Shown: positions 1 to 64,000 of the stretch, piece after piece
Layout: every line of letters begins with the position of its first letter
Position numbering within the stretch: position 1 is the stretch's first letter
Assembly: GCF_011038785.1 (NCBI RefSeq)
Contig: NZ_JAAKDT010000001.1
Location: 62,001-126,000, forward strand
Direction: 5' to 3'
From: Parabacteroides sp. ZJ-118
Lineage (GTDB): Bacteria > Bacteroidota > Bacteroidia > Bacteroidales > Tannerellaceae
DNA: 64,000 nt
The notes under the pieces: generated by a model
What the model saw: only the letters and a program-made list of their open reading frames with translations
Told to the model about the DNA's origin: nothing
Database searches by the model: none
Position numbers and translations under genes: made by a program

Positions 1-2
1 CG

Positions 3-258
3 GGAAAAAAGTGGAAAATTTCGGATGATCAAGAATACTGTACAATATTCACCTATTACAACGTGAAAGAGTCTTTGAACAAGCCCCCTTTTACGAGAGG
101 CAGGTCCCTTAAATTCCATACAGCGACATTTGACGAAATATCTCTCACTGAAATTAGAGCAACGCTTGAATGAACTGTGGGACTCGGGTACCTTAAATCA
201 AGAGGAACTAGACCGGTTAAGGGCTATGCACCTTCGTACGGATTTGAAAAATAAGTAA
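3..258 (+). pseudogene. 3' remnant of an unrecognised gene entering from the left, probably frameshifted
   Basis: A reading frame open from the left edge (codons from base 3) ends in TGA at 171-173; its last residues are TFDEISLTEIRATLE. A second frame, open from base 79 and ending in TAA at 256-258, reads LSLKLEQRLNELWDSGTL followed by a charged helical tail. The second frame has no plausible start and looks protein-like, so the simplest reading is one gene whose frame slipped near the run of Cs at 93-98. The family is not recognised. It sits just upstream of the broken ATPase at 266 and may once have been in the same operon. A real short overlapping gene pair cannot be excluded. Confidence 0.4.
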
Positions 259-265
259 AATCTTT

Positions 266-410
266 ATGGACTCATTGAACGTGAAGAATTTCGGGCCGAT
301 CAAAGACGTAAATGTCTTTTTGGGAGACTGGCCCTGCTAATTGGCCCACAAGCTAGTGGCAAAAGCTTATTCTTAGAGTTGTTTAAGCTTGTAAATGACC
401 ATGCACATAT
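266..410 (+). pseudogene. 5' relic of an AAA/SMC-like P-loop ATPase
   Basis: ATG at 266 opens MDSLNVKNFGPIKDVNVFLG, the usual N-terminus of AAA_15/OLD-like ATPases, and hits TAA at 338-340. Shifting one base, from 334, the frame continues with LLIGPQASGKSLFLELFKLV, a textbook Walker A loop (GPQASGKS). One base lost in the C run near 331-334 explains the break. Similarity stops by about 410, shortly before the sugar transferase at 453, so the gene is also truncated. Such ATPases often belong to defence or toxin-like cassettes, but nothing here shows which. It is not functional as it stands. Confidence 0.7.
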
Positions 411-452
411 CTTATCTACATTACAAAATTTCCTTTTTAACTTTTTTCATCC

Positions 453-1061
453 ATGTCATACTCAAACTTCAAACGCGGTTGCGACTGGGTCGCATCCGCG
501 GCGGCGATTGTCGTACTTTCGCCGATCCTCTTAGCGACGGCGTTGGCCATCAAACTGGAGAGCCGGGGGCCTGTTATCTTTAAACAGGAACGACTGGGAC
601 TCAAGGGTAAGCCTTTCAAGATCTACAAGTTTCGCTCCATGGTGGTAGGTGCCGAGAAACAAGGTACAGGCGTGTATTCCTATAAGGGAGACGCACGGAT
701 CACTAAGGTAGGGCGATTTATCCGTGCCACGAGTTTGGACGAGCTGCCACAACTTTTTAATATACTGAAAGGCGAAATGTCGCTGATCGGCCCACGCCCG
801 GCCCTGACCTATCACCCTTGGACTTTCGACAAGTACACGGAGCATCAGAAGAGAATGTTCGACGTACTGCCCGGTATCACCGGCTGGGCGCAGATCAACG
901 GACGCAAGGAGGTGCCGTGGCCGGAACGTATCGAGCTGAATATCTATTATGTGGAGCATCTTTCGCTCGCGCTGGATATGCGGATCTTGTTTTCTACCCT
1001 CTTCAAGGTACTCACGAATGCCAATAATAACAATACCTCAAATACAAACGGAAATGCTTAA
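453..1061 (+). CDS. Initiating sugar-phosphate transferase (undecaprenyl-phosphate glycosyl-1-phosphate transferase)
   Basis: This 202-residue protein is a short, PglC-like member of the bacterial sugar transferase family (PF02397). Family members move a sugar-1-phosphate from a nucleotide sugar to undecaprenyl phosphate at the inner membrane, the first step of repeat-unit assembly. One hydrophobic segment spans about residues 13-35, and the four-helix N-terminal domain of WbaP/WcaJ is absent. Conserved blocks are KFRSM (59-63), the Asp-Glu dyad in SLDELPQ (94-100) and GEMSLIGPRP (107-116). The C-terminus is rich in Asn and Thr. Its stop overlaps the next start by eight bases, suggesting translational coupling. 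The sugar specificity cannot be told. Confidence 0.93.
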   Translation: MSYSNFKRGCDWVASAAAIVVLSPILLATALAIKLESRGPVIFKQERLGLKGKPFKIYKFRSMVVGAEKQGTGVYSYKGDARITKVGRFIRATSLDELPQLFNILKGEMSLIGPRPALTYHPWTFDKYTEHQKRMFDVLPGITGWAQINGRKEVPWPERIELNIYYVEHLSLALDMRILFSTLFKVLTNANNNNTSNTNGNA

Positions 1062-1875
1062 ATTAATGTACATCACAAATCGCCCGGAAATCGCCCGGAT
1101 AGCGGAAGAGGCCGGGATCGATCGCATCTTCGTCGATTTGGAGACGATCGGTAAACAAAAGCGCCAAGCCGGTATGAATACCGTCCAATCACATCATACC
1201 CTTGAGGATATCCTAAGCATCAGAGACGCTTTCCATAAGGAAGTGCTCGTACGCTCAAACCCGATCTACTCCGGTTCAAGGGACGAGATCGAAACAATCA
1301 TCGCCCATGGCGCAGACGTGGTCATGTTACCCTATTTCAAGACCGTGAACGAGGCGGCCAAGTTTATTGACCTAGTGGAAGGGCGAGCGAAGGTGAACTT
1401 GCTGGTAGAGACCGCCGAGGCCGTGAAACTGATCGACGCGATACTGGCCCTGGAAGGAATCGATGAGATCCATATCGGACTGAATGACCTTCATTTGGCT
1501 TATGGCATGAGATTTATGTTTGAGTTGCTAGCCGATGGAACCGTGGAATACTTAGGGCGCAAAATACGAAATAAGGGAATTGGGTTTGGGTTTGGTGGTA
1601 TCGCCAAGTTGGGAGGCGGGATTCTTCCCGCTGAGCGGGTGATCAAGGAACACTATCGGCTCGGCTCTACCTGCGCGATCCTGTCACGCAGTTTCTACGA
1701 TGCCAATAAGATGGATGACCTCGCGGAAATAAGAGAGTTATTCCTATCGGAGATGAAAAAAATCAGGAAACTGGAGCGAGAGGCACAAGCACACGTCGGT
1801 TATTTTACGGAAAATATCTCCGAGGTAAAAGCGGCGGTGGAATCGGTCGTGAACATGAAATCGATCAAGGTATGA
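1054..1875 (+). CDS. HpcH/HpaI-type aldolase/citrate-lyase family protein
   Basis: This 273-residue protein looks like the HpcH/HpaI TIM-barrel family (PF03328), divalent-metal enzymes that cleave or form C-C bonds using pyruvate- or acyl-CoA-like substrates. The likely metal ligands are Glu119 in LLVETAEA and Asp145 in HIGLNDL, with the same 26-residue spacing as in HpaI. The frame is open further upstream, but ATG 1054 is preferred because the family-like sequence begins at MLKLMYITN and it overlaps the previous stop by only eight bases; ATG 1018 is an alternative. In a capsule operon it may make or break an unusual acidic sugar, which is inference. Confidence 0.8.
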   Translation: MLKLMYITNRPEIARIAEEAGIDRIFVDLETIGKQKRQAGMNTVQSHHTLEDILSIRDAFHKEVLVRSNPIYSGSRDEIETIIAHGADVVMLPYFKTVNEAAKFIDLVEGRAKVNLLVETAEAVKLIDAILALEGIDEIHIGLNDLHLAYGMRFMFELLADGTVEYLGRKIRNKGIGFGFGGIAKLGGGILPAERVIKEHYRLGSTCAILSRSFYDANKMDDLAEIRELFLSEMKKIRKLEREAQAHVGYFTENISEVKAAVESVVNMKSIKV

Positions 1876-2786
1876 GACTACTTGTTACCGGGGCATTCTA
1901 TTATCGCCCCAAGCAGATCGAAGCGCTCAAATCGCTGGGAATCGAACTGTTCTTCCTTCAACATGAGCAAGAGCCTATGACGGTGATCGCGCCGGAAGAG
2001 GTGGATGCGGTAGTGTGCAACGGATTGTTTCTTTACCATGGCATCGATCAGTTTACCCGATTGAGATACATACAGCTGACCAGCGCAGGGCTCGACCGGG
2101 TACCAGCTAAAGCTATAAACAATCCGGATATCGTCTTACACAATGCCAAGGAGGTCTACGCTATCCCGATGGCCGAATGGGCCGTGTGTAAGGTACTCGA
2201 TATCTATAAAGCTACAGCCGGATTCCTGACCGCCCAAAAGGCTTGTGAGTGGAAAAAGGAACGCAGGCTGCGCGAGGTGAACGGAACGAAAATCGCTATC
2301 ATCGGCGCAGGAAACGTGGGTAGCGAGGTTGCCAAGCGTTTTCATGTATTCGGGGCGGTAATCGTTGGTTTCGATATCCACACCCATCCGGTAGAAGGTT
2401 TTGACCATATACGCAAGATCGACGAACTGCCCGGACTCGTCGCCGAGTTTGACACCTTGATACTGACCGCCCCACTTACGGAACAAACTTATCATTTGAT
2501 CGGATATGACATTTTATCCGATATGAAGCAAGGGGCGATACTCATCAATATCGCCCGAGGAGCGTTGATAGATGAGAAAGCGATGTATAAGATACTTAAA
2601 GAACGGAGCGACATCCACGCAGTCCTTGATGTCTTTGAGACAGAGCCTCTCCCTAATGATAACCTGTTGTGGAAACTGCCGAATGTAACGATTTCGCCAC
2701 ATAACTCGTTTGTCTCCGAGGGGAACAACAAGAGGATGTTCGCCGTCATATACGAAAACCTGAAAAAATTCATAGAAGAACAATGA
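1872..2786 (+). CDS. D-isomer-specific 2-hydroxyacid dehydrogenase
   Basis: The 304-residue product has the NAD-binding motif GAGNVG (145-150) and the catalytic Arg229 (NIARGALID), Glu256 (DVFETEPL) and His277 (SPHNSF) of this family (PF00389/PF02826). Such enzymes interconvert 2-oxoacids and D-2-hydroxyacids with NAD(P)H. The start overlaps the aldolase stop in ATGA, and the next gene begins the same way, so the three are coupled. Together with the aldolase-like gene it could supply a lactyl- or glyceryl-type decoration or a precursor for the polysaccharide; that role is inference from position. Confidence 0.85.
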   Translation: MRLLVTGAFYYRPKQIEALKSLGIELFFLQHEQEPMTVIAPEEVDAVVCNGLFLYHGIDQFTRLRYIQLTSAGLDRVPAKAINNPDIVLHNAKEVYAIPMAEWAVCKVLDIYKATAGFLTAQKACEWKKERRLREVNGTKIAIIGAGNVGSEVAKRFHVFGAVIVGFDIHTHPVEGFDHIRKIDELPGLVAEFDTLILTAPLTEQTYHLIGYDILSDMKQGAILINIARGALIDEKAMYKILKERSDIHAVLDVFETEPLPNDNLLWKLPNVTISPHNSFVSEGNNKRMFAVIYENLKKFIEEQ

Positions 2787-3889
2787 AAAGTTTTTTACTC
2801 ATCTCCCCCAAGAACCGTACGGCTTATAACTTCAGGGGTGAATTGATCACCCAAATCCGGCTAAGAGGCTACAAGGTTATCGTTACCGGCCCCAACCGGG
2901 AGCATATAGATAGGATAGAGGCATTAGGAGCACATTTTATCGAAATTCCAATGAACAAGAACGGTATCAATCCCTTGGCAGATTTGAAATATGCCTTCCG
3001 ACTTTACAAGCTAATGCGTAAAGAAAGACCTGTTTGCACATTGGGATACACTATCAAGCCGGTGATTTACGGAGCTATAGCGGCTAGGCTAGCCGGAGTA
3101 GGCAACATAAATTCCATGATCACCGGTGCCGGATATCTTTTTATATCCGAAAGCCGTAAAGCCCGGATACTCAAACAGATCTCATTCCTTTTGTATCGTA
3201 TAGGGCTTGCTTGTGCCCATAAAGTAATCTTCCAAAATCCGGATGACCGAAAGGAATTTACCACTCACAAGTTGACAAGCCTCGAAAAATGCCATGTCGT
3301 GAACGGATCCGGCGTGAATATGCGGAAATTCCGCCCTTCCCCATTACCAGACACGATCACATTCTTCATGCTGGGGCGATTACTCTATAGCAAAGGTGCC
3401 ATGGAATACCTAAAAGCCGCAAAAATAATCAAAGAGCATTACTCGCAGGTTCGTTTCATGCTACTCGGCAATATCGTAACCGATATGCAAGACGGAATAA
3501 AAAACCAAGAGATCGAACCATATCTCGATAACGGCACCGTAGAACTATTGGGAGAGACGGATCATGTCGTCCAATATTACGACCAATGCTCGGTTTTTGT
3601 ACTCCCTTCCTACCGAGAGGGAACTCCTCGCTCCGTATTGGAGGCGATGGCGATGGGACGTCCTATCATAACCACAGATACACAAGGATGCCGCGAGACA
3701 GTAGTAGACGGGGAAAATGGTTATTTGGTACCGATCAAAGATCCTCTGGCGGTAGCCTCCGCCATGAAACGTTTCATCTTGAACCCACGGTCTATCGACT
3801 CGATGGGGAAAAAGAGCCTTGCGTTGTGTGAGGAAAAATTCGAGGTATCCAAGGTCAACGCAGACATGATCGAAATCATGGAATTGTAA
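2783..3889 (+). CDS. Glycosyltransferase family 4
   Basis: The 368-residue protein has the two-Rossmann GT-B layout of family 4. The C-terminal nucleotide-sugar site carries EX7E (Glu279 and Glu287 in YREGTPRSVLEAMAMGRP). Overall shape and N-terminus resemble PglA-like enzymes that add the second sugar to a polyprenyl-linked first sugar. It would act at the cytoplasmic face of the inner membrane. ATGA overlap with the preceding dehydrogenase shows operon membership. Donor and acceptor sugars are unknown. Confidence 0.88.
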   Translation: MKSFLLISPKNRTAYNFRGELITQIRLRGYKVIVTGPNREHIDRIEALGAHFIEIPMNKNGINPLADLKYAFRLYKLMRKERPVCTLGYTIKPVIYGAIAARLAGVGNINSMITGAGYLFISESRKARILKQISFLLYRIGLACAHKVIFQNPDDRKEFTTHKLTSLEKCHVVNGSGVNMRKFRPSPLPDTITFFMLGRLLYSKGAMEYLKAAKIIKEHYSQVRFMLLGNIVTDMQDGIKNQEIEPYLDNGTVELLGETDHVVQYYDQCSVFVLPSYREGTPRSVLEAMAMGRPIITTDTQGCRETVVDGENGYLVPIKDPLAVASAMKRFILNPRSIDSMGKKSLALCEEKFEVSKVNADMIEIMEL

Positions 3890-3931
3890 TATACGAATCT
3901 AATTATTCTCATTACCTAAAAAACTATCGCT

Positions 3932-5863
3932 ATGTCTAATCCTTTTCACAAGGCTATTTCTTGGTACTTCACCAAACGGGCTTTACCCTATTGGAGCATT
4001 CTCGCAATCGACTGCCTGATCGTGTCATCCTCCATGCTTTCGACCTATGTGATCGAAAACGGGGGGGCGAACACATTGAGTATCATATATCCATTGTTAG
4101 AGACCTTTTTAATATACCTTTTGTGTTTTATGATTGGTTTCCGGATGTTCCATACCTACTCCGGGGTGATTCGCTTCTCCTCGTTCAAGGATTTGCTCCA
4201 AGTGGCTTTCGCTTGCCTTACCGGGCTCATACTCTCGGTCACCTTTCAAAGCATACTCCCCCACTATGATTGGTTCATTTATATCCCGGTCAGCCTACTG
4301 GCACTAAGTACTCTCTTAACGATGTGCTTGATGTGGGGCGTACGAATCTGGGTTAAATTTCTATATGACAACTCGTTGCGACAATCTAGAACTACTCGTA
4401 TATTCATCTATGGCGTCAAGCAAGGTGGAATCGCGCTTGCCAAGAGTATAAACAACAACCAAAAATCACCCTACATAATCGCCGGCTTCGTTTCTGATTT
4501 CTCTGATATCCAAAACAAACGGCTGATGGGGGTTCGGATCTATCCTAATGATAAGCGACTTACCGCGACTATGCGCAAGCATTACGCAAACGCATTACTC
4601 GTTTCCCCGTTAAAAAGCGACGCGCTACGTCATAACGAGGAGATGGTCAATCGCCTTATATCCGCGGGAATCAAGATCTTGATGATACCATCAGTCCAAG
4701 AGTGGGATGGCAAAAGTGACCTAAGTTATAACCAGCTGAAAGAGGTGAATGTAGAAGACCTGCTACCTCGCGACAAGATCGACATTGACATGGAGGCAGT
4801 GGGAAAACTTTTATCGGGTTGCCGCATCCTAATCACCGGAGCCGCAGGAAGCATCGGTAGCGAGATTGTCCGGCAGATCGCGCCATACGCACCCGCCAGC
4901 CTCATCCTCGTAGACCAAGCGGAGACTCCTCTTCATGACATACGCTTGATGATGGCCGATAGATGGCCTCGCATCGCGGCGCATACGGTCATCGCCGATA
5001 TAGCGAACCAAGCTCGTATGGAGGAGATCTTTCAGCGGCATCGCCCCGAATATGTTTTTCATGCCGCTGCCTACAAGCATGTCCCGATGATGGAGGACAA
5101 TCCGGCGGAGAGTATAGCAAACAATGTCAACGGCACACGCATCGTAGCAGACCTAGCCGTAAAATACCACACGAGGAAATTCGTAATGGTATCTACAGAT
5201 AAAGCGGTGAATCCCACGAATGTGATGGGCTGCTCCAAACGTATCTGCGAGATTTACGTACAAGCACTGGACAAAGCCATAAAAGAAGGTAAAGTAAACG
5301 GAAAAACCAAGTTCGTAACCACACGTTTCGGTAATGTGCTTGGCTCTAACGGTTCCGTGATCCCTCTTTTCAAAGAACAGATTAAACGAGGGGGGCCTGT
5401 CACCGTGACACATCCGGATATTATCCGTTATTTCATGCTTATTCCCGAAGCTTGCAAATTAGTCCTCGAGGCCGGGACTATGGGTAAAGGGGGTGAGATA
5501 TTCGTATTTGACATGGGTAACCCGGTACGTATCGCTGATCTGGCGAAACGTATGATTCAAATGAGCGGAGTCCGCAATGTCGAAATAAAATACACCGGAT
5601 TGCGTGAAGGAGAGAAGTTGTATGAGGAGGTTCTTAACGACGAGGAAGTCACCCTGCCTACATTTCATCCGAAAATCAAGATAGCCAAAGTTCGCGAATA
5701 TGATTTCGAGCAAGTGAACGAGTCAATTTCCCGACTTATAAACATGAATACGGTTGGTGAAGATATGGTTATTGTCAAAATGATGAAAGAGATTGTCCCC
5801 GAATTTAAAAGTCAGCACTCCAAATATGAAGCACTCGATCTTGAAACCTCACGAAATGCGTAA
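3932..5863 (+). CDS. Membrane nucleoside-diphosphate-sugar 4,6-dehydratase/epimerase (CapD/PglF/WbpM type)
   Basis: The 643-residue protein has about four membrane segments (near 22-41, 51-71, 87-107, 116-138), a CoA-binding-like Rossmann domain, then an extended SDR domain starting at GAAGSIGS (303-310). The active-site stretch STDKAVNPTNVMGCSKR (421-437) has Met where classical SDRs have Tyr but keeps the Lys, as in PglF and WbpM. Family members turn UDP-GlcNAc into a 4-keto-6-deoxy sugar, the route to bacillosamine, QuiNAc or FucNAc. This matches the PglC-like transferase and the PglA-like GT in the same operon. The exact product is not deducible. Confidence 0.92.
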   Translation: MSNPFHKAISWYFTKRALPYWSILAIDCLIVSSSMLSTYVIENGGANTLSIIYPLLETFLIYLLCFMIGFRMFHTYSGVIRFSSFKDLLQVAFACLTGLILSVTFQSILPHYDWFIYIPVSLLALSTLLTMCLMWGVRIWVKFLYDNSLRQSRTTRIFIYGVKQGGIALAKSINNNQKSPYIIAGFVSDFSDIQNKRLMGVRIYPNDKRLTATMRKHYANALLVSPLKSDALRHNEEMVNRLISAGIKILMIPSVQEWDGKSDLSYNQLKEVNVEDLLPRDKIDIDMEAVGKLLSGCRILITGAAGSIGSEIVRQIAPYAPASLILVDQAETPLHDIRLMMADRWPRIAAHTVIADIANQARMEEIFQRHRPEYVFHAAAYKHVPMMEDNPAESIANNVNGTRIVADLAVKYHTRKFVMVSTDKAVNPTNVMGCSKRICEIYVQALDKAIKEGKVNGKTKFVTTRFGNVLGSNGSVIPLFKEQIKRGGPVTVTHPDIIRYFMLIPEACKLVLEAGTMGKGGEIFVFDMGNPVRIADLAKRMIQMSGVRNVEIKYTGLREGEKLYEEVLNDEEVTLPTFHPKIKIAKVREYDFEQVNESISRLINMNTVGEDMVIVKMMKEIVPEFKSQHSKYEALDLETSRNA

Positions 5864-6767
5864 TAACCGGATCACTCCTTTCAAGAAAGTTTTGCTTGTT
5901 GGGTTTCTCCTTTTATCCGGTTTGCCGGCATGGGCACAAATGCGCCCCGGGCAAATTGACATTTTCGCAGGGGTGGATTTCAATTACCGGGATATTTTCC
6001 ATAACGATCGCCTATACGATGTGTTAATCAACCTGACTCCCGGAATCAAATGGAATATGAGGAACCGTTGGGAAGCATCCGCACAGGTAGTCATTCCTGT
6101 TGTAAACCAGTTTGGCGAAGGTTTCTCCAACAAGGTCCGGCTCAACATGGCGGTTCTCTCCAAACAGTTCCCAATAAAGAATCGCATGAAAGTTAAATTA
6201 TCCGGAGGATTATTCGGGGCGTCTCGCTACGGACTCGATGTGAAAAGTATGTGGATAGCCAATAAATGGTTGGCATTTACCGGACAGGCCGGGCTTACCG
6301 GATATTGCTCTTTAGCCTCGGGCTGGGAAGCTAGCACGATGAAACGCTTGACATTCCTCATCGGCCCTGAATTTTGGCTGGAATCATGGACAACCCAGAT
6401 GCGGATAAAAGCCGGACGTTTCATATATGGCGATTATGGCGTGCAGGCTGAGGCCTTCCGCCATTTCAAACATACAAGCGTGGGAATTTTCGCATCCTAT
6501 AGCGATATCGGAAAAGAAAACGCCGGTTTCAAAATAATACTGGCTCTCCCCCCTTATAAACGAACAAGGCGTAAAATCAACTTCCGACCGGCCTCCAATT
6601 TCAGGCTAACATACAATGTAAGCAGTGACTATTACAGCAATCGTCAATATTTCACGGATCCGGAACAGAACGAGCGAAATGGCTGGTTTGATAGGGATAT
6701 GCTTCCGTGGGGGCCGGATACAATGTCCCCGGATTTCATCTATAAAGACAGGAAGGAGGAGCGATGA
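5856..6767 (+). CDS. Secreted outer-membrane beta-barrel-like protein, partner of YjbH-domain protein
   Basis: The 303-residue product begins with a signal peptide (hydrophobic about 9-26, cleavage after AWAQ). The rest alternates short aromatic-ended strands typical of an outer-membrane barrel. ATG 5856 is chosen because it starts the signal peptide and overlaps the epimerase stop by eight bases, mirroring the 1054/1061 junction. Its stop overlaps the next gene. In proteobacterial YjbH one long chain carries the N-terminal and barrel parts; here the two appear as separate genes, with this one supplying barrel-like sequence. That assignment is inference; no catalytic motif is visible. Confidence 0.7.
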   Translation: MRNNRITPFKKVLLVGFLLLSGLPAWAQMRPGQIDIFAGVDFNYRDIFHNDRLYDVLINLTPGIKWNMRNRWEASAQVVIPVVNQFGEGFSNKVRLNMAVLSKQFPIKNRMKVKLSGGLFGASRYGLDVKSMWIANKWLAFTGQAGLTGYCSLASGWEASTMKRLTFLIGPEFWLESWTTQMRIKAGRFIYGDYGVQAEAFRHFKHTSVGIFASYSDIGKENAGFKIILALPPYKRTRRKINFRPASNFRLTYNVSSDYYSNRQYFTDPEQNERNGWFDRDMLPWGPDTMSPDFIYKDRKEER

Positions 6768-7504
6768 AGAAGATAACGTTTTTAATCATACTGCTTATAG
6801 TAAGTCTATTACACATATCCGCACAACAATATACAGGCATGAGCGGATTGATTCATGTACCTTCAGCCGAAATGGACAGCGCAGGAGATGCCCGGCTTGG
6901 AGGTCATTTTCTGAATAAAAGATTTACTCCGGCGGGAAGTTTCATACACGAGGGGGTTCCTTACCATACTTTTGATTGCTACATCTCCATCACCCCGTTC
7001 CGCTGGATAGAGCTTGGCTATACGACCACGATGTATAAGAGACCTAATAAAGATGGAGAATTAAGGTATAACCAAAAAGACAGATATTTTTCCGTCAAAC
7101 TAAATCCTTTACGGGAAGGAAGATGGTTTCCCGCCATCGCCTTGGGCGCAAATGACTTTATCAACTCGCATTTTGGCATAGACGATAAAGGGGCCAGTGG
7201 TTATTTCCGAAATTATTACATTGCGGCGACAAAACATTTGACCTCAAAAATCGGGATAGTAGGGATGAATATCGCATATCGCCATTTTTTCTTTGATGGA
7301 AGCAAAAAATGGAATGGGACCGTAGGGGGTATCACTTTTCAACCCATTTTCGCACGTAACATGAGGATTATCACTGAATGGAGCGGAAATGAAGTGAACG
7401 CCGGCATAGATTGTACGCTCTGGAAACATTTACTGATACAAGTCTCGCTACAATCCGGGAAATATCCATCTGCCGGATTATGCTACAAGACAAATCTATT
7501 TTGA
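6764..7504 (+). CDS. YjbH-domain outer-membrane protein
   Basis: The 246-residue protein has a signal peptide (residues 1-20, LLHISAQ) followed by YTGMSGLIHVPSAEMDSAGD, the conserved opening of YjbH-type exopolysaccharide proteins. The remainder is strand-rich with aromatic ends and finishes at Phe, common for barrel proteins. YjbH belongs to operons for extracellular polysaccharide secretion. It starts four bases inside the preceding gene (ATGA) and is followed by a lipoprotein, so the three genes probably form a secretion or surface-anchoring unit for the polysaccharide made upstream. Confidence 0.75.
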   Translation: MKKITFLIILLIVSLLHISAQQYTGMSGLIHVPSAEMDSAGDARLGGHFLNKRFTPAGSFIHEGVPYHTFDCYISITPFRWIELGYTTTMYKRPNKDGELRYNQKDRYFSVKLNPLREGRWFPAIALGANDFINSHFGIDDKGASGYFRNYYIAATKHLTSKIGIVGMNIAYRHFFFDGSKKWNGTVGGITFQPIFARNMRIITEWSGNEVNAGIDCTLWKHLLIQVSLQSGKYPSAGLCYKTNLF

Positions 7505-7543
7505 CAAACTTAATTTTATTCACATCAATAAACATTTTCAAAG

Positions 7544-8737
7544 ATGAAAACAAACAGATTTTTAATGGGAGCCGTAATGCTTCTGTGTGTCACTCTTACC
7601 GCATGTGACAAAGACGATCCGGATTACAACAAGGTAACTCCTCCGGTTGTTAATATCGCTCCAAACACCCTGTCCGGTACCATTACCACAAGACAAGGGC
7701 AAGCCATTAATGGGGCGACAGTCTCCATTGGTTCTCAGTCTACGACTACTGACAACGAGGGCATGTATGAAATATCCAACGTGGAAGCTGGCACTTATAC
7801 GGTCAAGGCCTCAGCGACCGGTATGGTAACAGCTGAAGCCTCGATTACGGTAGCACAAAGTTCGCATACGATGAATTTGGTATGGAGCGTATCCTTAAAC
7901 AAGGAAATCGTAGAGAATGTAAATGTAACTGTTGACGAAGGAGGTTCCGGATCCGTTGAGAGCGAGGCGATCGAAAAGAATGACAAGGCACGAATTGAGA
8001 TAAAAGTTGAGGTTCCGAAAAATACAGTTCCGGAAAATACCACGGTATCAATATCTCCTGTTTACACCGAAGAGTCTTCTTTAATCATTCGCGCTTTACG
8101 TGCCGCAGAAGATAAAATGCTTATCGGAGCAAACGTGTCTTGCGACAATCCCGAACACACACTGTCTCAACCTTTCGACATATCTTTCAAGGTCGATGAG
8201 ACGATAACCGAGAGCGTTGAGGCTAAACAATATATAAATGGACAATGGGTAACCGTGGAACACCTAATAGACAATGGCAATGTCGTAATCTCAACGACCA
8301 CATTCGGAACATTCGGCCTCTTTTTCCCTGTGGATATCACTTATACGAACAGCTCAGAATCTCTTACGTTTACCCCGTCTTCATGGGACAATCTTTTCGG
8401 GTCAAATGCAATTAACGCCACAGAAGCCTCTTATACGTATAAAGTAGGTAGCGAATACAACGCACAAGGAGCCAATTCATTGGAAGCGCTTCTTATAGAA
8501 CGGCTCTCCTCAATAATCGGCCCTACTTATACGTCTATATCCGGGGTATACCCACTTAATGTCGAATTACCTATTGGAACAGCCCTATCCATTAAAGGTA
8601 GCCAAGAAACGAACAACGTAACAGTTTCCTCACGTAACCGCTCGGTAAGTGGTACCAAGTATGGAACCGTAACCGTTCAAGTTTCGTCTTACAATCGAGA
8701 GCATAGTGGAGGAACAGGAGGAAGTACCACGAATTAA
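7544..8737 (+). CDS. Surface lipoprotein with carboxypeptidase-regulatory-like domain
   Basis: The 397-residue product has a lipoprotein signal with lipobox LTAC (Cys21). Residues about 44-105 form a CarboxypepD_reg-like beta-sandwich (LSGTITTRQGQAINGATVSI). The remainder is Thr/Ser- and Glu-rich without a recognised domain, and the C-terminus is Gly/Ser/Thr-rich. It is the last gene of the polysaccharide operon, 39 bases after the YjbH gene and before a strong terminator. A role in holding or presenting the polysaccharide is plausible but unproven. Confidence 0.75.
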   Translation: MKTNRFLMGAVMLLCVTLTACDKDDPDYNKVTPPVVNIAPNTLSGTITTRQGQAINGATVSIGSQSTTTDNEGMYEISNVEAGTYTVKASATGMVTAEASITVAQSSHTMNLVWSVSLNKEIVENVNVTVDEGGSGSVESEAIEKNDKARIEIKVEVPKNTVPENTTVSISPVYTEESSLIIRALRAAEDKMLIGANVSCDNPEHTLSQPFDISFKVDETITESVEAKQYINGQWVTVEHLIDNGNVVISTTTFGTFGLFFPVDITYTNSSESLTFTPSSWDNLFGSNAINATEASYTYKVGSEYNAQGANSLEALLIERLSSIIGPTYTSISGVYPLNVELPIGTALSIKGSQETNNVTVSSRNRSVSGTKYGTVTVQVSSYNREHSGGTGGSTTN

Positions 8738-8765
8738 AAAAATCATTCAATTGGCATTATATAAT

Positions 8766-8803
8766 GGCGGTGTGCTCAATCTGATAGCACACCGCCGTTT
8801 TTG
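8766..8803 (+). terminator. Rho-independent terminator of the polysaccharide operon
   Basis: A perfect 11-bp stem (GGCGGTGTGCT 8766-8776 with AGCACACCGCC 8786-8796) with a nine-base loop is followed by GTTTTTG. It lies 28 bases after the lipoprotein stop. Confidence 0.9.
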
Positions 8804-8840
8804 TAAAAAAACACATCTTTACTAACGACAGTCTTTCTAA

Positions 8841-8933
8841 GCACCAGACCGTACCCTGACCGCCGAGGCTTTAAATATCAGTAGAAAGACGCTATTCAAC
8901 AAAATGAAACGTTATAATCTTGGCAACGAGTAA
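8841..8933 (+). pseudogene. Relic of a Fis-type HTH (C-terminal tail of an NtrC-family regulator)
   Basis: In the gap before the ferredoxin gene one frame reads LTAEALNISRKTLFNKMKRY and ends at TAA 8931-8933. This is the DNA-binding helix-turn-helix that closes sigma54-dependent response regulators (pattern A..L.ISRKTL..K...Y.L). An in-frame stop lies immediately upstream (8838-8840) and no AAA+ domain is present, so only about 30 codons survive. A regulator gene next to the capsule operon appears to have been deleted. Confidence 0.7.
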
Positions 8934-8949
8934 TTTTTTACTAACTTTG
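8920..8949 (+). promoter_or_regulatory. Bacteroidota promoter of the 2-oxoacid oxidoreductase operon
   Basis: TAACTTTG at 8942-8949 matches the TAnnTTTG -7 box. TTGG at 8920-8923, 18 bases upstream, can serve as the -33 element. The leader to ATG 8997 would be about 43 bases. Confidence 0.6.
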
Positions 8950-8996
8950 ATGCCTCAATAGGAATGTGTTACATTTAGATTTTAAATAAAAGTATT

Positions 8997-9224
8997 ATGG
9001 CGAAAATAAAAGGAGCGGTTGTTGTAAACACAGAGCGCTGCAAGGGATGCAACCTTTGCGTAGTGGCCTGCCCGTCGGATGTACTGGAGTTGCACCCACG
9101 AGAAGTGAACAACAAAGGGTATCACTATGTGTACATGAAGAACCCGGACGCATGCATCGGTTGCGCTAGTTGCGGGTTGGTTTGTCCGGACGGTTGTCTA
9201 ACGATCTACAAAGTAAAAATATAA
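8997..9224 (+). CDS. Ferredoxin-type delta subunit of 2-oxoacid:ferredoxin oxidoreductase
   Basis: The 75-residue protein has two CX2CX2CX3CP motifs (Cys15/18/21/25 and Cys53/56/59/63), giving two [4Fe-4S] clusters. In Vor/Kor enzymes this subunit carries electrons from the thiamine site to external ferredoxin. It is the first gene of a cluster whose other members encode the alpha, beta and gamma subunits. It is cytoplasmic and oxygen-sensitive in known relatives. Confidence in family is high; substrate choice (branched-chain 2-oxoacid versus 2-oxoglutarate) is open. Confidence 0.93.
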   Translation: MAKIKGAVVVNTERCKGCNLCVVACPSDVLELHPREVNNKGYHYVYMKNPDACIGCASCGLVCPDGCLTIYKVKI

Positions 9225-9238
9225 AGTTATATCAAGAT

Positions 9239-10318
9239 ATGGCAGAAGATATAAAATTAATGAAAGGTAACGAGGCCATCGCCCACGCGGCTATCCGTTA
9301 TGGAGTGGACGGTTACTTCGGCTATCCGATCACTCCGCAGTCGGAGATATTGGAAACCCTTATGGCGGAAATGCCATGGGAAAAGACCGGCATGGTAGTC
9401 TTACAAGCGGAGAGCGAGGTAGCCGCTATCAATATGGTATACGGAGGAGCCTGTTCCGGTAAGAAAGTGATGACCTCTTCTTCCAGTCCGGGCGTGAGCT
9501 TGAAACAAGAAGGTATTTCTTATATCGCGGGAGCGGAGCTTCCTTGTCTGATCGTGAACGTCATGCGTGGCGGTCCCGGATTAGGAACGATCCAGCCGAG
9601 TCAGGCTGATTATTTCCAGACCGTGAAAGGCGGTGGTCACGGCGATTACCGTTTGATAACCTTGGCTCCCTCTTCCGTGCAGGAGATGGCCGATTTCGTA
9701 GGTCTTGGTTTTGACCTGGCTTTTAAATACAATAACCCCGCTATTATCTTGGCAGACGGTATCATCGGGCAGATGATGGAGAAGGTGGTATTACCTCCCT
9801 ATCAACCCCGCCGTACCGAGGAAGAGATTATCGCACAATGCCCTTGGGCCGTACAAGGGAAGAGAGGCAGGCGCAAAGGCAACGTCATCACTTCCTTGGA
9901 GCTAGACCCGGCGAAGATGGAAGAGAACAATATCCGTTTCCAAGCGAAATATCGAAAGATCGAGGAAAATGAGGTCCGTTACGAGGAGTTCCAATGCGAA
10001 GAGGCTGATTACCTGTTGATCGCATTCGGTTCTTCCGCCCGTATTTGCCAGAAGGTAGTCGAGCTCGCCCGTGCCGAAGGTATCAAGCTTGGCTTGTTAC
10101 GTCCGATCACGTTATGGCCGTTCCCTACAAAAGTAATCGAAGCGTACGCGGATAAGGTAAAAGGTATGTTATCGGTTGAGTTGAACGCCGGACAGATGGT
10201 AGAGGACATTCGCCTAGCCGTAAATGGCAAGGTGAAGGTAGAGCACTTTGGTCGATTGGGTGGAATCGTATTCACCCCGGATGAGGTATTGAACGCGCTG
10301 AAGGAAAAATTATTCTGA
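9239..10318 (+). CDS. vorB: 2-oxoacid:ferredoxin oxidoreductase alpha subunit (VorB type)
   Basis: The 359-residue protein carries the pyrimidine-binding domain of thiamine-dependent oxidoreductases (GYPITPQSEI near residue 30, the acidic AESEVAAINM, GPGLGT) and a C-terminal transketolase-like domain. Proteins of this length next to a separate ferredoxin subunit are usually called VorB (3-methyl-2-oxobutanoate dehydrogenase). The frame is open upstream into the ferredoxin gene, but ATG 9239, 14 bases after that stop, gives the family start. Reaction: 2-oxoacid + CoA + oxidised ferredoxin to acyl-CoA + CO2 + reduced ferredoxin; in gut Bacteroidota the reverse carboxylation is also possible. 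Confidence 0.9.
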   Translation: MAEDIKLMKGNEAIAHAAIRYGVDGYFGYPITPQSEILETLMAEMPWEKTGMVVLQAESEVAAINMVYGGACSGKKVMTSSSSPGVSLKQEGISYIAGAELPCLIVNVMRGGPGLGTIQPSQADYFQTVKGGGHGDYRLITLAPSSVQEMADFVGLGFDLAFKYNNPAIILADGIIGQMMEKVVLPPYQPRRTEEEIIAQCPWAVQGKRGRRKGNVITSLELDPAKMEENNIRFQAKYRKIEENEVRYEEFQCEEADYLLIAFGSSARICQKVVELARAEGIKLGLLRPITLWPFPTKVIEAYADKVKGMLSVELNAGQMVEDIRLAVNGKVKVEHFGRLGGIVFTPDEVLNALKEKLF

Positions 10319-10323
10319 TCCGT

Positions 10324-10494
10324 ATGACACGAGGAAGTAAAGCTGACGAGATATTGACGCTAGTTTTCATGCTGCTGGCCGTAGCTGCCGTGGTATGTTA
10401 CTTCGCTGTTAGCGATAAGACCGCGTTCTTGTATTGCGGTGGGGCGGCGATCGTATTACGGCTGGTGCAATATGTCTTAAGATATATACATTAA
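10324..10494 (+). CDS. Small membrane protein within the oxidoreductase operon
   Basis: A 56-residue reading frame (MTRGSKADEILTLVFMLLAV at its start, ending VLRYIH) lies between the alpha and beta subunit genes, five bases after the first and 12 before the second. It predicts two hydrophobic helices (about 11-27 and 34-51) separated by a short Asp-Lys turn. Its tight spacing and filled intergenic space argue that it is translated. No family is recognised beyond a guess that it is conserved in Bacteroidota Vor/Kor operons. It could tether the enzyme or be a small regulatory subunit. Confidence 0.7.
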   Translation: MTRGSKADEILTLVFMLLAVAAVVCYFAVSDKTAFLYCGGAAIVLRLVQYVLRYIH

Positions 10495-10506
10495 TAATTA
10501 AAGATT

Positions 10507-11271
10507 ATGGAACTCAACGATATAATTAAACCGGAAAATCTGGTGTATGAAAAGCCCAGGTTGATGAATGAAAATCCCATGCACTACTGCCCCGGTTGCA
10601 GCCACGGAGTGATACATAAGCTAATCGCCGAGGTTATAGCCGATATGGGTCTGGAAGATAAGGCGATCGGTATCTCCCCCGTGGGATGTGCCGTATTCGC
10701 GTATAACTACTTGGATATCGATTGGATCGAGGCAGCCCACGGACGTGCGCCCGCCATCGCTTCCGCCGTTAAACGCTTGAATCCGGAGAAGATGGTATTC
10801 ACGTACCAAGGAGATGGCGACTTGGCGGCTATCGGTACGGCCGAGACGATTCATGCCGCCAACCGTGGCGAAAATATCGTGATCGTATTCGTAAATAACG
10901 CGATCTATGGTATGACCGGCGGACAGATGGCTCCGACGACACTGGAAGGTATGCCCACGGCTACCTGTCCTTACGGACGCGACATCGCCTTGAACGGTTA
11001 CCCGCTGAAGATCGGTGATTTATTGGCCCAATTGGAAGGGACTTGCTTGGTGACACGCCAAAGCGTACACACGGCCCCGGCCATACGGAAAGCGAAGAAG
11101 ATGCTTCGTAAGGCTTTCGAAAACGCTATGGCCGGTAAGGGTACTTCTGTGGTAGAGTTCGTCTCCACTTGCTCATCCGGCTGGAAGATGACTCCGGAAA
11201 AAGCCAATAAATGGATGGAGGCAAACATGTTCCCCTTCTACCCGCTGGGCGACTTAAAGAATGTTGAATAA
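10507..11271 (+). CDS. 2-oxoacid:ferredoxin oxidoreductase beta subunit (TPP-binding)
   Basis: The 254-residue protein has the CPGCSHG box (28-34) and the thiamine-diphosphate/Mg site GDGDLAAIG (102-110) followed by NNAIYGMTGGQ (130-140). These define the KorB/VorA family. The beta subunit binds TPP and, together with the alpha subunit, decarboxylates the 2-oxoacid. It is co-transcribed with the preceding genes, with a 12-base gap after the small membrane protein. Confidence 0.93.
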   Translation: MELNDIIKPENLVYEKPRLMNENPMHYCPGCSHGVIHKLIAEVIADMGLEDKAIGISPVGCAVFAYNYLDIDWIEAAHGRAPAIASAVKRLNPEKMVFTYQGDGDLAAIGTAETIHAANRGENIVIVFVNNAIYGMTGGQMAPTTLEGMPTATCPYGRDIALNGYPLKIGDLLAQLEGTCLVTRQSVHTAPAIRKAKKMLRKAFENAMAGKGTSVVEFVSTCSSGWKMTPEKANKWMEANMFPFYPLGDLKNVE

Positions 11272-11289
11272 GTAATACGGTAAACGACC

Positions 11290-11832
11290 ATGAAACAAGA
11301 ACTAATTATAGCAGGCTTCGGCGGACAAGGTGTATTGTCTATGGGTAAGATCTTGGCCTATTCCGGTTTGATGGAAGGCAAGGAGGTTAGCTGGATGCCT
11401 TCATACGGACCTGAGCAACGTGGCGGTACGGCCAACGTAACCGTTATCTTGAGCGACGAGCGTATCAGCTCACCCGTATTGAATGAATATGATATCGCTA
11501 TTATCTTGAACCAACCTTCCATGGATAAGTTCGAGAACAAGGTGAAACCGGGCGGTATTTTGATTTACGATGGGTATGGCATTCATACGCCCGCGAGACG
11601 TACGGATATTAACGTATACCGGGTAGATGCCATGGACGCCGCTACCGAAATGAAGAACGAGAAGGCATTCAATATGTTGATCTTAGGCGGATTGCTCAAA
11701 ATCGTCCCGATGGTTCAATTGGAGAACGTCATGCTAGGATTGAAGAAATCCCTGCCCGAGCGTCACCATCATTTGTTGCCGATGAACGAGGCTGCCATTA
11801 AGAAAGGAATGGAGATTATACAGAAAATATAA
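11290..11832 (+). CDS. 2-oxoacid:ferredoxin oxidoreductase gamma subunit
   Basis: The 180-residue protein begins IIAGFGGQGVLSMGKILAYS, the hallmark Gly-rich loop of the pyruvate/ketoisovalerate oxidoreductase gamma domain (PF01558), and has SYGPEQRGG shortly after. It completes the four-subunit enzyme and sits 18 bases after the beta subunit. Confidence 0.93.
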   Translation: MKQELIIAGFGGQGVLSMGKILAYSGLMEGKEVSWMPSYGPEQRGGTANVTVILSDERISSPVLNEYDIAIILNQPSMDKFENKVKPGGILIYDGYGIHTPARRTDINVYRVDAMDAATEMKNEKAFNMLILGGLLKIVPMVQLENVMLGLKKSLPERHHHLLPMNEAAIKKGMEIIQKI

Positions 11833-11851
11833 GAAGCTCATTCATTGATGT

Positions 11852-11898
11852 GCCGATATGCCAATTAAGTTCTCAGATTGGCATATTGGCATATTTTA
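11852..11898 (+). terminator. Near-perfect inverted repeat after the oxidoreductase operon
   Basis: GCCGATATGCCAAT (11852-11865) and ATTGGCATATTGGC (11877-11890) pair over 14 positions with one G-T wobble and an 11-base loop, followed by ATATTTTA. It may terminate the upstream operon; the weak U tract and closeness to the porin promoter also allow an operator role. Confidence 0.55.
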
Positions 11899-11922
11899 TA
11901 ATCGGCACGTTATTTTTTGTTA

Positions 11923-11930
11923 TATCTTTG
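11923..11930 (+). promoter_or_regulatory. -7 box just upstream of the porin start
   Basis: TATCTTTG exactly matches TAnnTTTG and ends six bases before ATG 11937. Transcription would start almost at the start codon, predicting a leaderless or nearly leaderless mRNA. Confidence 0.65.
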
Positions 11931-11936
11931 CAGCCC

Positions 11937-14021
11937 ATGAAGTATTATCTATACATATTACTTTTTCTGACAGGAGCGGCGGCTTCCGCGTATGCGCAAG
12001 GACGTTCCGGGAGTCGGGGCGGAGGACGCGGTGGATTCTCGTTATCCAATTTATCATCCTCAAACAAGGAAATACCGGATAGTTTGCTACAAACAGATAG
12101 CGCGGCGCTGAAATCAAAACGAATTATCGGTTATCGGCTCACGCCTCTCTTGGGAGAACGTTATATCGCTCCCATGGATACCAATCGATTAAATTTCGGG
12201 AATAGCACGTTGGCGGAGGCGAACTCATTGGCTATCGGGTATCTGGCAAATGTGGGATCGCCGGCGCAAACCCGTATTTTTAACGAACGTAAGGAGGAAC
12301 GTGATTTCATCTTCGCCGACGCCTACGACTATTATATCACGACCCCGACAAACGCTTATTTCTACGATACCAAAGTACCCTATACCCAAGTGACTTATAC
12401 GACAGGAGGAGCCAGTCAGAATAAGATGGACCGCCTGAAAGGAGTGCTGACCCTGAACTTTGGAAAGAAGATCAATGTGGGTGGCGAGATGGACTATATC
12501 TATAGCCGCGGATATTATAACTCCAACGGTAATAAATTATTAAGTTATCGCTTTTTCGGTAGTTATATCACCGACCGTTACGAACTAAACGCTTATTTAA
12601 GCAATTTCAACTTCGTGAACTACGAGAACGGAGGACTTACGAATGACCAATATATCACGAATCCGGATGATTTGGTCGAGAATCGAAGAAATATCGATAG
12701 CAAATCATACCCTGTTCGCTACACGGACACATGGAATCGTGTCCGTGGAAAACAATATTTCCTGACACAGAGATATAACCTCGGTTTTACCAAGAAATTG
12801 GAAGAAACGGATGAGGAAGGGAACGTAAAAGAGGTATTCATTCCGGTTTCCAGTATCATCCATACCATCGATTACGAGGATAACCGCAGGCGCTTCATCT
12901 CTAACGATGCCGGGATCGATACGTGTTACGCCCGTATTTACGGTATGGAGGCATCTTTGAATGACCAGACTTCCTCCTGGAATTTAAAGAACACCTTTGC
13001 GTTGGCCTTGCGGGAAGGTTTCCAAGATTGGGCGAAGTTCGGACTGACCGCCTTCGTTACGTTCGAGAAACGCCGGTTTAGATTGGCGGCTCAAATCCCC
13101 GGGTTGGATTACGGCCCCGACGGTCGCGGAAGTTCCGAGCCAAGCACATTAGATTTCCCCACATCCGAGGTATATGATGAGTTTACGACTTACATCGGAG
13201 GCGAATTATCCAAACGCCGCGGCAGCCTGCTTACCTACAATGTCCGTGGGGAATTAGGGCTCGCGGGAAGCGACGCCGGAGAGGTTCGAGTGAGCGGAGA
13301 TCTACAAACAAAATTCAAGCTTTTCAAGAAAGACGCTACCATCAACGCGGAAGGATATATCAAGAACATTACCCCGGCGTTTTACCAACGTCACCATCAT
13401 GGGCGTTACTATTGGTGGGATCTATCATTGAAAAATGTACAGAGGATTTACGCCGGAGCGAAAATCAACTTGGAATCCACCCGCACCCAATTATCCGGAG
13501 GGGTGGAAAGCATCCAAAATTACGTGTTTTTCAACGGCAACGGTTTACCGGAGCAGAGCGGCAAGAACATCCAGGTTGTCTCAGCCCGTATCAAGCAAGA
13601 TATCATGTACCGTGCGTTCGGATGGGAGAACGAGGTGGCTTATCAGCTTTCTAGCGAGAAGTCTCAACTCCCGTTACCGGATATCAGCGCATACTCGAAT
13701 ATATACCTGGCGTTTAAGTTGGCGAAAGTACTAACCGTACAGATTGGAGCGAATGTATACTACAACACCGCTTATTACGCTCCTTATTATGAGCCGGCTA
13801 CCCAGCAGTTCCAAGTACAGGAAGAAGACAAGAGAGTGAAGGTCGGTAATTACCCATTGATCAACGCGTACGCGAATTTCCACTTGAAGCAAGCTCGCTT
13901 CTTCATCATGGCATACAATCTAGGCTCTAAATTCGTTGAACCGAATTACTTCTCTCTAGCGCATTATCCGTTGGACCCGATGGTTTTGAGGATGGGCATC
14001 TCCGTGACTTTCAATAATTAA
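11937..14021 (+). CDS. Outer-membrane putative porin (Porin_10-like)
   Basis: The 694-residue protein starts with a clear signal peptide (MKYYLYILLFLTGAAASAYA, cleavage before Q21), then a Gly/Arg-rich linker and a long series of amphipathic strands ending in a barrel-type terminus (MGISVTFNN). It fits the Bacteroidota putative porin family (PF14121). It probably forms a channel in the outer membrane. The frame is open upstream, but the signal peptide and the promoter at 11923 fix ATG 11937. No substrate can be named. The next gene starts 12 bases downstream. Confidence 0.8.
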   Translation: MKYYLYILLFLTGAAASAYAQGRSGSRGGGRGGFSLSNLSSSNKEIPDSLLQTDSAALKSKRIIGYRLTPLLGERYIAPMDTNRLNFGNSTLAEANSLAIGYLANVGSPAQTRIFNERKEERDFIFADAYDYYITTPTNAYFYDTKVPYTQVTYTTGGASQNKMDRLKGVLTLNFGKKINVGGEMDYIYSRGYYNSNGNKLLSYRFFGSYITDRYELNAYLSNFNFVNYENGGLTNDQYITNPDDLVENRRNIDSKSYPVRYTDTWNRVRGKQYFLTQRYNLGFTKKLEETDEEGNVKEVFIPVSSIIHTIDYEDNRRRFISNDAGIDTCYARIYGMEASLNDQTSSWNLKNTFALALREGFQDWAKFGLTAFVTFEKRRFRLAAQIPGLDYGPDGRGSSEPSTLDFPTSEVYDEFTTYIGGELSKRRGSLLTYNVRGELGLAGSDAGEVRVSGDLQTKFKLFKKDATINAEGYIKNITPAFYQRHHHGRYYWWDLSLKNVQRIYAGAKINLESTRTQLSGGVESIQNYVFFNGNGLPEQSGKNIQVVSARIKQDIMYRAFGWENEVAYQLSSEKSQLPLPDISAYSNIYLAFKLAKVLTVQIGANVYYNTAYYAPYYEPATQQFQVQEEDKRVKVGNYPLINAYANFHLKQARFFIMAYNLGSKFVEPNYFSLAHYPLDPMVLRMGISVTFNN

Positions 14022-14033
14022 TCACAGGTTGCC

Positions 14034-14858
14034 ATGAGATCCAAGAAGTTGCTTATCCTATATACTTGCCTACTGATTGTCGCTGTGGTGACAATGGTAC
14101 AGCTCTGGAGATTCAGCCAACATCCCCGAGAAATCAGGCTTCGTGATTATCCGGAAATCAAGGAAGAAGGGATTCTCCGGATGATAACCGAATACAATCA
14201 ATCCGGGTATTTCGTATCCGGCGATACGGTGCAAGGTTTTCAGTACGAGCTCAGCCAGGCGATCGCCACATTATCCGGATTGGAGGTTCGGACGCATCTG
14301 GAAATGAGTCTAGCGAAAAGCCTCGAGGAATTGTCGGACAACAAAGGCGATGTAATCGCGAGAAACATACCCATCACCTCCGAGATGCGGGAAAACTACC
14401 TGTTTACCGAACCGATCGTTCTGAACAAACAAGTCTTGGTGCAACGTACGGCAGAGGCGAACAACGGACGACCCCCGATCCGCAACCAATTGGATCTGGC
14501 CCAAAAGACTTTATACATACCGAAAGATTCCCCGGCCTTATTGCGCCTGCAAAATCTGGGACACGAGATAGGTGATACGATCTACGTGGTGGAAGATGAG
14601 TTATACTCTGCCGAGCAGCTTATGATCATGGTAGCCAAAGGCGACATCGATTATGCCGTATGCGACCAGCAAATCGCCCGCATGACCCGGAAAAACCTGC
14701 CGGGAGTCGATATCCTGACGGATATCAGTTTTACCCAATTGCAATCGTGGGCAGTCCGTAAAGACTCCCCGATCCTACTGGATAGCCTAAATAGTTGGCT
14801 CCGGCAAATCAAAGACAGTGGATTATACGACCGGATTTACAAGCGCTATTACAAATAG
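14034..14858 (+). CDS. Membrane-anchored solute-binding-like protein (SBP_bac_3, MltF N-domain type)
   Basis: The 274-residue protein has an N-terminal membrane anchor (about 6-25) and a type-2 periplasmic binding fold: GFQYELSQAIATLSG, ITSEMRENYLFTEPIV, and the late AVRKDSPILLDSLNSWL. Such domains bind amino acids or muropeptides, or form the regulatory half of MltF, but no lytic transglycosylase domain follows. It sits 12 bases after the porin gene and could be co-transcribed with it. Function is therefore only general: a periplasmic ligand-binding protein. Confidence 0.7.
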   Translation: MRSKKLLILYTCLLIVAVVTMVQLWRFSQHPREIRLRDYPEIKEEGILRMITEYNQSGYFVSGDTVQGFQYELSQAIATLSGLEVRTHLEMSLAKSLEELSDNKGDVIARNIPITSEMRENYLFTEPIVLNKQVLVQRTAEANNGRPPIRNQLDLAQKTLYIPKDSPALLRLQNLGHEIGDTIYVVEDELYSAEQLMIMVAKGDIDYAVCDQQIARMTRKNLPGVDILTDISFTQLQSWAVRKDSPILLDSLNSWLRQIKDSGLYDRIYKRYYK

Positions 14859-14967
14859 CGTCGTTCTCCCAATTATTATTTTTCTATTTATCACCAAAGA
14901 GAAACCCGGCTATTGCATAATATTTCTAAATAATCTTTATCTTTACCGGGAATTTGAATGTAAGAAG

Positions 14968-16248
14968 ATGAGATTTGATGAACTAGATTTGGAAGATGCC
15001 GTATTAGACGGGCTTTATGACATGCACTTTGACGAGACGACTCCGATCCAGGAGTTAACGATTCCTGTCATTTTAGAGGGTAAAGACATCATCGCCTGCG
15101 CGCAGACCGGGACTGGTAAAACGGCGGCGTATGTTTTGCCAGTCATTAATGAACTAAGCAAAGGTTGTCATCCGGGAGATGCGGTAAACGCGGTCATTAT
15201 GGCACCCACCCGGGAGTTGGCTCAACAAATAGACCAACAAATTCAAGGATTCACTTATTTTATACCTTCCATATCCGCGGTCGCCGTGTATGGAGGTACC
15301 GACGGAATCGCTTGGGAACAACAAAAGAGAGGATTGGAGATGGGCGCGGATATCGTGATCGCTACCCCGGGACGTTTGTTGTCCCATATTAAGTTAGGCA
15401 CGGTCGACTTGTCCAAAGTGTCGTTCTTCGTCCTAGACGAGGCAGACCGCATGCTGGATATGGGTTTTTATGATGACATCATGCAAGTTTACAAACAACT
15501 GCCCCCCCATTGCCAGACGATCATGTTCTCGGCTACCATGCCACCTAAAATACGGACATTGGCTAAAACCATCCTAAAAGATCCGGAAGAAGTCAAGGTC
15601 GCTATCTCGCGCCCACCCGAATCTATCATGCAAACCGCATATATCTGCTACGATCCGCAAAAGCTCAAGATCCTGCAAGATCTCTTCACACAAAGCCACC
15701 CTCAACGGGTAATTATCTTCTCCTCTTCTAAAGTGAAGGTGAAAGGGTTAGCGTCCACCTTAAAAAGATTAAAGTTCAATGTAGCTGCCATGCACTCGGA
15801 TTTGGAGCAATCCCTAAGGGAGGAGGTCATGAAAGAATTCAAGAACGGACATATCGATATCCTTGTGGCCACGGATGTCGTGGCGCGCGGGATCGATATC
15901 AGTGACATCAAGTTGGTCGTGAACTTCGATATTCCACATGACCCGGAGGATTACGTGCACCGGATCGGACGTACGGCACGGGGTACGAACGGCGAAGGAC
16001 TGGCGATTACTTTCGTGTCCGTCGATGAGCAAGCGCAATTCAAGCGTATCGAGGATTTCTTGGGAAAAGAGGTTTATAAGATACCGGTCGGTCCGGAATT
16101 CGGCGAGGTACCCTTGTATGAGCCGGAAAAATACGGTATGAATAAACGAGGCAGGGGGAGGCCTCGCAAAAGCGGGGATAAAGGGTCATCCCCGAGCCCA
16201 CAGAAACGGAACGCGGGACACCGCGGAAGATCTGGAAAGGCGCGATAA
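14968..16248 (+). CDS. rhlE: DEAD-box ATP-dependent RNA helicase (RhlE type)
   Basis: The 426-residue protein contains the ordered DEAD-box motifs: Q motif TPIQ (25-28), AQTGTGKT (45-52), PTRELAQQ, LDEADRMLDMGF, SATMPP, VATDVVARGID and HRIGRTAR. The C-terminus is short and basic (KRGRGRPRKSGDK). It unwinds RNA duplexes, in relatives during ribosome assembly or RNA decay. ATG 14968 is preferred over the longer open frame because MRFDELDLED gives the family start; TATCTTTA at about 14938-14945 may be its -7 box. Confidence 0.92.
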   Translation: MRFDELDLEDAVLDGLYDMHFDETTPIQELTIPVILEGKDIIACAQTGTGKTAAYVLPVINELSKGCHPGDAVNAVIMAPTRELAQQIDQQIQGFTYFIPSISAVAVYGGTDGIAWEQQKRGLEMGADIVIATPGRLLSHIKLGTVDLSKVSFFVLDEADRMLDMGFYDDIMQVYKQLPPHCQTIMFSATMPPKIRTLAKTILKDPEEVKVAISRPPESIMQTAYICYDPQKLKILQDLFTQSHPQRVIIFSSSKVKVKGLASTLKRLKFNVAAMHSDLEQSLREEVMKEFKNGHIDILVATDVVARGIDISDIKLVVNFDIPHDPEDYVHRIGRTARGTNGEGLAITFVSVDEQAQFKRIEDFLGKEVYKIPVGPEFGEVPLYEPEKYGMNKRGRGRPRKSGDKGSSPSPQKRNAGHRGRSGKAR

Positions 16249-16268
16249 AACACGGTACTTTTTAATCA

Positions 16269-16327
16269 AAAATACTATACTTCCGGGGTCAAAACATATT
16301 GTTTTGAACTCAAAAGTATAGTGTTTT
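16269..16327. terminator. Bidirectional terminator between rhlE and rho
   Basis: ACTATACTT (16274-16282) pairs with AAGTATAGT (16314-16322), with flanking A and T runs on the two sides, and encloses a second stem TCAAAAC/GTTTTGA (16289-16295, 16301-16307). Both flanking genes end here, so it can serve either strand. Confidence 0.8.
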
Positions 16328-16342
16328 TCTTATGGGAGATTA

Positions 16343-18316
16343 TCAACCGTTCATGGATGCCAGGAATTCCATATTATCAACGGTTTGTTCCATCCGCTGC
16401 TTAACGAATTCCATAGCCTCCATAGAGTTCATGTCTGATAAGAACTTGCGTAAAATCCACATACGGTTCAACGTGCTCTCGTCCTGCAATAAATCATCGC
16501 GGCGAGTACTGGAAGCCATGATATCCACAGCCGGATAGATACGTTTGTTGGCCAATTTACGATCCAATTGCAACTCCATGTTACCCGTACCCTTAAATTC
16601 CTCGAAGATCACGTCGTCCATCTTGGAGCCGGTCTCCGTAAGAGCGGTGGCGAGAATCGTAAGGCTACCGCCGTTCTCGATATTACGGGCGGCACCAAAG
16701 AAACGTTTCGGCTTCTGCAACGCGTTGGCGTCGACACCACCGGAAAGCACCTTTCCGGAAGCCGGTTGCACTGTATTATAAGCACGAGCCAAACGAGTGA
16801 TCGAGTCCAGAAGAATCACGACATCATGACCACATTCTACCATTCGTTTCGCCTTGTTCAATACGATCTCGGTGATTTTCACGTGACGTTCGGCCGGTTC
16901 GTCAAATGTAGAGGCGATCACTTCCGCGTCCACGCTACGAGCCATATCCGTAACCTCCTCCGGACGTTCGTCGATCAATAATATGATCATATAAACCTCG
17001 GGATGGTTGTAAGCGATAGCGTTCGCGATATCTTTCAACAACATCGTCTTACCGGTTTTCGGCTGAGCGACGATCAAGCCGCGTTGCCCTTTCCCGATCG
17101 GGGAGAATAAATCGACCACACGTACGGCGATATTATCGTATACTTTCGGCGATTTACGTGCCGTAAGCATGAATTTCTCATCCGGGAATAAAGGGGTCAA
17201 ATGATCGAAGGGAATACGGTCGCGAACCTCTTCCGGCGTACGGCCATTGATCTTGTCCACTTTCACCAACGGGAAATACTTCTCACCCTCCTTCGGCGGA
17301 CGGATCGAGCCTTCTACCACGTCACCCGTTTTCAGCCCAAATAACTTGATCTGGGATTGAGAGACATAAATATCGTCCGGTGAAGTCAAATAGTTATAAT
17401 CGGAAGAACGAAGGAATCCGTAACCATCTTGCATCATCTCCAATACGCCGGTTCCTGTAAGGATGCCGTCAAACTCATACATTTTCTCTTGGGCTTGCTG
17501 GTTGTTATTGGCGTTATTGTTATTACGGTTGTTATTATGATTGTTCTGTCGATTGTTCTGTCGAGGATTATTCGGCTGGGAGGCGGCCTCAGGTTGAGGT
17601 TTGTTTGCCTCAGGTTTCGGAGCGGAGAACGGGAAAACCTGGTCCAATACGGATTTAACGTCCGGATGGCGGAATACGATGCGCTTAGGTTCTTCTTCCG
17701 TCGCTTGTGGTGAAGTTATTTCTCCCGCTGCCTCTACCGGGGTCGTATTTTCCAGCGAAGCGGTTTCTTCTTCCATCTCAAGCTCCGCCATGACCGGGGG
17801 CAACAACGGTTTCTCCACCGGTTTTTCCATTACCGCCGGAGTTTCCACGGCCGGGATTTCCGTTACCGTAGAGATCGTTTGCGGCTCTTTCGAGACCACC
17901 ACTTCCCGGTTATCCTCGGAAGGAGCGACAGCGCCGGCTACCTTTTCCTTTTTCTCGATACGGACTCTTTTCTTACGTTCGGGTTGCTCCTTCTTGTCAG
18001 CCGGAGCAGCCACCGGCTTTTCCGGAGCCTGTTGGGTACTCTCTGTAGCCTCGGCAGCCTCAGCCTTCGCTACTTTCGAAGAAGCTGCTTTAGCCGGACG
18101 GCCTCTCTTACGGCCCTCCGCAGGCTTCTTGGCCTCTTTCTCTTTCATCTTTTCAGCCTGAATGCCGGCATAGGAGATCGCTTGCTCATCAAGGATCCGA
18201 TAAACCAACTCTTCTTTCTTTAAGCTGCTAACTTTTTTTATCCCCAACTCTTCCGCGATACCTTGAAGCTCGGGAAGAAGTTTTTCATTTAGTTCTAGAA
18301 TGTTATATTTCTGCAT
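16343..18316 (-). CDS. rho: Transcription termination factor Rho with large disordered insertion
   Basis: The 657-residue protein, against about 420 in E. coli, has an N-terminal Rho_N helix domain (1-50). A low-complexity Glu/Lys/Ala/Pro insertion (about 55-245) is followed by an Asn-rich stretch (about 247-275). Then comes the cold-shock RNA-binding domain ([16 protein letters not shown]) and the RecA-like motor with Walker A AQPKTGKT (417-424) and [16 protein letters not shown] at 18316 is used because [14 protein letters not shown] is the family start. A similar disordered region in B. thetaiotaomicron Rho is reported to drive condensate formation. The leader is about 160 bases. Confidence 0.95.
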
Positions 18317-18468
18317 ATCGCGAAGTAATAATATAAATGGCACATACATACGGATCACATACGCAAACACGATGTACGCCCAATGGTATCATTGTATCTT
18401 TATTTAATTATAATTTTCATGTAATAACCGGATTGTTCAGCTAATTTGAACCATTAGTAACATATCTG

Positions 18469-18491
18469 CGGAGTAAATCTCCGCAAATATA
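18469..18491 (-). promoter_or_regulatory. Putative rho promoter -7 box and 5' leader hairpin
   Basis: On the minus strand TATATTTG (18484-18491) matches TAnnTTTG. The transcript would begin in or just before a hairpin, TGCGGAG/CTCCGCA (about 18469-18487). The roughly 160-base AT-rich leader from here to ATG 18316 could host Rho autoregulation. The -33 element is not clear, and the hairpin could instead help end tilS transcripts. Confidence 0.45.
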
Positions 18492-18517
18492 GGAACATTT
18501 TTACAATAAACGAGGAT

Positions 18518-19834
18518 TTAGCCCAAAAAATTCACGATTAGCACACGCTTTGTCGATTCGTCTATACGAAAACGATTATCAGTCCTTTCCCCTACCACCC
18601 AAGCGATCGCGTCGCCACTACAAAGAAGCCATGTGCGCTCCTTCTCAATCCGGCTAAATTTATGATCGGAGAAATAGTCACTCAACTTCTTACGTCCTTT
18701 CATCCCGAAGGGAATAAACCAATCGCCTTCTTTCCAAGTCCGCAAGGTTAAAGGGAAATCGAGTTTATCATAATCCAAATAGGCGATCCGCTTATCCTTC
18801 TCGATGGGGAAATCCGTGGTTATAACAAGTTTACGGAAAGAGAGTTCAATCGGTTCGTGATTAATGCCCTTTTCCGGATCTAAAACGAAGGTTCGCTCTT
18901 CCTTCTTCTCTAAAGGAGTAATCCATAAATTATCCCGATCCTTCAGCAAACGATGCGTGGAAGAGTAAAACAGCTTACCGGGCTCCTTGGTCAAGGCGGC
19001 GAAAACATCATCCGAGACCAGACGGGTAAAACCATATTCTTTTAACAGCTCATATAAAATCGTCTCGGGGGCCGGAAACTGCATCAACGCCTTGATAGAA
19101 AGACGATCCTCCGATACGGCAACCGCTTTCCGGGCTTGTTCCAATACATACCTATAGATAGTCTCCACGGCAGAAAGATGCTCAGCGGAACGTGCGATGG
19201 TATTTCGGACCGATGGATTTATCGCCTCCAAAAGCGGCAACACATTTAAACGGATGAAATTACGAGTATAAGCATCCGATAAATTCGAGCTGTCTGTCAC
19301 GTAGGCGTAACCTTGATCCACCAGCCAAGCCAAGATATCCTCACGGCTTACGCATAGTAAAGGACGAACGACACAGCCATTCCTCGGACGGATCCCGCTC
19401 ATCCCCCGAACTCCCGTACCTCGTATCAAATTCATCAAGACCGTCTCCACGCTATCGTCCCGGTGATGGGCAACGGCGACCGCCTGCCCCCCCAGTCGCT
19501 CCCGCATCTCCTCAAACCAAGCATAGCGCAATTCACGGGCAGCCATCTCTATCGAGAGATGCTTCTCTCCCGCATAAGCGATCGTATCGAAATCCACCTT
19601 ATGAAAGGGTACTTCCAAAGACTCCGCGAACTCGCGGGCGAATGCCTCGTCCCGATCCGACTCCTCCCCGCGCAAATGAAAGTTACAGTGAAGCGCTATA
19701 CACGGATATCCCAAACGCACCAATACGCCCAACAACGCCACCGAATCGGCCCCACCGCTCAATCCGACCAAAACCGGACCCTCTTCGGACAACAGCCGGT
19801 ACTTCTCTATATATAAACGTATCGTATGTATCAT
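18518..19834 (-). CDS. tilS: tRNA(Ile)-lysidine synthase
   Basis: The 438-residue protein has the PP-loop ATP pyrophosphatase motif SGGADS (26-31), HHRDDSVETVLMNLIRGTG, and the C-terminal TilS substrate-binding domain (WKEGDWFIPFGMKGRKKLSD). It converts cytidine 34 of tRNA-Ile(CAU) to lysidine so that AUA is read as Ile, an essential reaction. It lies between rho and cdsZ on the same strand. Confidence 0.95.
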   Translation of the reverse strand: MIHTIRLYIEKYRLLSEEGPVLVGLSGGADSVALLGVLVRLGYPCIALHCNFHLRGEESDRDEAFAREFAESLEVPFHKVDFDTIAYAGEKHLSIEMAARELRYAWFEEMRERLGGQAVAVAHHRDDSVETVLMNLIRGTGVRGMSGIRPRNGCVVRPLLCVSREDILAWLVDQGYAYVTDSSNLSDAYTRNFIRLNVLPLLEAINPSVRNTIARSAEHLSAVETIYRYVLEQARKAVAVSEDRLSIKALMQFPAPETILYELLKEYGFTRLVSDDVFAALTKEPGKLFYSSTHRLLKDRDNLWITPLEKKEERTFVLDPEKGINHEPIELSFRKLVITTDFPIEKDKRIAYLDYDKLDFPLTLRTWKEGDWFIPFGMKGRKKLSDYFSDHKFSRIEKERTWLLCSGDAIAWVVGERTDNRFRIDESTKRVLIVNFLG

Positions 19835-19860
19835 AATGCCTTTGTATTAAAGACAACAAT

Positions 19861-19885
19861 GGCCCTAGCCGGGTCAGCTAGAGCC
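19861..19885 (-). terminator. Hairpin after cdsZ-like gene
   Basis: GGCCCTAGC (19861-19869) and GCTAGAGCC (19877-19885) pair with one wobble. On the minus strand it lies between the zinc-ribbon gene and tilS and is followed by a T-rich stretch, consistent with termination. Confidence 0.55.
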
Positions 19886-19906
19886 ATCCTTTATGGATCT
19901 CTTGAA

Positions 19907-20671
19907 TTAATCTTCTACACCTGCCAATTCCGGGTCGATCATAATACGCCCACAGTATTCGCAAACAATAATTTTCTTGCGCAACTTGATATCCAATTGC
20001 TTCTGAGGCGGGATCTTATTAAAGCAACCACCACAAGCGCCACGTTGCACATAAACGACAGCCAAACCATTACGGGCGCCTTTACGGATACGCTTGAAAG
20101 CGGTCAACAAACGAGGATCGATAACGGCCTCCAACTTCTTCGCTTTCTCACGAAGTTTCTCCTCATCCTGCTTTGTCTCGGAAATGATCTGCTCCAACTC
20201 ACCCTTTTTCTGGATCAAGTCAGCTTTACGGCCTTCCAGCTTCTCGGTCAATTCCGCAATATCTTTCTTCTTAGCGTCTACCGCCTCTCCGAACTCACGG
20301 ATTTTTTTCTCGGAGAACACGATTTCCAAACCTTGGAACTCGATCTCCTTGGACAGGTTATCAAACTCCCGATTATTACGCACATTATCCAATTGTGCCT
20401 TATAACGATCTATCAATGTGGTAGATTCCGTGATCTTATGCTTTTGCTCAACGACAGAAGCCTCAAACTCCTTGATCTCCGTTTGATAGTTCTGGAGACG
20501 TGTTTCCAGTCCGGCGATCTCGTCCTCCAAGTCTTGAACTTCCAAGGGAAGCTCGCCGCGAAGAGTCTTGATCTTATCAATCTCAGTCATCATCGTCTGA
20601 AGTTGATACAGCGTAGAAAGCTTTTCTTCAACCGTGTATTCCTTTTCAGCTGATCGTTTATCTGTAGCCAT
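19907..20671 (-). CDS. Coiled-coil zinc-ribbon protein (CdsZ family)
   Basis: The 254-residue protein is a long coiled coil (about 20-180) ending in a four-cysteine zinc ribbon (Cys213, Cys216, Cys237, Cys240). This is the C4-type zf-RING_7/DUF164 family, called CdsZ in some species. It starts one base from the end of the Nif3-like gene upstream, a pairing seen in many bacteria. The molecular role is poorly defined; nucleic-acid binding is suspected. Confidence 0.85.
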   Translation of the reverse strand: MATDKRSAEKEYTVEEKLSTLYQLQTMMTEIDKIKTLRGELPLEVQDLEDEIAGLETRLQNYQTEIKEFEASVVEQKHKITESTTLIDRYKAQLDNVRNNREFDNLSKEIEFQGLEIVFSEKKIREFGEAVDAKKKDIAELTEKLEGRKADLIQKKGELEQIISETKQDEEKLREKAKKLEAVIDPRLLTAFKRIRKGARNGLAVVYVQRGACGGCFNKIPPQKQLDIKLRKKIIVCEYCGRIMIDPELAGVED

Positions 20672-20672
20672 T

Positions 20673-21770
20673 CTATAAATATTTTACTGGGTTTGAATTA
20701 ACATTCGAAAAATGTATCGCGAAGGTAGGGAATTTTTTCGATATTATGTTATAAAATATGTCTTTTGTACAGATTTCCGATTCATAATGACCGATAACCG
20801 CCAACAAGATCCGGTCCTCCACATCGTAGAAATCGTTGTACTTCGCCTCCCCCGTTATAAAGACATCGGCCCCATACGCGACAGCGTCTTTGATCAAGAA
20901 GGCGCCGCTGCCCCCGCAGATAGCGACCTCTCGGATAGGCTTGCCCGTAAACGGGGAATGCTTCACGCAACCGACGTTAAACAGAGCCTTGATCCGCGAC
21001 AAGAAACTCAACTCATCCTCCTCGGCAGGCAACTCGCCCACCACACCGGAACCGGCCTGTTCCCAGGTGTTCGATAGCGGATAGAAATCAAAAGCCGGCT
21101 CCTCATACGGATGAACGGATAAGAGAGCACGGGTCGCCGCCGCCTTCTTGAATGCCGGAAGGATCATCTCTATGCGCACCTCTTTCTCTACGTGCAACTC
21201 GCCGATCTCACCGCAAAACGGATCGCATCCCGCATGGGCGCGAAATGTTCCCTCGCCGTGTACATTATAGCTGCAAGCGTCGTAGCTCCCGATACTTCCT
21301 GCACCGGCATTGAACAAGGTATTCCGCATGATCTCGGCATAAGCCTCCGGGACAAATGTCACCAACTTCAGCAAAGCACCCTTCTGGGGACTCAAGATCC
21401 GTACGTTTCGCAAGCCGATCAACTCCGCCAAACGGTAGTTCACGCCTCCTACGGCATTATCCAGATTGGTATGGGCAGCATAAATCACCAAATCATACTT
21501 GCAGGCCTTCATCAGGCAACGCTCGATATAATTGGAACCCGTCAACGACTTAAACGGCTTAAAGGCCAAAGGATGATGAGAGATGATCAAGTTGCACGCC
21601 ATCTCGATCGCTTCATCGAGCACCTCCTCGGTAACGTCCAGGCACAACAACACGCCCGTCGCCTGCCGGTTCACGTCGCCAACTTGCACGCCCGCGTTGT
21701 CGAAACCCTCTTGCAGCGGAAGGGGGGCGTAATGCTCGATCTCTCTCAATATATCTTTAACCTTTACCAT
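20673..21770 (-). CDS. Nif3-like dinuclear metal-centre hexameric protein
   Basis: The 365-residue protein matches the long YqfO-type Nif3 family: metal-binding ISHHPLAFK, AHTNLDN near the N-terminus and GHYESE near the C-terminus, with an inserted PII/CutA-like domain in the middle (LVTFVPEAYAEIMRNTLFNA to HPYEEPAFDFYP). It may be a metal-dependent hydrolase, but the true substrate is not settled; some members have GTP cyclohydrolase-like proposals. The longer open frame starts inside the upstream inverted repeat, so ATG at 21770 (MVKVKDILREI) is preferred. Confidence 0.88.
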   Translation of the reverse strand: MVKVKDILREIEHYAPLPLQEGFDNAGVQVGDVNRQATGVLLCLDVTEEVLDEAIEMACNLIISHHPLAFKPFKSLTGSNYIERCLMKACKYDLVIYAAHTNLDNAVGGVNYRLAELIGLRNVRILSPQKGALLKLVTFVPEAYAEIMRNTLFNAGAGSIGSYDACSYNVHGEGTFRAHAGCDPFCGEIGELHVEKEVRIEMILPAFKKAAATRALLSVHPYEEPAFDFYPLSNTWEQAGSGVVGELPAEEDELSFLSRIKALFNVGCVKHSPFTGKPIREVAICGGSGAFLIKDAVAYGADVFITGEAKYNDFYDVEDRILLAVIGHYESEICTKDIFYNIISKKFPTFAIHFSNVNSNPVKYL

Positions 21771-21836
21771 GCCAAATATCCTTCGATTTATGTCCGGGAG
21801 AAAAAGTAATTCCTTTCGGAAGAAAAGAAAATTCCA

Positions 21837-21877
21837 TTCGGATGGAACAAGATTCCCATTCGAATGGAATTTCATAT
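21837..21877 (-). terminator. Terminator after aspS built from a repeated ATTCCATTCG word
   Basis: AAATTCCATTCG and its exact complement CGAATGGAATTT form a 12-bp stem, with a third, partial copy of the same word in the loop. Read on the minus strand it is followed by TCTTTTCTT, as expected for a terminator of aspS. Positions are good to a few bases. Confidence 0.65.
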
Positions 21878-21881
21878 TGGA

Positions 21882-23639
21882 TTATTTCTTGCTGCCAACG
21901 ATCAAATTCAGTTCATCCAGCTGGGCCGGATCCAAGACACCCGGAGCATCGAGCATAACATCTCGTCCGGAATTGTTCTTCGGAAAGGCGATACAGTCGC
22001 GGATAGAGTCCAAACCGGCGAACAAAGAGACGAAGCGATCCAAGCCATAAGCCAACCCTCCGTGAGGGGGCGCCCCGTACTTGAACGCATTCATCAAGAA
22101 ACCGAACTGCTCTTGCGCTCTTTCCTCGGTGAATCCCAACAACTTGAACATCTTATCTTGCAATTGGCTGTCGTGGATACGGATGGAACCGCCCCCCACT
22201 TCAACACCATTGATAACCATGTCGTACGCGTTCGCACGAACAGCGCCCGGATCCGTATCCAACAAGGGTATATCGTCCGGATTCGGAGAGGTAAACGGAT
22301 GGTGCATGGCGTAGAAGCGTTGATCCTCCTCGTTCCATTCGAACAGCGGGAAGTCGATCACCCACAAACAAGCGAACGTATCCTTATCGCGAAGCCCCAA
22401 TTGATTACCCATCTCCAGACGCAACTCGCAGAGTTGCTTACGCGTCTTCATCGCATCGTCGCCGGAAAGGATCAAGATCAGATCGCCCGGCTTGGCACCG
22501 AACGCGTTCCTCATCTCTTGAAGCACCTCTTGGCTATAGAATTTATCCACGCTTGATTTTACGTTACCATCCGCTTCCACACGAGCGTAAACCAAACCTT
22601 TAGCACCTATCTGCGGACGTTTCACGAACTCGGTCAACACGTCCAGCTGCTTACGGGTATAGCTCGCCGCACCTTCCGCACAGATTCCCCCGATGTAAGC
22701 GGCGTTATCGAATACGGAGAAGCCATGGCCTTTCAGGATATCCATCAACTCGACGAACTTCATGCCGAAACGCAAGTCCGGCTTGTCGCTACCATACTGT
22801 CTCATCGCATCTTGCCAAGTCATACGCGTAAACGGCTCCTTGAACTCGATCCCGCGGATTACCTTAAACAGATGTTTCGCCATGCCCTCGAACATATTCA
22901 AGACATCCTCTTGCTCCACGAAGCTCATCTCGCAGTCGATCTGCGTGAACTCCGGCTGGCGGTCCGCACGTAAATCCTCATCGCGGAAACATTTTACGAT
23001 CTGGAAGTAACGGTCGAAACCGGAAACCATCAACAACTGCTTCAAAGTCTGCGGAGACTGGGGCAAGGCGTAAAACTGCCCCGGGTTCATACGGGACGGG
23101 ACCACGAAGTCGCGGGCTCCCTCCGGGGTGGAATTCACAAGAACCGGAGTCTCGACCTCCAAGAAACCCTGCTCATCCAAATAGCGGCGAACCTCGAACG
23201 CCATCCGGTGACGGAGCTCCAGGTTCTTACGAACCGCGGCGCGGCGCAGGTCCAGGTAACGATATTTCATACGCAGGTCATCGCCGCCATCGGTCTCCTC
23301 CTCGATCGTGAACGGAGGGGTAAGCGCAGCGTTCAGGACGTTCAACTCAGAAACGATCAACTCAATATCGCCTGTCGGGATACGCGCATTCTTGCTGGAA
23401 CGCTCTCGAACCGTACCCATAGCCTGGATCACGAATTCGCGACCTAGCTTGTTCGCCTGCTCGCAAAGAGCCGCATCAACCTCTTGGTTAAATACCAATT
23501 GAGTAATACCATAACGATCGCGGATATCGACAAACGTCATTCCTCCCATTTTGCGGGTTCTCTGCACCCAACCGGCCAGCGTAACCACGAGACCTTCATC
23601 CGCGAGGCGCAAATCACCACAAGTTCTTGTTCTATACAT
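21882..23639 (-). CDS. aspS: Aspartyl-tRNA synthetase
   Basis: The 585-residue protein is a bacterial-type class II synthetase: N-terminal OB fold ([20 protein letters not shown]), motif 2 [20 protein letters not shown], the bacterial GAD insertion in the middle, and motif 3 [12 protein letters not shown] near the end. It charges tRNA-Asp. Length is normal for the bacterial form. It follows the Wzc gene on the same strand by 31 bases, so it could partly share transcription. Confidence 0.97.
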
Positions 23640-23670
23640 ACACTATATATATTTTGCTAGATTCGATCGT

Positions 23671-26100
23671 TTATCTCTTTTTCTCTCCGACCTCGTAACC
23701 GTAACCGTAACCATAACCGTAACCATAGCCGTATTTCCTGCCGTAGTGATTCTTGCGCTTGCTCATGTCCAGGCCATTGATAACCGTCGCGAGCTTCGGG
23801 AACCTACGCTCCCGCTGCAGCACGTTGATGTAGCCAAAACCGGCCTTCGGCGTCACGTCCGCACGGCAGACGTACACGCAGATGTCCGCCACACGGCCGA
23901 TGATAGCCGTATCCGTCACCATGGCGATCGGAGCCGTATCCAAGAGAATGTAATCGTAGTGTTCCCTCAACAGGGCGATTGCCTTCTCCAGCACGTCGCG
24001 GGCCACCAACTCCGTCGGGTTCGGGGGGATAGCGCCGCCCGGAAGGATATCGAGGTTCGGGCTGATATCGGACCGCTGGATCATGTCGAACAGGTTCACG
24101 TGCTCCGGGTCGCTCAGGTAGTTCGTAACACCCTCCGTCTTATGAGAGATCTTGAACACCTTGTTCAGGCCAGGCTTGCGGATGTCCATGCCGACCACCA
24201 CCACCTTCTTGCCCAGGTAGGCCAAGCTCACCGCCAAGTTTCCGGCGACGAACGACTTACCCTCGCCCGGTTGCGTGGAGCTGAAAAGGATCACACGCTC
24301 GTCCTTCTCCAGCATGAACAAGAGGTTCGTACGCAGCCCCCGGAACATCTCCTCCATCAGGTCGTTCTTGTTCTCTCGGACTACGATCGAACCTTCCTCC
24401 TTCTTCTTGACCAACGGGAGCTCGGCAAGGACGGCCACATTCGTGATCGCCTCCACGTCGTCGCGGTTCTCGATCTTATATTTCAGCAGGTCGTGCAGGT
24501 AGACGCTGCCCACCGGGACCGCCAGACCCAAGATCAACGCTGCCAGCATAAAGATCATCTTCTTCGGGGCGACAGGCGCCGTATCGGCGAGCGGCTCCTC
24601 GATGATACGGCCGTTGTTCGCCGTGGCGGCCAGCGTGATGGCGTTCTCCTCGCGCTTCTGCAGGAGCATGATGTATAACGTGGCCTTAATCTCCTGCTGG
24701 CGGGAGATCGTCATGAACTCCTTCTCCTGCTTCGGGGCGTTGCTGATGCGGCTCTCGAACTTGCTCGCCTGGCGGTCGATGTCCGCCTTGGCGATCTGGA
24801 GGCCCCTCAAAACACTGTTCACCGTCGTCTTCACGTTGCGGCGCATCGCCTCGATGCCGGCGTTCATGTTGATGATAGCCGGGTTGCTATCCGACGAGGT
24901 ACGAAGCAGGCGCTTGCGCTCGATGATCATCGTGTTGTACTGGTCGATCACCGAGGTAAGGTTTGGGTCCTCCAAACCCACGTTGGCCGGGATCACCTCG
25001 TCCGCGTTCACCGGGTCGTTGATATAATTGCGAAGGTATTGTACCAAGTTGATCTGCGTGGCGTTCTCCGTACGCTGTTGCTCATACCTCGAGCTTTCCT
25101 GCAACGCCATCTGGGCGTCACTCGTGAGGTTCGTCAAGCCCGAGCGTTGCTTGAAGGCCGCCAGCTCGCTCTCCGTCGTACCCAGCTCGCCGTTGATGAT
25201 GCCGATGCGCTCCTCGATGAACTCGGCCGTCTTCTGGGCCACCTCGTTCTTCTCGTCGTTGGCGTCTTGGTTGTAGAACGACACCAGACGATTGATAAAG
25301 TCCACGCCGCGTTGCCTTACCGTGTTCTTGAGGGATAGCTTGGCGATCGTCGTCGTCTTGGACGAGGGCGTCACGCTCAAGTCCTTGCCATAGGCCTCGG
25401 CCGTGGACGTGGGCGTATGGACACGGGCGATCAGGTCAATCTCCCCGCCCTCCAGCTCAGGTATGGAATCCATCCCTGTGAAACTGAAAACGCCCACGGG
25501 GGTGGGCAATATGGCAGGGAGCTTGTCGAAGCTCTGCTCCATCGTCACCTCATCGCCGTCCTTATCGATCTTATACTCGGCTCTCACGACTAGCCTCCCG
25601 TTCGCGGTATAGCGCATGCGCAACTCCACGGGGGCGACCAGACGATCCGCCTCCTCGGGGGTGATAAACAGGTTAACGGGGGAATTCTTATATAACGGGG
25701 GGTTGAAGCCCAGGGCGTTCGACTCCTCCATGTCGATATACAGGCCCATGTCGTTCACGACCTTCTTGATCAATGTACGGGACTTCAGTATCTCGACCTC
25801 GTTGTCGAAGTTGCTCGTCATCGAGAGCATGCCCAGGTCCTGTATGGCTGCCAAGCCGCTAGCGGCGTTAGCGCCCTTCTTCTCGTCCTCCTTGATCAAC
25901 ACCGATGACGTGACGTTATACACCGGCGTCTGGTAACGCAGGAACACGTACATGCCGATACAGCAAACCAGCACGCTCGCCACGAACCAAGGCCAATACA
26001 CCATATACTTGAAAAACAGGGCGTAAAGATCGATCTCACGCTCCTCGTCTTCCAGATTATCATTGCTTGTATTTATACGATCGTCCACCATCTCTCTCAA
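23671..26100 (-). CDS. Polysaccharide copolymerase/BY-kinase (Wzc type)
   Basis: The 809-residue protein joins an N-terminal Wzz domain with a membrane segment (about 33-53), a long periplasmic coiled-coil GNVR region, a second membrane segment (about 515-535) and a cytoplasmic tyrosine-kinase domain. Kinase motifs are STQPGEGKS (608-616), GMDIRKPG (637-644) and YILLDTAP (717-724). The C-terminal Tyr cluster (790-802) is an alternating Tyr-Gly run, the expected autophosphorylation tail. It controls chain length and export together with the Wza protein encoded 28 bases upstream. The capsule genes it serves may be those at 453-8737, but this is inference. Confidence 0.92.
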   Translation of the reverse strand: MREMVDDRINTSNDNLEDEEREIDLYALFFKYMVYWPWFVASVLVCCIGMYVFLRYQTPVYNVTSSVLIKEDEKKGANAASGLAAIQDLGMLSMTSNFDNEVEILKSRTLIKKVVNDMGLYIDMEESNALGFNPPLYKNSPVNLFITPEEADRLVAPVELRMRYTANGRLVVRAEYKIDKDGDEVTMEQSFDKLPAILPTPVGVFSFTGMDSIPELEGGEIDLIARVHTPTSTAEAYGKDLSVTPSSKTTTIAKLSLKNTVRQRGVDFINRLVSFYNQDANDEKNEVAQKTAEFIEERIGIINGELGTTESELAAFKQRSGLTNLTSDAQMALQESSRYEQQRTENATQINLVQYLRNYINDPVNADEVIPANVGLEDPNLTSVIDQYNTMIIERKRLLRTSSDSNPAIINMNAGIEAMRRNVKTTVNSVLRGLQIAKADIDRQASKFESRISNAPKQEKEFMTISRQQEIKATLYIMLLQKREENAITLAATANNGRIIEEPLADTAPVAPKKMIFMLAALILGLAVPVGSVYLHDLLKYKIENRDDVEAITNVAVLAELPLVKKKEEGSIVVRENKNDLMEEMFRGLRTNLLFMLEKDERVILFSSTQPGEGKSFVAGNLAVSLAYLGKKVVVVGMDIRKPGLNKVFKISHKTEGVTNYLSDPEHVNLFDMIQRSDISPNLDILPGGAIPPNPTELVARDVLEKAIALLREHYDYILLDTAPIAMVTDTAIIGRVADICVYVCRADVTPKAGFGYINVLQRERRFPKLATVINGLDMSKRKNHYGRKYGYGYGYGYGYGYEVGEKKR
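23689..23730 (-). repeat. Hexamer tandem repeat encoding the Tyr-Gly tail of Wzc
   Basis: About six copies of GTAACC or near variants (ATAACC, ATAGCC) lie in tandem on the plus strand, encoding repeated Tyr-Gly on the minus strand. Each unit is two codons, so copy-number change keeps the frame and alters the number of phosphorylatable tyrosines. Confidence 0.85.
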
Positions 26101-26128
26101 TTTTCAATGTTCAATAGTCAATAGTTAA

Positions 26129-26926
26129 TTATTTAAGTATGTTTACCAACAGGCCGGCGATCGAGACCAAGATCGAGATCGAGCTGACCCACAGCGTCGT
26201 GCTGTTGCCGATATCGGAGTTCTTCGCCTTCGTCTCGTTCGGAGTGACATAAAGAATGTCGTTCTGTTTCAAATAATAATACGGGGAGGTCACTATAGCG
26301 GCGTTGTTCAGGTTCAGGTTGATGATCTCACGCTTCCCGCTCTCGTCCTCGCGAATCAGCTTCACGTTGTCGCGTACGCCGTAGATCGTCATATCGCCCG
26401 CCATCGCCAGCGCCTCCAGGACATTCACCTTCTCGTTGCCGATCGTGAAGCTGCCCGGACGAGCCACCTCGCCCAAGACCGAGATTTTGTAGTTCGCCAT
26501 GCGGACGGTCACGATAGGAGTCTCCTTCAAGTAAGGCTTCAATTTCTCACGGATCAGGTCCTCGGCCTCGTTCTTGCTCAGGCCACCGACTTTCAACGTG
26601 CCGATCACCGGGAAGTCGATCTCGCCGGAGTTGTTCACCAGATATTGCTGCAACGTGGGTTGCGTCGTCGTGTTGATGTTCGTCAGGGCGGCGTTCAACG
26701 GGGTCTGCACCGTCAGGTTGAAGGGGGCCGCGGCCTGCGGATCCGACGTATTGACGGTGATGCTCAACAGGTCCTTGGGCATGATCTTGGCATCATACAA
26801 GGGAAGCGCCTCCTCGAAACCGTTCACCACCTCCGGATTCTGAAGGTAGGGCACGTTCTTGTAAGACGTACATGCCGCCAGCAACAAGGGCAGCGAGAAT
26901 AGGAACAGTAGTCTTTTGATCTTCAT
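26129..26926 (-). CDS. Polysaccharide export lipoprotein (Wza type)
   Basis: The 265-residue protein has a lipobox LAAC (Cys19), a polysaccharide export domain (IMPKDLLSITVNTSDPQ, LVNNSGEIDFPVIGTLKVGG) and SLBB-type sequence (KISVLGEVARPGSFTI). A C-terminal hydrophobic segment (about 244-263) could be the outer-membrane helix of the Wza channel. It would form the export channel working with the Wzc protein directly downstream. Confidence 0.92.
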   Translation of the reverse strand: MKIKRLLFLFSLPLLLAACTSYKNVPYLQNPEVVNGFEEALPLYDAKIMPKDLLSITVNTSDPQAAAPFNLTVQTPLNAALTNINTTTQPTLQQYLVNNSGEIDFPVIGTLKVGGLSKNEAEDLIREKLKPYLKETPIVTVRMANYKISVLGEVARPGSFTIGNEKVNVLEALAMAGDMTIYGVRDNVKLIREDESGKREIINLNLNNAAIVTSPYYYLKQNDILYVTPNETKAKNSDIGNSTTLWVSSISILVSIAGLLVNILK

Positions 26927-26977
26927 ATTATTATCGTTTTTATCTCTTTGAACACGGATGACACAGAATACACGGAC

Positions 26978-27409
26978 TTAACGGAAAAGGCGGGAGAGGA
27001 GGCCTCTCGGTTTCTCCGGCTCGTACCCCGATTCGTACTCGCGCGTCATCAGATCCTCATAGGAAAGTCCCTTGGTCACCATCTCGTAGATCGTACCCCA
27101 GTCCGGAAGGCCGCCGAGGTTACGGTCATCGATGAAAACATCCGCCTTCAGTTTCCGCGAGAAGTGGTTGTTCAGACCTTTCTCCTCCTCCGGGTAGTCA
27201 CGGTTCACGGCATAAAACTCCAAGCCACGCTCGCGACAGAAGTCCAACGCCTCCTCCAAGAGGTTACCCTCACGGACCGTCCAAAGGATCAACCTGTGGC
27301 GCTCCGCTTGCAATTTCCTCAATGTCTCGATGGCGAAAGGAAGCTCACGCCCGATCGCCGGATACTTATGCTCGACGATCGTTCCGTCGAAATCTACCGC
27401 TATTATCAT
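26978..27409 (-). CDS. HAD-superfamily hydrolase (BT0820-like)
   Basis: The 143-residue protein starts AVDFDGTIVE, the HAD motif I with two catalytic Asp residues, and later has FIDDRNLGGLPDW, matching motif IV. It lacks a cap domain. BT0820-type proteins are small Bacteroidota phosphatases of unclear substrate. The frame is open upstream, but MIIAVDFDGT at 27409 is the natural start. It lies 51 bases before the Wza gene and may be transcribed with it. Confidence 0.82.
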   Translation of the reverse strand: MIIAVDFDGTIVEHKYPAIGRELPFAIETLRKLQAERHRLILWTVREGNLLEEALDFCRERGLEFYAVNRDYPEEEKGLNNHFSRKLKADVFIDDRNLGGLPDWGTIYEMVTKGLSYEDLMTREYESGYEPEKPRGLLSRLFR

Positions 27410-27622
27410 CTCTTTAATCCTCAATTCTAAAAAAAACGAACCACCGGACGGCCGGACTCGGGAAGTAGCGTATTCTCCCACGCCGCGAATATAGCCAAAA
27501 AGTATCAAGAAACAAGTTTTTTTTAAAGGGAAACATTTTTGTTGTGGATTGTAGACTGACAGACCCGTAACGAAATCTTCTCTTTTCTCCTATCTTCTTC
27601 TTTATAAAAGGGGTAAAAACAC

Positions 27623-27630
27623 TATCTTTG
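27623..27630 (+). promoter_or_regulatory. -7 box of the GH2 gene
   Basis: TATCTTTG matches TAnnTTTG 47 bases before ATG 27678. The -33 element is weak (TTTATA about 18 bases upstream). The 268-base gap 27410-27677 holds nothing else I can support. Confidence 0.6.
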
Positions 27631-27677
27631 TCCACCGTTAATTGAGTAAACCCTAATTTAGAGTAAAAAACATTATC

Positions 27678-30503
27678 ATGAAGAGATTTTGGAGTATTCC
27701 ACTTATGCTCATGCTGTTCGCATGCCAAACTCCTAAAGAGAGTAGAGAGGAATTATCGCTTGCCGGTTGCTGGGAATTACGATTGGATTCGACAGATGTC
27801 ACCGAGCAAGTTCAATTACCGGGTACCACGGACACCAACCAAAAAGGGTACCCAAACAAGGATAAAGACGAGACGACCCATTTATCCAGGCCCTTCCGCT
27901 ATCAAGGTAAGGCTTGGTATCAGAAGGAGATCACGATTCCGGAGCGTTGGGAAGGCAAAAGTATCTGGTTGACCTTGGAGCGGACAAAGCCGACCCAGGT
28001 ATGGGTAGATAGCGTATACGTCGGTTCGTCCGACCTCATTTCCACCCCTCAAGCGTACGATCTGTCCGCCTATCTCCGAGCCGGGGGGAAGCATCGTTTG
28101 ACCATCCAGGTCGATAACGGCTTGAGCGTACCGCCCCAATTATTGGACAATTCGCACGCTTATACGGAATCCACGCAGACAAACTGGAACGGTATTATCG
28201 GAGACCTGAAATTGGAAGCCCGCCCACAATTCCATATCCGCCAAATACAGGTATATCCACATGCGGACCAAAAAACGGTAGACGTGAAACTAAAGCTCGC
28301 GAATCCATTCGATCAAACGATCGTAGCCGCCGTTCAAATAGAGATGGAGGCTTTCAACACAGGCATGGAGCATCGTATCAAGTTCAACAAGGATCTAGAA
28401 GTCCGACAAGACGAGATCGTATGCCAAATACCGATGGGTGATGATGCCTTGGAATGGAGCGAGTTCTCCCCTACCCTGTATCGCTTGACAGCGAACATCC
28501 AAGGAGAGAATATCCAAGATAGCCAAAGTACGACTTTCGGGTTAAGAGATTTCAAAGCAGAAGGGACACAATTCACCATCAACGGATTGACCACCTTCCT
28601 TCGCGGGAAACATGACGCTTGCGTATTCCCGCTTACAGGCCATGTACCGATGGATACCGCGGCATGGAGACGCTATTTCCGCATCGCCAAGGAATACGGT
28701 ATCAATCACTGCCGTTTCCATTCATGGTGTCCTCCCGAGGCCTGTTTCGAGGCGGCCGATATCGAAGGTTTTTACCTCCAGCCGGAACTGCCTTTCTGGG
28801 GAAAGATGGAAAAGAGCGATACCACTTTGATCCATTTCCTCACCAAAGAAGGATTACAAATACAGGAAGCTTACGGAAATCACGCCTCTTTCGTCATGAT
28901 GGCGATCGGCAACGAGCTTTCCGGGGATCAAGACGCGATGGTGGACATGATCGCCCGTTTCCGCGGCGAGGACGGACGGCATTTATACGCATCTGGATCG
29001 AATGACTATCTAGGCTTCAACGGCCCCGCGGCGGGTGACGATTACTTCACGACCTGCCGAGTCCCCGGCGCTAACGTATTCGGCAACCATACCCGGGGTT
29101 CTTTCTCTTTCGCCGACGCGGAGGATGGCGGTTATATCAACCACACCTATCCAAACTCGGTCATGAATTTCAAATCCGCTGTCGAACAATGTTCATTGCC
29201 TATCATCGGACACGAGACCGGGCAATTCCAATGTTATCCGAATTATGAGGAAATCAAGAAATATACCGGGGTACTGAAACCTTGGAACCTGGAGATATTC
29301 CGCGAACGGCTGGACGAGGCCGGTATGGCCGAACAAGCGGATGATTTCTTCAATGCCTCCGGCAAATGGATGGCGCGACTTTACCGGGCCGAGATGGAAA
29401 TGGCGTTCCGTACTCCGGGGATGGCAGGCTTCCAATTATTGGATTTACAGGATTATCCGGGACAGGGCACGGCGTTGGTCGGTATCTTGGACGCGTTTAT
29501 GGATAACAAGGGCTTGATAACCGCTGAGGAATGGAAAGAGTCTTGCGATGATGTCGTATTATTGGCTCTCCTGCCTAAATTCTGTTACTCGGGGAGTGAG
29601 GAGATCAAAGGCTCCATCGAGGTAGCGAACTATACACCGACCGCTTTAGAAGGGAAACGTCTAAATTGGACCTTGACGAATAGCCGGGGTCAAGCGATCG
29701 CCCAAAACAGCCTATCACTGCAAATCAATCAAGGCACGTTGGCCAAGGCAGGTCTATTAAATATCGCTTTACCTGTCGTTCAAGAGGCTGAGACCTATAC
29801 TTTACGGCTGGCGATCGAGGGCACGGATTATCACAATCATTACCCATTATGGATTTTTCCGGAACATAATAACGTGCAAGTCCCTACGGGTATCAAAGTC
29901 ATCAAGGAATGGGATAAACAGGCCGAGGAGGCATTGGCGAACGGGGCGAAAGTATTGTGGTTCCCGGATGCCGGGACTTACAAGGACGTGACGGTAGACG
30001 GGTTATTCCAGACAGATTACTGGAATTACCGGATGTTTAAGTCCATCTGCGAATGGGTGAAGAAACCGGTCTCTCCGGGTACGCTCGGATTATGGATGAA
30101 CCCCTCTCATCCGGCTTTCACTCATTTCCCGACGGATTTCCATACAGACTGGCAATGGTTCACGATGATAAAGAATAGCCATCCGCTGATACTGGATCAG
30201 CTTCCGGATCATTACAGGCCGATCGTACAAGTGATCGATAACGTGGAGCGTAATCATAAATTAGGGATGATCCTGGAGTTCAATGTCGGCCCTGGCAAGT
30301 TGTTAATCTGTATGACAGACTTGGAAACCCAGCAAGCATATCCGGAAGCCCGCCAATTATACCGCAGCTTGTTAAGTTACATGGATTCCCCCGAGTTCTC
30401 GCCTCAGATGACATTAGCGCCCGCCCAATTGATTGAGTTATTCACGCGTCAAGTCGGAGACTCGAAGATCAAGGAATTAGGGAATATCTCGTATGACGAC
30501 TAA
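27678..30503 (+). CDS. Glycoside hydrolase family 2 lipoprotein
   Basis: The 941-residue protein has a lipobox LFAC (Cys16), a jelly-roll sugar-binding domain (about 60-180), an immunoglobulin-like domain (about 185-290) and a TIM barrel. The proposed acid/base is Glu413 (GNELSG) and the nucleophile Glu513 (GHETGQF). The C-terminal 300 residues contain further beta domains. Family GH2 includes beta-galactosidases, glucuronidases and mannosidases; which applies here is unknown. It is a surface or periplasmic enzyme without an adjacent SusCD pair, so it is not part of an evident utilisation locus. Confidence 0.85.
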   Translation: MKRFWSIPLMLMLFACQTPKESREELSLAGCWELRLDSTDVTEQVQLPGTTDTNQKGYPNKDKDETTHLSRPFRYQGKAWYQKEITIPERWEGKSIWLTLERTKPTQVWVDSVYVGSSDLISTPQAYDLSAYLRAGGKHRLTIQVDNGLSVPPQLLDNSHAYTESTQTNWNGIIGDLKLEARPQFHIRQIQVYPHADQKTVDVKLKLANPFDQTIVAAVQIEMEAFNTGMEHRIKFNKDLEVRQDEIVCQIPMGDDALEWSEFSPTLYRLTANIQGENIQDSQSTTFGLRDFKAEGTQFTINGLTTFLRGKHDACVFPLTGHVPMDTAAWRRYFRIAKEYGINHCRFHSWCPPEACFEAADIEGFYLQPELPFWGKMEKSDTTLIHFLTKEGLQIQEAYGNHASFVMMAIGNELSGDQDAMVDMIARFRGEDGRHLYASGSNDYLGFNGPAAGDDYFTTCRVPGANVFGNHTRGSFSFADAEDGGYINHTYPNSVMNFKSAVEQCSLPIIGHETGQFQCYPNYEEIKKYTGVLKPWNLEIFRERLDEAGMAEQADDFFNASGKWMARLYRAEMEMAFRTPGMAGFQLLDLQDYPGQGTALVGILDAFMDNKGLITAEEWKESCDDVVLLALLPKFCYSGSEEIKGSIEVANYTPTALEGKRLNWTLTNSRGQAIAQNSLSLQINQGTLAKAGLLNIALPVVQEAETYTLRLAIEGTDYHNHYPLWIFPEHNNVQVPTGIKVIKEWDKQAEEALANGAKVLWFPDAGTYKDVTVDGLFQTDYWNYRMFKSICEWVKKPVSPGTLGLWMNPSHPAFTHFPTDFHTDWQWFTMIKNSHPLILDQLPDHYRPIVQVIDNVERNHKLGMILEFNVGPGKLLICMTDLETQQAYPEARQLYRSLLSYMDSPEFSPQMTLAPAQLIELFTRQVGDSKIKELGNISYDD

Positions 30504-30562
30504 GCGGACACAAATGAGGAAGGAACAATGATAGTTGAAAACACACGAGTTAAAAAAGAATC

Positions 30563-30707
30563 ATGGTAAGACCTACAAACAGACAACAATTGATATCCGC
30601 CGCAACGGACAATTATGCTGGGCTCCTATTTTATCAGTACTACAAGTGCCCACTACGATTGGGCGTTGAAAAAGCTGAAAGCACACCGAAAGAACATGAA
30701 ACAATGA
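30563..30707 (+). pseudogene. Internally deleted ClbS/DfsB-family gene
   Basis: ATG 30563 opens MVRPTNRQQLISAATDNY, the N-terminus of ClbS/DfsB four-helix proteins. From about 30621, one base out of frame, follows GSYFISTTSAHYDWALKKLK, the family's C-terminus, ending in TGA 30705-30707. About 120 central residues of a roughly 170-residue family are missing, so this is a deletion relic. ClbS relatives protect against colibactin-like genotoxins. Read in the original frame it fuses into the following DJ-1 fragment as a 157-codon open frame, which is not a natural protein. Confidence 0.7.
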
Positions 30708-31036
30708 TTGTAGGTGCTATTTGTAACGCCGCTTCTTTTATGGCAAAGCACGGATTCCTCAATACCTCAAAGCATACCGGCAACGGTTTGGAGCAACTGA
30801 AACTTTGGGGAGGTGACAATTATACAAACCCTAACGGGTATATCCACGCCCAAGCGGTCAGCGACAACCACCTCGTGATGGCAAACGGTTCCGCCACACT
30901 AGAGTTTACCAAAGAGCTACTGTCGTTACTTGAGAACGATACCCCGGAACGTATCGAGATGTATTATCAGTTCAATAAAAAAGGAATGACGTCGTATCTC
31001 CGTTCGGAGATATACAGGCAGAGCATCTCCTCCTAA
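30704..31036 (+). pseudogene. C-terminal fragment of a DJ-1/PfpI-family protein
   Basis: From ATG 30704 the frame reads MIVGAICNAASFMAKHGFLN and continues through HTGN, QAVSD and ANGSATLEFTKELL, typical of the C-terminal half of DJ-1/PfpI proteins, including the nucleophile-elbow Cys7. About 80-100 N-terminal residues are missing. The fragment follows the ClbS relic directly, suggesting that one deletion joined two neighbouring genes. It might still be translated but is unlikely to fold as a normal member. Confidence 0.65.
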
Positions 31037-31085
31037 TGACAAAAGAAGATTACGGTGTCTTAAATAGCTGTTCGGTTCTGTGTCT

Positions 31086-31104
31086 AAAAACGACTCGTGT
31101 TTTT
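31086..31104. terminator. Weak hairpin between converging reading frames
   Basis: AAAAAC (31086-31091) and GTTTTT (31099-31104) form a short A/T stem downstream of the DJ-1 fragment and of the minus-strand nuclease gene. It could act in either direction. Confidence 0.35.
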
Positions 31105-31111
31105 GAGTGTT

Positions 31112-33547
31112 TTAGTACGGATTGACACCCGATTTGGAAACAGATCTTCCTTTGCCCAGAATCGTGATATGCATATATATGATTTTCCCATTGTCACCAT
31201 TGAAAACACGGGCTATGTAATATGGAATGTCACATTCAAGTTCTTGCAGGAAAAGCCATTGTGATTTACGCATGAAAAAAGGTATGGAGTCTGAATTGGC
31301 TACGCCTCGCATGGTCGTTTTGGCATCGCAAAAACAAATGGTTTGCTCTCCTTTCTTGACTTCAAAGTCATAGCGAGGCTCATCATAGTCTTTGCTCGCC
31401 CATATAACATGATAACCCTGATTTCGGGGATATTTTACCAGCAAATCCTTATACACAAGTTCTTCCCCCCAATTTCCGGTCTGGCTATTGGCATGAACTT
31501 TGTCATCCACTCTTTCAAGAAGCATGTTTAGCATCATCGGCAATTTGTCTTTGTTTGCAATCAGTCGGGTCAGTTCTTCATTGGATAAATCAGATGATGC
31601 CAGTTCCGCCAAGGCTTCCATCTTTCCACTTTGGGCAATGATAAGTGTTTGTTCCCGTTGCGTTTCCGTAAGCATGTCCACAATGAGCGTTGCACGTTTA
31701 GGATAATACCAACGGAACCAAACAGGCAGATTCTCTTTGGGTGTATAGTTTGAGACCCAAGTGTATAGTGCATTCAAGGGACGATTGATGGCAGCTGTAT
31801 TACCTTTGTTCCGGGTATATTGCTCTGAAAGCTCTGTGTCAATGCAGTTCGCAATTTTTTCTATGCTGTATGTTTGGTTTACGATGCCCAATGAATCAAA
31901 CTGTTTGTCCAGCAAGTGGGACTCTATCTTTTCTCCTTTTGATTCATGTAGTTCATTGTATATGTTTTTAAGTTCAGAAGGCAAGTTATCATCCACGGAA
32001 AGCTCCATACAGGTCTTGAACTCTCCCTGTTGATTGGGTAGCAATTTCATGGACGCAAACAGATGTTGGTCGCACTCCTTAAGATAGGAACAACACTGAG
32101 TCAACCATTTAAGGACTTCATGGGGTTCTTGGTTAAAAGAATATATGTTCTTTACACTCTCAATGGAGGTCGCCAAGTTTCTATATGTATATTTTTGTTC
32201 GGTGAAGAGAGTAAAATCCGTTGAGTCAAACCATTTCTGATAATCCGATTCCACAGGTAGCTCTTTGGCTGCAATGAATCGGGCATTATGATAGAGTTCA
32301 ACGTCTGCCTTACTGTCTCTAAACGGAAGCTTTACTTGTGAGAAATTGATAAAATCGCCTGTGCAGTTGGGAACGACGGCGTGAGTCAGTATCAGCTGCT
32401 TGTACTTAATGATATAACGGGTATAGAATTGTGTTTTCGATGCCTGCGTACCATTGTATTTCCGTCGAATGTCTGCCAGCACATGCGCATTATACAGCTT
32501 ATGTTTCTCTACATAATCCAACACCTTTCCGTACAGTTCTACGGAATCGTCCATGATGGTTCGATTCTGTTCATTGCTGCCGGGTTCCAACTCGATGCCT
32601 TCACGTTCCGTAGTCGGTTCAAAACGAAGGCTGTTTACAAGGATGGGAAGCCCGATGTCTTCTGTTCCTATCAGTGGAAGTCCGCAAAACATTTTGGAGA
32701 TGCGGGGAGGAAGTGGCACTATCCTGTTATCCTCATAACGGAATACGGAAGAGGCTTGATTATGGCAGAAGTAAGCAAAATGCAGTTCCTTTGCGATATC
32801 ATGATGGGTAACCTCAAAGACAAGAGAGCTTTCATATTCCGCTTTGCGCGAAATGGTATAAACAACGGCATCCGCTTCCCTACGGTCTTCAATGCTAACA
32901 CTCTTTACCTTGGGCATAAAGCACAAGGTATAAGGTAGCAGATCATACAGATAGTCTAAATCGATGTCATCTCCCGACAACGGTTCCAAGGTAGGTAACG
33001 GTTCATGAAGTTTGTAAGTGAAAGAGGTTTGGAAACCCGTTTGCGGAGTTGTCGGGTGAAGGGATTGCTTAAACAACGACTTGGCTTCCTGACTGGCTTC
33101 AATCAGTCTCCCTTTATCTTCAAAGGAACTTCGATCCAGTTCCAACTCAAATCGGTATAATTCATCGTCTCTGCACAATCCTTTTACATGGATGATTGAG
33201 GACAGGATGTGGGTAGAAACGAACCCCGTGCCGAATCTGCCGATATTGTCCGTGTGTATCTCATCGTACCGTTTGTTTGAATCCGGTAATATGAGATTGA
33301 GGGCGTCATTGATGCTAAAAGCGGCACCGTCATGTTGGAACTCCACTTGGTCTTTGGTCACAATCAGGCGGACGGACACCACGTCGTTGTAATCGCTGGC
33401 ATTTTGCAGGAGTTCCCAGAACCACCGTTTCTTTGCATTCTCTTTTCTGTTTTTCAGTAAAGACAGTTTTTCTATCAAGCGTTGAGCCGGTATCGAACGG
33501 AACTGCTCCTGCTCAACCTGATCTACACGCGAACCGATGTCAGACAT
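31112..33547 (-). CDS. Sacsin/HSP90-type ATPase with C-terminal PD-(D/E)XK (DUF3883-like) nuclease domain
   Basis: The 811-residue protein begins with a GHKL ATPase domain of the sacsin type: RFRSIP-like lead-in, WELLQNASD (N box, Glu45/Asn49) and IGRFGTGFVSTHIL (ATP-lid glycines about 103-109). A long middle region has no recognised domain. The end (about 691-780) looks like a restriction-endonuclease-fold DUF3883 domain: GNWGEELVYKDLL, then Asp727 in RYDFEV and Asp741-Ala-Lys743 as the (D/E)xK. ATPase plus nuclease in one chain, an upstream partner overlapping by eight bases and gene debris nearby suggest a defence function, which is inference. Base composition is more AT-rich than its neighbours. 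Confidence 0.8.
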   Translation of the reverse strand: MSDIGSRVDQVEQEQFRSIPAQRLIEKLSLLKNRKENAKKRWFWELLQNASDYNDVVSVRLIVTKDQVEFQHDGAAFSINDALNLILPDSNKRYDEIHTDNIGRFGTGFVSTHILSSIIHVKGLCRDDELYRFELELDRSSFEDKGRLIEASQEAKSLFKQSLHPTTPQTGFQTSFTYKLHEPLPTLEPLSGDDIDLDYLYDLLPYTLCFMPKVKSVSIEDRREADAVVYTISRKAEYESSLVFEVTHHDIAKELHFAYFCHNQASSVFRYEDNRIVPLPPRISKMFCGLPLIGTEDIGLPILVNSLRFEPTTEREGIELEPGSNEQNRTIMDDSVELYGKVLDYVEKHKLYNAHVLADIRRKYNGTQASKTQFYTRYIIKYKQLILTHAVVPNCTGDFINFSQVKLPFRDSKADVELYHNARFIAAKELPVESDYQKWFDSTDFTLFTEQKYTYRNLATSIESVKNIYSFNQEPHEVLKWLTQCCSYLKECDQHLFASMKLLPNQQGEFKTCMELSVDDNLPSELKNIYNELHESKGEKIESHLLDKQFDSLGIVNQTYSIEKIANCIDTELSEQYTRNKGNTAAINRPLNALYTWVSNYTPKENLPVWFRWYYPKRATLIVDMLTETQREQTLIIAQSGKMEALAELASSDLSNEELTRLIANKDKLPMMLNMLLERVDDKVHANSQTGNWGEELVYKDLLVKYPRNQGYHVIWASKDYDEPRYDFEVKKGEQTICFCDAKTTMRGVANSDSIPFFMRKSQWLFLQELECDIPYYIARVFNGDNGKIIYMHITILGKGRSVSKSGVNPY

Positions 33548-34082
33548 TGAAGTAAGTATTTATGAAATATTCGTAAGTATCTACATAAACATGATTGTCC
33601 AGTCCGGCATTCATATTGACGCTCAAAGCAAAAAGGAGCGCTATTAAGGTTTTCAATAGTGTTCTCAACTTTGTTAGTTGTTTCTCTTTGTTTTCGTCTT
33701 CATGCAAAGCCAATTCTTGTTCCAACTTGTCTGCTTGACCATTCAACTCTACTTTAAGTTCTTGAAGGGCTTTCTTATAATTGTCCAAGAAAGTATCGAC
33801 ACCTAAGTTTTCTATTTGGTTTAAGTAGGCGATTACGCTCTCCAAAGGTAAGGAACCTTCCATCTCACCATATGAAAATTGTTTTATGGATATACCATCT
33901 ATTGTGATACAACCCTCCTCGTCGAATCTAGTCGATAACACAACTCGCCTGCCATACAGCTGTTTTTCTGCATAATTCTGGTCTATCTTCTTAATAACCA
34001 CATAAGGCTTCAATCCTTCTTCATCACTACAATCACCGTCTACATAAACATAAACATTGTCTTTCTTTACTATTGCTTCCAT
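33540..34082 (-). CDS. Small coiled-coil protein with hydrophobic C-terminal segment, partner of the ATPase-nuclease
   Basis: The 180-residue protein is not recognised. Residues 1-75 look like a small beta-rich domain (NVYVYVDGDCSDEEG, RRVVLSTRFDEEG), about 95-138 a charged coiled coil (NYKKALQELKVELN, LEQELALHEDENKEKQ), and about 141-157 a hydrophobic helix (TLIALLFALSV) followed by an aromatic tail. The frame is open for 74 codons more, but that part is a poor protein sequence, so ATG at 34082 is preferred. Its stop overlaps the ATPase-nuclease start (ATGTCTGA), implying coupled translation. It could be a sensor or membrane tether. Confidence 0.6.
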   Translation of the reverse strand: MEAIVKKDNVYVYVDGDCSDEEGLKPYVVIKKIDQNYAEKQLYGRRVVLSTRFDEEGCITIDGISIKQFSYGEMEGSLPLESVIAYLNQIENLGVDTFLDNYKKALQELKVELNGQADKLEQELALHEDENKEKQLTKLRTLLKTLIALLFALSVNMNAGLDNHVYVDTYEYFINTYFNV

Positions 34083-34624
34083 GATACAATTAAAAAATAT
34101 AAGTTTGACATAAAATCTTATTATTAAGCACATCGTAATAAACGCACCCAACCTATAAAAAGTCAAATCGTATTTATCACAATGTTCCTGAACTCCAAAA
34201 TTATAAAGATTTACTATAAAGCAACTGATTTTCACAAAGAATTTGTGCCTCGACAAGCGGTTGGAATAGTTTTTTAGCGTGCACAAACGGGATACTCCCC
34301 CCAAAAAAGCATCTGGAATAGGGAGGCTAAGTCACTGGAATCCGTCTCGCGTTCCATTGACTTGGCGCCGTATCTCAATGGCTTTCCGGTAAGTACACAG
34401 AGACACATCGGCGTGATACGTAAAAGTATACTTGTTTTCGCCTTAATTTCGATCTGTTTGATTGTACGGAGTGACAACGATTGGGGGCGCCACTGAGGTG
34501 TGTAATGACGTACCAGCGATGCGGAGGTAGGCGGATTTTTTGAATTGGCAACAGTTTAGGATGAAAAAATCAGGACAAATCGATAAATTTCATACTTTTG
34601 TCTTCCTATATAACTGACACTAGC
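34083..34624. other. AT-rich intergenic stretch without a supported gene
   Basis: This 542-base gap separates the ATPase-nuclease cassette from the aminotransferase. Open frames exist (for example plus-strand 34278-34496, without a start codon, and a 67-codon minus-strand frame at 34274-34477), but neither resembles a family I know. Base composition changes around 34300-34500, so this may be the right border of acquired DNA. No inverted or direct repeat marking the border was found. Confidence 0.5.
34593..34600 (+). promoter_or_regulatory. -7 box of the aminotransferase gene
   Basis: TACTTTTG matches TAnnTTTG 24 bases before ATG 34625, supporting that start over the in-frame codon at 34598. 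A clear -33 element was not seen. Confidence 0.6.
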
Positions 34625-35938
34625 ATGAAAAATACTCCTGTAGACTATCAGACAGCCAGACGAATTATCGATGGCTTTGGACTTCCCGATTTTGGGAAAG
34701 CGACTATCCGGGAGGTAGTTGCCATATCCACGCGATTGGAACAAGAAACGGGAACCGAGTTCATCCATATGGAAATGGGCGTACCGGGCTTGAAGGCCGC
34801 CCAAGTAGGCGTAGACGCCGAGATCGAAGCCCTTCGTAGCGGTATAGCCTCCATCTACCCGAACATCAACGGAATTCCCGAAGTGAAAAGGCAAGCTTCC
34901 CGCTTTATCAAGGCGTTTATAGATATAGAGATAGATCCGGAGTGTTGCGTACCCGTAACCGGTTCCATGCAGGGCACATACGCCTCTTTCCTTACGGCCG
35001 GACAATGTATGCCGGGAAGGGAGACCATCTTGTTCATCGACCCCGGATTCCCCGTGCAGAAGCAGCAAATAGCCGTTATGGGCTATAAATACGAGTCGTT
35101 CGACGTATACGAATATCGCGGCGAGCGATTGCGTGAAGTCTTGGAGGCGCATCTTTCCAAGGGCAATATTGCCGCGATGATCTATTCCAACCCGAATAAC
35201 CCGGCTTGGTTTTGCCTCACCGACGAGGAGTTGAGGATCATCGGCGAGATGGCCGACAAATACGATGTGATCGTCATAGAGGACCTCGCCTATTTTGCCA
35301 TGGATTTTCGCAAGGACCTCGGATGTCCCTTCGAGCCTCCTTATCAAGCGAGCGTAGCCCGTTATACCGACAATTATATCATGCAGATATCCGGCTCCAA
35401 GGCGTTCAGCTATGCCGGACAGCGTATCGGGGTGACAGCGATCTCCAATACACTTTACCATCGCTCCTACCCGGAATTGACCCGGCGCTATGGAGGCGGC
35501 ACGTTCGGTACGGTATATATCCACCGTGTCTTATACGCCCTCTCATCCGGAACCAGCCACTCGGCCCAATTCGCCCTAGCCGCCATGTTCAAGGCCGCCG
35601 CAGACGGTACTTTTGACTTTGTCTCGCAAGTGAAAGAATACGGACGCCGCGCGGAGAGACTAAAGAAGATTTTTACGGATCATGGTTTCACGATCGTTTA
35701 TGATCACGATCTGGACCAACCGATAGCCGACGGTTTCTATTTCACGATCGGTTACCCGGGAATGACCGGCGGACAACTGATGGAAGAACTGATTTATTAC
35801 GGAGTAAGCGCCATATCATTAAGTACCACAGGCAGTAACCAACAAGGACTACGAGCTTGTACCTCTTTCATAAAAGAGCACCAATATGACTTACTGGACG
35901 AAAGGCTGAGATTGTTCGAGGAAAATCATCAAGCATAA
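34625..35938 (+). CDS. Class I/II pyridoxal-phosphate aminotransferase
   Basis: The 437-residue protein has the fold-type I pattern: Tyr in PNINGIPEVKRQASRF, YSNPNNPAW (substrate/PLP Asn), VIVIEDLAYFAMDF (PLP Asp) and the PLP lysine in ISGSKAFSYAGQRIG. It transfers an amino group between an amino acid and a 2-oxoacid; the particular amino acid cannot be told. The start is set by the -7 box and by MKNTPVDYQTARRI. It stands alone between accessory DNA and yqgE. Confidence 0.85.
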   Translation: MKNTPVDYQTARRIIDGFGLPDFGKATIREVVAISTRLEQETGTEFIHMEMGVPGLKAAQVGVDAEIEALRSGIASIYPNINGIPEVKRQASRFIKAFIDIEIDPECCVPVTGSMQGTYASFLTAGQCMPGRETILFIDPGFPVQKQQIAVMGYKYESFDVYEYRGERLREVLEAHLSKGNIAAMIYSNPNNPAWFCLTDEELRIIGEMADKYDVIVIEDLAYFAMDFRKDLGCPFEPPYQASVARYTDNYIMQISGSKAFSYAGQRIGVTAISNTLYHRSYPELTRRYGGGTFGTVYIHRVLYALSSGTSHSAQFALAAMFKAAADGTFDFVSQVKEYGRRAERLKKIFTDHGFTIVYDHDLDQPIADGFYFTIGYPGMTGGQLMEELIYYGVSAISLSTTGSNQQGLRACTSFIKEHQYDLLDERLRLFEENHQA

Positions 35939-35949
35939 ATCAATGGCAG

Positions 35950-35991
35950 GCCCGGCCTATTCACGTTTATTAACTCGGATCCCGGGCTTTT
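35950..35991 (+). terminator. Possible terminator after the aminotransferase
   Basis: GCCCGG (35950-35955) pairs with CCGGGC (35982-35987) followed by TTTTC. The 26-base loop makes it weak. Confidence 0.4.
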
Positions 35992-36058
35992 CATTTGCTT
36001 CTTATTAAAAAACACCTTATATTGTCGGTGAATTAGTAATAACCTAACATCCACGATC

Positions 36059-36655
36059 ATGGCATCTTATAAAAATATATTTAAAATAACACATAACGAC
36101 ATCCTTCCTATCCAAGGAAGTATTCTAATCGCCGAGCCTTTTTTACAAGATGCCTACTTCCAACGTTCCGTCGTATTGTTGATAGAGCATACGGAACACG
36201 GATCGATGGGATTTGTCCTGAATAAAAAGACGGATCTTATCGTAAACTCTTTTTTCAAGGAGTTTGCCGAGTTCCCGGAGATACCGATTTATCTGGGGGG
36301 ACCGGTCGGCTCCAACCGTTTGTTCTTTATTCATTCCTTGGGAGATAACATTATCCCGGGCGCGTTAAAGATCAATGATTGTCTATATTTCGACGGGGAT
36401 TTCAACGCATTGAAACAATATATCCTCAACGGGCATCCAATCGATGGGAAAGTGAAGTTTTTCCTGGGATACTCCGGATGGACCGAAGGACAGTTAAACC
36501 ATGAGATCAAACGGAACTCATGGGCCGTAAGCCCTATTACCACCGATAATATCCTGTCTGCCGACGGCGAGGGTTATTGGGTAGATTCCGTAGAATTATT
36601 GGGCAATGATTATAAAACCTGGACAAAATATCCGAAGGATCCCTGTTTAAATTAA
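36059..36655 (+). CDS. YqgE/AlgH family protein
   Basis: The 198-residue protein contains the family blocks GSILIAEPFLQDAYFQRSVV, HGSMGFVLNK, YLGGPVGSNRLFFIHSLG and FLGYSGWTEGQLNHEI. The family is widespread but has no agreed biochemical role; AlgH was linked to alginate regulation in Pseudomonas. It converges with the GNAT gene, overlapping it by nine bases at the 3' ends. Confidence 0.93.
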   Translation: MASYKNIFKITHNDILPIQGSILIAEPFLQDAYFQRSVVLLIEHTEHGSMGFVLNKKTDLIVNSFFKEFAEFPEIPIYLGGPVGSNRLFFIHSLGDNIIPGALKINDCLYFDGDFNALKQYILNGHPIDGKVKFFLGYSGWTEGQLNHEIKRNSWAVSPITTDNILSADGEGYWVDSVELLGNDYKTWTKYPKDPCLN

Positions 36656-37162
36656 CTGCATCACGCAGACATCCGAATAACCATCCGGTGTCCGGATCCA
36701 GTCCTTAAGCGTCCCTGCCTCGACAAATCCCAGGCGGGTGAATAATCTCTTGCTAGGCTCGTTCGCCACGGGAATATGCGCGTAAAGCTGATGAAGTTTC
36801 AAGAACGTATAAGCGTATTCCATCAATAGCCTTAACGCTTCCGTGGCGAAGCCGCGTCCTTGATACTTCCGGTCCAGCATAATACCGCAAGCCGCCCGGT
36901 TCGGATGCGGCTCGAAGTCGAATAAGTCCGCGATCCCCACGGAAGTCTCCGTATCGCGTTCCTCGATCATGAAGCGAAGTTGGCGGGACTCATAGATACT
37001 CCGGTCGCTACCCGCTATATATTCCTTCAACAGATAACGGGAATAGGGAGCCAAGGTATTCCCTACCTCCCATAACTTCGGATCATTCTCCCAACGATAT
37101 AACAACTCCAGATCCTCCGGTTCCAACGCCCTCAAACGGACTCTATCACTCGACAACAACAT
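36647..37162 (-). CDS. GNAT-family N-acetyltransferase (RimJ/RimL type)
   Basis: The 171-residue protein has the order VRLRALEPEDLELLYRWEND, GIADLFDFEPHPNRAACGIM and the acetyl-CoA loop YQGRGFATEALRLLMEYAY, then NEPSKRLFTRLGFVEAG. These are features of RimJ/RimL-like acetyltransferases acting on amino groups of proteins or small molecules. The target is unknown. It is 17 bases downstream of the GT2 gene on the same strand. Confidence 0.9.
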   Translation of the reverse strand: MLLSSDRVRLRALEPEDLELLYRWENDPKLWEVGNTLAPYSRYLLKEYIAGSDRSIYESRQLRFMIEERDTETSVGIADLFDFEPHPNRAACGIMLDRKYQGRGFATEALRLLMEYAYTFLKLHQLYAHIPVANEPSKRLFTRLGFVEAGTLKDWIRTPDGYSDVCVMQLI

Positions 37163-37179
37163 ATCTACCCCAGGATTAC

Positions 37180-38346
37180 TTAAACAAGCCGACCACTCTT
37201 CTTCGTATATATATGGTAAACCGCTTTCTTGTTCGCGAGCCTGTCCATAAACAAGAGCATCTGCTCATAGCGCGCGTCGGGGAAGCAGAAAACGTAGTCC
37301 GTAAAGCCTTTCATCTGGTTCTTGCGGCAGATCGCATCCATCACACGCTCCACGTCCAAATCCCAGAGATTCACAAACTCCAGGCCCGGCATAGCTTTCA
37401 GGCAAACAGCCTTTATCTCCTCAAAATGCTCCTCCCTACACAAGATCAAAAGGCGGCGATGCTTAACCGCTCTAGCCTTCTTGCGCAGAGGTATGGAAAG
37501 CGTCGCCCAGCAAGCTTTCAGCAGGATCGCCAACCGGATCAGTATTCGCATCAGCCAACCGGATCCCGGATAATATTTCTTGTAGAAAATCAACATGGCG
37601 CCGTAAAAAGCCTTTATGTACCTCAAGTCGCCCTGCTTCGTGCTTTCCCCCTTATAATGCAGGATCCGTTCCGGCACGTACAAATTCTTGTAGCCCCCCA
37701 ACACGATCCGATAAGACAAATCGATATCCTCCCCATACATGAAGAACGACTCGTCCAACAGACCAACCTTATCCAACGCCTCATGGCGAAGCAACATGAA
37801 CGCGCCCGCCAGCACCTCCACTTCATGCGTCTGCTCTTTATCCAGATACGGCAGGCTATAACGTGCGAATGCCGGAGAGTTGGGAAACAGCTTTGAAAGA
37901 CCAAATATCTTGCAGAACGATACCCAAGGCGAAGGGAAAGCCCGTTTGCTCTCCGGCAAGAACACCCCGTGCCTGTTCAGCATCTTCACGCCGATGGCCC
38001 CGATCTCCGGATCCTCATCCATCTGGAAGCACAGGCTGCGGAGACTCTCCTCTCCCACCACGGTATCGGGATTCAGCAATAACACGTATTCCCCGGCGCA
38101 CTGGCGGATCGCCTGGTTATTGGCCTTGGCGAAACCGGGATTCTCCTTATTCTCGATGAAAACCACCTCCGGGAACTTAGGCCGGAGATATTCGACAGAT
38201 CCATCCGTCGAGTCATTATCCACCACGAACACCTCGGCATCCATCCCCGTCACGGCGGCACGGACAGCATAGAGGCATTGCTCCAGAAAATACTTCACGT
38301 TATAGTTAACGATGATAACGGACAACTTGGTCTCTTCGTAGGTCAT
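37180..38346 (-). CDS. Glycosyltransferase family 2
   Basis: The 388-residue protein opens LSVIIVNYNVKYFLEQCLYA, has VVDNDSTDGS and the DXD-like LLLNPDTVV, and later ESFFMYGEDIDLSYR, which mark the rhamnosyltransferase-like GT2 group. A hydrophobic stretch near 265-285 may bring it to the membrane, and a C-terminal extension of about 100 residues has no recognised fold. It transfers a sugar to a surface glycan, but no other glycan gene lies beside it. Confidence 0.88.
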   Translation of the reverse strand: MTYEETKLSVIIVNYNVKYFLEQCLYAVRAAVTGMDAEVFVVDNDSTDGSVEYLRPKFPEVVFIENKENPGFAKANNQAIRQCAGEYVLLLNPDTVVGEESLRSLCFQMDEDPEIGAIGVKMLNRHGVFLPESKRAFPSPWVSFCKIFGLSKLFPNSPAFARYSLPYLDKEQTHEVEVLAGAFMLLRHEALDKVGLLDESFFMYGEDIDLSYRIVLGGYKNLYVPERILHYKGESTKQGDLRYIKAFYGAMLIFYKKYYPGSGWLMRILIRLAILLKACWATLSIPLRKKARAVKHRRLLILCREEHFEEIKAVCLKAMPGLEFVNLWDLDVERVMDAICRKNQMKGFTDYVFCFPDARYEQMLLFMDRLANKKAVYHIYTKKSGRLV

Positions 38347-38394
38347 TCCGGATATGTATGAATTATAAATTACGCATTAAACAACTGTCAGCTA

Positions 38395-39009
38395 TCACGT
38401 CATCTTGAACTCGGTACGATTGACAATGGATCGCCCCAGGGTGATCTCGTCGGCATACTCGATCTCATCGCCGATAGATACGCCGCGCGCGATGACGCTG
38501 ATCCTCACATCGTAACCGGATAGCTTGCGGTAAATGAAAAAGTTAGTCGTATCGCCTTCCATGGTGGTGCTCAACGCCAAGATGATCTCTTTCACCTCAC
38601 CTTCAGCCACGCGTCGCACCAGACTGTCGATACGCAAGTCGCCCGGTCCGATACCATCCATGGGCGAGATGATCCCGCCCAACACATGGTATACGCCACC
38701 GAATTGCCCGGTATTCTCTATCGCCATCACCTCCTTGATATTCTCTACCACGCAAACCAAGGAATGGTCGCGGCCGGGGTTGGCGCAAATAGAGCAAACC
38801 TCATCATCGCATATATTATGGCAGACCTTGCAGTACTTCACGTCTCGACGAAGGGCGACCAAGGCCGCGGCGAAGTTTTCCGTATAGCCCATATCCCGGC
38901 GCAACATGTAAAGCGCCAGCCGGAGCGCGGTCTTCCGTCCCACTCCCGGCAGGGAAGCCAATTCATTCACGGCTTTTTCCAACAAGGCTGAAGGATATCT
39001 TTGATTCAT
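38395..39009 (-). CDS. recR: Recombination protein RecR
   Basis: The 204-residue protein has the helix-hairpin-helix [17 protein letters not shown], a zinc finger (Cys60, Cys63, Cys72, Cys75) and the Toprim segment [18 protein letters not shown]. RecR helps load RecA at gaps, together with RecO/RecF. Length is standard. It starts at ATG 39009 and probably forms its own transcript. Confidence 0.96.
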
Positions 39010-39189
39010 CTACTTTCTCCATTTACCGGCAAAAGTAGGAAGAATTTACGAATTAGTCATAGGACAACCCCTCCAAAAGCGAAATCATGCCCCAAAACGA
39101 CTTAGTAAATAGTTTCCAGCCTTCTTAAGCTTTTGTTAATACCCAGATGCCCCATTTTCATATCGCTTCTTTGATTCTTCCGAAGAATC

Positions 39190-39221
39190 TTTGCAGGTCT
39201 CGACCAAAAAACATAAATTTG
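39190..39221 (+). promoter_or_regulatory. Consensus Bacteroidota promoter in front of the OPT relic
   Basis: TTTG (39190-39193), a 20-base spacer and TAAATTTG (39214-39221) fit the -33/-7 consensus exactly. It points at the remnant at 39280 and, beyond it, at the SpoIID-domain gene at 39481. Confidence 0.7.
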
Positions 39222-39279
39222 TCATCCGGCACCCGTTTGGCGGGGCTATTACGAACACACTATCTAACATTTTATATCG

Positions 39280-39461
39280 TGAAACCAGAAAATGAAGAAA
39301 AGGTAACCGGGCTGCCAGAAAACGCCTACCAAGAATTAAAAGAAGGGGAAAGCTACGTATCCTTTCCCGGAGGCTACGGCAACCACGCAAGTACTCGTCT
39401 CTGGCGAGAAAGGCGGAAGCCAGGCGAGACCTTTGATTCCCTAAACGCGAGAAAAGAATAG
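39280..39461 (+). pseudogene. N-terminal relic of an OPT-family oligopeptide transporter
   Basis: The frame reads VKPENEEKVTGLPENAYQEL then KEGESYVSF, very like the cytoplasmic start of Bacteroidota OPT transporters (TGLPENAYRELKPGEEYVP pattern as I recall it). After about 28 residues similarity ends in an unrelated Gly/Arg-rich tail that stops at 39461. No membrane segment follows, so the transporter body is gone. The 470-base gap between recR and the SpoIID gene contains only this relic and its promoter. Confidence 0.55.
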
Positions 39462-39480
39462 AATAATAAGGAATAAGGAT

Positions 39481-40797
39481 ATGGAAACACCTGTAATCAA
39501 CGTGGGAATCATGACCTGCGAAGCGGTCTCGTTCGTTTTTAACGAAGCGTATATACATACGGAAACCGGCACGCCCGCCCTGGGCGAGCAACGCGCCCTC
39601 TGGGTAGACGGCAAGATCGTGTACAAGGGGAAGCTTTATCCGGAGCTGTTCTTCGAGCCGAGCGGCCCGGACTCCTCGTTCGACCTGAGGGCGGTTACGA
39701 TCGGCGTGGATTTTCACTGGCAACGCCAGGAGGATCAACGCTTCAAGGGGGCGTTGAACCTCGTGGCGACCGAAAAGGGGATCGTCACGATCAACCAAGT
39801 GGACGTGGAGGAATACCTTACCAGCGTAATCTCCTCGGAGATGAGCGCCAACGCCTCCAGAGAGTTGCTGAAAGCCCATGCCGTGATCTCGCGAAGCTGG
39901 CTCCTGGCCCAGGTCGAGAAGAATTTCAACCTGGGCGGATCGGCTACGCCCTATGAGAGTTGTTACCGCGACGACGAGACCTTGATCCGCTGGTACGACC
40001 GGGAGGACCATGAGCTGTTCGATGTCTGTGCCGACGATCATTGCCAGCGTTACCAAGGTATTACCCGGGCATCGAACCCGATAGTCAGGGAGGTGATCGA
40101 GGAGACCCGCGGGGAGGTATTGATGGATAACGACGGTACGATCTGCGACGCCCGCTTCTCGAAATGCTGCGGAGGCGTGACCGAGAAATTCGAGAATTGC
40201 TGGGAACCGGTTCCCCACGCCTATCTTACCGCCTTGAGAGACAGCGAGGCTCCCGCCTATCCCGACTTGACGGACGAGCGGGAAGCGGAACAATGGATAC
40301 GTACCTCGCCCGAGGCCTTCTGCAATACGACGGACCAAGAGATCCTGAGCCAAGTGTTGAACCGCTACGACCAGGAGACCGCGGATTTCTACCGTTGGAA
40401 AGTGGCATACACGCAAGCGGAACTGTCGGGGCTGGTCCGCCGGAAAACGGGTATCGACTTCGGGCCGATCATCGATCTCGTGCCGTTGGAGAGGGGTTCG
40501 TCGGGCCGCATCGCGAGACTCCGGATCGTAGGGGTACGCCGCTCGTTCACCATCGGCAAGGAGCTTGAGATACGCAGGACCCTGTCTGAGACGCATCTAT
40601 ACAGCTCGGCCTTTGTTGTCGACAAAGAGGACGTCCGCCTCGGTATTCCCTCCCGCTTCGTCTTGACAGGAGCCGGATGGGGACATGGCGTGGGGCTTTG
40701 CCAGATCGGGGCCGCCGTGATGGGGGCCAACGGCTATTCGTACCGGGAAATCCTCGCGCATTACTTCCCCGGAGCCTCTGTGGAGGAAAGGTATTGA
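39481..40797 (+). CDS. SpoIID/LytB-domain protein
   Basis: The 438-residue protein has the SpoIID domain: VEEYLTSVISSEMSANASRE, ALLKAHAVISRSW-like core, CCGGVTEKFENCW and, at the C-terminus, GAGWGHGVGLCQIGAAVMG. SpoIID of Bacillus is a peptidoglycan lytic transglycosylase; Bacteroidota homologues are not spore-related. No signal peptide is visible at this start, which is odd for a cell-wall enzyme. An antisense open frame of 486 codons covers it and is judged a shadow. Confidence 0.85.
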   Translation: METPVINVGIMTCEAVSFVFNEAYIHTETGTPALGEQRALWVDGKIVYKGKLYPELFFEPSGPDSSFDLRAVTIGVDFHWQRQEDQRFKGALNLVATEKGIVTINQVDVEEYLTSVISSEMSANASRELLKAHAVISRSWLLAQVEKNFNLGGSATPYESCYRDDETLIRWYDREDHELFDVCADDHCQRYQGITRASNPIVREVIEETRGEVLMDNDGTICDARFSKCCGGVTEKFENCWEPVPHAYLTALRDSEAPAYPDLTDEREAEQWIRTSPEAFCNTTDQEILSQVLNRYDQETADFYRWKVAYTQAELSGLVRRKTGIDFGPIIDLVPLERGSSGRIARLRIVGVRRSFTIGKELEIRRTLSETHLYSSAFVVDKEDVRLGIPSRFVLTGAGWGHGVGLCQIGAAVMGANGYSYREILAHYFPGASVEERY

Positions 40798-40809
40798 ACA
40801 AGAAAAAAA

Positions 40810-40840
40810 GGTCGCATCCTATCCGGATGACGACCCTTTT
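40810..40840 (+). terminator. Terminator after the SpoIID-domain gene
   Basis: GGTCGCATCC (40810-40819) pairs with GGATGACGACC (40825-40835), with one bulged base, followed by CTTTTCC; an A run precedes the stem. Confidence 0.7.
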
Positions 40841-40999
40841 CCGTTTAATGTTTACCTATTTCCCGGTTATGACAGACAACCGGTTCGCTTTCACTCTCAC
40901 GAGCTATCACTCGGGCGCGAAGGTAGGTCGAAGATTTAAAACGACCAAAAAGGATTCGATGAATCGTTTTTTTTTCTCGGCGATTCCCATTATTTTCTC

Positions 41000-41007
41000 T
41001 ACTTTTG
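41000..41007 (+). promoter_or_regulatory. -7 box of the symporter gene
   Basis: TACTTTTG matches TAnnTTTG 31 bases before ATG 41038. It rules out the in-frame TTG at 41005, which lies inside the box. A GATTC/GAATC hairpin with nine Ts (40953-40974) lies just upstream. Confidence 0.6.
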
Positions 41008-41037
41008 CCCCCGCTAACAGAAAGAAGTCAACCGTAT

Positions 41038-42495
41038 ATGAACAGCTCGATTATCCTTTTTATCATCGCCGCCTATTTCGCCGTCTTGCTGCTGATCGCG
41101 TGGATCACGGGGCGTAATAACAGCAACGAGGCCTTCTTCCTCGGGGAGCGGAAATCGCCTTGGTACATCGTCTCGATCGGCATGGTGGGCACCTCCTTGT
41201 CGGGGGTGACGTTCGTATCGGTACCCGGCATGGCGCGTACGATCGACATGACGTATATGCAGACGGTATGGGGCTTCTTCGTCGGATATATCGTCATCGC
41301 CCAGGTGTTGCTGCCGCTGTACTACAAGTTGCGGCTTACCTCCATCTACTCGTATCTGGAGGAGCGGATCGGGAGAAGGGGGTACAAGACCGGGGCCTCG
41401 TTCTTCTTGCTCTCGAAGAGCGTGGGGGCGGCCGCGCGCCTGTACCTGGTGGTCTTGATCTTGCAGACCTACGTGTTCGACGCCTGGGAGATCCCGTTCG
41501 CCGCGACCGCGCTCCTGAGCATCCTGCTGGTATGGCTGTACACGTTCCGGAGCGGCATCAAGACGATCATCTGGACCGATACGCTGCAGGCTTTCTGCCT
41601 CGTGGCGACGCTGGTGGTGATCATCTGGCAGGTGAAGGAGAAGCTGGGACTGGATTTCGGGGGGATGGCGCGGACGCTGGTGGAGAGCCCCCATTTCCGG
41701 ATCTTCGAGTTCGGCGATTGGCACAGCACGCAGAACTTCTTCAAGCAGTTCCTCAGCGGTATCTTCATCACGATCGTCATGACCGGGCTGGATCAGGACA
41801 TGATGCAGAAGAACCTCTCCTGCAAGAGCTTGAAGGACGCGCAGAAGAACATGTACGTGTATGGCTTCGCCTTCACGCCGGTCAACTTCCTGTTTCTCTC
41901 GCTGGGGGTACTGCTGCTGACGTTGGCGGCGCGGGAGGAGATCCCGTTGCCGGCCTTGGGCGACGACATCCTCCCGATGTTTTGCACCTCGGGGATCTTG
42001 GGCGAGAGCATCCTGGTCTTCTTCACGATCGGTATCATAGCGGCGGCTTTCAGCAGCGCCGACTCGGCGTTGACGGCGCTCACCACCTCTTTTTGCGTGG
42101 ACATCCTCGGCGTGCAGAGGGCGGAGGCGGGAAGGGCGAGGCGTATCCGCCTGACGGTACACGTGGCGATCTCTGTCTTGTTCGTCTGGATCATCCTGGC
42201 GTTCAAGGCCGTGAACAACCGGAGCGTTATCGACGCGATTTACCTGATCGCCTCGTACACGTACGGCCCGCTGCTGGGGCTGTTTGCCTTCGGGCTTTTC
42301 ACGAGGCGGAAACCCCGCGACAAATACGTGCCCTATATCTGCGTAGCCTCCCCGTTGATCTGCCTCGCCGCGGATTTCCTGGCGAGACAATACGCAGGCT
42401 ATACCTTCGGCTACGAGATGCTCATGGTAAACGGCGGCATCACGTTCGCCGGGTTGTGGGCCGCGTCCGCGGGTCTCACTTCACGACCGAAGTAG
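41038..42495 (+). CDS. Sodium:solute symporter (SSS family)
   Basis: The 485-residue protein has about 12-13 hydrophobic segments and the SSS-family pattern: [20 protein letters not shown] near residue 35, [10 protein letters not shown], and the [12 protein letters not shown] motif around 345. It imports an unknown solute using sodium. ATG 41038 follows the -7 box and precedes the first membrane helix. Codon use is strongly GC-ending, in contrast to genes before 39,000. The gene before it is spoIID-like and the next is engB, 22 bases downstream. Confidence 0.9.
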
Positions 42496-42517
42496 TCATT
42501 TATATAATTTATCACAG

Positions 42518-43120
42518 ATGGAAATTAAAAGCGCGACATTTGTTATCAGCAACACAGACGTGAGGAAATGCCCCGAGGGGAACCGGCCGGAGTATGCCTT
42601 CATCGGACGAAGCAACGTGGGCAAATCCTCCCTGATCAATATGCTCACCAACAAGAAGGGCCTGGCGATGACTTCGCAGACGCCGGGCAAGACTCTACTT
42701 ATCAACCACTTCCTAATCAACGACGAATGGTACTTGGTAGACCTCCCGGGGTATGGTTTCGCCCAGCGAGGCAAGGAGGGCCGGGAGCAGCTGAGACGTA
42801 TCATCGAGAGCTACATCCTCGGCCGGGAGCAGCTGACCAGCCTGTTCGTCCTCTTGGACTGCCGCCACGAGGCGCAGCGCATCGACCTGGAATTCATGGA
42901 ATGGCTGGGTGAGAACGGGATCCCTTTCGCGATCGTCTTCACGAAGATCGACAAGATCAGCAGGGGACGCTTGACGGAGAACCTGAAAGCCTATACGGAT
43001 AAACTGCTGGAGACGTGGGAGGAGCTTCCCCCGATCCTCGTCTCTTCCGCGGAGAAGCGACAGGGAAGGGAGGAGATCCTGGGCTACATCGAGTCGGTCA
43101 ACAACAGCTTGCGTCCTTGA
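42518..43120 (+). CDS. engB: Ribosome-biogenesis GTPase EngB/YsxC
   Basis: The 200-residue protein has G1 GRSNVGKSS (30-38), G3 [12 protein letters not shown]4 TKIDK and the G5-like SSAEK. YihA/YsxC GTPases act late in 50S subunit assembly and are essential in most bacteria. It is 22 bases after the symporter and 19 before the radical SAM gene, so the three may be co-transcribed. Confidence 0.95.
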
Positions 43121-43139
43121 GAAACGGAGGTGAGGCGAT

Positions 43140-45020
43140 ATGGAACAGGCTTCGGTTCTTCTGGTTTTATCTCCGTTCACGCAGATCAATACGCCCTATC
43201 CCTCCACGGCCTACCTGAAGGGGTACCTGGAGAGCAAGGGGGTACACGCCGCGCAGGCCGACCTGGGTATCGAGACGATCTTGGCGCTGTTCTCCGAGCG
43301 GGGCCTCGGGGAGTTGTTCGACGAGATCGAGCGGCGGAAGGGGCGCTATCCGGCCAAGGTCCGGAGGATGCTGGCCGACCGCCGGCGGTATATCGACACG
43401 ATCGGCGCCGTCGTCGCTTTCCTGCAGGGAAAGAACGACACGCTCGCCTATCGCATCTGCGACCGGGCGTACCTCCCCGGGAGCGACCGCGGGAGCCGGG
43501 ACGAGGAGGAGCTGGAATGGGCGTTCGGCGCCGCGGGGCTGCGCGACAGGGCCCGTTATCTGGCGACCTCGTACCTGGAGGGGCTCTGCGACTTGATCCG
43601 GGAGACGATCGACCCGGATTTCGGCTTCAGCCGGTATGCCGAGCGGCTGGGGCGTTGCGCCTCCTCCTTCGACGAGATCGAGGAGGCCCTCCAAAGGCCC
43701 TCCGGCTTCATCGAGCGCCTGACCCGGCCGCTGCTGGAGAGGCACCTGGCCGAGAGCAGGCCGAAGGCGGTGGCTTTCAGCGTCCCCTTCCCGGGGAATC
43801 TATTCAGCGCCCTCAGGCTCGCCCGGTGGCTGCGGCAGACGCGCCCCGGCCTCCCGATCCTCATGGGCGGCGGTTTCGCGAACACGGAGCTGCGCTCCAT
43901 CGCGGATACGCGCTTCTTCAAATACATCGATTACCTCATGCTGGATGACGGCGAGGATCCGCTCTACCAACTGTTACGCTACCTGGAGGGGGCGATCCCC
44001 CGGGCGGAGCTGGTGCGCACCTTCTCGCTCGACGAGAGCGGCCGGCGGGTCGTTTATCAAGACAACCCCGCCCACCCCGCTTGCCGGCAGAGCGAGACGG
44101 GATTCCCGGACTACGGGGGATTGCCGCTGGACCGATACATCTCCGTCCTGGAAATGGCCAACCCGACGCACCGGCTCTGGAGCGATGGCCGCTGGAACAA
44201 ACTGACCCTGGCGCACGGTTGCTACTGGGGGAAATGCGCCTTCTGCGACGGCTCGCTGGATTACATCAAGCGCTACGAGCCGAACAAGGCCCGGACGGTG
44301 GTGGACCGCATGGAGCGCCTGATCGGGCAGACCGGCGAGATCGGCTTCCATTTCGTGGACGAGGCCGCCCCGCCCGCCTTGCTGCGGGAGATGGCGCTGG
44401 AGATCCTCCGCCGGGGGCTGACCGTCGTGTGGTGGGGGAATATCCGTTTCGAGAAAAGCTATACCCGCGAGCTGTGCGAGCTGCTCCAGCGAAGCGGTTG
44501 CGTCGCCGTATCGGGCGGCCTGGAGGTAGCCTCTCCCCGGCTTCTCAAGCTGATCAACAAAGGGGTGACGGTGGCGCAGGTGGCGCGGGTCGCCCACCAT
44601 TTCACCGCGGCGGGGATCCGGGTTCACGCCTATTTGATGTATGGCCTCCCGACCCAGACCGCGCAAGAGACCATCGATTCCTTGGAGACGGTCCGGCAGA
44701 TGTTCGAGCTGGGGCTGATCCAATCCGGGTTCTGGCATCGCTTCGCCCTGACGGCGCATAGCCCCGCGGGGGCGCGCCCCGCCGCGTACGGTTGCCGCGT
44801 CACGGAGCCTCCCTTTGGGGGATTCGCCCGCAATGACCTGCGGTTCGAGGCGCTTTCCGGCTGCGATCCGGAGCTTTTCAGCGAGGGGCTCCGCGTCTCC
44901 CTCTACAATTACATGAACGGGACGGGGTTCGACTTGCCTTTGCAGAGATGGTTCGGCGGCCTGAAAGTGCCGCGCACCACCCTGCCGCCGAATTATATCG
45001 AGAAAATCTTGCTTGAATAG
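43140..45020 (+). CDS. B12-binding-type radical SAM protein with CX4CX2C cysteines
   Basis: The 626-residue protein has an N-terminal region resembling a cobalamin-binding Rossmann domain (PYPSTAYLKGYLESKG, FSVPFPGNLFSALRLARWL, LPILMGGGFANTELRS), then a radical SAM barrel. The cluster cysteines are Cys361, Cys366 and Cys369 in HGCYWGKCAFC, one residue wider than the canonical CX3CX2C. The barrel continues with FHFVDEAAPP, VWWGNIRFE and YLMYGLPTQT. No DXHXXG cobalamin motif was seen, so B12 use is uncertain. Base composition is very GC-rich. The substrate is unknown. Confidence 0.85.
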   Translation: MEQASVLLVLSPFTQINTPYPSTAYLKGYLESKGVHAAQADLGIETILALFSERGLGELFDEIERRKGRYPAKVRRMLADRRRYIDTIGAVVAFLQGKNDTLAYRICDRAYLPGSDRGSRDEEELEWAFGAAGLRDRARYLATSYLEGLCDLIRETIDPDFGFSRYAERLGRCASSFDEIEEALQRPSGFIERLTRPLLERHLAESRPKAVAFSVPFPGNLFSALRLARWLRQTRPGLPILMGGGFANTELRSIADTRFFKYIDYLMLDDGEDPLYQLLRYLEGAIPRAELVRTFSLDESGRRVVYQDNPAHPACRQSETGFPDYGGLPLDRYISVLEMANPTHRLWSDGRWNKLTLAHGCYWGKCAFCDGSLDYIKRYEPNKARTVVDRMERLIGQTGEIGFHFVDEAAPPALLREMALEILRRGLTVVWWGNIRFEKSYTRELCELLQRSGCVAVSGGLEVASPRLLKLINKGVTVAQVARVAHHFTAAGIRVHAYLMYGLPTQTAQETIDSLETVRQMFELGLIQSGFWHRFALTAHSPAGARPAAYGCRVTEPPFGGFARNDLRFEALSGCDPELFSEGLRVSLYNYMNGTGFDLPLQRWFGGLKVPRTTLPPNYIEKILLE

Positions 45021-45023
45021 CCT

Positions 45024-45187
45024 CAGCGGACGCCGCTGAAGCTGTTCAAGCACTCGGACGATCCCAGCGGACGCCGCTGAAGCTGTTCAAGCACTCGGAC
45101 GATCCCAGCGGACGCCGCTGAAGCTGTTCAAGCACTCGGACGATCCCAGCGGACGCCGCCGGGCCGGTTCAAGCGCTCGGCGGATCC
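45024..45187 (+). repeat. 41-bp tandem repeat, three perfect copies and one degenerate copy
   Basis: Copies begin with CAGCGGACGCCGCTG at 45024, 45065, 45106 and 45147, exactly 41 bases apart. The first three are identical; the fourth diverges after CAGCGGACGCCGC. Each unit starts with a small hairpin, CAGCGG-ACG-CCGCTG. The array begins three bases after the radical SAM stop and merges into the terminator at 45162. Confidence 0.93.
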
Positions 45188-45199
45188 GGCCATTTTTTT
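45162..45199 (+). terminator. Terminator in the last repeat copy
   Basis: GGCCGG (45162-45167) pairs with CCGGCC (45186-45191) followed by ATTTTTTT. It sits inside the degenerate fourth copy of the tandem repeat. Confidence 0.75.
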
Positions 45200-45249
45200 A
45201 ATTGCTTTGTTTTCCCTATTTTCGCGCTTCCTAAACAAAAAAAACGCGT

Positions 45250-46917
45250 ATGAATTGGTTACTTGAGACGCTTACCGAACCCTCGCTGGTACAGGCCGTG
45301 GCCATCCTCTCGATCGTGGCGGCGACGGGCGTGTATCTGGGGCGGCTAAAGCTATTCGGCATCTCATTGGGCATCACGTTCGTATTCTTCGCCGGTATCA
45401 TGGCCGGACATCTGGGGGTTACCGTGAATAAGGAGATGCTGAGCTTCGCCCAGAATTTCGGGCTTATCGTTTTCGTATATACCTTGGGATTGCAGGTAGG
45501 TCCCGGCTTCTTCTCCTCCTTGAAAAAAGGCGGGGTGGAGCTGAATACGATGGGATTGGGGGTGATCGCCCTGGGGCTGCTGCTGACGCTGCTGCTGCAC
45601 GGGATGACGGGGATCCCCGTCCCCGTCATGGTCGGGCTGCTATCCGGCGCCGTGACGAATACCCCGGCGCTGGGCGCGGCCCAGCAAGCGCTCCTGCAGA
45701 CAGACCCCGAGAACACGAGAAGCGTGACGGAGATGGCGCTGGCCTGCGCCGTGACCTATCCGCTCGGTGTCGTAGGCGTGATCCTGGCGATTGTCATCCT
45801 GAGGGCCCTGTTCGCCCAAAAGAGGCCGGAGAGGCACAAGGAGCCGGACACGGCGACAAACGTCGCGGAGTTCCAGGTCTTGAACCCCTCCATTTACGAC
45901 AAGAGCATCCAGCAGGTCATGAGATTGACGGAGAAGCAGTTCGTGATCTCCCGCCTCTGGCGGGACGGGAAGGTGACGATCCCCACCTCCGAGACCATCT
46001 TGCGGGGGAGAGACCACCTGCTGATCATCTCCGTGAAGGCGGATGTCGAGTCCATCAAGGTGCTTTTCGGGGAGCAAGAGACGACGGACTGGAACAAAGA
46101 GGATATTGACTGGAACGCGATCGACAGCCAATTGATCTCCCGCCGCATCGTCGTGACCCGCGACCGGGTAAACGGGGTGAAGCTAGGCTCGCTCCGGCTC
46201 CGCAACCTATACGGGATCAACATCACCCGGGTGAACCGCGCGGGTATCGACCTGGTGGCCTCCCGCGACCTCCGCCTGCAGATCGGGGACAAGCTGACGA
46301 TCGTAGGCGAGGCCAACTCCGTGAACAACGCGGGCAAGATATTGGGCGACGAGCTGAAACGGCTGGACAACCCCAACCTGCTCGCCCTGTTCGTAGGGCT
46401 CACGCTGGGCGTGCTGATCGGGGCGGTCCCCATCGCCATACCGGGGATGAGCACGCCCGTCAAGCTGGGCATAGCCGGGGGGCCGATCATCGTCGGGATC
46501 TTGATGGGCGCGTTCGGCCCCCGCTTCCACCTGACGACTTATACCACCCAGAGCGCGAACCTGATGATGCGGCAGTTCGGCATCGTGATCTACCTGGCGG
46601 GGCTGGGGATCGACTCCGGGGCTCATTTCTTCGAGACCGTCTTCCGGGCCGAGGGATTGCTGTGGATCGGCCTCGGTTTCCTGCTGACGATCGTGCCGGT
46701 CCTGGTCGTCGGGTTCATCGCCTCGCGGTTCCTCAAGCTGGATTACGCCCACAACATCGGCATGCTCTGCGGGAGCATGGCCAACCCGATGGCCTTGAGT
46801 TACGCCAACACGACCGTCGAGGGCGACGAGCCCTCCGTGTCATACGCCACGGTTTACCCGCTATCCATGTTCGTCCGGGTGATCTCCGCCCAATTATTGA
46901 TCCTGTTATTCACCTGA
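45250..46917 (+). CDS. AspT/YidE-type membrane transporter with two RCK_C domains
   Basis: The 555-residue protein has two blocks of about five membrane helices (about 10-190 and 380-555), each with the repeated Asp-Ala exchanger duplication pattern (LGLQVGPGFFSSLKKGG; GAVTNTPALGAAQQA; AGLGIDSGAHFFETV; CGSMANPMALSYANT). Between them lie two TrkA-C/RCK_C domains (about 205-365). AspT of Tetragenococcus exchanges aspartate and alanine; YidE/YbjL substrates are unknown. TATTTTCG (45217-45224) may be its -7 box. Confidence 0.88.
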   Translation: MNWLLETLTEPSLVQAVAILSIVAATGVYLGRLKLFGISLGITFVFFAGIMAGHLGVTVNKEMLSFAQNFGLIVFVYTLGLQVGPGFFSSLKKGGVELNTMGLGVIALGLLLTLLLHGMTGIPVPVMVGLLSGAVTNTPALGAAQQALLQTDPENTRSVTEMALACAVTYPLGVVGVILAIVILRALFAQKRPERHKEPDTATNVAEFQVLNPSIYDKSIQQVMRLTEKQFVISRLWRDGKVTIPTSETILRGRDHLLIISVKADVESIKVLFGEQETTDWNKEDIDWNAIDSQLISRRIVVTRDRVNGVKLGSLRLRNLYGINITRVNRAGIDLVASRDLRLQIGDKLTIVGEANSVNNAGKILGDELKRLDNPNLLALFVGLTLGVLIGAVPIAIPGMSTPVKLGIAGGPIIVGILMGAFGPRFHLTTYTTQSANLMMRQFGIVIYLAGLGIDSGAHFFETVFRAEGLLWIGLGFLLTIVPVLVVGFIASRFLKLDYAHNIGMLCGSMANPMALSYANTTVEGDEPSVSYATVYPLSMFVRVISAQLLILLFT

Positions 46918-47000
46918 CCGCTTAAAAAGTCCGGCATCCGACCTGTTTTTTGTCTCACTTGCCTTATCTTCGCGGAAGATTTGAAACAATACTTCGGCTC

Positions 47001-49922
47001 ATGAACGAAACTATACTCAATGGGTTGCTGAACCTGTTCGCCATATTCGCCTCCTTGGCGAAAATAGGAGGCGGCCAGGCGCGCCAGGCTGTCAACGCCT
47101 ATCTGACCAGTCACTTCGGTATCCGCTCCCACAAGGAATACATGGAGCTGTTCGAGGAGATACAAACGGTTTACGAAGACCCGGATCTCGTCATCAACCG
47201 GGAGCGCGTCATCATCAACGTATGCAACCAGCTCAAGCCCAAACTGGTCGCGGAAGACCAGCTGCTGCTGCTGCTCCGCTTCATGGAGTTCGCCCATGGC
47301 AACCATGAGGGGCTGAACGAGAACCTGGCCATCTTCCACCAGATCGCCGCGATATTCAACATCGACACAGGCACCTTCGACGACCTGTACGCCTTCGTCG
47401 CCGGCAAGAAATCCCCCTCCATACTCACGGTCAACGCCGATGCCGGCGATAAAGCGCCCAACCACATCCACCGGAGCGGGCTGGAGGGCGAGATACGGGT
47501 GCTGAGGCTGACCCGGTTCGACCGGATGGTCTTTCTGTACCAAGGCAGCGGACGGGTATTCATGAACGACATCCCGCTTACTCCCGGCATCTTCTACGGC
47601 TGGCAACGCAGCGGCGTAATCAAAAGCCCGCTATTCCTGCCGGTTTATTACAGCGACGCGCTCGATGTATTCAACCGGAACGAGCGGAAGGAACGCATCG
47701 TATTGACCGGGAGGGAGATCGAGTTCCGCTTCAAGAACAGCGAGAACGGCCTGCACGATTTCTCCTTCAACCTCGAATCCGGCCAGCTGGTGGCCATCAT
47801 GGGAGGAAGCGGCGTCGGCAAGTCCACCCTGCTCAGCATCCTGAACGGGAACATCACCCCCGAGTCGGGAAGCGTATGCCTGAACGGGCATCCGCTGAGC
47901 GATCCGGCATGCAAGCGATTGATCGGCTTCGTGCCGCAGGACGACCTGCTGATCGAGGAGCTGACCGTGTTCCAGAACCTGTGGTACACCGCCCGCCTTT
48001 GCTTCGCGAACCGAACCGAGAAGGAGATCGAGGATCGCGTCAACACGATCCTCGAGGATCTGGACCTGAGCAAGATCCGGGATCTGGCCGTCGGGTCCCC
48101 GATCCGCAAGACGATCAGCGGAGGCCAGCGTAAACGGCTGAACATAGCGCTGGAGCTTATCCGCGAGCCGGCGATCCTCTACCTGGACGAGCCTACCTCC
48201 GGCCTCTCGTCCACCGATTCCGAGAAGGTCATCATGCTGCTGAAGGAGCAGACGCACCGGGGACGGCTCGTGGTGGTCAATATCCATCAACCCTCGTCCG
48301 AGATCTACAAGCTGTTCGACCGCCTATGGCTGTTGGATACCGGCGGCTACCCGATTTACGACGGCAACCCGATCGAGGCGATCACCTACTTCAAGCGGAT
48401 CGCCAATTACACCGATCAGGACATCAGCGTGTGCGGCACCTGCGGGAACATCAACCCGGAGCTCATCCTGACCATCATCGACGCGAAGAAGATAGACGAT
48501 AGCGGGAACCAGACAAACATCCGGAAGATCACGCCCCAAGAGTGGCACGAGCTCTACGTGGCTTCCCGCCCGCGATTCCAGGCGGCAAGGCCGACCCCCC
48601 TGCCCCCGAATCATCAGCGGAAGCCCTCGCTCTGGAAGCAGTTCTGTATCTTCCTGGAAAGAAACATAAAGACCAAGCTGACCAATAAGCCGTATTTGTG
48701 CATCGCCTTGCTGGAGACTCCCCTGCTGGCGGTGATCGTGGCCCTGCTCACCCGCTTCGCGCCCGATGAGGGGTATTCCCTGCTGGCGAACAAGAATCTG
48801 GTATCCTACATTTTCATGGCGGTGATCGTCGCCACCTTCACGGGACTCAGCATCAGCGCCGAAGAGATCATCAAGGACCGGACGCTCCTGAAGCGAGAAC
48901 GATTCTTGCGATTGAGCCGGGGCAGCTACCTCTCGTCAAAGATGTTCTACCTGCTTTGTATCTCGGCGATCCAGAGTTTGCAATTCATAGCGGTGGGAAA
49001 CGCGTTGATCGGCATCGGCAGCGAGATGTTCCTCACGTGGTGGATCACGCTATGGGTAACCTCATTCCTCGCCAACCTGACCGGTTTGGTGCTATCGCAA
49101 TCCTTCAGCTCGATCGTAGCGATCTACATCACGATACCGCTGCTTCTAATCCCGCAGATCTTACTGTGCGGCTTGGTCGTCCGGTTCGACGATTTGAGCA
49201 GGAGCGCGTCCAGCCGGAACCGGGTGCCCCTCATCGGCGAGGTGATCCCCTCGCGTTGGGCGTTCGAGGCGCTGGTCACGGAGCAATTCCGGAACAACAG
49301 CTACAACCGCCTGTTTTTCGCGGTCGAGAAAGAGAAGTTCCTGGCGCAATATTACCGGAATATCCATGCCGACGAGGTACGCGACCTCGTAAACAGCCTC
49401 GACCTGATCCCGGAGAAACGGGAAGAGAACATCCGGACGATCCGCAACGAGCTGGCCGTACTGTCCCGTGCCGCCCGCATCGCCCCCTATACGTCCGGAG
49501 AGAGCTACGAGAGCTATCTGGATAAAGTGGAAAAGGCCCTGCATACCCGCAGCGATAATTTCACGGCGTTGTTGGAGAAAAAACGGAAAGAGGCCATTCA
49601 GGAACACGGCTCCGAATGGTTGAACACCCTGAAAAAAGAGCATCATAACTCGGCCATCGAGGAGCTGGTGCTCAACTCAACCAGCACCCAATTCTACAAG
49701 AAGGCCCACAACCGGATCTATCCTAAAATCGGGCAGATTTACCTGGAGCCGGACAACAACTGGGGACGCGCGCCCTTCTATAGCCACACGAAAAAGTTCG
49801 CCGGCTACACATTTTCTACTTTTACATTTAATTTATTAATGTTAGGAATCTTTGCTTTATTGGTAATTATATCTATCTTCGCAGAGTTTCCCGGCAGGTA
49901 CTTAAACAAGGGGAACGATTGA
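47001..49922 (+). CDS. ABC-2 type exporter, ATPase and permease in one chain
   Basis: The 973-residue protein has an N-terminal TerB-like helical region and linker of about 250 residues. An ABCG-like ATPase follows (Walker A GGSGVGKST about 268-276, signature ISGGQRKR about 371, LYLDEPTSG about 393), then a short Cys motif (VCGTCGN about 477) and a permease half from about 570. A long helical insertion (about 760-920) comes before the last membrane segment. It would work as a homodimer, exporting an unknown lipid or glycan. ATG 47001 is preferred over 46950 because TATCTTCG at 46965-46972 may be its promoter. Confidence 0.85.
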   Translation: MNETILNGLLNLFAIFASLAKIGGGQARQAVNAYLTSHFGIRSHKEYMELFEEIQTVYEDPDLVINRERVIINVCNQLKPKLVAEDQLLLLLRFMEFAHGNHEGLNENLAIFHQIAAIFNIDTGTFDDLYAFVAGKKSPSILTVNADAGDKAPNHIHRSGLEGEIRVLRLTRFDRMVFLYQGSGRVFMNDIPLTPGIFYGWQRSGVIKSPLFLPVYYSDALDVFNRNERKERIVLTGREIEFRFKNSENGLHDFSFNLESGQLVAIMGGSGVGKSTLLSILNGNITPESGSVCLNGHPLSDPACKRLIGFVPQDDLLIEELTVFQNLWYTARLCFANRTEKEIEDRVNTILEDLDLSKIRDLAVGSPIRKTISGGQRKRLNIALELIREPAILYLDEPTSGLSSTDSEKVIMLLKEQTHRGRLVVVNIHQPSSEIYKLFDRLWLLDTGGYPIYDGNPIEAITYFKRIANYTDQDISVCGTCGNINPELILTIIDAKKIDDSGNQTNIRKITPQEWHELYVASRPRFQAARPTPLPPNHQRKPSLWKQFCIFLERNIKTKLTNKPYLCIALLETPLLAVIVALLTRFAPDEGYSLLANKNLVSYIFMAVIVATFTGLSISAEEIIKDRTLLKRERFLRLSRGSYLSSKMFYLLCISAIQSLQFIAVGNALIGIGSEMFLTWWITLWVTSFLANLTGLVLSQSFSSIVAIYITIPLLLIPQILLCGLVVRFDDLSRSASSRNRVPLIGEVIPSRWAFEALVTEQFRNNSYNRLFFAVEKEKFLAQYYRNIHADEVRDLVNSLDLIPEKREENIRTIRNELAVLSRAARIAPYTSGESYESYLDKVEKALHTRSDNFTALLEKKRKEAIQEHGSEWLNTLKKEHHNSAIEELVLNSTSTQFYKKAHNRIYPKIGQIYLEPDNNWGRAPFYSHTKKFAGYTFSTFTFNLLMLGIFALLVIISIFAEFPGRYLNKGND

Positions 49923-49957
49923 TGACAAAATATATAATCTAAAAATAAGGAGTTAAC

Positions 49958-50788
49958 ATGAAAAAGAGTTTTGTTAGCCTGCTAACCATAGCAGCGGTTA
50001 CATTCGGAATGGTATCTTGCAACAACAGTAAAAAACAAGATGCCGCGGAGCAAAAAGTAGAGGAAGAGGCCGTCATCGCGGGAGAAGTATCGAAAGATCT
50101 GCTTACAGCCGAGTTGAAAGACGAGGTCACCCGTTTCCTGAAAGACATGCCGGATTCGGAGTTGCCTTACAAGGTGTCTACCGGCGAAGTCACGATCTCC
50201 GTGGCTAACACTGATTTCATGTTGCCGGTCAGCAAGGTTTCCGAGTTGAACACACAAGCCCAGAAAGCACGTGCTTGCGGTATCTACTTCGCGGACTTGA
50301 ACCTATTGAAGGCGATGAAGAAGCCGACTACAGACATCGAGAACGTATTGGTTAAATTGACTACGGATCTGGACATCCCATTCGCCATCGACATCATGAA
50401 AGAGTCCGCTCCCGCTAACGCCAGCAAAGAGGAGTTAAGCAAATTCATGAAAGACCAAGAAAACAAATTGATCGACGCGATGATGGAAAATGACAAGGCC
50501 GACATTGAGCTTGAGTTGTTGGGAGGCATGGCCGTGGAATACGCGATCGTATACGCGAACCCGGGCTTGGTCGTTAAAGGCGACGCCACTTCCGCCGGTT
50601 TGAGCGAGAATATGGAGAAACGCTTGGAGATCCTTCAACAGATCACGGCAGACTTAGCGAAGTATTATCCTGACCTGGAGCAATTAGGGACTACGATCGC
50701 TCCGTTAAGCGATATGGTAGCGACCCTAAATACGGCCCGCGAGTCAAAAGCTAAGATCGAGGAGATGCGTGCGAATCTATTGAAATAA
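49958..50788 (+). CDS. Conserved lipoprotein of unknown function
   Basis: The 276-residue protein has a lipoprotein signal with VSC (Cys21) followed by Asn-Asn-Ser-Lys. The mature part is helical and charged, with a repeated LTTDLDIPFAIDIMKES-type amphipathic pattern and no Cys-based site. No family is recognised. It starts 35 bases after the ABC exporter, so it may be its periplasmic partner, but codon use returns here to the less GC-rich average. Confidence 0.7.
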   Translation: MKKSFVSLLTIAAVTFGMVSCNNSKKQDAAEQKVEEEAVIAGEVSKDLLTAELKDEVTRFLKDMPDSELPYKVSTGEVTISVANTDFMLPVSKVSELNTQAQKARACGIYFADLNLLKAMKKPTTDIENVLVKLTTDLDIPFAIDIMKESAPANASKEELSKFMKDQENKLIDAMMENDKADIELELLGGMAVEYAIVYANPGLVVKGDATSAGLSENMEKRLEILQQITADLAKYYPDLEQLGTTIAPLSDMVATLNTARESKAKIEEMRANLLK

Positions 50789-50805
50789 TATAAGCCTCAT
50801 ATCGT

Positions 50806-50840
50806 AAAAAGTGTATGGTGACAAACATCATACACTTTTT
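50806..50840. terminator. Bidirectional terminator between the lipoprotein and methyltransferase genes
   Basis: AAAAAGTGTATGGTG (50806-50820) pairs with CATCATACACTTTTT (50826-50840) over 15 positions with one wobble and a five-base loop; both flanking genes end here. Confidence 0.9.
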
Positions 50841-50881
50841 TTATAGCCCTTCGGATGTCACCGCGACGCCCGTGCGGTATC

Positions 50882-52078
50882 CTATATCTTGTGCGTTTTG
50901 ACAAGTATCTTGTCCCCATTCTCCAAGGTCGTGGCGAAAAGATAGGTGATTCCTCCATCCGCGATTTTGGTTTGCTTACGTAGCTCATCCACCGAGAGGG
51001 GGAAATTGCGGACGGTTATATTCGCTTGGGAGATCTGCCTCGACAAGGTCTTACATCGTTTATTCGTAAAGGGGATCACCTCCTCTACACGGAATGAACG
51101 ACCCGGGAAATCAGGGACTAGCTTGTCTGACGTGTACAGATGGCTGCTCACATGCAATTTGCTCAAGCCGAAACAGGAAGCGACGGCCTTGAATGCTCCG
51201 GCCTTCAATATTGAGGCGTTTGGTTCATATAAATAGGCTCGTATATCTCCACTCACACGGGAGGGGAAACGCTCTTCCTCGGCGAGCGTGAACTTAAACG
51301 CAGCTTGGTCACTGCCCAGATTTACGCAAGTGATCGGGAGATTCACCCGATCCTCCATCCGCTCATTATCCATCAAGAAAAGAAGTTCCTTGCACTCGTT
51401 CCGAACGGACACCACGTGCACCTCTGTCGTCCACGGTAGCAAGGCGGATGTCTGGCGAATATCCGCCATCGGAGAGATCTTGGCGATGACGCGGGGCGCA
51501 TGCTCAAGCAAGTCCGGCATCAAGGCAGTCAAGTCCGGCTCGCAATCCCGCAGGGCGAAGATCCGCTTATTTCCCTCCCCTCTCCGGGCAGGATCAATAC
51601 AAAACAGATCGAACGGACCTTTCCCTTCCAAGGCCGATAAGGAATCGCCGTTCACCACCTCGATATTATCCGCTCCCAGCGCCTTGAAGTTGTGACGGGC
51701 AGCGTCGCAATACGAGGCAAAACGTTCCAAATAGACCAAGCTGTCCACCTTGCGGGAGAAGAAATAGCTGTCCACCCCCAACCCACCGGTAAGATCGCAC
51801 ATCCGTATTCCCTCACTCACCAAGGTCTGCTTATAAGTCGCTGCCAGCTCACCGGAACATTGCTCGGCTGAGATACGCGAGGGGAAAAAGACATCCTTAT
51901 TCGCCCACCAGGTAGGCAGCTTATCCTTCACCTTCCGCCGGGCCAAGATCTGATCGACCGCCAAGGGCATATCCACCTCCGGATAACGTTTGGCAGACAA
52001 CAACAGGCGATCCGGATCATCCCCCTTGTGCTCATCTACAAATCGCAGCAAACATTCCAATCCTTTCATATCTTTCAT
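50882..52078 (-). CDS. Class I SAM methyltransferase with THUMP-like domain
   Basis: The 398-residue protein contains the SAM-binding strand CDLTGGLGVDSYFFSRKV, then YLERFASYCDAARHNFKALG and the active-site-like FDLFCIDPARR. The C-terminal part (EPNASILKAGAFKAVASCFG to the end) matches the THUMP-like domain found with this enzyme in Bacteroidota. By analogy it should methylate RNA; target unknown. TACATTTG on the minus strand (52098-52105) fits a -7 box about 20 bases upstream. Confidence 0.85.
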   Translation of the reverse strand: MKDMKGLECLLRFVDEHKGDDPDRLLLSAKRYPEVDMPLAVDQILARRKVKDKLPTWWANKDVFFPSRISAEQCSGELAATYKQTLVSEGIRMCDLTGGLGVDSYFFSRKVDSLVYLERFASYCDAARHNFKALGADNIEVVNGDSLSALEGKGPFDLFCIDPARRGEGNKRIFALRDCEPDLTALMPDLLEHAPRVIAKISPMADIRQTSALLPWTTEVHVVSVRNECKELLFLMDNERMEDRVNLPITCVNLGSDQAAFKFTLAEEERFPSRVSGDIRAYLYEPNASILKAGAFKAVASCFGLSKLHVSSHLYTSDKLVPDFPGRSFRVEEVIPFTNKRCKTLSRQISQANITVRNFPLSVDELRKQTKIADGGITYLFATTLENGDKILVKTHKI

Positions 52079-52147
52079 TTATACCACCATACGACAACAA
52101 ATGTACGACTATTCATCCAGAGTTCCGACATCTTAACTGGAGGTATT

Positions 52148-52236
52148 CTTACGATGCCCGTTCTAACGACCTTACGATGCCCATTGTAAGGTCGTTAGAA
52201 TGCCCATTCAAGGGAGCTTACGATGGGCATCGTAAG
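52148..52236. repeat. Compound palindrome with repeated CTTACGATGCCC words
   Basis: An outer 12-bp stem (CTTACGATGCCC 52148-52159 with GGGCATCGTAAG 52225-52236) encloses a 15-bp stem (TTCTAACGACCTTAC 52161-52175 with GTAAGGTCGTTAGAA 52186-52200). CTTACGATGCCC occurs again at 52171-52182, and 52217-52236 is itself a palindrome around GG. It lies in the intergenic space between two diverging genes. Confidence 0.9.
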
Positions 52237-52275
52237 AAAACGCAGAAAATGGTGGGACGAATCCGGAAAAAAACG

Positions 52276-52283
52276 TATATTTG
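52276..52283 (+). promoter_or_regulatory. -7 box of the carboxynorspermidine-synthase-like gene
   Basis: TATATTTG matches TAnnTTTG and leaves a leader of about 50 bases to ATG 52340. No clear -33 element was found. Confidence 0.55.
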
Positions 52284-52339
52284 TCCATTGGTTGAGAACC
52301 TTGTAAACTGTATATTAACAAGATTAATTCGATTAGTAA

Positions 52340-53533
52340 ATGGGAAGAGTATTAGTTATTGGCGCAGGGGGCGTAAGTACCGTCGCTGTTAAGAAAATAG
52401 CGATGAACGCGGATGTTTTCACGGATATCATGGTAGCCAGCCGTACGAAAAGCAAATGCGACAAGATCGCCGCCGATATCAAGAACGTGAACGTGCGAAC
52501 CGCGCAGGTAGACGCGGACAACGTGCAGGAGCTCGTTGCCTTGTTTAACGCATTCAAACCGGATTTGGTGGTAAATCTGGCCCTACCTTATCAAGACTTG
52601 CATATCATGGACGCTTGTCTGGAATATGGTGTCAGCTATTTAGATACGGCCAACTACGAACCGCTCGATGAAGCCAAATATCAATACAGCTGGCAATGGG
52701 CCTATAAAGATCGTTTCGAGAAAGCCGGTCTTACCGCGATCTTGGGATGTGGTTTCGATCCGGGGGTTACCGGTGTGTACACAGCTTACGCGGCAAAGCA
52801 TCATTTCGACGAGATACAATATCTGGACATCGTAGACTGTAACGCGGGAGATCACCATAAGGCTTTCGCTACCAATTTCAACCCGGAAATCAATATCCGC
52901 GAGATTACTCAACGCGGCAAATATTTTGAGGATGGGGAATGGAAGGAGACCGATCCGCTGAGCGTACATAAGGCATTGAATTATCCGAACGTAGGACCGA
53001 GAGAATCATATTTGATGTATCACGAGGAATTGGAAAGTCTGACCAAAAATTTCCCGACCCTCAAACGAGCTCGTTTCTGGATGACTTTCGGACAGGAATA
53101 CTTGACTCATTTGCGTGTCATCCAAAATATCGGTATGGCTCGTATCGACCCGATCCTTTACAACGGGCAGGAAATCGTTCCGATCCAATTCTTAAAGGCC
53201 GTACTGCCGAACCCGGGTGATCTGGGAGAAAATTATACAGGCGAGACTTCCATCGGTTGCCGCATCCGCGGTATCAAGGAGGGTAAGGAATTAACTTATT
53301 ACGTATACAACAACTGCAGCCACCATGCCGCTTATCTGGAGACAGGCGCGCAAGGCGTAAGCTATACCACCGGTGTTCCTGCCATGATCGGCGCCAAATT
53401 ATTTATGCAAGGTATCTGGAAGAAACCGGGCGTATGGAATGTGGAGGAATTCGATCCGGATCCATTCATGAAAGAGCTGAATGAGCAAGGTTTGCCTTGG
53501 CATGAATTGTTTAACATTGACTTAGAATTGTAA
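52340..53533 (+). CDS. Saccharopine-dehydrogenase-family protein, likely carboxynorspermidine synthase
   Basis: The 397-residue protein opens RVLVIGAGGVSTVAVKKIA (NAD(P)-binding Rossmann loop) and has LPYQDLHIMDACLEYGVSYLDT and LGCGFDPGVTGVYTAYA, the pattern of Lys1-like dehydrogenases in Bacteroidota. Its length and the lack of a Lys9 partner fit carboxyspermidine/carboxynorspermidine dehydrogenase (CANSDH), which joins aspartate semialdehyde to a diamine for spermidine synthesis in gut Bacteroidetes. No decarboxylase gene is near. One base separates its stop from bcp. Confidence 0.85.
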   Translation: MGRVLVIGAGGVSTVAVKKIAMNADVFTDIMVASRTKSKCDKIAADIKNVNVRTAQVDADNVQELVALFNAFKPDLVVNLALPYQDLHIMDACLEYGVSYLDTANYEPLDEAKYQYSWQWAYKDRFEKAGLTAILGCGFDPGVTGVYTAYAAKHHFDEIQYLDIVDCNAGDHHKAFATNFNPEINIREITQRGKYFEDGEWKETDPLSVHKALNYPNVGPRESYLMYHEELESLTKNFPTLKRARFWMTFGQEYLTHLRVIQNIGMARIDPILYNGQEIVPIQFLKAVLPNPGDLGENYTGETSIGCRIRGIKEGKELTYYVYNNCSHHAAYLETGAQGVSYTTGVPAMIGAKLFMQGIWKKPGVWNVEEFDPDPFMKELNEQGLPWHELFNIDLEL

Positions 53534-53534
53534 T

Positions 53535-53993
53535 ATGGCAATACAAATAGGCGATAAGGTTCCCGAGTTTTTGGGGACCGATCAAGACGGCAAAGCGGTA
53601 AAGATGAGTGACTATAAAGGGAAAAAAATAGCGCTCTATTTTTACCCGAAAGATAATACGAGCGGTTGCACGGCGGAAGCATGCAGCTTACGAGACGGCT
53701 ATCAAGCCTTACAGGCGAAAGGCTTCGAGATCATCGGAGTAAGCAAAGATAGCGCCAGATCGCATCAAGGCTTTATACAAGAGCAAAACTTACCTTTCCG
53801 CTTAATAGCGGACACGGACACGACCTTACAGGAACAGTTCGGTGTGTGGGCTGAGAAAAAAATGTACGGACGTTCATACATGGGGACTCTCCGGACTACC
53901 TTTATCATCAACGAGGAAGGTATTGTTACCAATATCATCGGACCGAAAGAGGTGAAGACAAAAGACCATGCAAATCAAATCCTTAATTTGTAA
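53535..53993 (+). CDS. bcp: Thioredoxin-dependent thiol peroxidase (Bcp/PrxQ)
   Basis: The 152-residue protein has YFYPKDNTSGCTAEAC with peroxidatic Cys45 and resolving Cys50 four residues later, as in atypical two-Cys PrxQ enzymes. It reduces hydroperoxides at the expense of thioredoxin. It is squeezed between the dehydrogenase (one-base gap) and recA (nine-base gap), so the three genes are probably one transcript. Confidence 0.95.
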   Translation: MAIQIGDKVPEFLGTDQDGKAVKMSDYKGKKIALYFYPKDNTSGCTAEACSLRDGYQALQAKGFEIIGVSKDSARSHQGFIQEQNLPFRLIADTDTTLQEQFGVWAEKKMYGRSYMGTLRTTFIINEEGIVTNIIGPKEVKTKDHANQILNL

Positions 53994-54002
53994 GTGACAC
54001 AT

Positions 54003-55055
54003 ATGGCAAAAGAAGAAAATTTGTTCGAAGGAAAAGCGAAAGAAGAAGGTGGTAGACCAGCCGCTAACACGGATAAGCTAAAGGCTTTACGCGCGGCTAT
54101 GGATAAAATCGAGAAGAACTACGGAAAAGGTTCGATCATGAAACTAGGCGATGAAAGCATCGAGGATATCGAGGTGATACCGACAGGATCTATCGCTCTG
54201 AACGCGGCGCTGGGCGTAGGCGGATATCCGAAAGGACGTATCGTCGAGATCTATGGACCGGAGTCTTCCGGTAAGACAACCCTGGCGATCCATGCGATCG
54301 CCGAGGCCCAGAAAAAAGGAGGTATCGCCGCGTTTATCGATGCGGAGCATGCCTTTGACCGTTTCTATGCTGAAAAGTTAGGCGTTGATGTAGAGAACCT
54401 ATGGATCTCCCAGCCGGATAACGGTGAGCAGGCCTTGGAAATAGCCGAGCAATTGATCCGTTCATCCGCCGTAGATATCATCGTTATCGACTCCGTAGCC
54501 GCTTTAACTCCTAAGGCCGAGATTGAGGGTGATATGGGAGATAGCAAAATGGGTCTGCAAGCTCGTTTAATGTCGCAAGCCCTTCGTAAGTTGACGGCCG
54601 CGATCAATAAGACGAACACGACCTGTATCTTCATCAACCAATTGCGGGATAAGATCGGCGTAATGTTCGGAAACCCGGAAACGACGACAGGTGGTAACGC
54701 ATTGAAGTTCTACGCTTCAGTCCGTTTGGATATCCGTAGCATCGGGAAGCTGAAAGATGGCGATGAGATCAAGGGTAACCAAGTGCGTGTGAAAGTCATA
54801 AAGAACAAGGTGGCTCCTCCATTCCGCAAGGCAGAGTTCGATATCATGTTCGGTCAAGGCATCTCCCGTTCCGGCGAGATCATCGATCTTGGTTCCGAAC
54901 TGAATATCATCAAGAAGAGCGGTTCATGGTACAGCTACAATGACACCAAATTGGGGCAGGGTCGTGACGCGGCAAAACAATGTATCGAGGACAATCCCGA
55001 ATTGGCAGAGGAATTATCCGAATTAATATTTGAGGCATTAAAAGCCAACAAGTAA
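54003..55055 (+). CDS. recA: Recombinase RecA
   Basis: The 350-residue protein has Walker A GPESSGKT (85-92), [11 protein letters not shown], the L2 loop region with [22 protein letters not shown] and a normal C-terminus. It forms filaments on single-stranded DNA for homologous recombination and SOS induction. ATG 54003 gives the usual MAKEEN start; GTG 53994 is also in frame. No SOS box could be recognised. Confidence 0.97.
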
Positions 55056-55060
55056 TTTGC

Positions 55061-55083
55061 GGGGACGGGCAAACCCCGTCCCC
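55061..55083 (+). other. GC hairpin between recA and the glycan operon
   Basis: GGGGACGGG (55061-55069) and CCCGTCCCC (55075-55083) form a nine-bp stem with a five-base loop. There is no T run, so it could partly attenuate rather than end transcription. Confidence 0.5.
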
Positions 55084-55096
55084 ATACGAAATTGTA

Positions 55097-56050
55097 ATGA
55101 GTAATAAAGACAAATATCGTTTACTTTGTAATACTGAAAAAAACATACCGATCTTCTCACGTGACTGGTGGTTGGATACGGTTTGCGGAGAAAAAAAATG
55201 GGATGTCTTGCTTATAGAACAAAAGGGAAGGATACAGGCAGCCCTCCCCCTTTATGTCCCCCATTCCGATATTGTCTCGATGCCTTCTTACACCCAAACG
55301 ATGGGCCCTTGGTTCGCCGCAAGTTCCTCCGACACGAAATATACGACCGAGTTAGGACGACGTCAAGAACTGTGCGAACAATTCACGGAAGAACTAAAAC
55401 GCTATCCACACTTCCTGCAGAATTTCAATTATGACATTACGGATTGGCTTCCGTTTTATTGGGCGGGATATAACCAAACGACACGTTATACCTATTTATT
55501 AAAAAATATCCGGGATCATCAAGCGGTATGGGAGAATATGAGCCCCAACATCCGGCGAAATATCACGAAAGCGCGGAACAAATACCATATATCCGTAAAA
55601 AAAGGGATTCCCTTGGATGAGTTCCTGACCGTACAGTCCCAGACATTTGACCGCCAGCACCTGCGGATCAAGGAAGACACGAATGTACTGAAAGATTTGA
55701 TCGCCACATGCCGGCAAAAAGGACAAGGTGATTTATGGGGAGGTTATGACGAGCAAGGCCATTTACACGCGGCCGCTTTCATCGTATGGCAAGATCGATC
55801 GGCTTACTATCTCGCCGGAGGAGGGAATCCGGCGTATAGAGGCTCCGGAGCGCAAAGCTACGTCCTGTGGGAATGTATTCATTTCGTCTCTCAATTCACG
55901 GCTTTGTTTGATTTCGAAGGATCCATGCTCCCCGGCGTAGAACGTTTCTTCCGGGAGTTCGGAGCTATCCAAACCCCGTTTTTCACAATATCTAGAGGAA
56001 AATTGAGTTTATTAGATAGAGCGCGCGTTAAACTAAGTAAATGGATATGA
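55097..56050 (+). CDS. FemAB-like/GNAT acyltransferase of a glycan operon
   Basis: The 317-residue protein has the Acetyltransf_6 (FemAB-like) shape: MSPNIRRNITKARNKY in the middle, FLTVQSQTFDRQH, then LAGGGNPAYRGSGAQSYVLWE and FDFEGSMLPGVERFFREFG. Such enzymes transfer an amino-acyl or acyl group to cell-envelope molecules. It is the first gene after recA and opens a close-packed operon; the downstream stop-start overlap is ATGA at 56047. Confidence 0.8.
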   Translation: MSNKDKYRLLCNTEKNIPIFSRDWWLDTVCGEKKWDVLLIEQKGRIQAALPLYVPHSDIVSMPSYTQTMGPWFAASSSDTKYTTELGRRQELCEQFTEELKRYPHFLQNFNYDITDWLPFYWAGYNQTTRYTYLLKNIRDHQAVWENMSPNIRRNITKARNKYHISVKKGIPLDEFLTVQSQTFDRQHLRIKEDTNVLKDLIATCRQKGQGDLWGGYDEQGHLHAAAFIVWQDRSAYYLAGGGNPAYRGSGAQSYVLWECIHFVSQFTALFDFEGSMLPGVERFFREFGAIQTPFFTISRGKLSLLDRARVKLSKWI

Positions 56051-57348
56051 AAGATCGCACTTTACATTATATCATACGTTTTCTTGTAGGAGATGACGCC
56101 CCGAGCGAATTGGTGGAAACGATCGGGTACACGGCTGATCCCTATAAATTCGACCGGTATAACGTCGTCATTATTCCATCCGGCTTCTTCGATGGACAAA
56201 CATACGGGACTCCCGCATCCTTACCGGAACTTCCCTTGCGGGAGGTTCAAGGTATCCCTTTGTTATTCGGCTCGCCGAAAGAGGAATGGGTAAGAGATAC
56301 ATGGGTGGTTCACGCCGATATCATCGCGAGCACCTATTTCCTCATTTCCAGATACGAGGAGATGGTACGACGTGGACTTCGGGATGAGCATGGAAGATTT
56401 CCCGGTAAAGAATCCTTACCCTACCGGGCCGGTTTCTTGCATCGTCCGATCGTGGATGAATACCGCATGCTGCTTCATCGTTGGTTGCGCCAATCCCGGT
56501 TGCGCGTACCCGAGGTAAAAAAGCAAATCCGGAAGATCTACCTCACACATGACGTAGATTCTCCGACTCTATATCGTTCGTGGAAAGGTTTGATACGGTC
56601 TATTAGAGACAGAAGAGGTCTATATAAATCCTTTCAAGGTAAATTCGGTTCCCTTGAGAAAGACCCGTTTTATACCTTCCCTTGGTTCTTCCGCCAGAAT
56701 AGTATCCTTCAGGACCTGATCGGGAAGGAACAATGCCACCCTATCCTATTTATCCGGAACGGGGGTAAAGCCAAGCACGACAAACCCCATTACGATTTGA
56801 GGAATAAAGACATTCGTAAATTGATAAAAAGCGCTCTAGAGCATAATGTAACCATTGGTTTACATAGCAGCTACCAAGCGGGTACGACTCCTAGCCTTAT
56901 CCGGAAAGAGAAAACCGGTCTGGAAGATCATATCGGCAAAAGTATTCGGTTCAACCGCCATCATTTCTTGGCAATCCGGGAACCGGAAGATATGGACCAG
57001 CTAGAGGCAGCCGGGGTTACGGACGATTTCACCATGGGGTACGCCGATGTCTCCGGGTTCCGGTTAGGGACTTGCTACCCGGTTCGTTGGATCAATCCGA
57101 TCACCCGCCGGCTATCTCCTCTCCGATTACATCCGCTTATCATAATGGATTGTACCCTAGAGGAGGAGAAATATATGGGACTGGATTTTGACAGGGCCTT
57201 AACCTATTGCCGGAATTTAGTAGGACAAGTAAATAACGTAGGAGGTGAGTTGGTTCTACTATGGCATAATGACTCCGTACAAGAAGGATCGGGAAGTTAT
57301 TTACGTAAATTATACGCCCAGCTATTGACAGAATTAGCAAAGCAATGA
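56041..57348 (+). CDS. Polysaccharide deacetylase-like protein
   Basis: The 435-residue protein has an N-terminal region of about 160 residues (DUF7033-like) and a carbohydrate-esterase-4-like barrel with LTHDVDSPTL (the metal-binding HDVD) and GLHSSYQAG (the HXSXY-type motif). It would remove acetyl groups from a glycan. The start may be at 56041 or, with ATGA overlap, at 56047. PIG-L and glycosyltransferase neighbours support a surface glycan role. Confidence 0.8.
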   Translation: MDMKDRTLHYIIRFLVGDDAPSELVETIGYTADPYKFDRYNVVIIPSGFFDGQTYGTPASLPELPLREVQGIPLLFGSPKEEWVRDTWVVHADIIASTYFLISRYEEMVRRGLRDEHGRFPGKESLPYRAGFLHRPIVDEYRMLLHRWLRQSRLRVPEVKKQIRKIYLTHDVDSPTLYRSWKGLIRSIRDRRGLYKSFQGKFGSLEKDPFYTFPWFFRQNSILQDLIGKEQCHPILFIRNGGKAKHDKPHYDLRNKDIRKLIKSALEHNVTIGLHSSYQAGTTPSLIRKEKTGLEDHIGKSIRFNRHHFLAIREPEDMDQLEAAGVTDDFTMGYADVSGFRLGTCYPVRWINPITRRLSPLRLHPLIIMDCTLEEEKYMGLDFDRALTYCRNLVGQVNNVGGELVLLWHNDSVQEGSGSYLRKLYAQLLTELAKQ

Positions 57349-57388
57349 AAACCATATACAATCCCTGTGTTCAAATAAACAAGAAAGA

Positions 57389-58024
57389 ATGATTACTAAT
57401 TGTAAAAACATTTTAGTCCTCGCCCCGCATACGGATGATGGGGAGCTTGGGTTGGGGGGAACCATCTCACGCTTGATAGAAGAGGGTAAGAAAGTGACCT
57501 ACGTGGCTTTCTCCACCGCACAGCAATCGGTTCCAGAGGGTTTCCCGAAAGATATCCTAAAGACAGAGGTCAAGCAAGCGACCCAAACCTTAGGTATAGT
57601 ACCGGAGAACCTAATCATATACAATTACGAAGTAAGAAAACTGGGATACGCCAGACAAGAGATATTAGAGGAGTTAATACGCCTGAAAAAAACGTCCGAT
57701 TTTGATCTGGTCTTCATCCCTAGCTTACATGACATCCACCAAGATCATACGACGATCGCCCAAGAGGGTCTACGAGCGTTCAAAAACACGAATATATTAG
57801 GTTATGAGCTAATATGGAATAATCTAACATTCAACACGCAATGTTTTGTAAAGTTGAAAGAGCGCCATATCGACACAAAAGTAGAATCATTGAAAGCCTA
57901 TAAATCGCAAGGAGCGAGAGATTATCTATCCAAGGACTTTATCTACTCATTAGCCAGGGCCCGAGGCGTCCAAGCCGGATGTACCTACGCGGAGGCGTTT
58001 GAAGTCGTTCGTCTATTCCTATAA
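57389..58024 (+). CDS. PIG-L-family N-acetylglucosamine deacetylase
   Basis: The 211-residue protein has APHTDDGELG (His14, Asp16, Asp17) and, later, SLHDIHQDHTTIAQEG, the two zinc-binding motifs of PIG-L/LmbE deacetylases. Family members remove acetyl from GlcNAc-type sugars on lipids or small molecules. Placement between a polysaccharide deacetylase and two glycosyltransferases suggests the same glycan or glycolipid. Confidence 0.9.
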   Translation: MITNCKNILVLAPHTDDGELGLGGTISRLIEEGKKVTYVAFSTAQQSVPEGFPKDILKTEVKQATQTLGIVPENLIIYNYEVRKLGYARQEILEELIRLKKTSDFDLVFIPSLHDIHQDHTTIAQEGLRAFKNTNILGYELIWNNLTFNTQCFVKLKERHIDTKVESLKAYKSQGARDYLSKDFIYSLARARGVQAGCTYAEAFEVVRLFL

Positions 58025-58038
58025 CACCGATTGAATCC

Positions 58039-59274
58039 ATGAATAAACTCCTTATCATATGTGATATGTTCCCACCCGCTTTCGCCCCCAGAATGGGATA
58101 TCTATGCAAATATCTGACACGCATGGGGTGGGAAGTTACCGTAGTGACGGAATACATAGAAGACAATACCTTCGAATTTCTTACGGGGTACGCGGATGTG
58201 TATTGCGTCCGCTATTACAAAACTTCAGGAAAGATCTCAAAACATATTGAATGGATGTGGATCATGTTTCTAGACATCTTGTTCGGCTATAAAGACACGC
58301 GAATAATCAACGCATGCATCCCCTTAATAAGGGCCAACCGGTACAAGGGAATATTGTGTAGCACGTACCGCACCTTCCCTTTAACCGCCGCCAAGACGTT
58401 AGCGGCCCACACCCACCTCCCTTTCGTCGCGGATTTACGAGATATCATTGAGCAATACGCCTCCAACGAATACATCTCGCATAAATTCCACACGTTCCCA
58501 TGGCTAGACGCATTCATCACAAAACGATTTCGCAAACGGTTACTTAAAGAGCGGAATAACGCTTTGGAGGTAGCGGATTGTGTAACAACCGTATCGCCTT
58601 GGCATGTGGAGGTACTCAAACAATATAATCCCAACGTAAAACTGATTTATAACGGATTCGATCCCGAGTTATTCTATCCGCGACAAATCAAGACCTCCCG
58701 GTTTATCATTACCTATACCGGACGGTTGTTAAGTTTAGCGATCCGAAATCCATCGTTATTATTTGAGGCCATCGCCCGTCTCACGAAGGACAAGATCATT
58801 GTCCCCGAAACTTTTCGAGTCGTATGGTATACCGATCAAGCGTCCCGCTCCATCATCCGCCAAGAGGCCGAACGACATGGGGTACAATCTTTCATGGATT
58901 ATCAAGAGTATGTACCGGCGTCCGATATTCCCCTCATATTGAACAAAAGCTCGGTGTTGCTTTCTTTAACGAATAAGTTTGACACGTCTGGCCCAAAAGG
59001 CTTCATGACAACCAAGTTCTTTGAATCGCTCGCGGTAGAAAAGCCCATCTTATGCGTACGGAGTGACGAGGCTCACCTCGCCGATGCCATCAAGGAGACC
59101 CACTCCGGATTGGCCGCTACCCACGTAGACGAGGTATACGATTTCTTGAGACATTACTATGAGGAATGGCAGGAAAAAGGATATACGACCTCACCCATCG
59201 ATCGGGAGAAGTTATTGAATTACTCCCGGAAAGAACAAGCTAACCAATTCGTGCGTATATTTGAGGAGATTTAA
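58039..59274 (+). CDS. Glycosyltransferase (GT4-like)
   Basis: The 411-residue protein opens LLIICDMFPPAFAPRMGYLC and has the GT-B middle VKLIYNGFDPELFYPR and the donor-site region VLLSLTNKFDTSGPKGFMTTKFFESLAVEKP. It probably adds one sugar to the glycan of this operon. Spacing is 14 bases after PIG-L and four before the next glycosyltransferase. Confidence 0.85.
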   Translation: MNKLLIICDMFPPAFAPRMGYLCKYLTRMGWEVTVVTEYIEDNTFEFLTGYADVYCVRYYKTSGKISKHIEWMWIMFLDILFGYKDTRIINACIPLIRANRYKGILCSTYRTFPLTAAKTLAAHTHLPFVADLRDIIEQYASNEYISHKFHTFPWLDAFITKRFRKRLLKERNNALEVADCVTTVSPWHVEVLKQYNPNVKLIYNGFDPELFYPRQIKTSRFIITYTGRLLSLAIRNPSLLFEAIARLTKDKIIVPETFRVVWYTDQASRSIIRQEAERHGVQSFMDYQEYVPASDIPLILNKSSVLLSLTNKFDTSGPKGFMTTKFFESLAVEKPILCVRSDEAHLADAIKETHSGLAATHVDEVYDFLRHYYEEWQEKGYTTSPIDREKLLNYSRKEQANQFVRIFEEI

Positions 59275-59278
59275 GTAG

Positions 59279-60412
59279 ATGGACAAATACCTCAATATAG
59301 TATCGTTCAATATACCTTACCCCGCCAATTACGGAGGGGTTATCGATGTGTATTATAAACTGGAAGCCTTGCGTGCTTGCGGCGTGAAACTCCTATTACA
59401 TTGTTTCGAATATGAACGTCCGCACGCACCGGAATTAGAAAGCATTTGCGACAAGGTTTTCTATTATAAACGCCGTACCGGGGTAATCGCTAATTTAACA
59501 TGGCTTCCTTACAACGTATACAGCCGGAAAGATCATCGCTTGATCGAGCATCTTTTGCAAAATGATTATCCGATCTTATTCGAAGGACTCCACTCCTGTT
59601 ATTATATGAACGACCCCCGTTTAAGAAACCGGATGAAGATATTCCGGGAGTGCAATATCGAGCATGATTATTATCGCCACTTGGCAAAGTCGGGCAAAGG
59701 ATTGATTCGCAATGCCTTTTTCAGGATCGAGGCCATGCGCTTCCAAGCCTATCAGAAAATAGCACGATGCGCAAATCTGATAATCGCCGTATCCACGACA
59801 GACGCAGACTATTTACAAAAGCAATTTCCTGGTCAAAGGATCGAGTTCGTCCCTTGTTTCCACGAGAATAATCAAGTGACGGCCGAACCAGGGAAATCCG
59901 ATTATATTCTATATCATGGCAAGCTATCCGTTATCGAGAATGAACGAGCCGTGTTATTTCTCATCAAGCATGTTTTCAGCCAATTAAAACACACTTGCAT
60001 AATAGCGGGCATGAACCCGACCCGTTTGATACGAGAGGCAGCCGCCCCTTACCCGCATATAAAAGTAGAAGCAAATCCCAGTAAGGAACGTATGGACAAA
60101 TTGATCCATAACGCACAGATCCATATGCTGATCACATTTCAAGGTACCGGCTTAAAATTGAAGCTTCTGAACAGCTTATTCGCCGGAAGGCATACGATTG
60201 TCAATCATCTCATGCTAGCGGGTAGCGGATTAGATCCTTTGTGCCATATCGCCGATACGCCGGACGAGATGATACGGACTTGTGAACGATTAATGACCCT
60301 ACCTATAGATAAAGAGGCGATAGATAAGCGAAAACAATTATTGCTCCCTGCTTTTTCCAATAAAGATCAGGGGAAACGTTTATACAAGATGATATATGAT
60401 GAAAGAGAATAG
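59279..60412 (+). CDS. Glycosyltransferase (GT-B fold)
   Basis: The 377-residue protein opens NIVSFNIPYPANYGGVIDVY and has ECNIEHDYYRHLAK, ANLIIAVSTTDADYLQKQF and a donor-site LITFQGTGLKLKLLNSLFAGR. The GT-B architecture is clear, while motifs of a particular CAZy family are not. It overlaps the methyltransferase start by 17 bases. Confidence 0.82.
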   Translation: MDKYLNIVSFNIPYPANYGGVIDVYYKLEALRACGVKLLLHCFEYERPHAPELESICDKVFYYKRRTGVIANLTWLPYNVYSRKDHRLIEHLLQNDYPILFEGLHSCYYMNDPRLRNRMKIFRECNIEHDYYRHLAKSGKGLIRNAFFRIEAMRFQAYQKIARCANLIIAVSTTDADYLQKQFPGQRIEFVPCFHENNQVTAEPGKSDYILYHGKLSVIENERAVLFLIKHVFSQLKHTCIIAGMNPTRLIREAAAPYPHIKVEANPSKERMDKLIHNAQIHMLITFQGTGLKLKLLNSLFAGRHTIVNHLMLAGSGLDPLCHIADTPDEMIRTCERLMTLPIDKEAIDKRKQLLLPAFSNKDQGKRLYKMIYDERE

Positions 60413-61409
60413 AAGTGATTTATTACATACATTAACCGAGCGTTTAAAAGCGATTGACTATAATAAATTACCGATCAGCGATTATAATAAACGATACATC
60501 GGCAACCTAAAGCCAGCGTTAAGCTATTTCATGCATATATACGCAGATTGCCTACAAAGGGGACTTCAAACGATACAAATCCCTATCTCCGATGTCACGC
60601 TAATCGATTATGGAGGAGGAACCGGCTTCCTTAGTATTTTAGCGAAATCCATGGGAATAGGGCAAGTCATTTATATTGATCTTAACCCATCTTCCGTGGA
60701 GACGATCCGGCTATTGAAACAAATAATAGGAATAGGCCCCGATATCATGCTCCATGGAAATTCAGACGTTCTTGCGGACTGGTGTGCGGGGAACAAAGTC
60801 TGCCCCCAGCTTTTAATCGCTACGGACCTGATCGAGCATGTCTATGACTTGTCTTTGTTCTTCAAAGATTTAATCCATATAAACGATTCCATGTATCTAC
60901 TATTCACGACAGCCTCCACACCATTCAACCCGTATGTCCAACAACGGTTACATAAGATGATGATCGGATGCGAAAGCGGGTCTTTGGAATCCCCAAACTA
61001 TTATACCTTACGGAAGCAATTCATAACGGAACTTTGCCCGGATTTCTCCCAAGAAGAGATAGAGACATGGGTCCGACAGACGAGAGGCTTGACCTATCCC
61101 GATATCCAAAAAGCGATCGAGGAAAGGAGTTTACCAAACCCGGAAGACCCCTACAATACTTGCGATCCGGCTACAGGTAATTGGGTCGAGCGAATCCTTC
61201 CCATACAGGCTTATGAGGATTTATTAGCCCCTTACCAGTTCAAGCTTAAAGTAGAGAAAGGATTTTATAACGCCGACCGGAGCAACCCGGTTCTTTCCTT
61301 GATATGCAAAAGTGTCAACGCATTGATCCGCGACAGCGGCTCCTTTGGTTTTCTATTGGCACCATTCATCATTCTCTCCTGCGGCAAGGAGCGAGCAGAT
61401 GCCGTCTAG
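60396..61409 (+). CDS. Class I SAM-dependent methyltransferase
   Basis: The 337-residue protein has LIDYGGGTGFLSILAKSMG (SAM loop, about 68-86), IYIDLNPSSVETIRLL and LLIATDLIEHVYDLSLFFK, the usual class I order. As last gene of the glycan operon it may O-methylate the glycan, which is inference. Its 3' end overlaps the oppositely oriented folK gene by 57 bases. Confidence 0.85.
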   Translation: MMKENRSDLLHTLTERLKAIDYNKLPISDYNKRYIGNLKPALSYFMHIYADCLQRGLQTIQIPISDVTLIDYGGGTGFLSILAKSMGIGQVIYIDLNPSSVETIRLLKQIIGIGPDIMLHGNSDVLADWCAGNKVCPQLLIATDLIEHVYDLSLFFKDLIHINDSMYLLFTTASTPFNPYVQQRLHKMMIGCESGSLESPNYYTLRKQFITELCPDFSQEEIETWVRQTRGLTYPDIQKAIEERSLPNPEDPYNTCDPATGNWVERILPIQAYEDLLAPYQFKLKVEKGFYNADRSNPVLSLICKSVNALIRDSGSFGFLLAPFIILSCGKERADAV

Positions 61410-61763
61410 CACATATTCGCGGGTCAAGTCCTCTGCTTTCAAGACTTGCTCGTTCCACTGCAATAAATCAATGTCTATCGGCACACGACCACAAGATTTA
61501 TCTTCCGGCTTACGTCCGATGCGGCACTCTATATCTTTCAAGACATCCTTTATTCGCTCTGGACTTTTCTCGCTATACAAAACAGCTACTCGATTCAAAA
61601 ATGTAGTTGATAATGGGCAATCGATCGGTTCCGTATAAACCGGCCGGGAAAACTGTATAAAAACAAAATGAGCACGCAGCATCTCCGCCGCGCGCTCCAT
61701 ATTTTTCTCTTTATCCCAATTAGAGCCTAAGCACAACAGGACCCGGTTCCGTTTATTCTCCAT
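61353..61763 (-). CDS. folK: 2-amino-4-hydroxy-6-hydroxymethyldihydropteridine diphosphokinase
   Basis: The 136-residue protein has VLLCLGSNWDKEKNM, TTFLNRVAVLYS, and the signature GRVPIDIDLLQWNEQVL (HPPK family). It transfers pyrophosphate from ATP to the pterin in folate synthesis. It is shorter than the usual 150-170 residues and lacks part of the C-terminus. Its last 19 codons overlap the methyltransferase in antisense. Confidence 0.9.
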   Translation of the reverse strand: MENKRNRVLLCLGSNWDKEKNMERAAEMLRAHFVFIQFSRPVYTEPIDCPLSTTFLNRVAVLYSEKSPERIKDVLKDIECRIGRKPEDKSCGRVPIDIDLLQWNEQVLKAEDLTREYVLDGICSLLAAGENDEWCQ

Positions 61764-61779
61764 CTCCGGCTAAAAGCAT

Positions 61780-62265
61780 TTAGTCATTCTTATGATTATT
61801 CAAGAATGTATTGATAAAACCGATCAACTTCACGAAAGAAGCGGAGAATTGCCCGGTATCGCTATTACGGATAGAGATATATTTCTCCTTGCCTTCCGTG
61901 GTAAATGAAACCTGATACATGATGTCCCCTAAATCCCGATTCGTCTCCTCCTCAAAGCCATAGGAGTCTTTCATCTTAAAAAAATTGCATTCTTGCAGAA
62001 TCGGCTTTAAGGAAGCAAACTCATCGTCAGTCAATGTCCCCTCCATAATTTTAGGATCTCGCTTCTTGGCGAAATTGTCCATATAATAATTATACTCCTC
62101 GATACGGAATGTCTTGTCACTATCAAACAGAACCATTAGTTTGTAGTTATCTACACTCTCCATACTATAACTAAAAGAGAAATCCTTCAGTTCTTTTTTA
62201 CAGCCTGTCAAACAAGCAGACAGAAGAACCAATAAGGTGGCGAACAAAGTAATTCGTAGTTTCAT
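61780..62265 (-). CDS. Lipoprotein of unknown function
   Basis: The 161-residue protein has a lipoprotein signal with lipobox LTGC (Cys22; LSAC at Cys18 is an alternative) and a mature domain with FDSDKTFRIEEYNYYMDNF and GTLTDDEFASLKPIL, a pattern of small beta-rich Bacteroidota lipoproteins. ATG at 62265 (MKLRITLFATLLVLL) is preferred over a longer frame because the -7 box TATATTTG (62291-62298, minus strand) lies just upstream. Confidence 0.72.
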   Translation of the reverse strand: MKLRITLFATLLVLLSACLTGCKKELKDFSFSYSMESVDNYKLMVLFDSDKTFRIEEYNYYMDNFAKKRDPKIMEGTLTDDEFASLKPILQECNFFKMKDSYGFEEETNRDLGDIMYQVSFTTEGKEKYISIRNSDTGQFSASFVKLIGFINTFLNNHKND

Positions 62266-62290
62266 TTGTTTAAAGTTGAAATTTGTAGCG

Positions 62291-62298
62291 CAAATATA
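62291..62298 (-). promoter_or_regulatory. -7 box of the lipoprotein gene
   Basis: TATATTTG on the minus strand matches TAnnTTTG about 25 bases before ATG 62265. Confidence 0.55.
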
Positions 62299-62345
62299 AT
62301 ACAACTCGTCCACATACGGGTGGTTTTCGACGTAAAAAGGCATCT

Positions 62346-63266
62346 CTATCTTAACTGCTTGATTTGCTCAATAGGAAGAGACAATTTCTGTGCGATTTGC
62401 CGCACATCCAATCCCTCTTGCTCCAACATCCGAATCATACCTCGAATAAGCTGATCTTTCTGTTGGATCGCTTGATCTTTCTGTTGGATCGCTTGATCTT
62501 TCTGTCGGATTAACTGATCCTTTTGCATGATAGCCGTGTCACGGGCCTCTATCTCCGAGAGAATCTCATCCTCCACATCCATCGAGCGACGGACATCCGG
62601 AGCGACTCCGGCCTTGAGCAAACGGGTCAATACTGGTACATCCTCCGCATGGAACAGGCTCTCGTCTATTTCCAGCAAATGATCGTTCCCTTCCAAGCGG
62701 AAATCCTGATCAAAGATATTCAACAAACGCTCCAGACGGTTGCGAGTCCTTTTCCGCAAGAACGGGATTTGTACGATGATGCTATCATGCGTCAGGCTCT
62801 CGATGAACTTATCCTTCCCCTCTATCACGTTATCCTCGTAATCCAGATAACGGCGACGGACATAGATGATCGGCTCTTTCAACTCGCCCAACGTATGACC
62901 CAAGATATAAATGGAGATTATCGGAAGCCCATATTGTGAATCCGGATCCTTGCGCACATTATCACGGCTCAAATACTGCGTACCCAAGTACTGGCGGAAA
63001 CGAAGCGTCTCGGTAGGCAGCCACGTCTTCTGCAACTCTATCAAGACGAGATGCTCCTCCCCCTTCTCATCCCTGATCTTGGCAGAGAAGTCCATACGGA
63101 ACAAGGAGATACCGGTACGTTGCACATTCGTATACTCGTGAGGGCGGATCTGGAGTTCTAAGAGCTCTTTCTTCAACAACGCAGACAACAATATATTGGC
63201 CACACGCTCATCCTCCATCATATACTTGAATACGGAGTCATAAATAGGATTCGCTATCAGTGTCAT
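62346..63266 (-). CDS. Rpn-family recombination-promoting nuclease/PD-(D/E)XK transposase-like protein
   Basis: The 306-residue protein starts MTLIANPIYDSVFKYMMEDE and has the nuclease core MDFSAKIRDEKGEEHLVLIELQ (Asp and ExQ), followed by a helical region and a C-terminal coiled coil of repeated QKDQAIQ units. Rpn proteins (PF12784) are nucleases linked to recombination and possibly phage defence; many genomes hold several copies. ATG at 63266 is chosen because the -7 box TACCTTTG (63291-63298, minus strand) overlaps the longer start. Confidence 0.85.
   Translation of the reverse strand: MTLIANPIYDSVFKYMMEDERVANILLSALLKKELLELQIRPHEYTNVQRTGISLFRMDFSAKIRDEKGEEHLVLIELQKTWLPTETLRFRQYLGTQYLSRDNVRKDPDSQYGLPIISIYILGHTLGELKEPIIYVRRRYLDYEDNVIEGKDKFIESLTHDSIIVQIPFLRKRTRNRLERLLNIFDQDFRLEGNDHLLEIDESLFHAEDVPVLTRLLKAGVAPDVRRSMDVEDEILSEIEARDTAIMQKDQLIRQKDQAIQQKDQAIQQKDQLIRGMIRMLEQEGLDVRQIAQKLSLPIEQIKQLR
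62442..62525 (-). repeat. 21-base repeat encoding heptads in the Rpn coiled coil
   Basis: About four tandem units of 21 bases (CTTTCTGTTGGATCGCTTGAT on the plus strand, with variants) encode seven-residue QKDQxIx units. Change of copy number would keep the frame and alter coiled-coil length. Confidence 0.8.
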
Positions 63267-63290
63267 TGCTTTTCGGTTTTTGATTCGTGC

Positions 63291-63298
63291 CAAAGGTA
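63291..63298 (-). promoter_or_regulatory. -7 box of the Rpn gene
   Basis: TACCTTTG on the minus strand matches TAnnTTTG 25 bases upstream of ATG 63266. Confidence 0.6.
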
Positions 63299-63420
63299 CG
63301 AATTTCCTGCTTATACCACATTATAACAAAGGCGTAAAAACAGGGGGATTCGTAAGACACCGGCATCACATTGGCGATCGAGGCCTGTCCAGGAAACACA
63401 CTTCGCCTGGAAAAAACAAA

Positions 63421-63468
63421 ATACCTACTTATAGGTATTGATGGTACAAAGTTTTCAAGCTACCTTCG
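63421..63468 (+). promoter_or_regulatory. feoAB promoter with overlapping palindrome
   Basis: TTG (63438-63440), a 20-base spacer and TACCTTCG (63461-63468) resemble a -33/-7 pair. A palindrome ATACCTA-CTTA-TAGGTAT (63421-63438) ends at the -33 element and could be an operator for an iron-sensing DtxR- or Fur-like repressor. Confidence 0.5.
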
Positions 63469-63486
63469 CGTCACATTTAACAGGAC

Positions 63487-64000
63487 ATGAGATTATCAGA
63501 ACTTCGCACAGGCGATAAAGGTGTTATAGTAAAGGTAATGGGTCGCGGGGCTTTCCGTAAACGCATTATCGAGATGGGGTTTATCAGAGGGAAAGAAGTG
63601 ATCGTTATACAAAACGCCCCGCTCAAAGACCCTATTCACTATCGTGTAATGGGATACGATGTCTCCTTGCGACGCTCGGACGCCGCATTGATCGAAGTCG
63701 TTAGCGCAGGGGATTTCGAGAAGGAACAAGCCTCCTCGATACAAGATACGAACAGGAGCGCGGACTCTTTTATCTTGCCTTTCGAAAATGAATTACAGGC
63801 CATTGCATTCCATAAAGGGAAAACGATTAACGTAGCCTTGGTCGGTAATCCGAACTGCGGAAAGACCTCTCTTTTCAATTTCGCGTCCGGAGCACACGAG
63901 CATGTGGGCAACTATAGCGGCGTGACCGTAGATGCCAAGGAGGGAACCTTCCAGCAGAATGGCTATACCTTCCGCATCGTAGATTTACCGGGTACTTACT
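63487..64000 (+). CDS. feoB: Ferrous iron transporter FeoAB fusion (5' part, runs off the right edge)
   Basis: The visible 171 codons encode a FeoA SH3-like domain (about 1-75: LSELRTGDKGVIVKVMGRG, MGYDVSLRRSDAALIEV), a linker and the start of the FeoB GTPase (G1 GNPNCGKTS 120-128, G2 YSGVTVDAKEG, G3 DLPGTY). FeoA-FeoB fusions are usual in Bacteroidota and import Fe(II) across the inner membrane. The membrane part lies outside the window. No stop codon is reached. Confidence 0.93.
   Translation, partial: MRLSELRTGDKGVIVKVMGRGAFRKRIIEMGFIRGKEVIVIQNAPLKDPIHYRVMGYDVSLRRSDAALIEVVSAGDFEKEQASSIQDTNRSADSFILPFENELQAIAFHKGKTINVALVGNPNCGKTSLFNFASGAHEHVGNYSGVTVDAKEGTFQQNGYTFRIVDLPGTY

Follow-up and report, generated by a model that had tools for sequence, protein, structure and literature searches.

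The two overlapping genes that occupy positions 31112-34082 of the 64,000-nucleotide stretch of DNA analysed here (the window) are best explained as a short two-gene version of the anti-phage family Tiamat (TmtA). The large gene encodes an 811-residue protein with a sacsin/Hsp90-type ATPase core and a NOV_C-like, putative PD-(D/E)XK nuclease at its C-terminus, and the small gene encodes a 180-residue partner that is confined to one sub-clade of the family. The original prediction had taken the pair for an undescribed defence system. We reject this for the large gene on its match to TmtA (PADLOC, E=4e-109), and the longer TmtA relatives share the same layout.

Both reading frames lie where they were originally placed, the large one (811 aa) at 31112-33547 on the minus strand and the small one (180 aa) directly upstream at 33540-34082 on the same strand. 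They share eight bases (33540-33547, minus strand), which suggests a single transcript for the pair, and the two genes are thus probably co-transcribed. The small gene starts at the ATG at 34082, consistent with the starts of the aligned homologues; the open frame extends to 254 aa from a TTG. For the small protein of one relative (L003), an internal ATG was picked so as to fit the homologues. Comparison of the window with three relatives reveals 70-77% identity at second codon positions and 32-35% at third positions, which argues for coding constraint on both genes. The reported AT-richness of the pair is confirmed (42.3% G+C vs 49.6% for the window; the source genome is 3.17 Mb). Of the “decayed genes” said to lie nearby, the claim holds for the one ORF examined as a candidate, at 30563-31036 on the plus strand, which looks like a remnant since it covers only positions 95-164 of the 165 of the DJ-1/PfpI profile, the C-terminal part of the domain. 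The first residues of this ORF appear unrelated to DJ-1/PfpI, as though fused by a deletion.

The family assignment of the large protein is based on the PADLOC TmtA model PDLC03967, which aligns protein residues 1-536 with profile positions 1-554 of 1063 (the E-value given above) and which, at E<=1e-20, matched 0/14 control genomes. This best match spans only about half of the profile, and the C-terminus gives a weak match (E=2e-6) to positions 1404-1510 of another TmtA model, PDLC03964. On the evidence of sequence, the 811-residue protein is a member of the TmtA (Tiamat) family. The sacsin-type ATPase that had been predicted is borne out by the sacsin ATP-binding model NF047352 (59.8 bits against a cut-off of 50), and profile and structure matches alike point to a sacsin/GyrB/Hsp90 ATPase (Bergerat) fold at residues ~21-235. 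The ATPase region as a whole (residues 1-290; 32678-33547, minus strand) contains E45, N49 and D52 and the motif GRFGTGF at 103-109, and is followed by a middle region (residues 291-690; 31478-32677, minus strand) that is mostly helical in a low-confidence model.

Relatives of the large protein at 55-58% identity were found in three genomes, a yak caecum MAG (L003), a Paraprevotella MAG (L004) and a dairy cattle caecum MAG (L005), with a more distant relative in L006; the named relatives found by sequence are Bacteroidales. In two longer TmtA relatives, L025 and L026, the match to the TmtA model runs from end to end. Viral contigs searched with the profiles of both proteins contained no relative of either, and phage records searched with the large protein yielded none. 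The plasmid search returned no match to the small protein and, for the large one, three partial matches, of which the best covered 67-68% of it at 28-29% identity.

The C-terminal module (residues 691-795; 31163-31477, minus strand) is defined by invariant residues, a sub-threshold Pfam match and a structural model. Residues E695, D727, D741 and K743 (in D741-A-K743) and Q763, whose numbering was converted from a fragment alignment with the letters checked, are invariant in 6/6 aligned rows, i.e., the window and its relatives, so that the proposed E695, D727, D741-x-K743 signature stands. A profile comparison puts these residues in register with the corresponding signature in the modules of the longer TmtA proteins (E=7e-4, probability 26%). 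The family named in the original prediction fared less well: PF13020 (NOV_C, formerly DUF3883, described as a novel REase domain in excerpts from a 2013 survey, PMC3710099) matches the window protein at E=0.011 and 16.2 bits, below the 22.1-bit cut-off. Strict membership was rejected on this score, together with the lack of any match at E<=10 in the corresponding pieces of L003, L004, L005 and L006 and of any hit at E<=1 in a search of the pair's own genome. L089, which is 29% identical over nearly its full length, gives E=0.0032 at the same place, still sub-threshold, and a Pfam scan of two of the longer TmtA proteins found a sub-threshold NOV_C match in L026 and none in L025. Because the cut-off is not reached, we name the module NOV_C-like only. 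Its model shows a helix, three strands, a helix and two strands at low confidence (pLDDT 35-66 by blocks of ten). Structure matches to the full model fell on the ATPase, the module part being poor, and a PDB sequence search with the module profile returned chance-level matches only. We therefore speak of a NOV_C-like, nuclease-like end and a putative nuclease.

Alignment and modeling of the small partner suggest a strand-rich N-terminus, two long helices and a conserved NMNAGLxN motif (model mean pLDDT 62). Searches of Pfam, NCBIfam, PADLOC and PHROGs assign it to no family at a meaningful score, Foldseek with the low-confidence model as query gave 0 matches at E<=0.001, and a PDB sequence search with its profile gave chance-level matches only. 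Conserved linkage of the pair is found in 4/4 loci, the window and 3/3 close relatives, where a small gene encoding a 42% identical protein lies directly upstream of the large gene, 12 bases apart in L003, 4 bases overlapping in L004 and 11 bases apart in L005. A scan of species genomes, which detects close relatives only, placed large-gene relatives at four loci (L003-L006), and a small-protein profile scan of the L006 locus found the small gene absent. L089 likewise has no detectable small gene despite end-to-end similarity and the same nuclease type; the partner is therefore not needed by the whole lineage. Among 98 relatives, 393 genomes of the order and 123 of the family (overlapping samples), the small gene was detected in its own genome only. 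In another family it was present in 1/399 genomes, at the same contig coordinates as the L004 gene, and we take this single match to be the L004 genome itself. The small-protein profile gave best E-values of 0.19 at 16 other loci and 0.53 at 11 further Tmt loci. Confined in this way to close relatives, the partner characterises a single sub-clade rather than the family as a whole.

TmtA is sparsely distributed: the PADLOC model detects it in 11/393 genomes of the order at E<=1e-20, and a profile of the window group detects 12/395 genomes of the phylum at E<=0.001, the last three weakly. We sorted 23 Tmt proteins by C-terminus into exclusive classes, leaving out L027 (a 250-aa piece, with one internal stop counted in the genome search) as well as L028, L029 and L030 (genome-search E-values of 3.5e-8 to 4.9e-5, no ORF match). 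A nuclease-like module ends 13/23 proteins, all of which match by construction, as the two profiles were built from them after sorting by eye: the window-type module is present in six (the window, L003, L004, L005, L006 and L089) and a second nuclease-like module in seven (L025, L026, L068, L082, L083, L084 and L086). A different module with a SELW-like motif ends 8/23, comprising the profile seeds L021, L022 and L023, the profile-found L024, L085, L087 and L091, and L088, assigned by eye. L090 has neither module type and L020 is cut near a contig edge (1/23 each).

In seven of the eight SELW proteins, L024 being the one without, a gene follows directly downstream on the same strand. In L085, L087, L088 and L091 this gene encodes an AAA_15/AAA_21 (OLD-like) ATPase, after which L085, L087 and L091 carry a small gene, with sub-threshold TOPRIM-like matches in L085 and L091 and no TOPRIM-like match in L087. 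The downstream gene encodes SLFN_AlbA_2 with a sub-threshold HEPN domain in L022 and SLFN_AlbA_2 with a TIR domain in L023, and the gene downstream of L021 resembles its L022 counterpart on reading of the sequence. Since seven of the eight thus precede an OLD-like ATPase or an SLFN_AlbA_2-type gene, the effectors look exchangeable. L086, whose nuclease-like end is fused, matches L021-L023 at 45-48% identity, but not beyond ~residue 685. The homology break near this residue separates related Tmt genes with different ends (L021:3654-7297, L022:7441-11072, L023:7744-11516 and L086:5626-8217). Similarly, the core of L006 groups with L068 (tree support 100/100), whereas its nuclease module groups with the window group (98/81; 56-65% identical), in core and module trees of which several deeper branches are weak. 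We read these patterns as a probable exchange of effector modules on a common Tmt sensor core. The L006 Tmt gene (L006:8001-11600) is itself split into two frames of 907 and 255 aa.

We tentatively extend this to a wider picture, possible but in our judgment open to real doubt, in which Tiamat comprises modular Hsp90/sacsin-type immune receptors whose core would carry either its own nuclease or an effector-docking module. The effectors would then be an OLD-like ATPase with a TOPRIM-like protein, SLFN_AlbA_2 with HEPN, or SLFN_AlbA_2 with TIR, and the window form would add a sub-clade client protein that sets the threshold of the nuclease.

The pair lies in a variable segment (30507-34515) whose edges are both sharp against one genus-mate, G015, the right one also against G016 and G025. 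In G015, both flanks are present at 92-93% (27550-30506 and 34516-37998) with other genes between them. In G016, the right flank is present at 93% and the left only in part (27550-28612, 89%), again with other genes between; G025 has only the right flank in common within the stretch compared; and the more distant G028 (72-78%) retains both flanks around other genes. Because conserved flanking DNA adjoins other genes in these four genus-mates, we read the pair as what appears to be mobile cargo. Searching 38 genomes of the genus with the aminotransferase that adjoins the pair gave a locus for 29 of the 37 others, and in 29/29 nothing matched upstream of 34516, within up to 1.5 kb per locus. A tRNA-Asp adjoins the aminotransferase gene and marks a variable spot in 17/29 genus-mate loci (L032-L060), and is not found at 34516 in the window. 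We note that G015 carries at the equivalent spot (L061:3433-5676) a 747-aa gene that by eye resembles a UvrA paralogue. In L004, a tRNA-Met and a phage-type integrase gene adjoin each other ~5 kb upstream of the pair, and integrase, tRNA-Met and pair probably belong to one element. The same region of L004 (L004:1137-10406, upstream of the pair) also contains two genes (325 and 344 aa), related-looking by eye, for which no Pfam or PADLOC family matched.

A setting among defence genes holds for relatives and not for the window itself, where the neighbours are metabolic and housekeeping genes, as recognised by eye from the ORF list. In L003, the pair is surrounded by a partial SngA with SngB and SngC (Shango), a UG26 reverse transcriptase, an AAA_15 ATPase and PDC-S06 (PrrC-like), and PADLOC matches 6/8 scanned proteins there vs 0/2 in L004. 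Ten neighbour proteins at five other Tmt loci, a chosen set and not a survey, comprise Lamassu at L082 (2/2 scanned), type I restriction and PDC-M62A at L026 (4/4), Ssp at L025 (2/2), HsdR at L089 (1/1) and one protein at L024 with no defence match (0/1). At L026 (L026:3795-16225), TmtA separates the specificity gene of a type I restriction operon from the restriction gene and is preceded by a 210-aa gene.

Tiamat was reportedly described by Millman et al. in 2022 and is known as a single-gene system, in contrast to the linked second gene of the window sub-clade. The window protein shares with it the homologous ATPase core over 536 residues (PDLC03967 and sister models) and a nuclease-like end, in which the longer end-to-end relatives likewise finish (sub-threshold NOV_C in 1/2 scanned), but differs in length (811 residues against a profile of 1063) and in its distinct nuclease sub-type. 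Excerpts from two articles class the mechanism of Tiamat as unknown (PMC12926258; PMC10482375), and those from a third describe it as occurring frequently at one island hotspot in Pseudomonas (PMC12629846). In the open-licence papers listed for this family and its domains, no title or opening abstract lines mention a two-gene form or effector exchange. According to excerpts from PMC12137116, VcSduA of Shedu type I-D has the same order of domains, an N-terminal GHKL ATPase and a C-terminal PD-(D/E)xK nuclease, and its authors propose, as a hypothesis, control of the nuclease by the ATPase. The Shedu type I-D nuclease is, however, a DUF4263 domain, and we rejected Shedu as an assignment since Pfam listed no DUF4263 match for the 811-residue protein (E<=1 with the full-length sequence; E<=10 with its C-terminal piece alone).

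The plant protein NO VEIN has an ATPase plus NOV_C layout, PF13020 being named after its C-terminus. Sacsin and NO VEIN share the sacsin-type ATPase with the window protein, and NO VEIN also its type of end, but both are eukaryotic and much larger, and to our knowledge neither is regarded as a nuclease. According to excerpts from PMC3710099, eukaryotic sacsin combines Hsp90 modules with HEPN; those from PMC8195603 name sacsin fusions in animals, nothing further. If our reading is true, it would tie bacterial immune systems to the architecture of two eukaryotic proteins, sacsin, as outlined in these excerpts of PMC3710099, and NO VEIN. Comparison across the family yields a proposal for the mechanism of Tiamat that can be tested, namely a sacsin/Hsp90 switch whose effectors are exchangeable. 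The window protein is a compact form of 811 residues with a proposed active site and a single partner protein that could be purified.

VcSduA suggests by analogy that the Tmt core is most likely an ATP-driven switch whose effector is the nuclease. In the mechanism that we infer, with its trigger, dimerisation, DNA cleavage, phage protection and role for the partner, the TmtA-like protein would recognise some product of phage infection as an Hsp90/sacsin-type ATP switch. ATP binding would close it, probably as a dimer, and closure would activate the C-terminal NOV_C-like PD-(D/E)XK nuclease, which may then cleave either phage DNA or that of the infected cell. The small protein, presumably made from the same transcript, would be a dedicated sub-clade partner that binds the ATPase core and either blocks its activity before infection or presents it with the trigger. 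Three roles are conceivable for the partner, namely restraint of the core, presentation of the trigger and tethering of the complex, and the strict pairing fits them all alike. As a whole, the explanation by a two-gene Tiamat variant, in which an ATP switch activates a fused nuclease under a restraining or triggering partner, seems to us reasonably probable. Counting against it are the TmtA match over about half of the profile, the sub-threshold PF13020 score with no match in L003-L006 or in the own-genome search, and the low-confidence model of the module, as well as the position of the window pair outside a defence island, the two scanned L004 neighbours without defence match and the L089 locus with no detectable small gene.

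Restraint could also take a harsher form, akin to a toxin-antitoxin pair, in which the ATPase-nuclease is constitutively dangerous and its dedicated inhibitor, the small acidic protein encoded upstream, disappears or loses activity upon infection. Gene order and spacing (small gene first, overlapping or <=12 bases away, 4/4 loci) and the net charge of the small protein (-6 to -12 across orthologues) would suit such an inhibitor. L089 and the longer TmtA relatives, however, keep a fused nuclease-like end with no detectable small gene, so the nuclease need not be toxic alone, and the absence from L089 counts against a need for the partner as a general antidote; nor did the database searches match the partner to an antitoxin family. 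We consider this unlikely. Still less probable, in our view, is a role of the small protein as an inner-membrane anchor for the complex that signals phage entry or damage to the membrane. Its hydrophobic helix, which precedes or crosses the conserved NMNAGL motif, reaches Kyte-Doolittle 19-residue maxima of 1.84 in L003 and 2.05 in L005, above the usual transmembrane threshold of 1.6, but falls short of it in the window protein (1.55) and L004 (1.23), so that 2/4 orthologues exceed it, and its poor model gave no credible fold match for or against a membrane role. The pair might finally have no defence role, as a mobile chaperone-like or DNA-maintenance ATPase with an inactive nuclease-like domain. 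The isolation of the pair among housekeeping genes and the weak nuclease assignment by sequence fit this reading, which we hold to be very improbable given the signature residues kept in 6/6 rows, the strength of the TmtA match, the location of relatives among known defence genes, and a module exchange and patchy distribution that are usual for defence genes.

Elsewhere in the window, G+C reaches 0.58-0.65 between 41000 and 49000, across several ordinary-looking genes, against 0.42-0.55 over most of the window.
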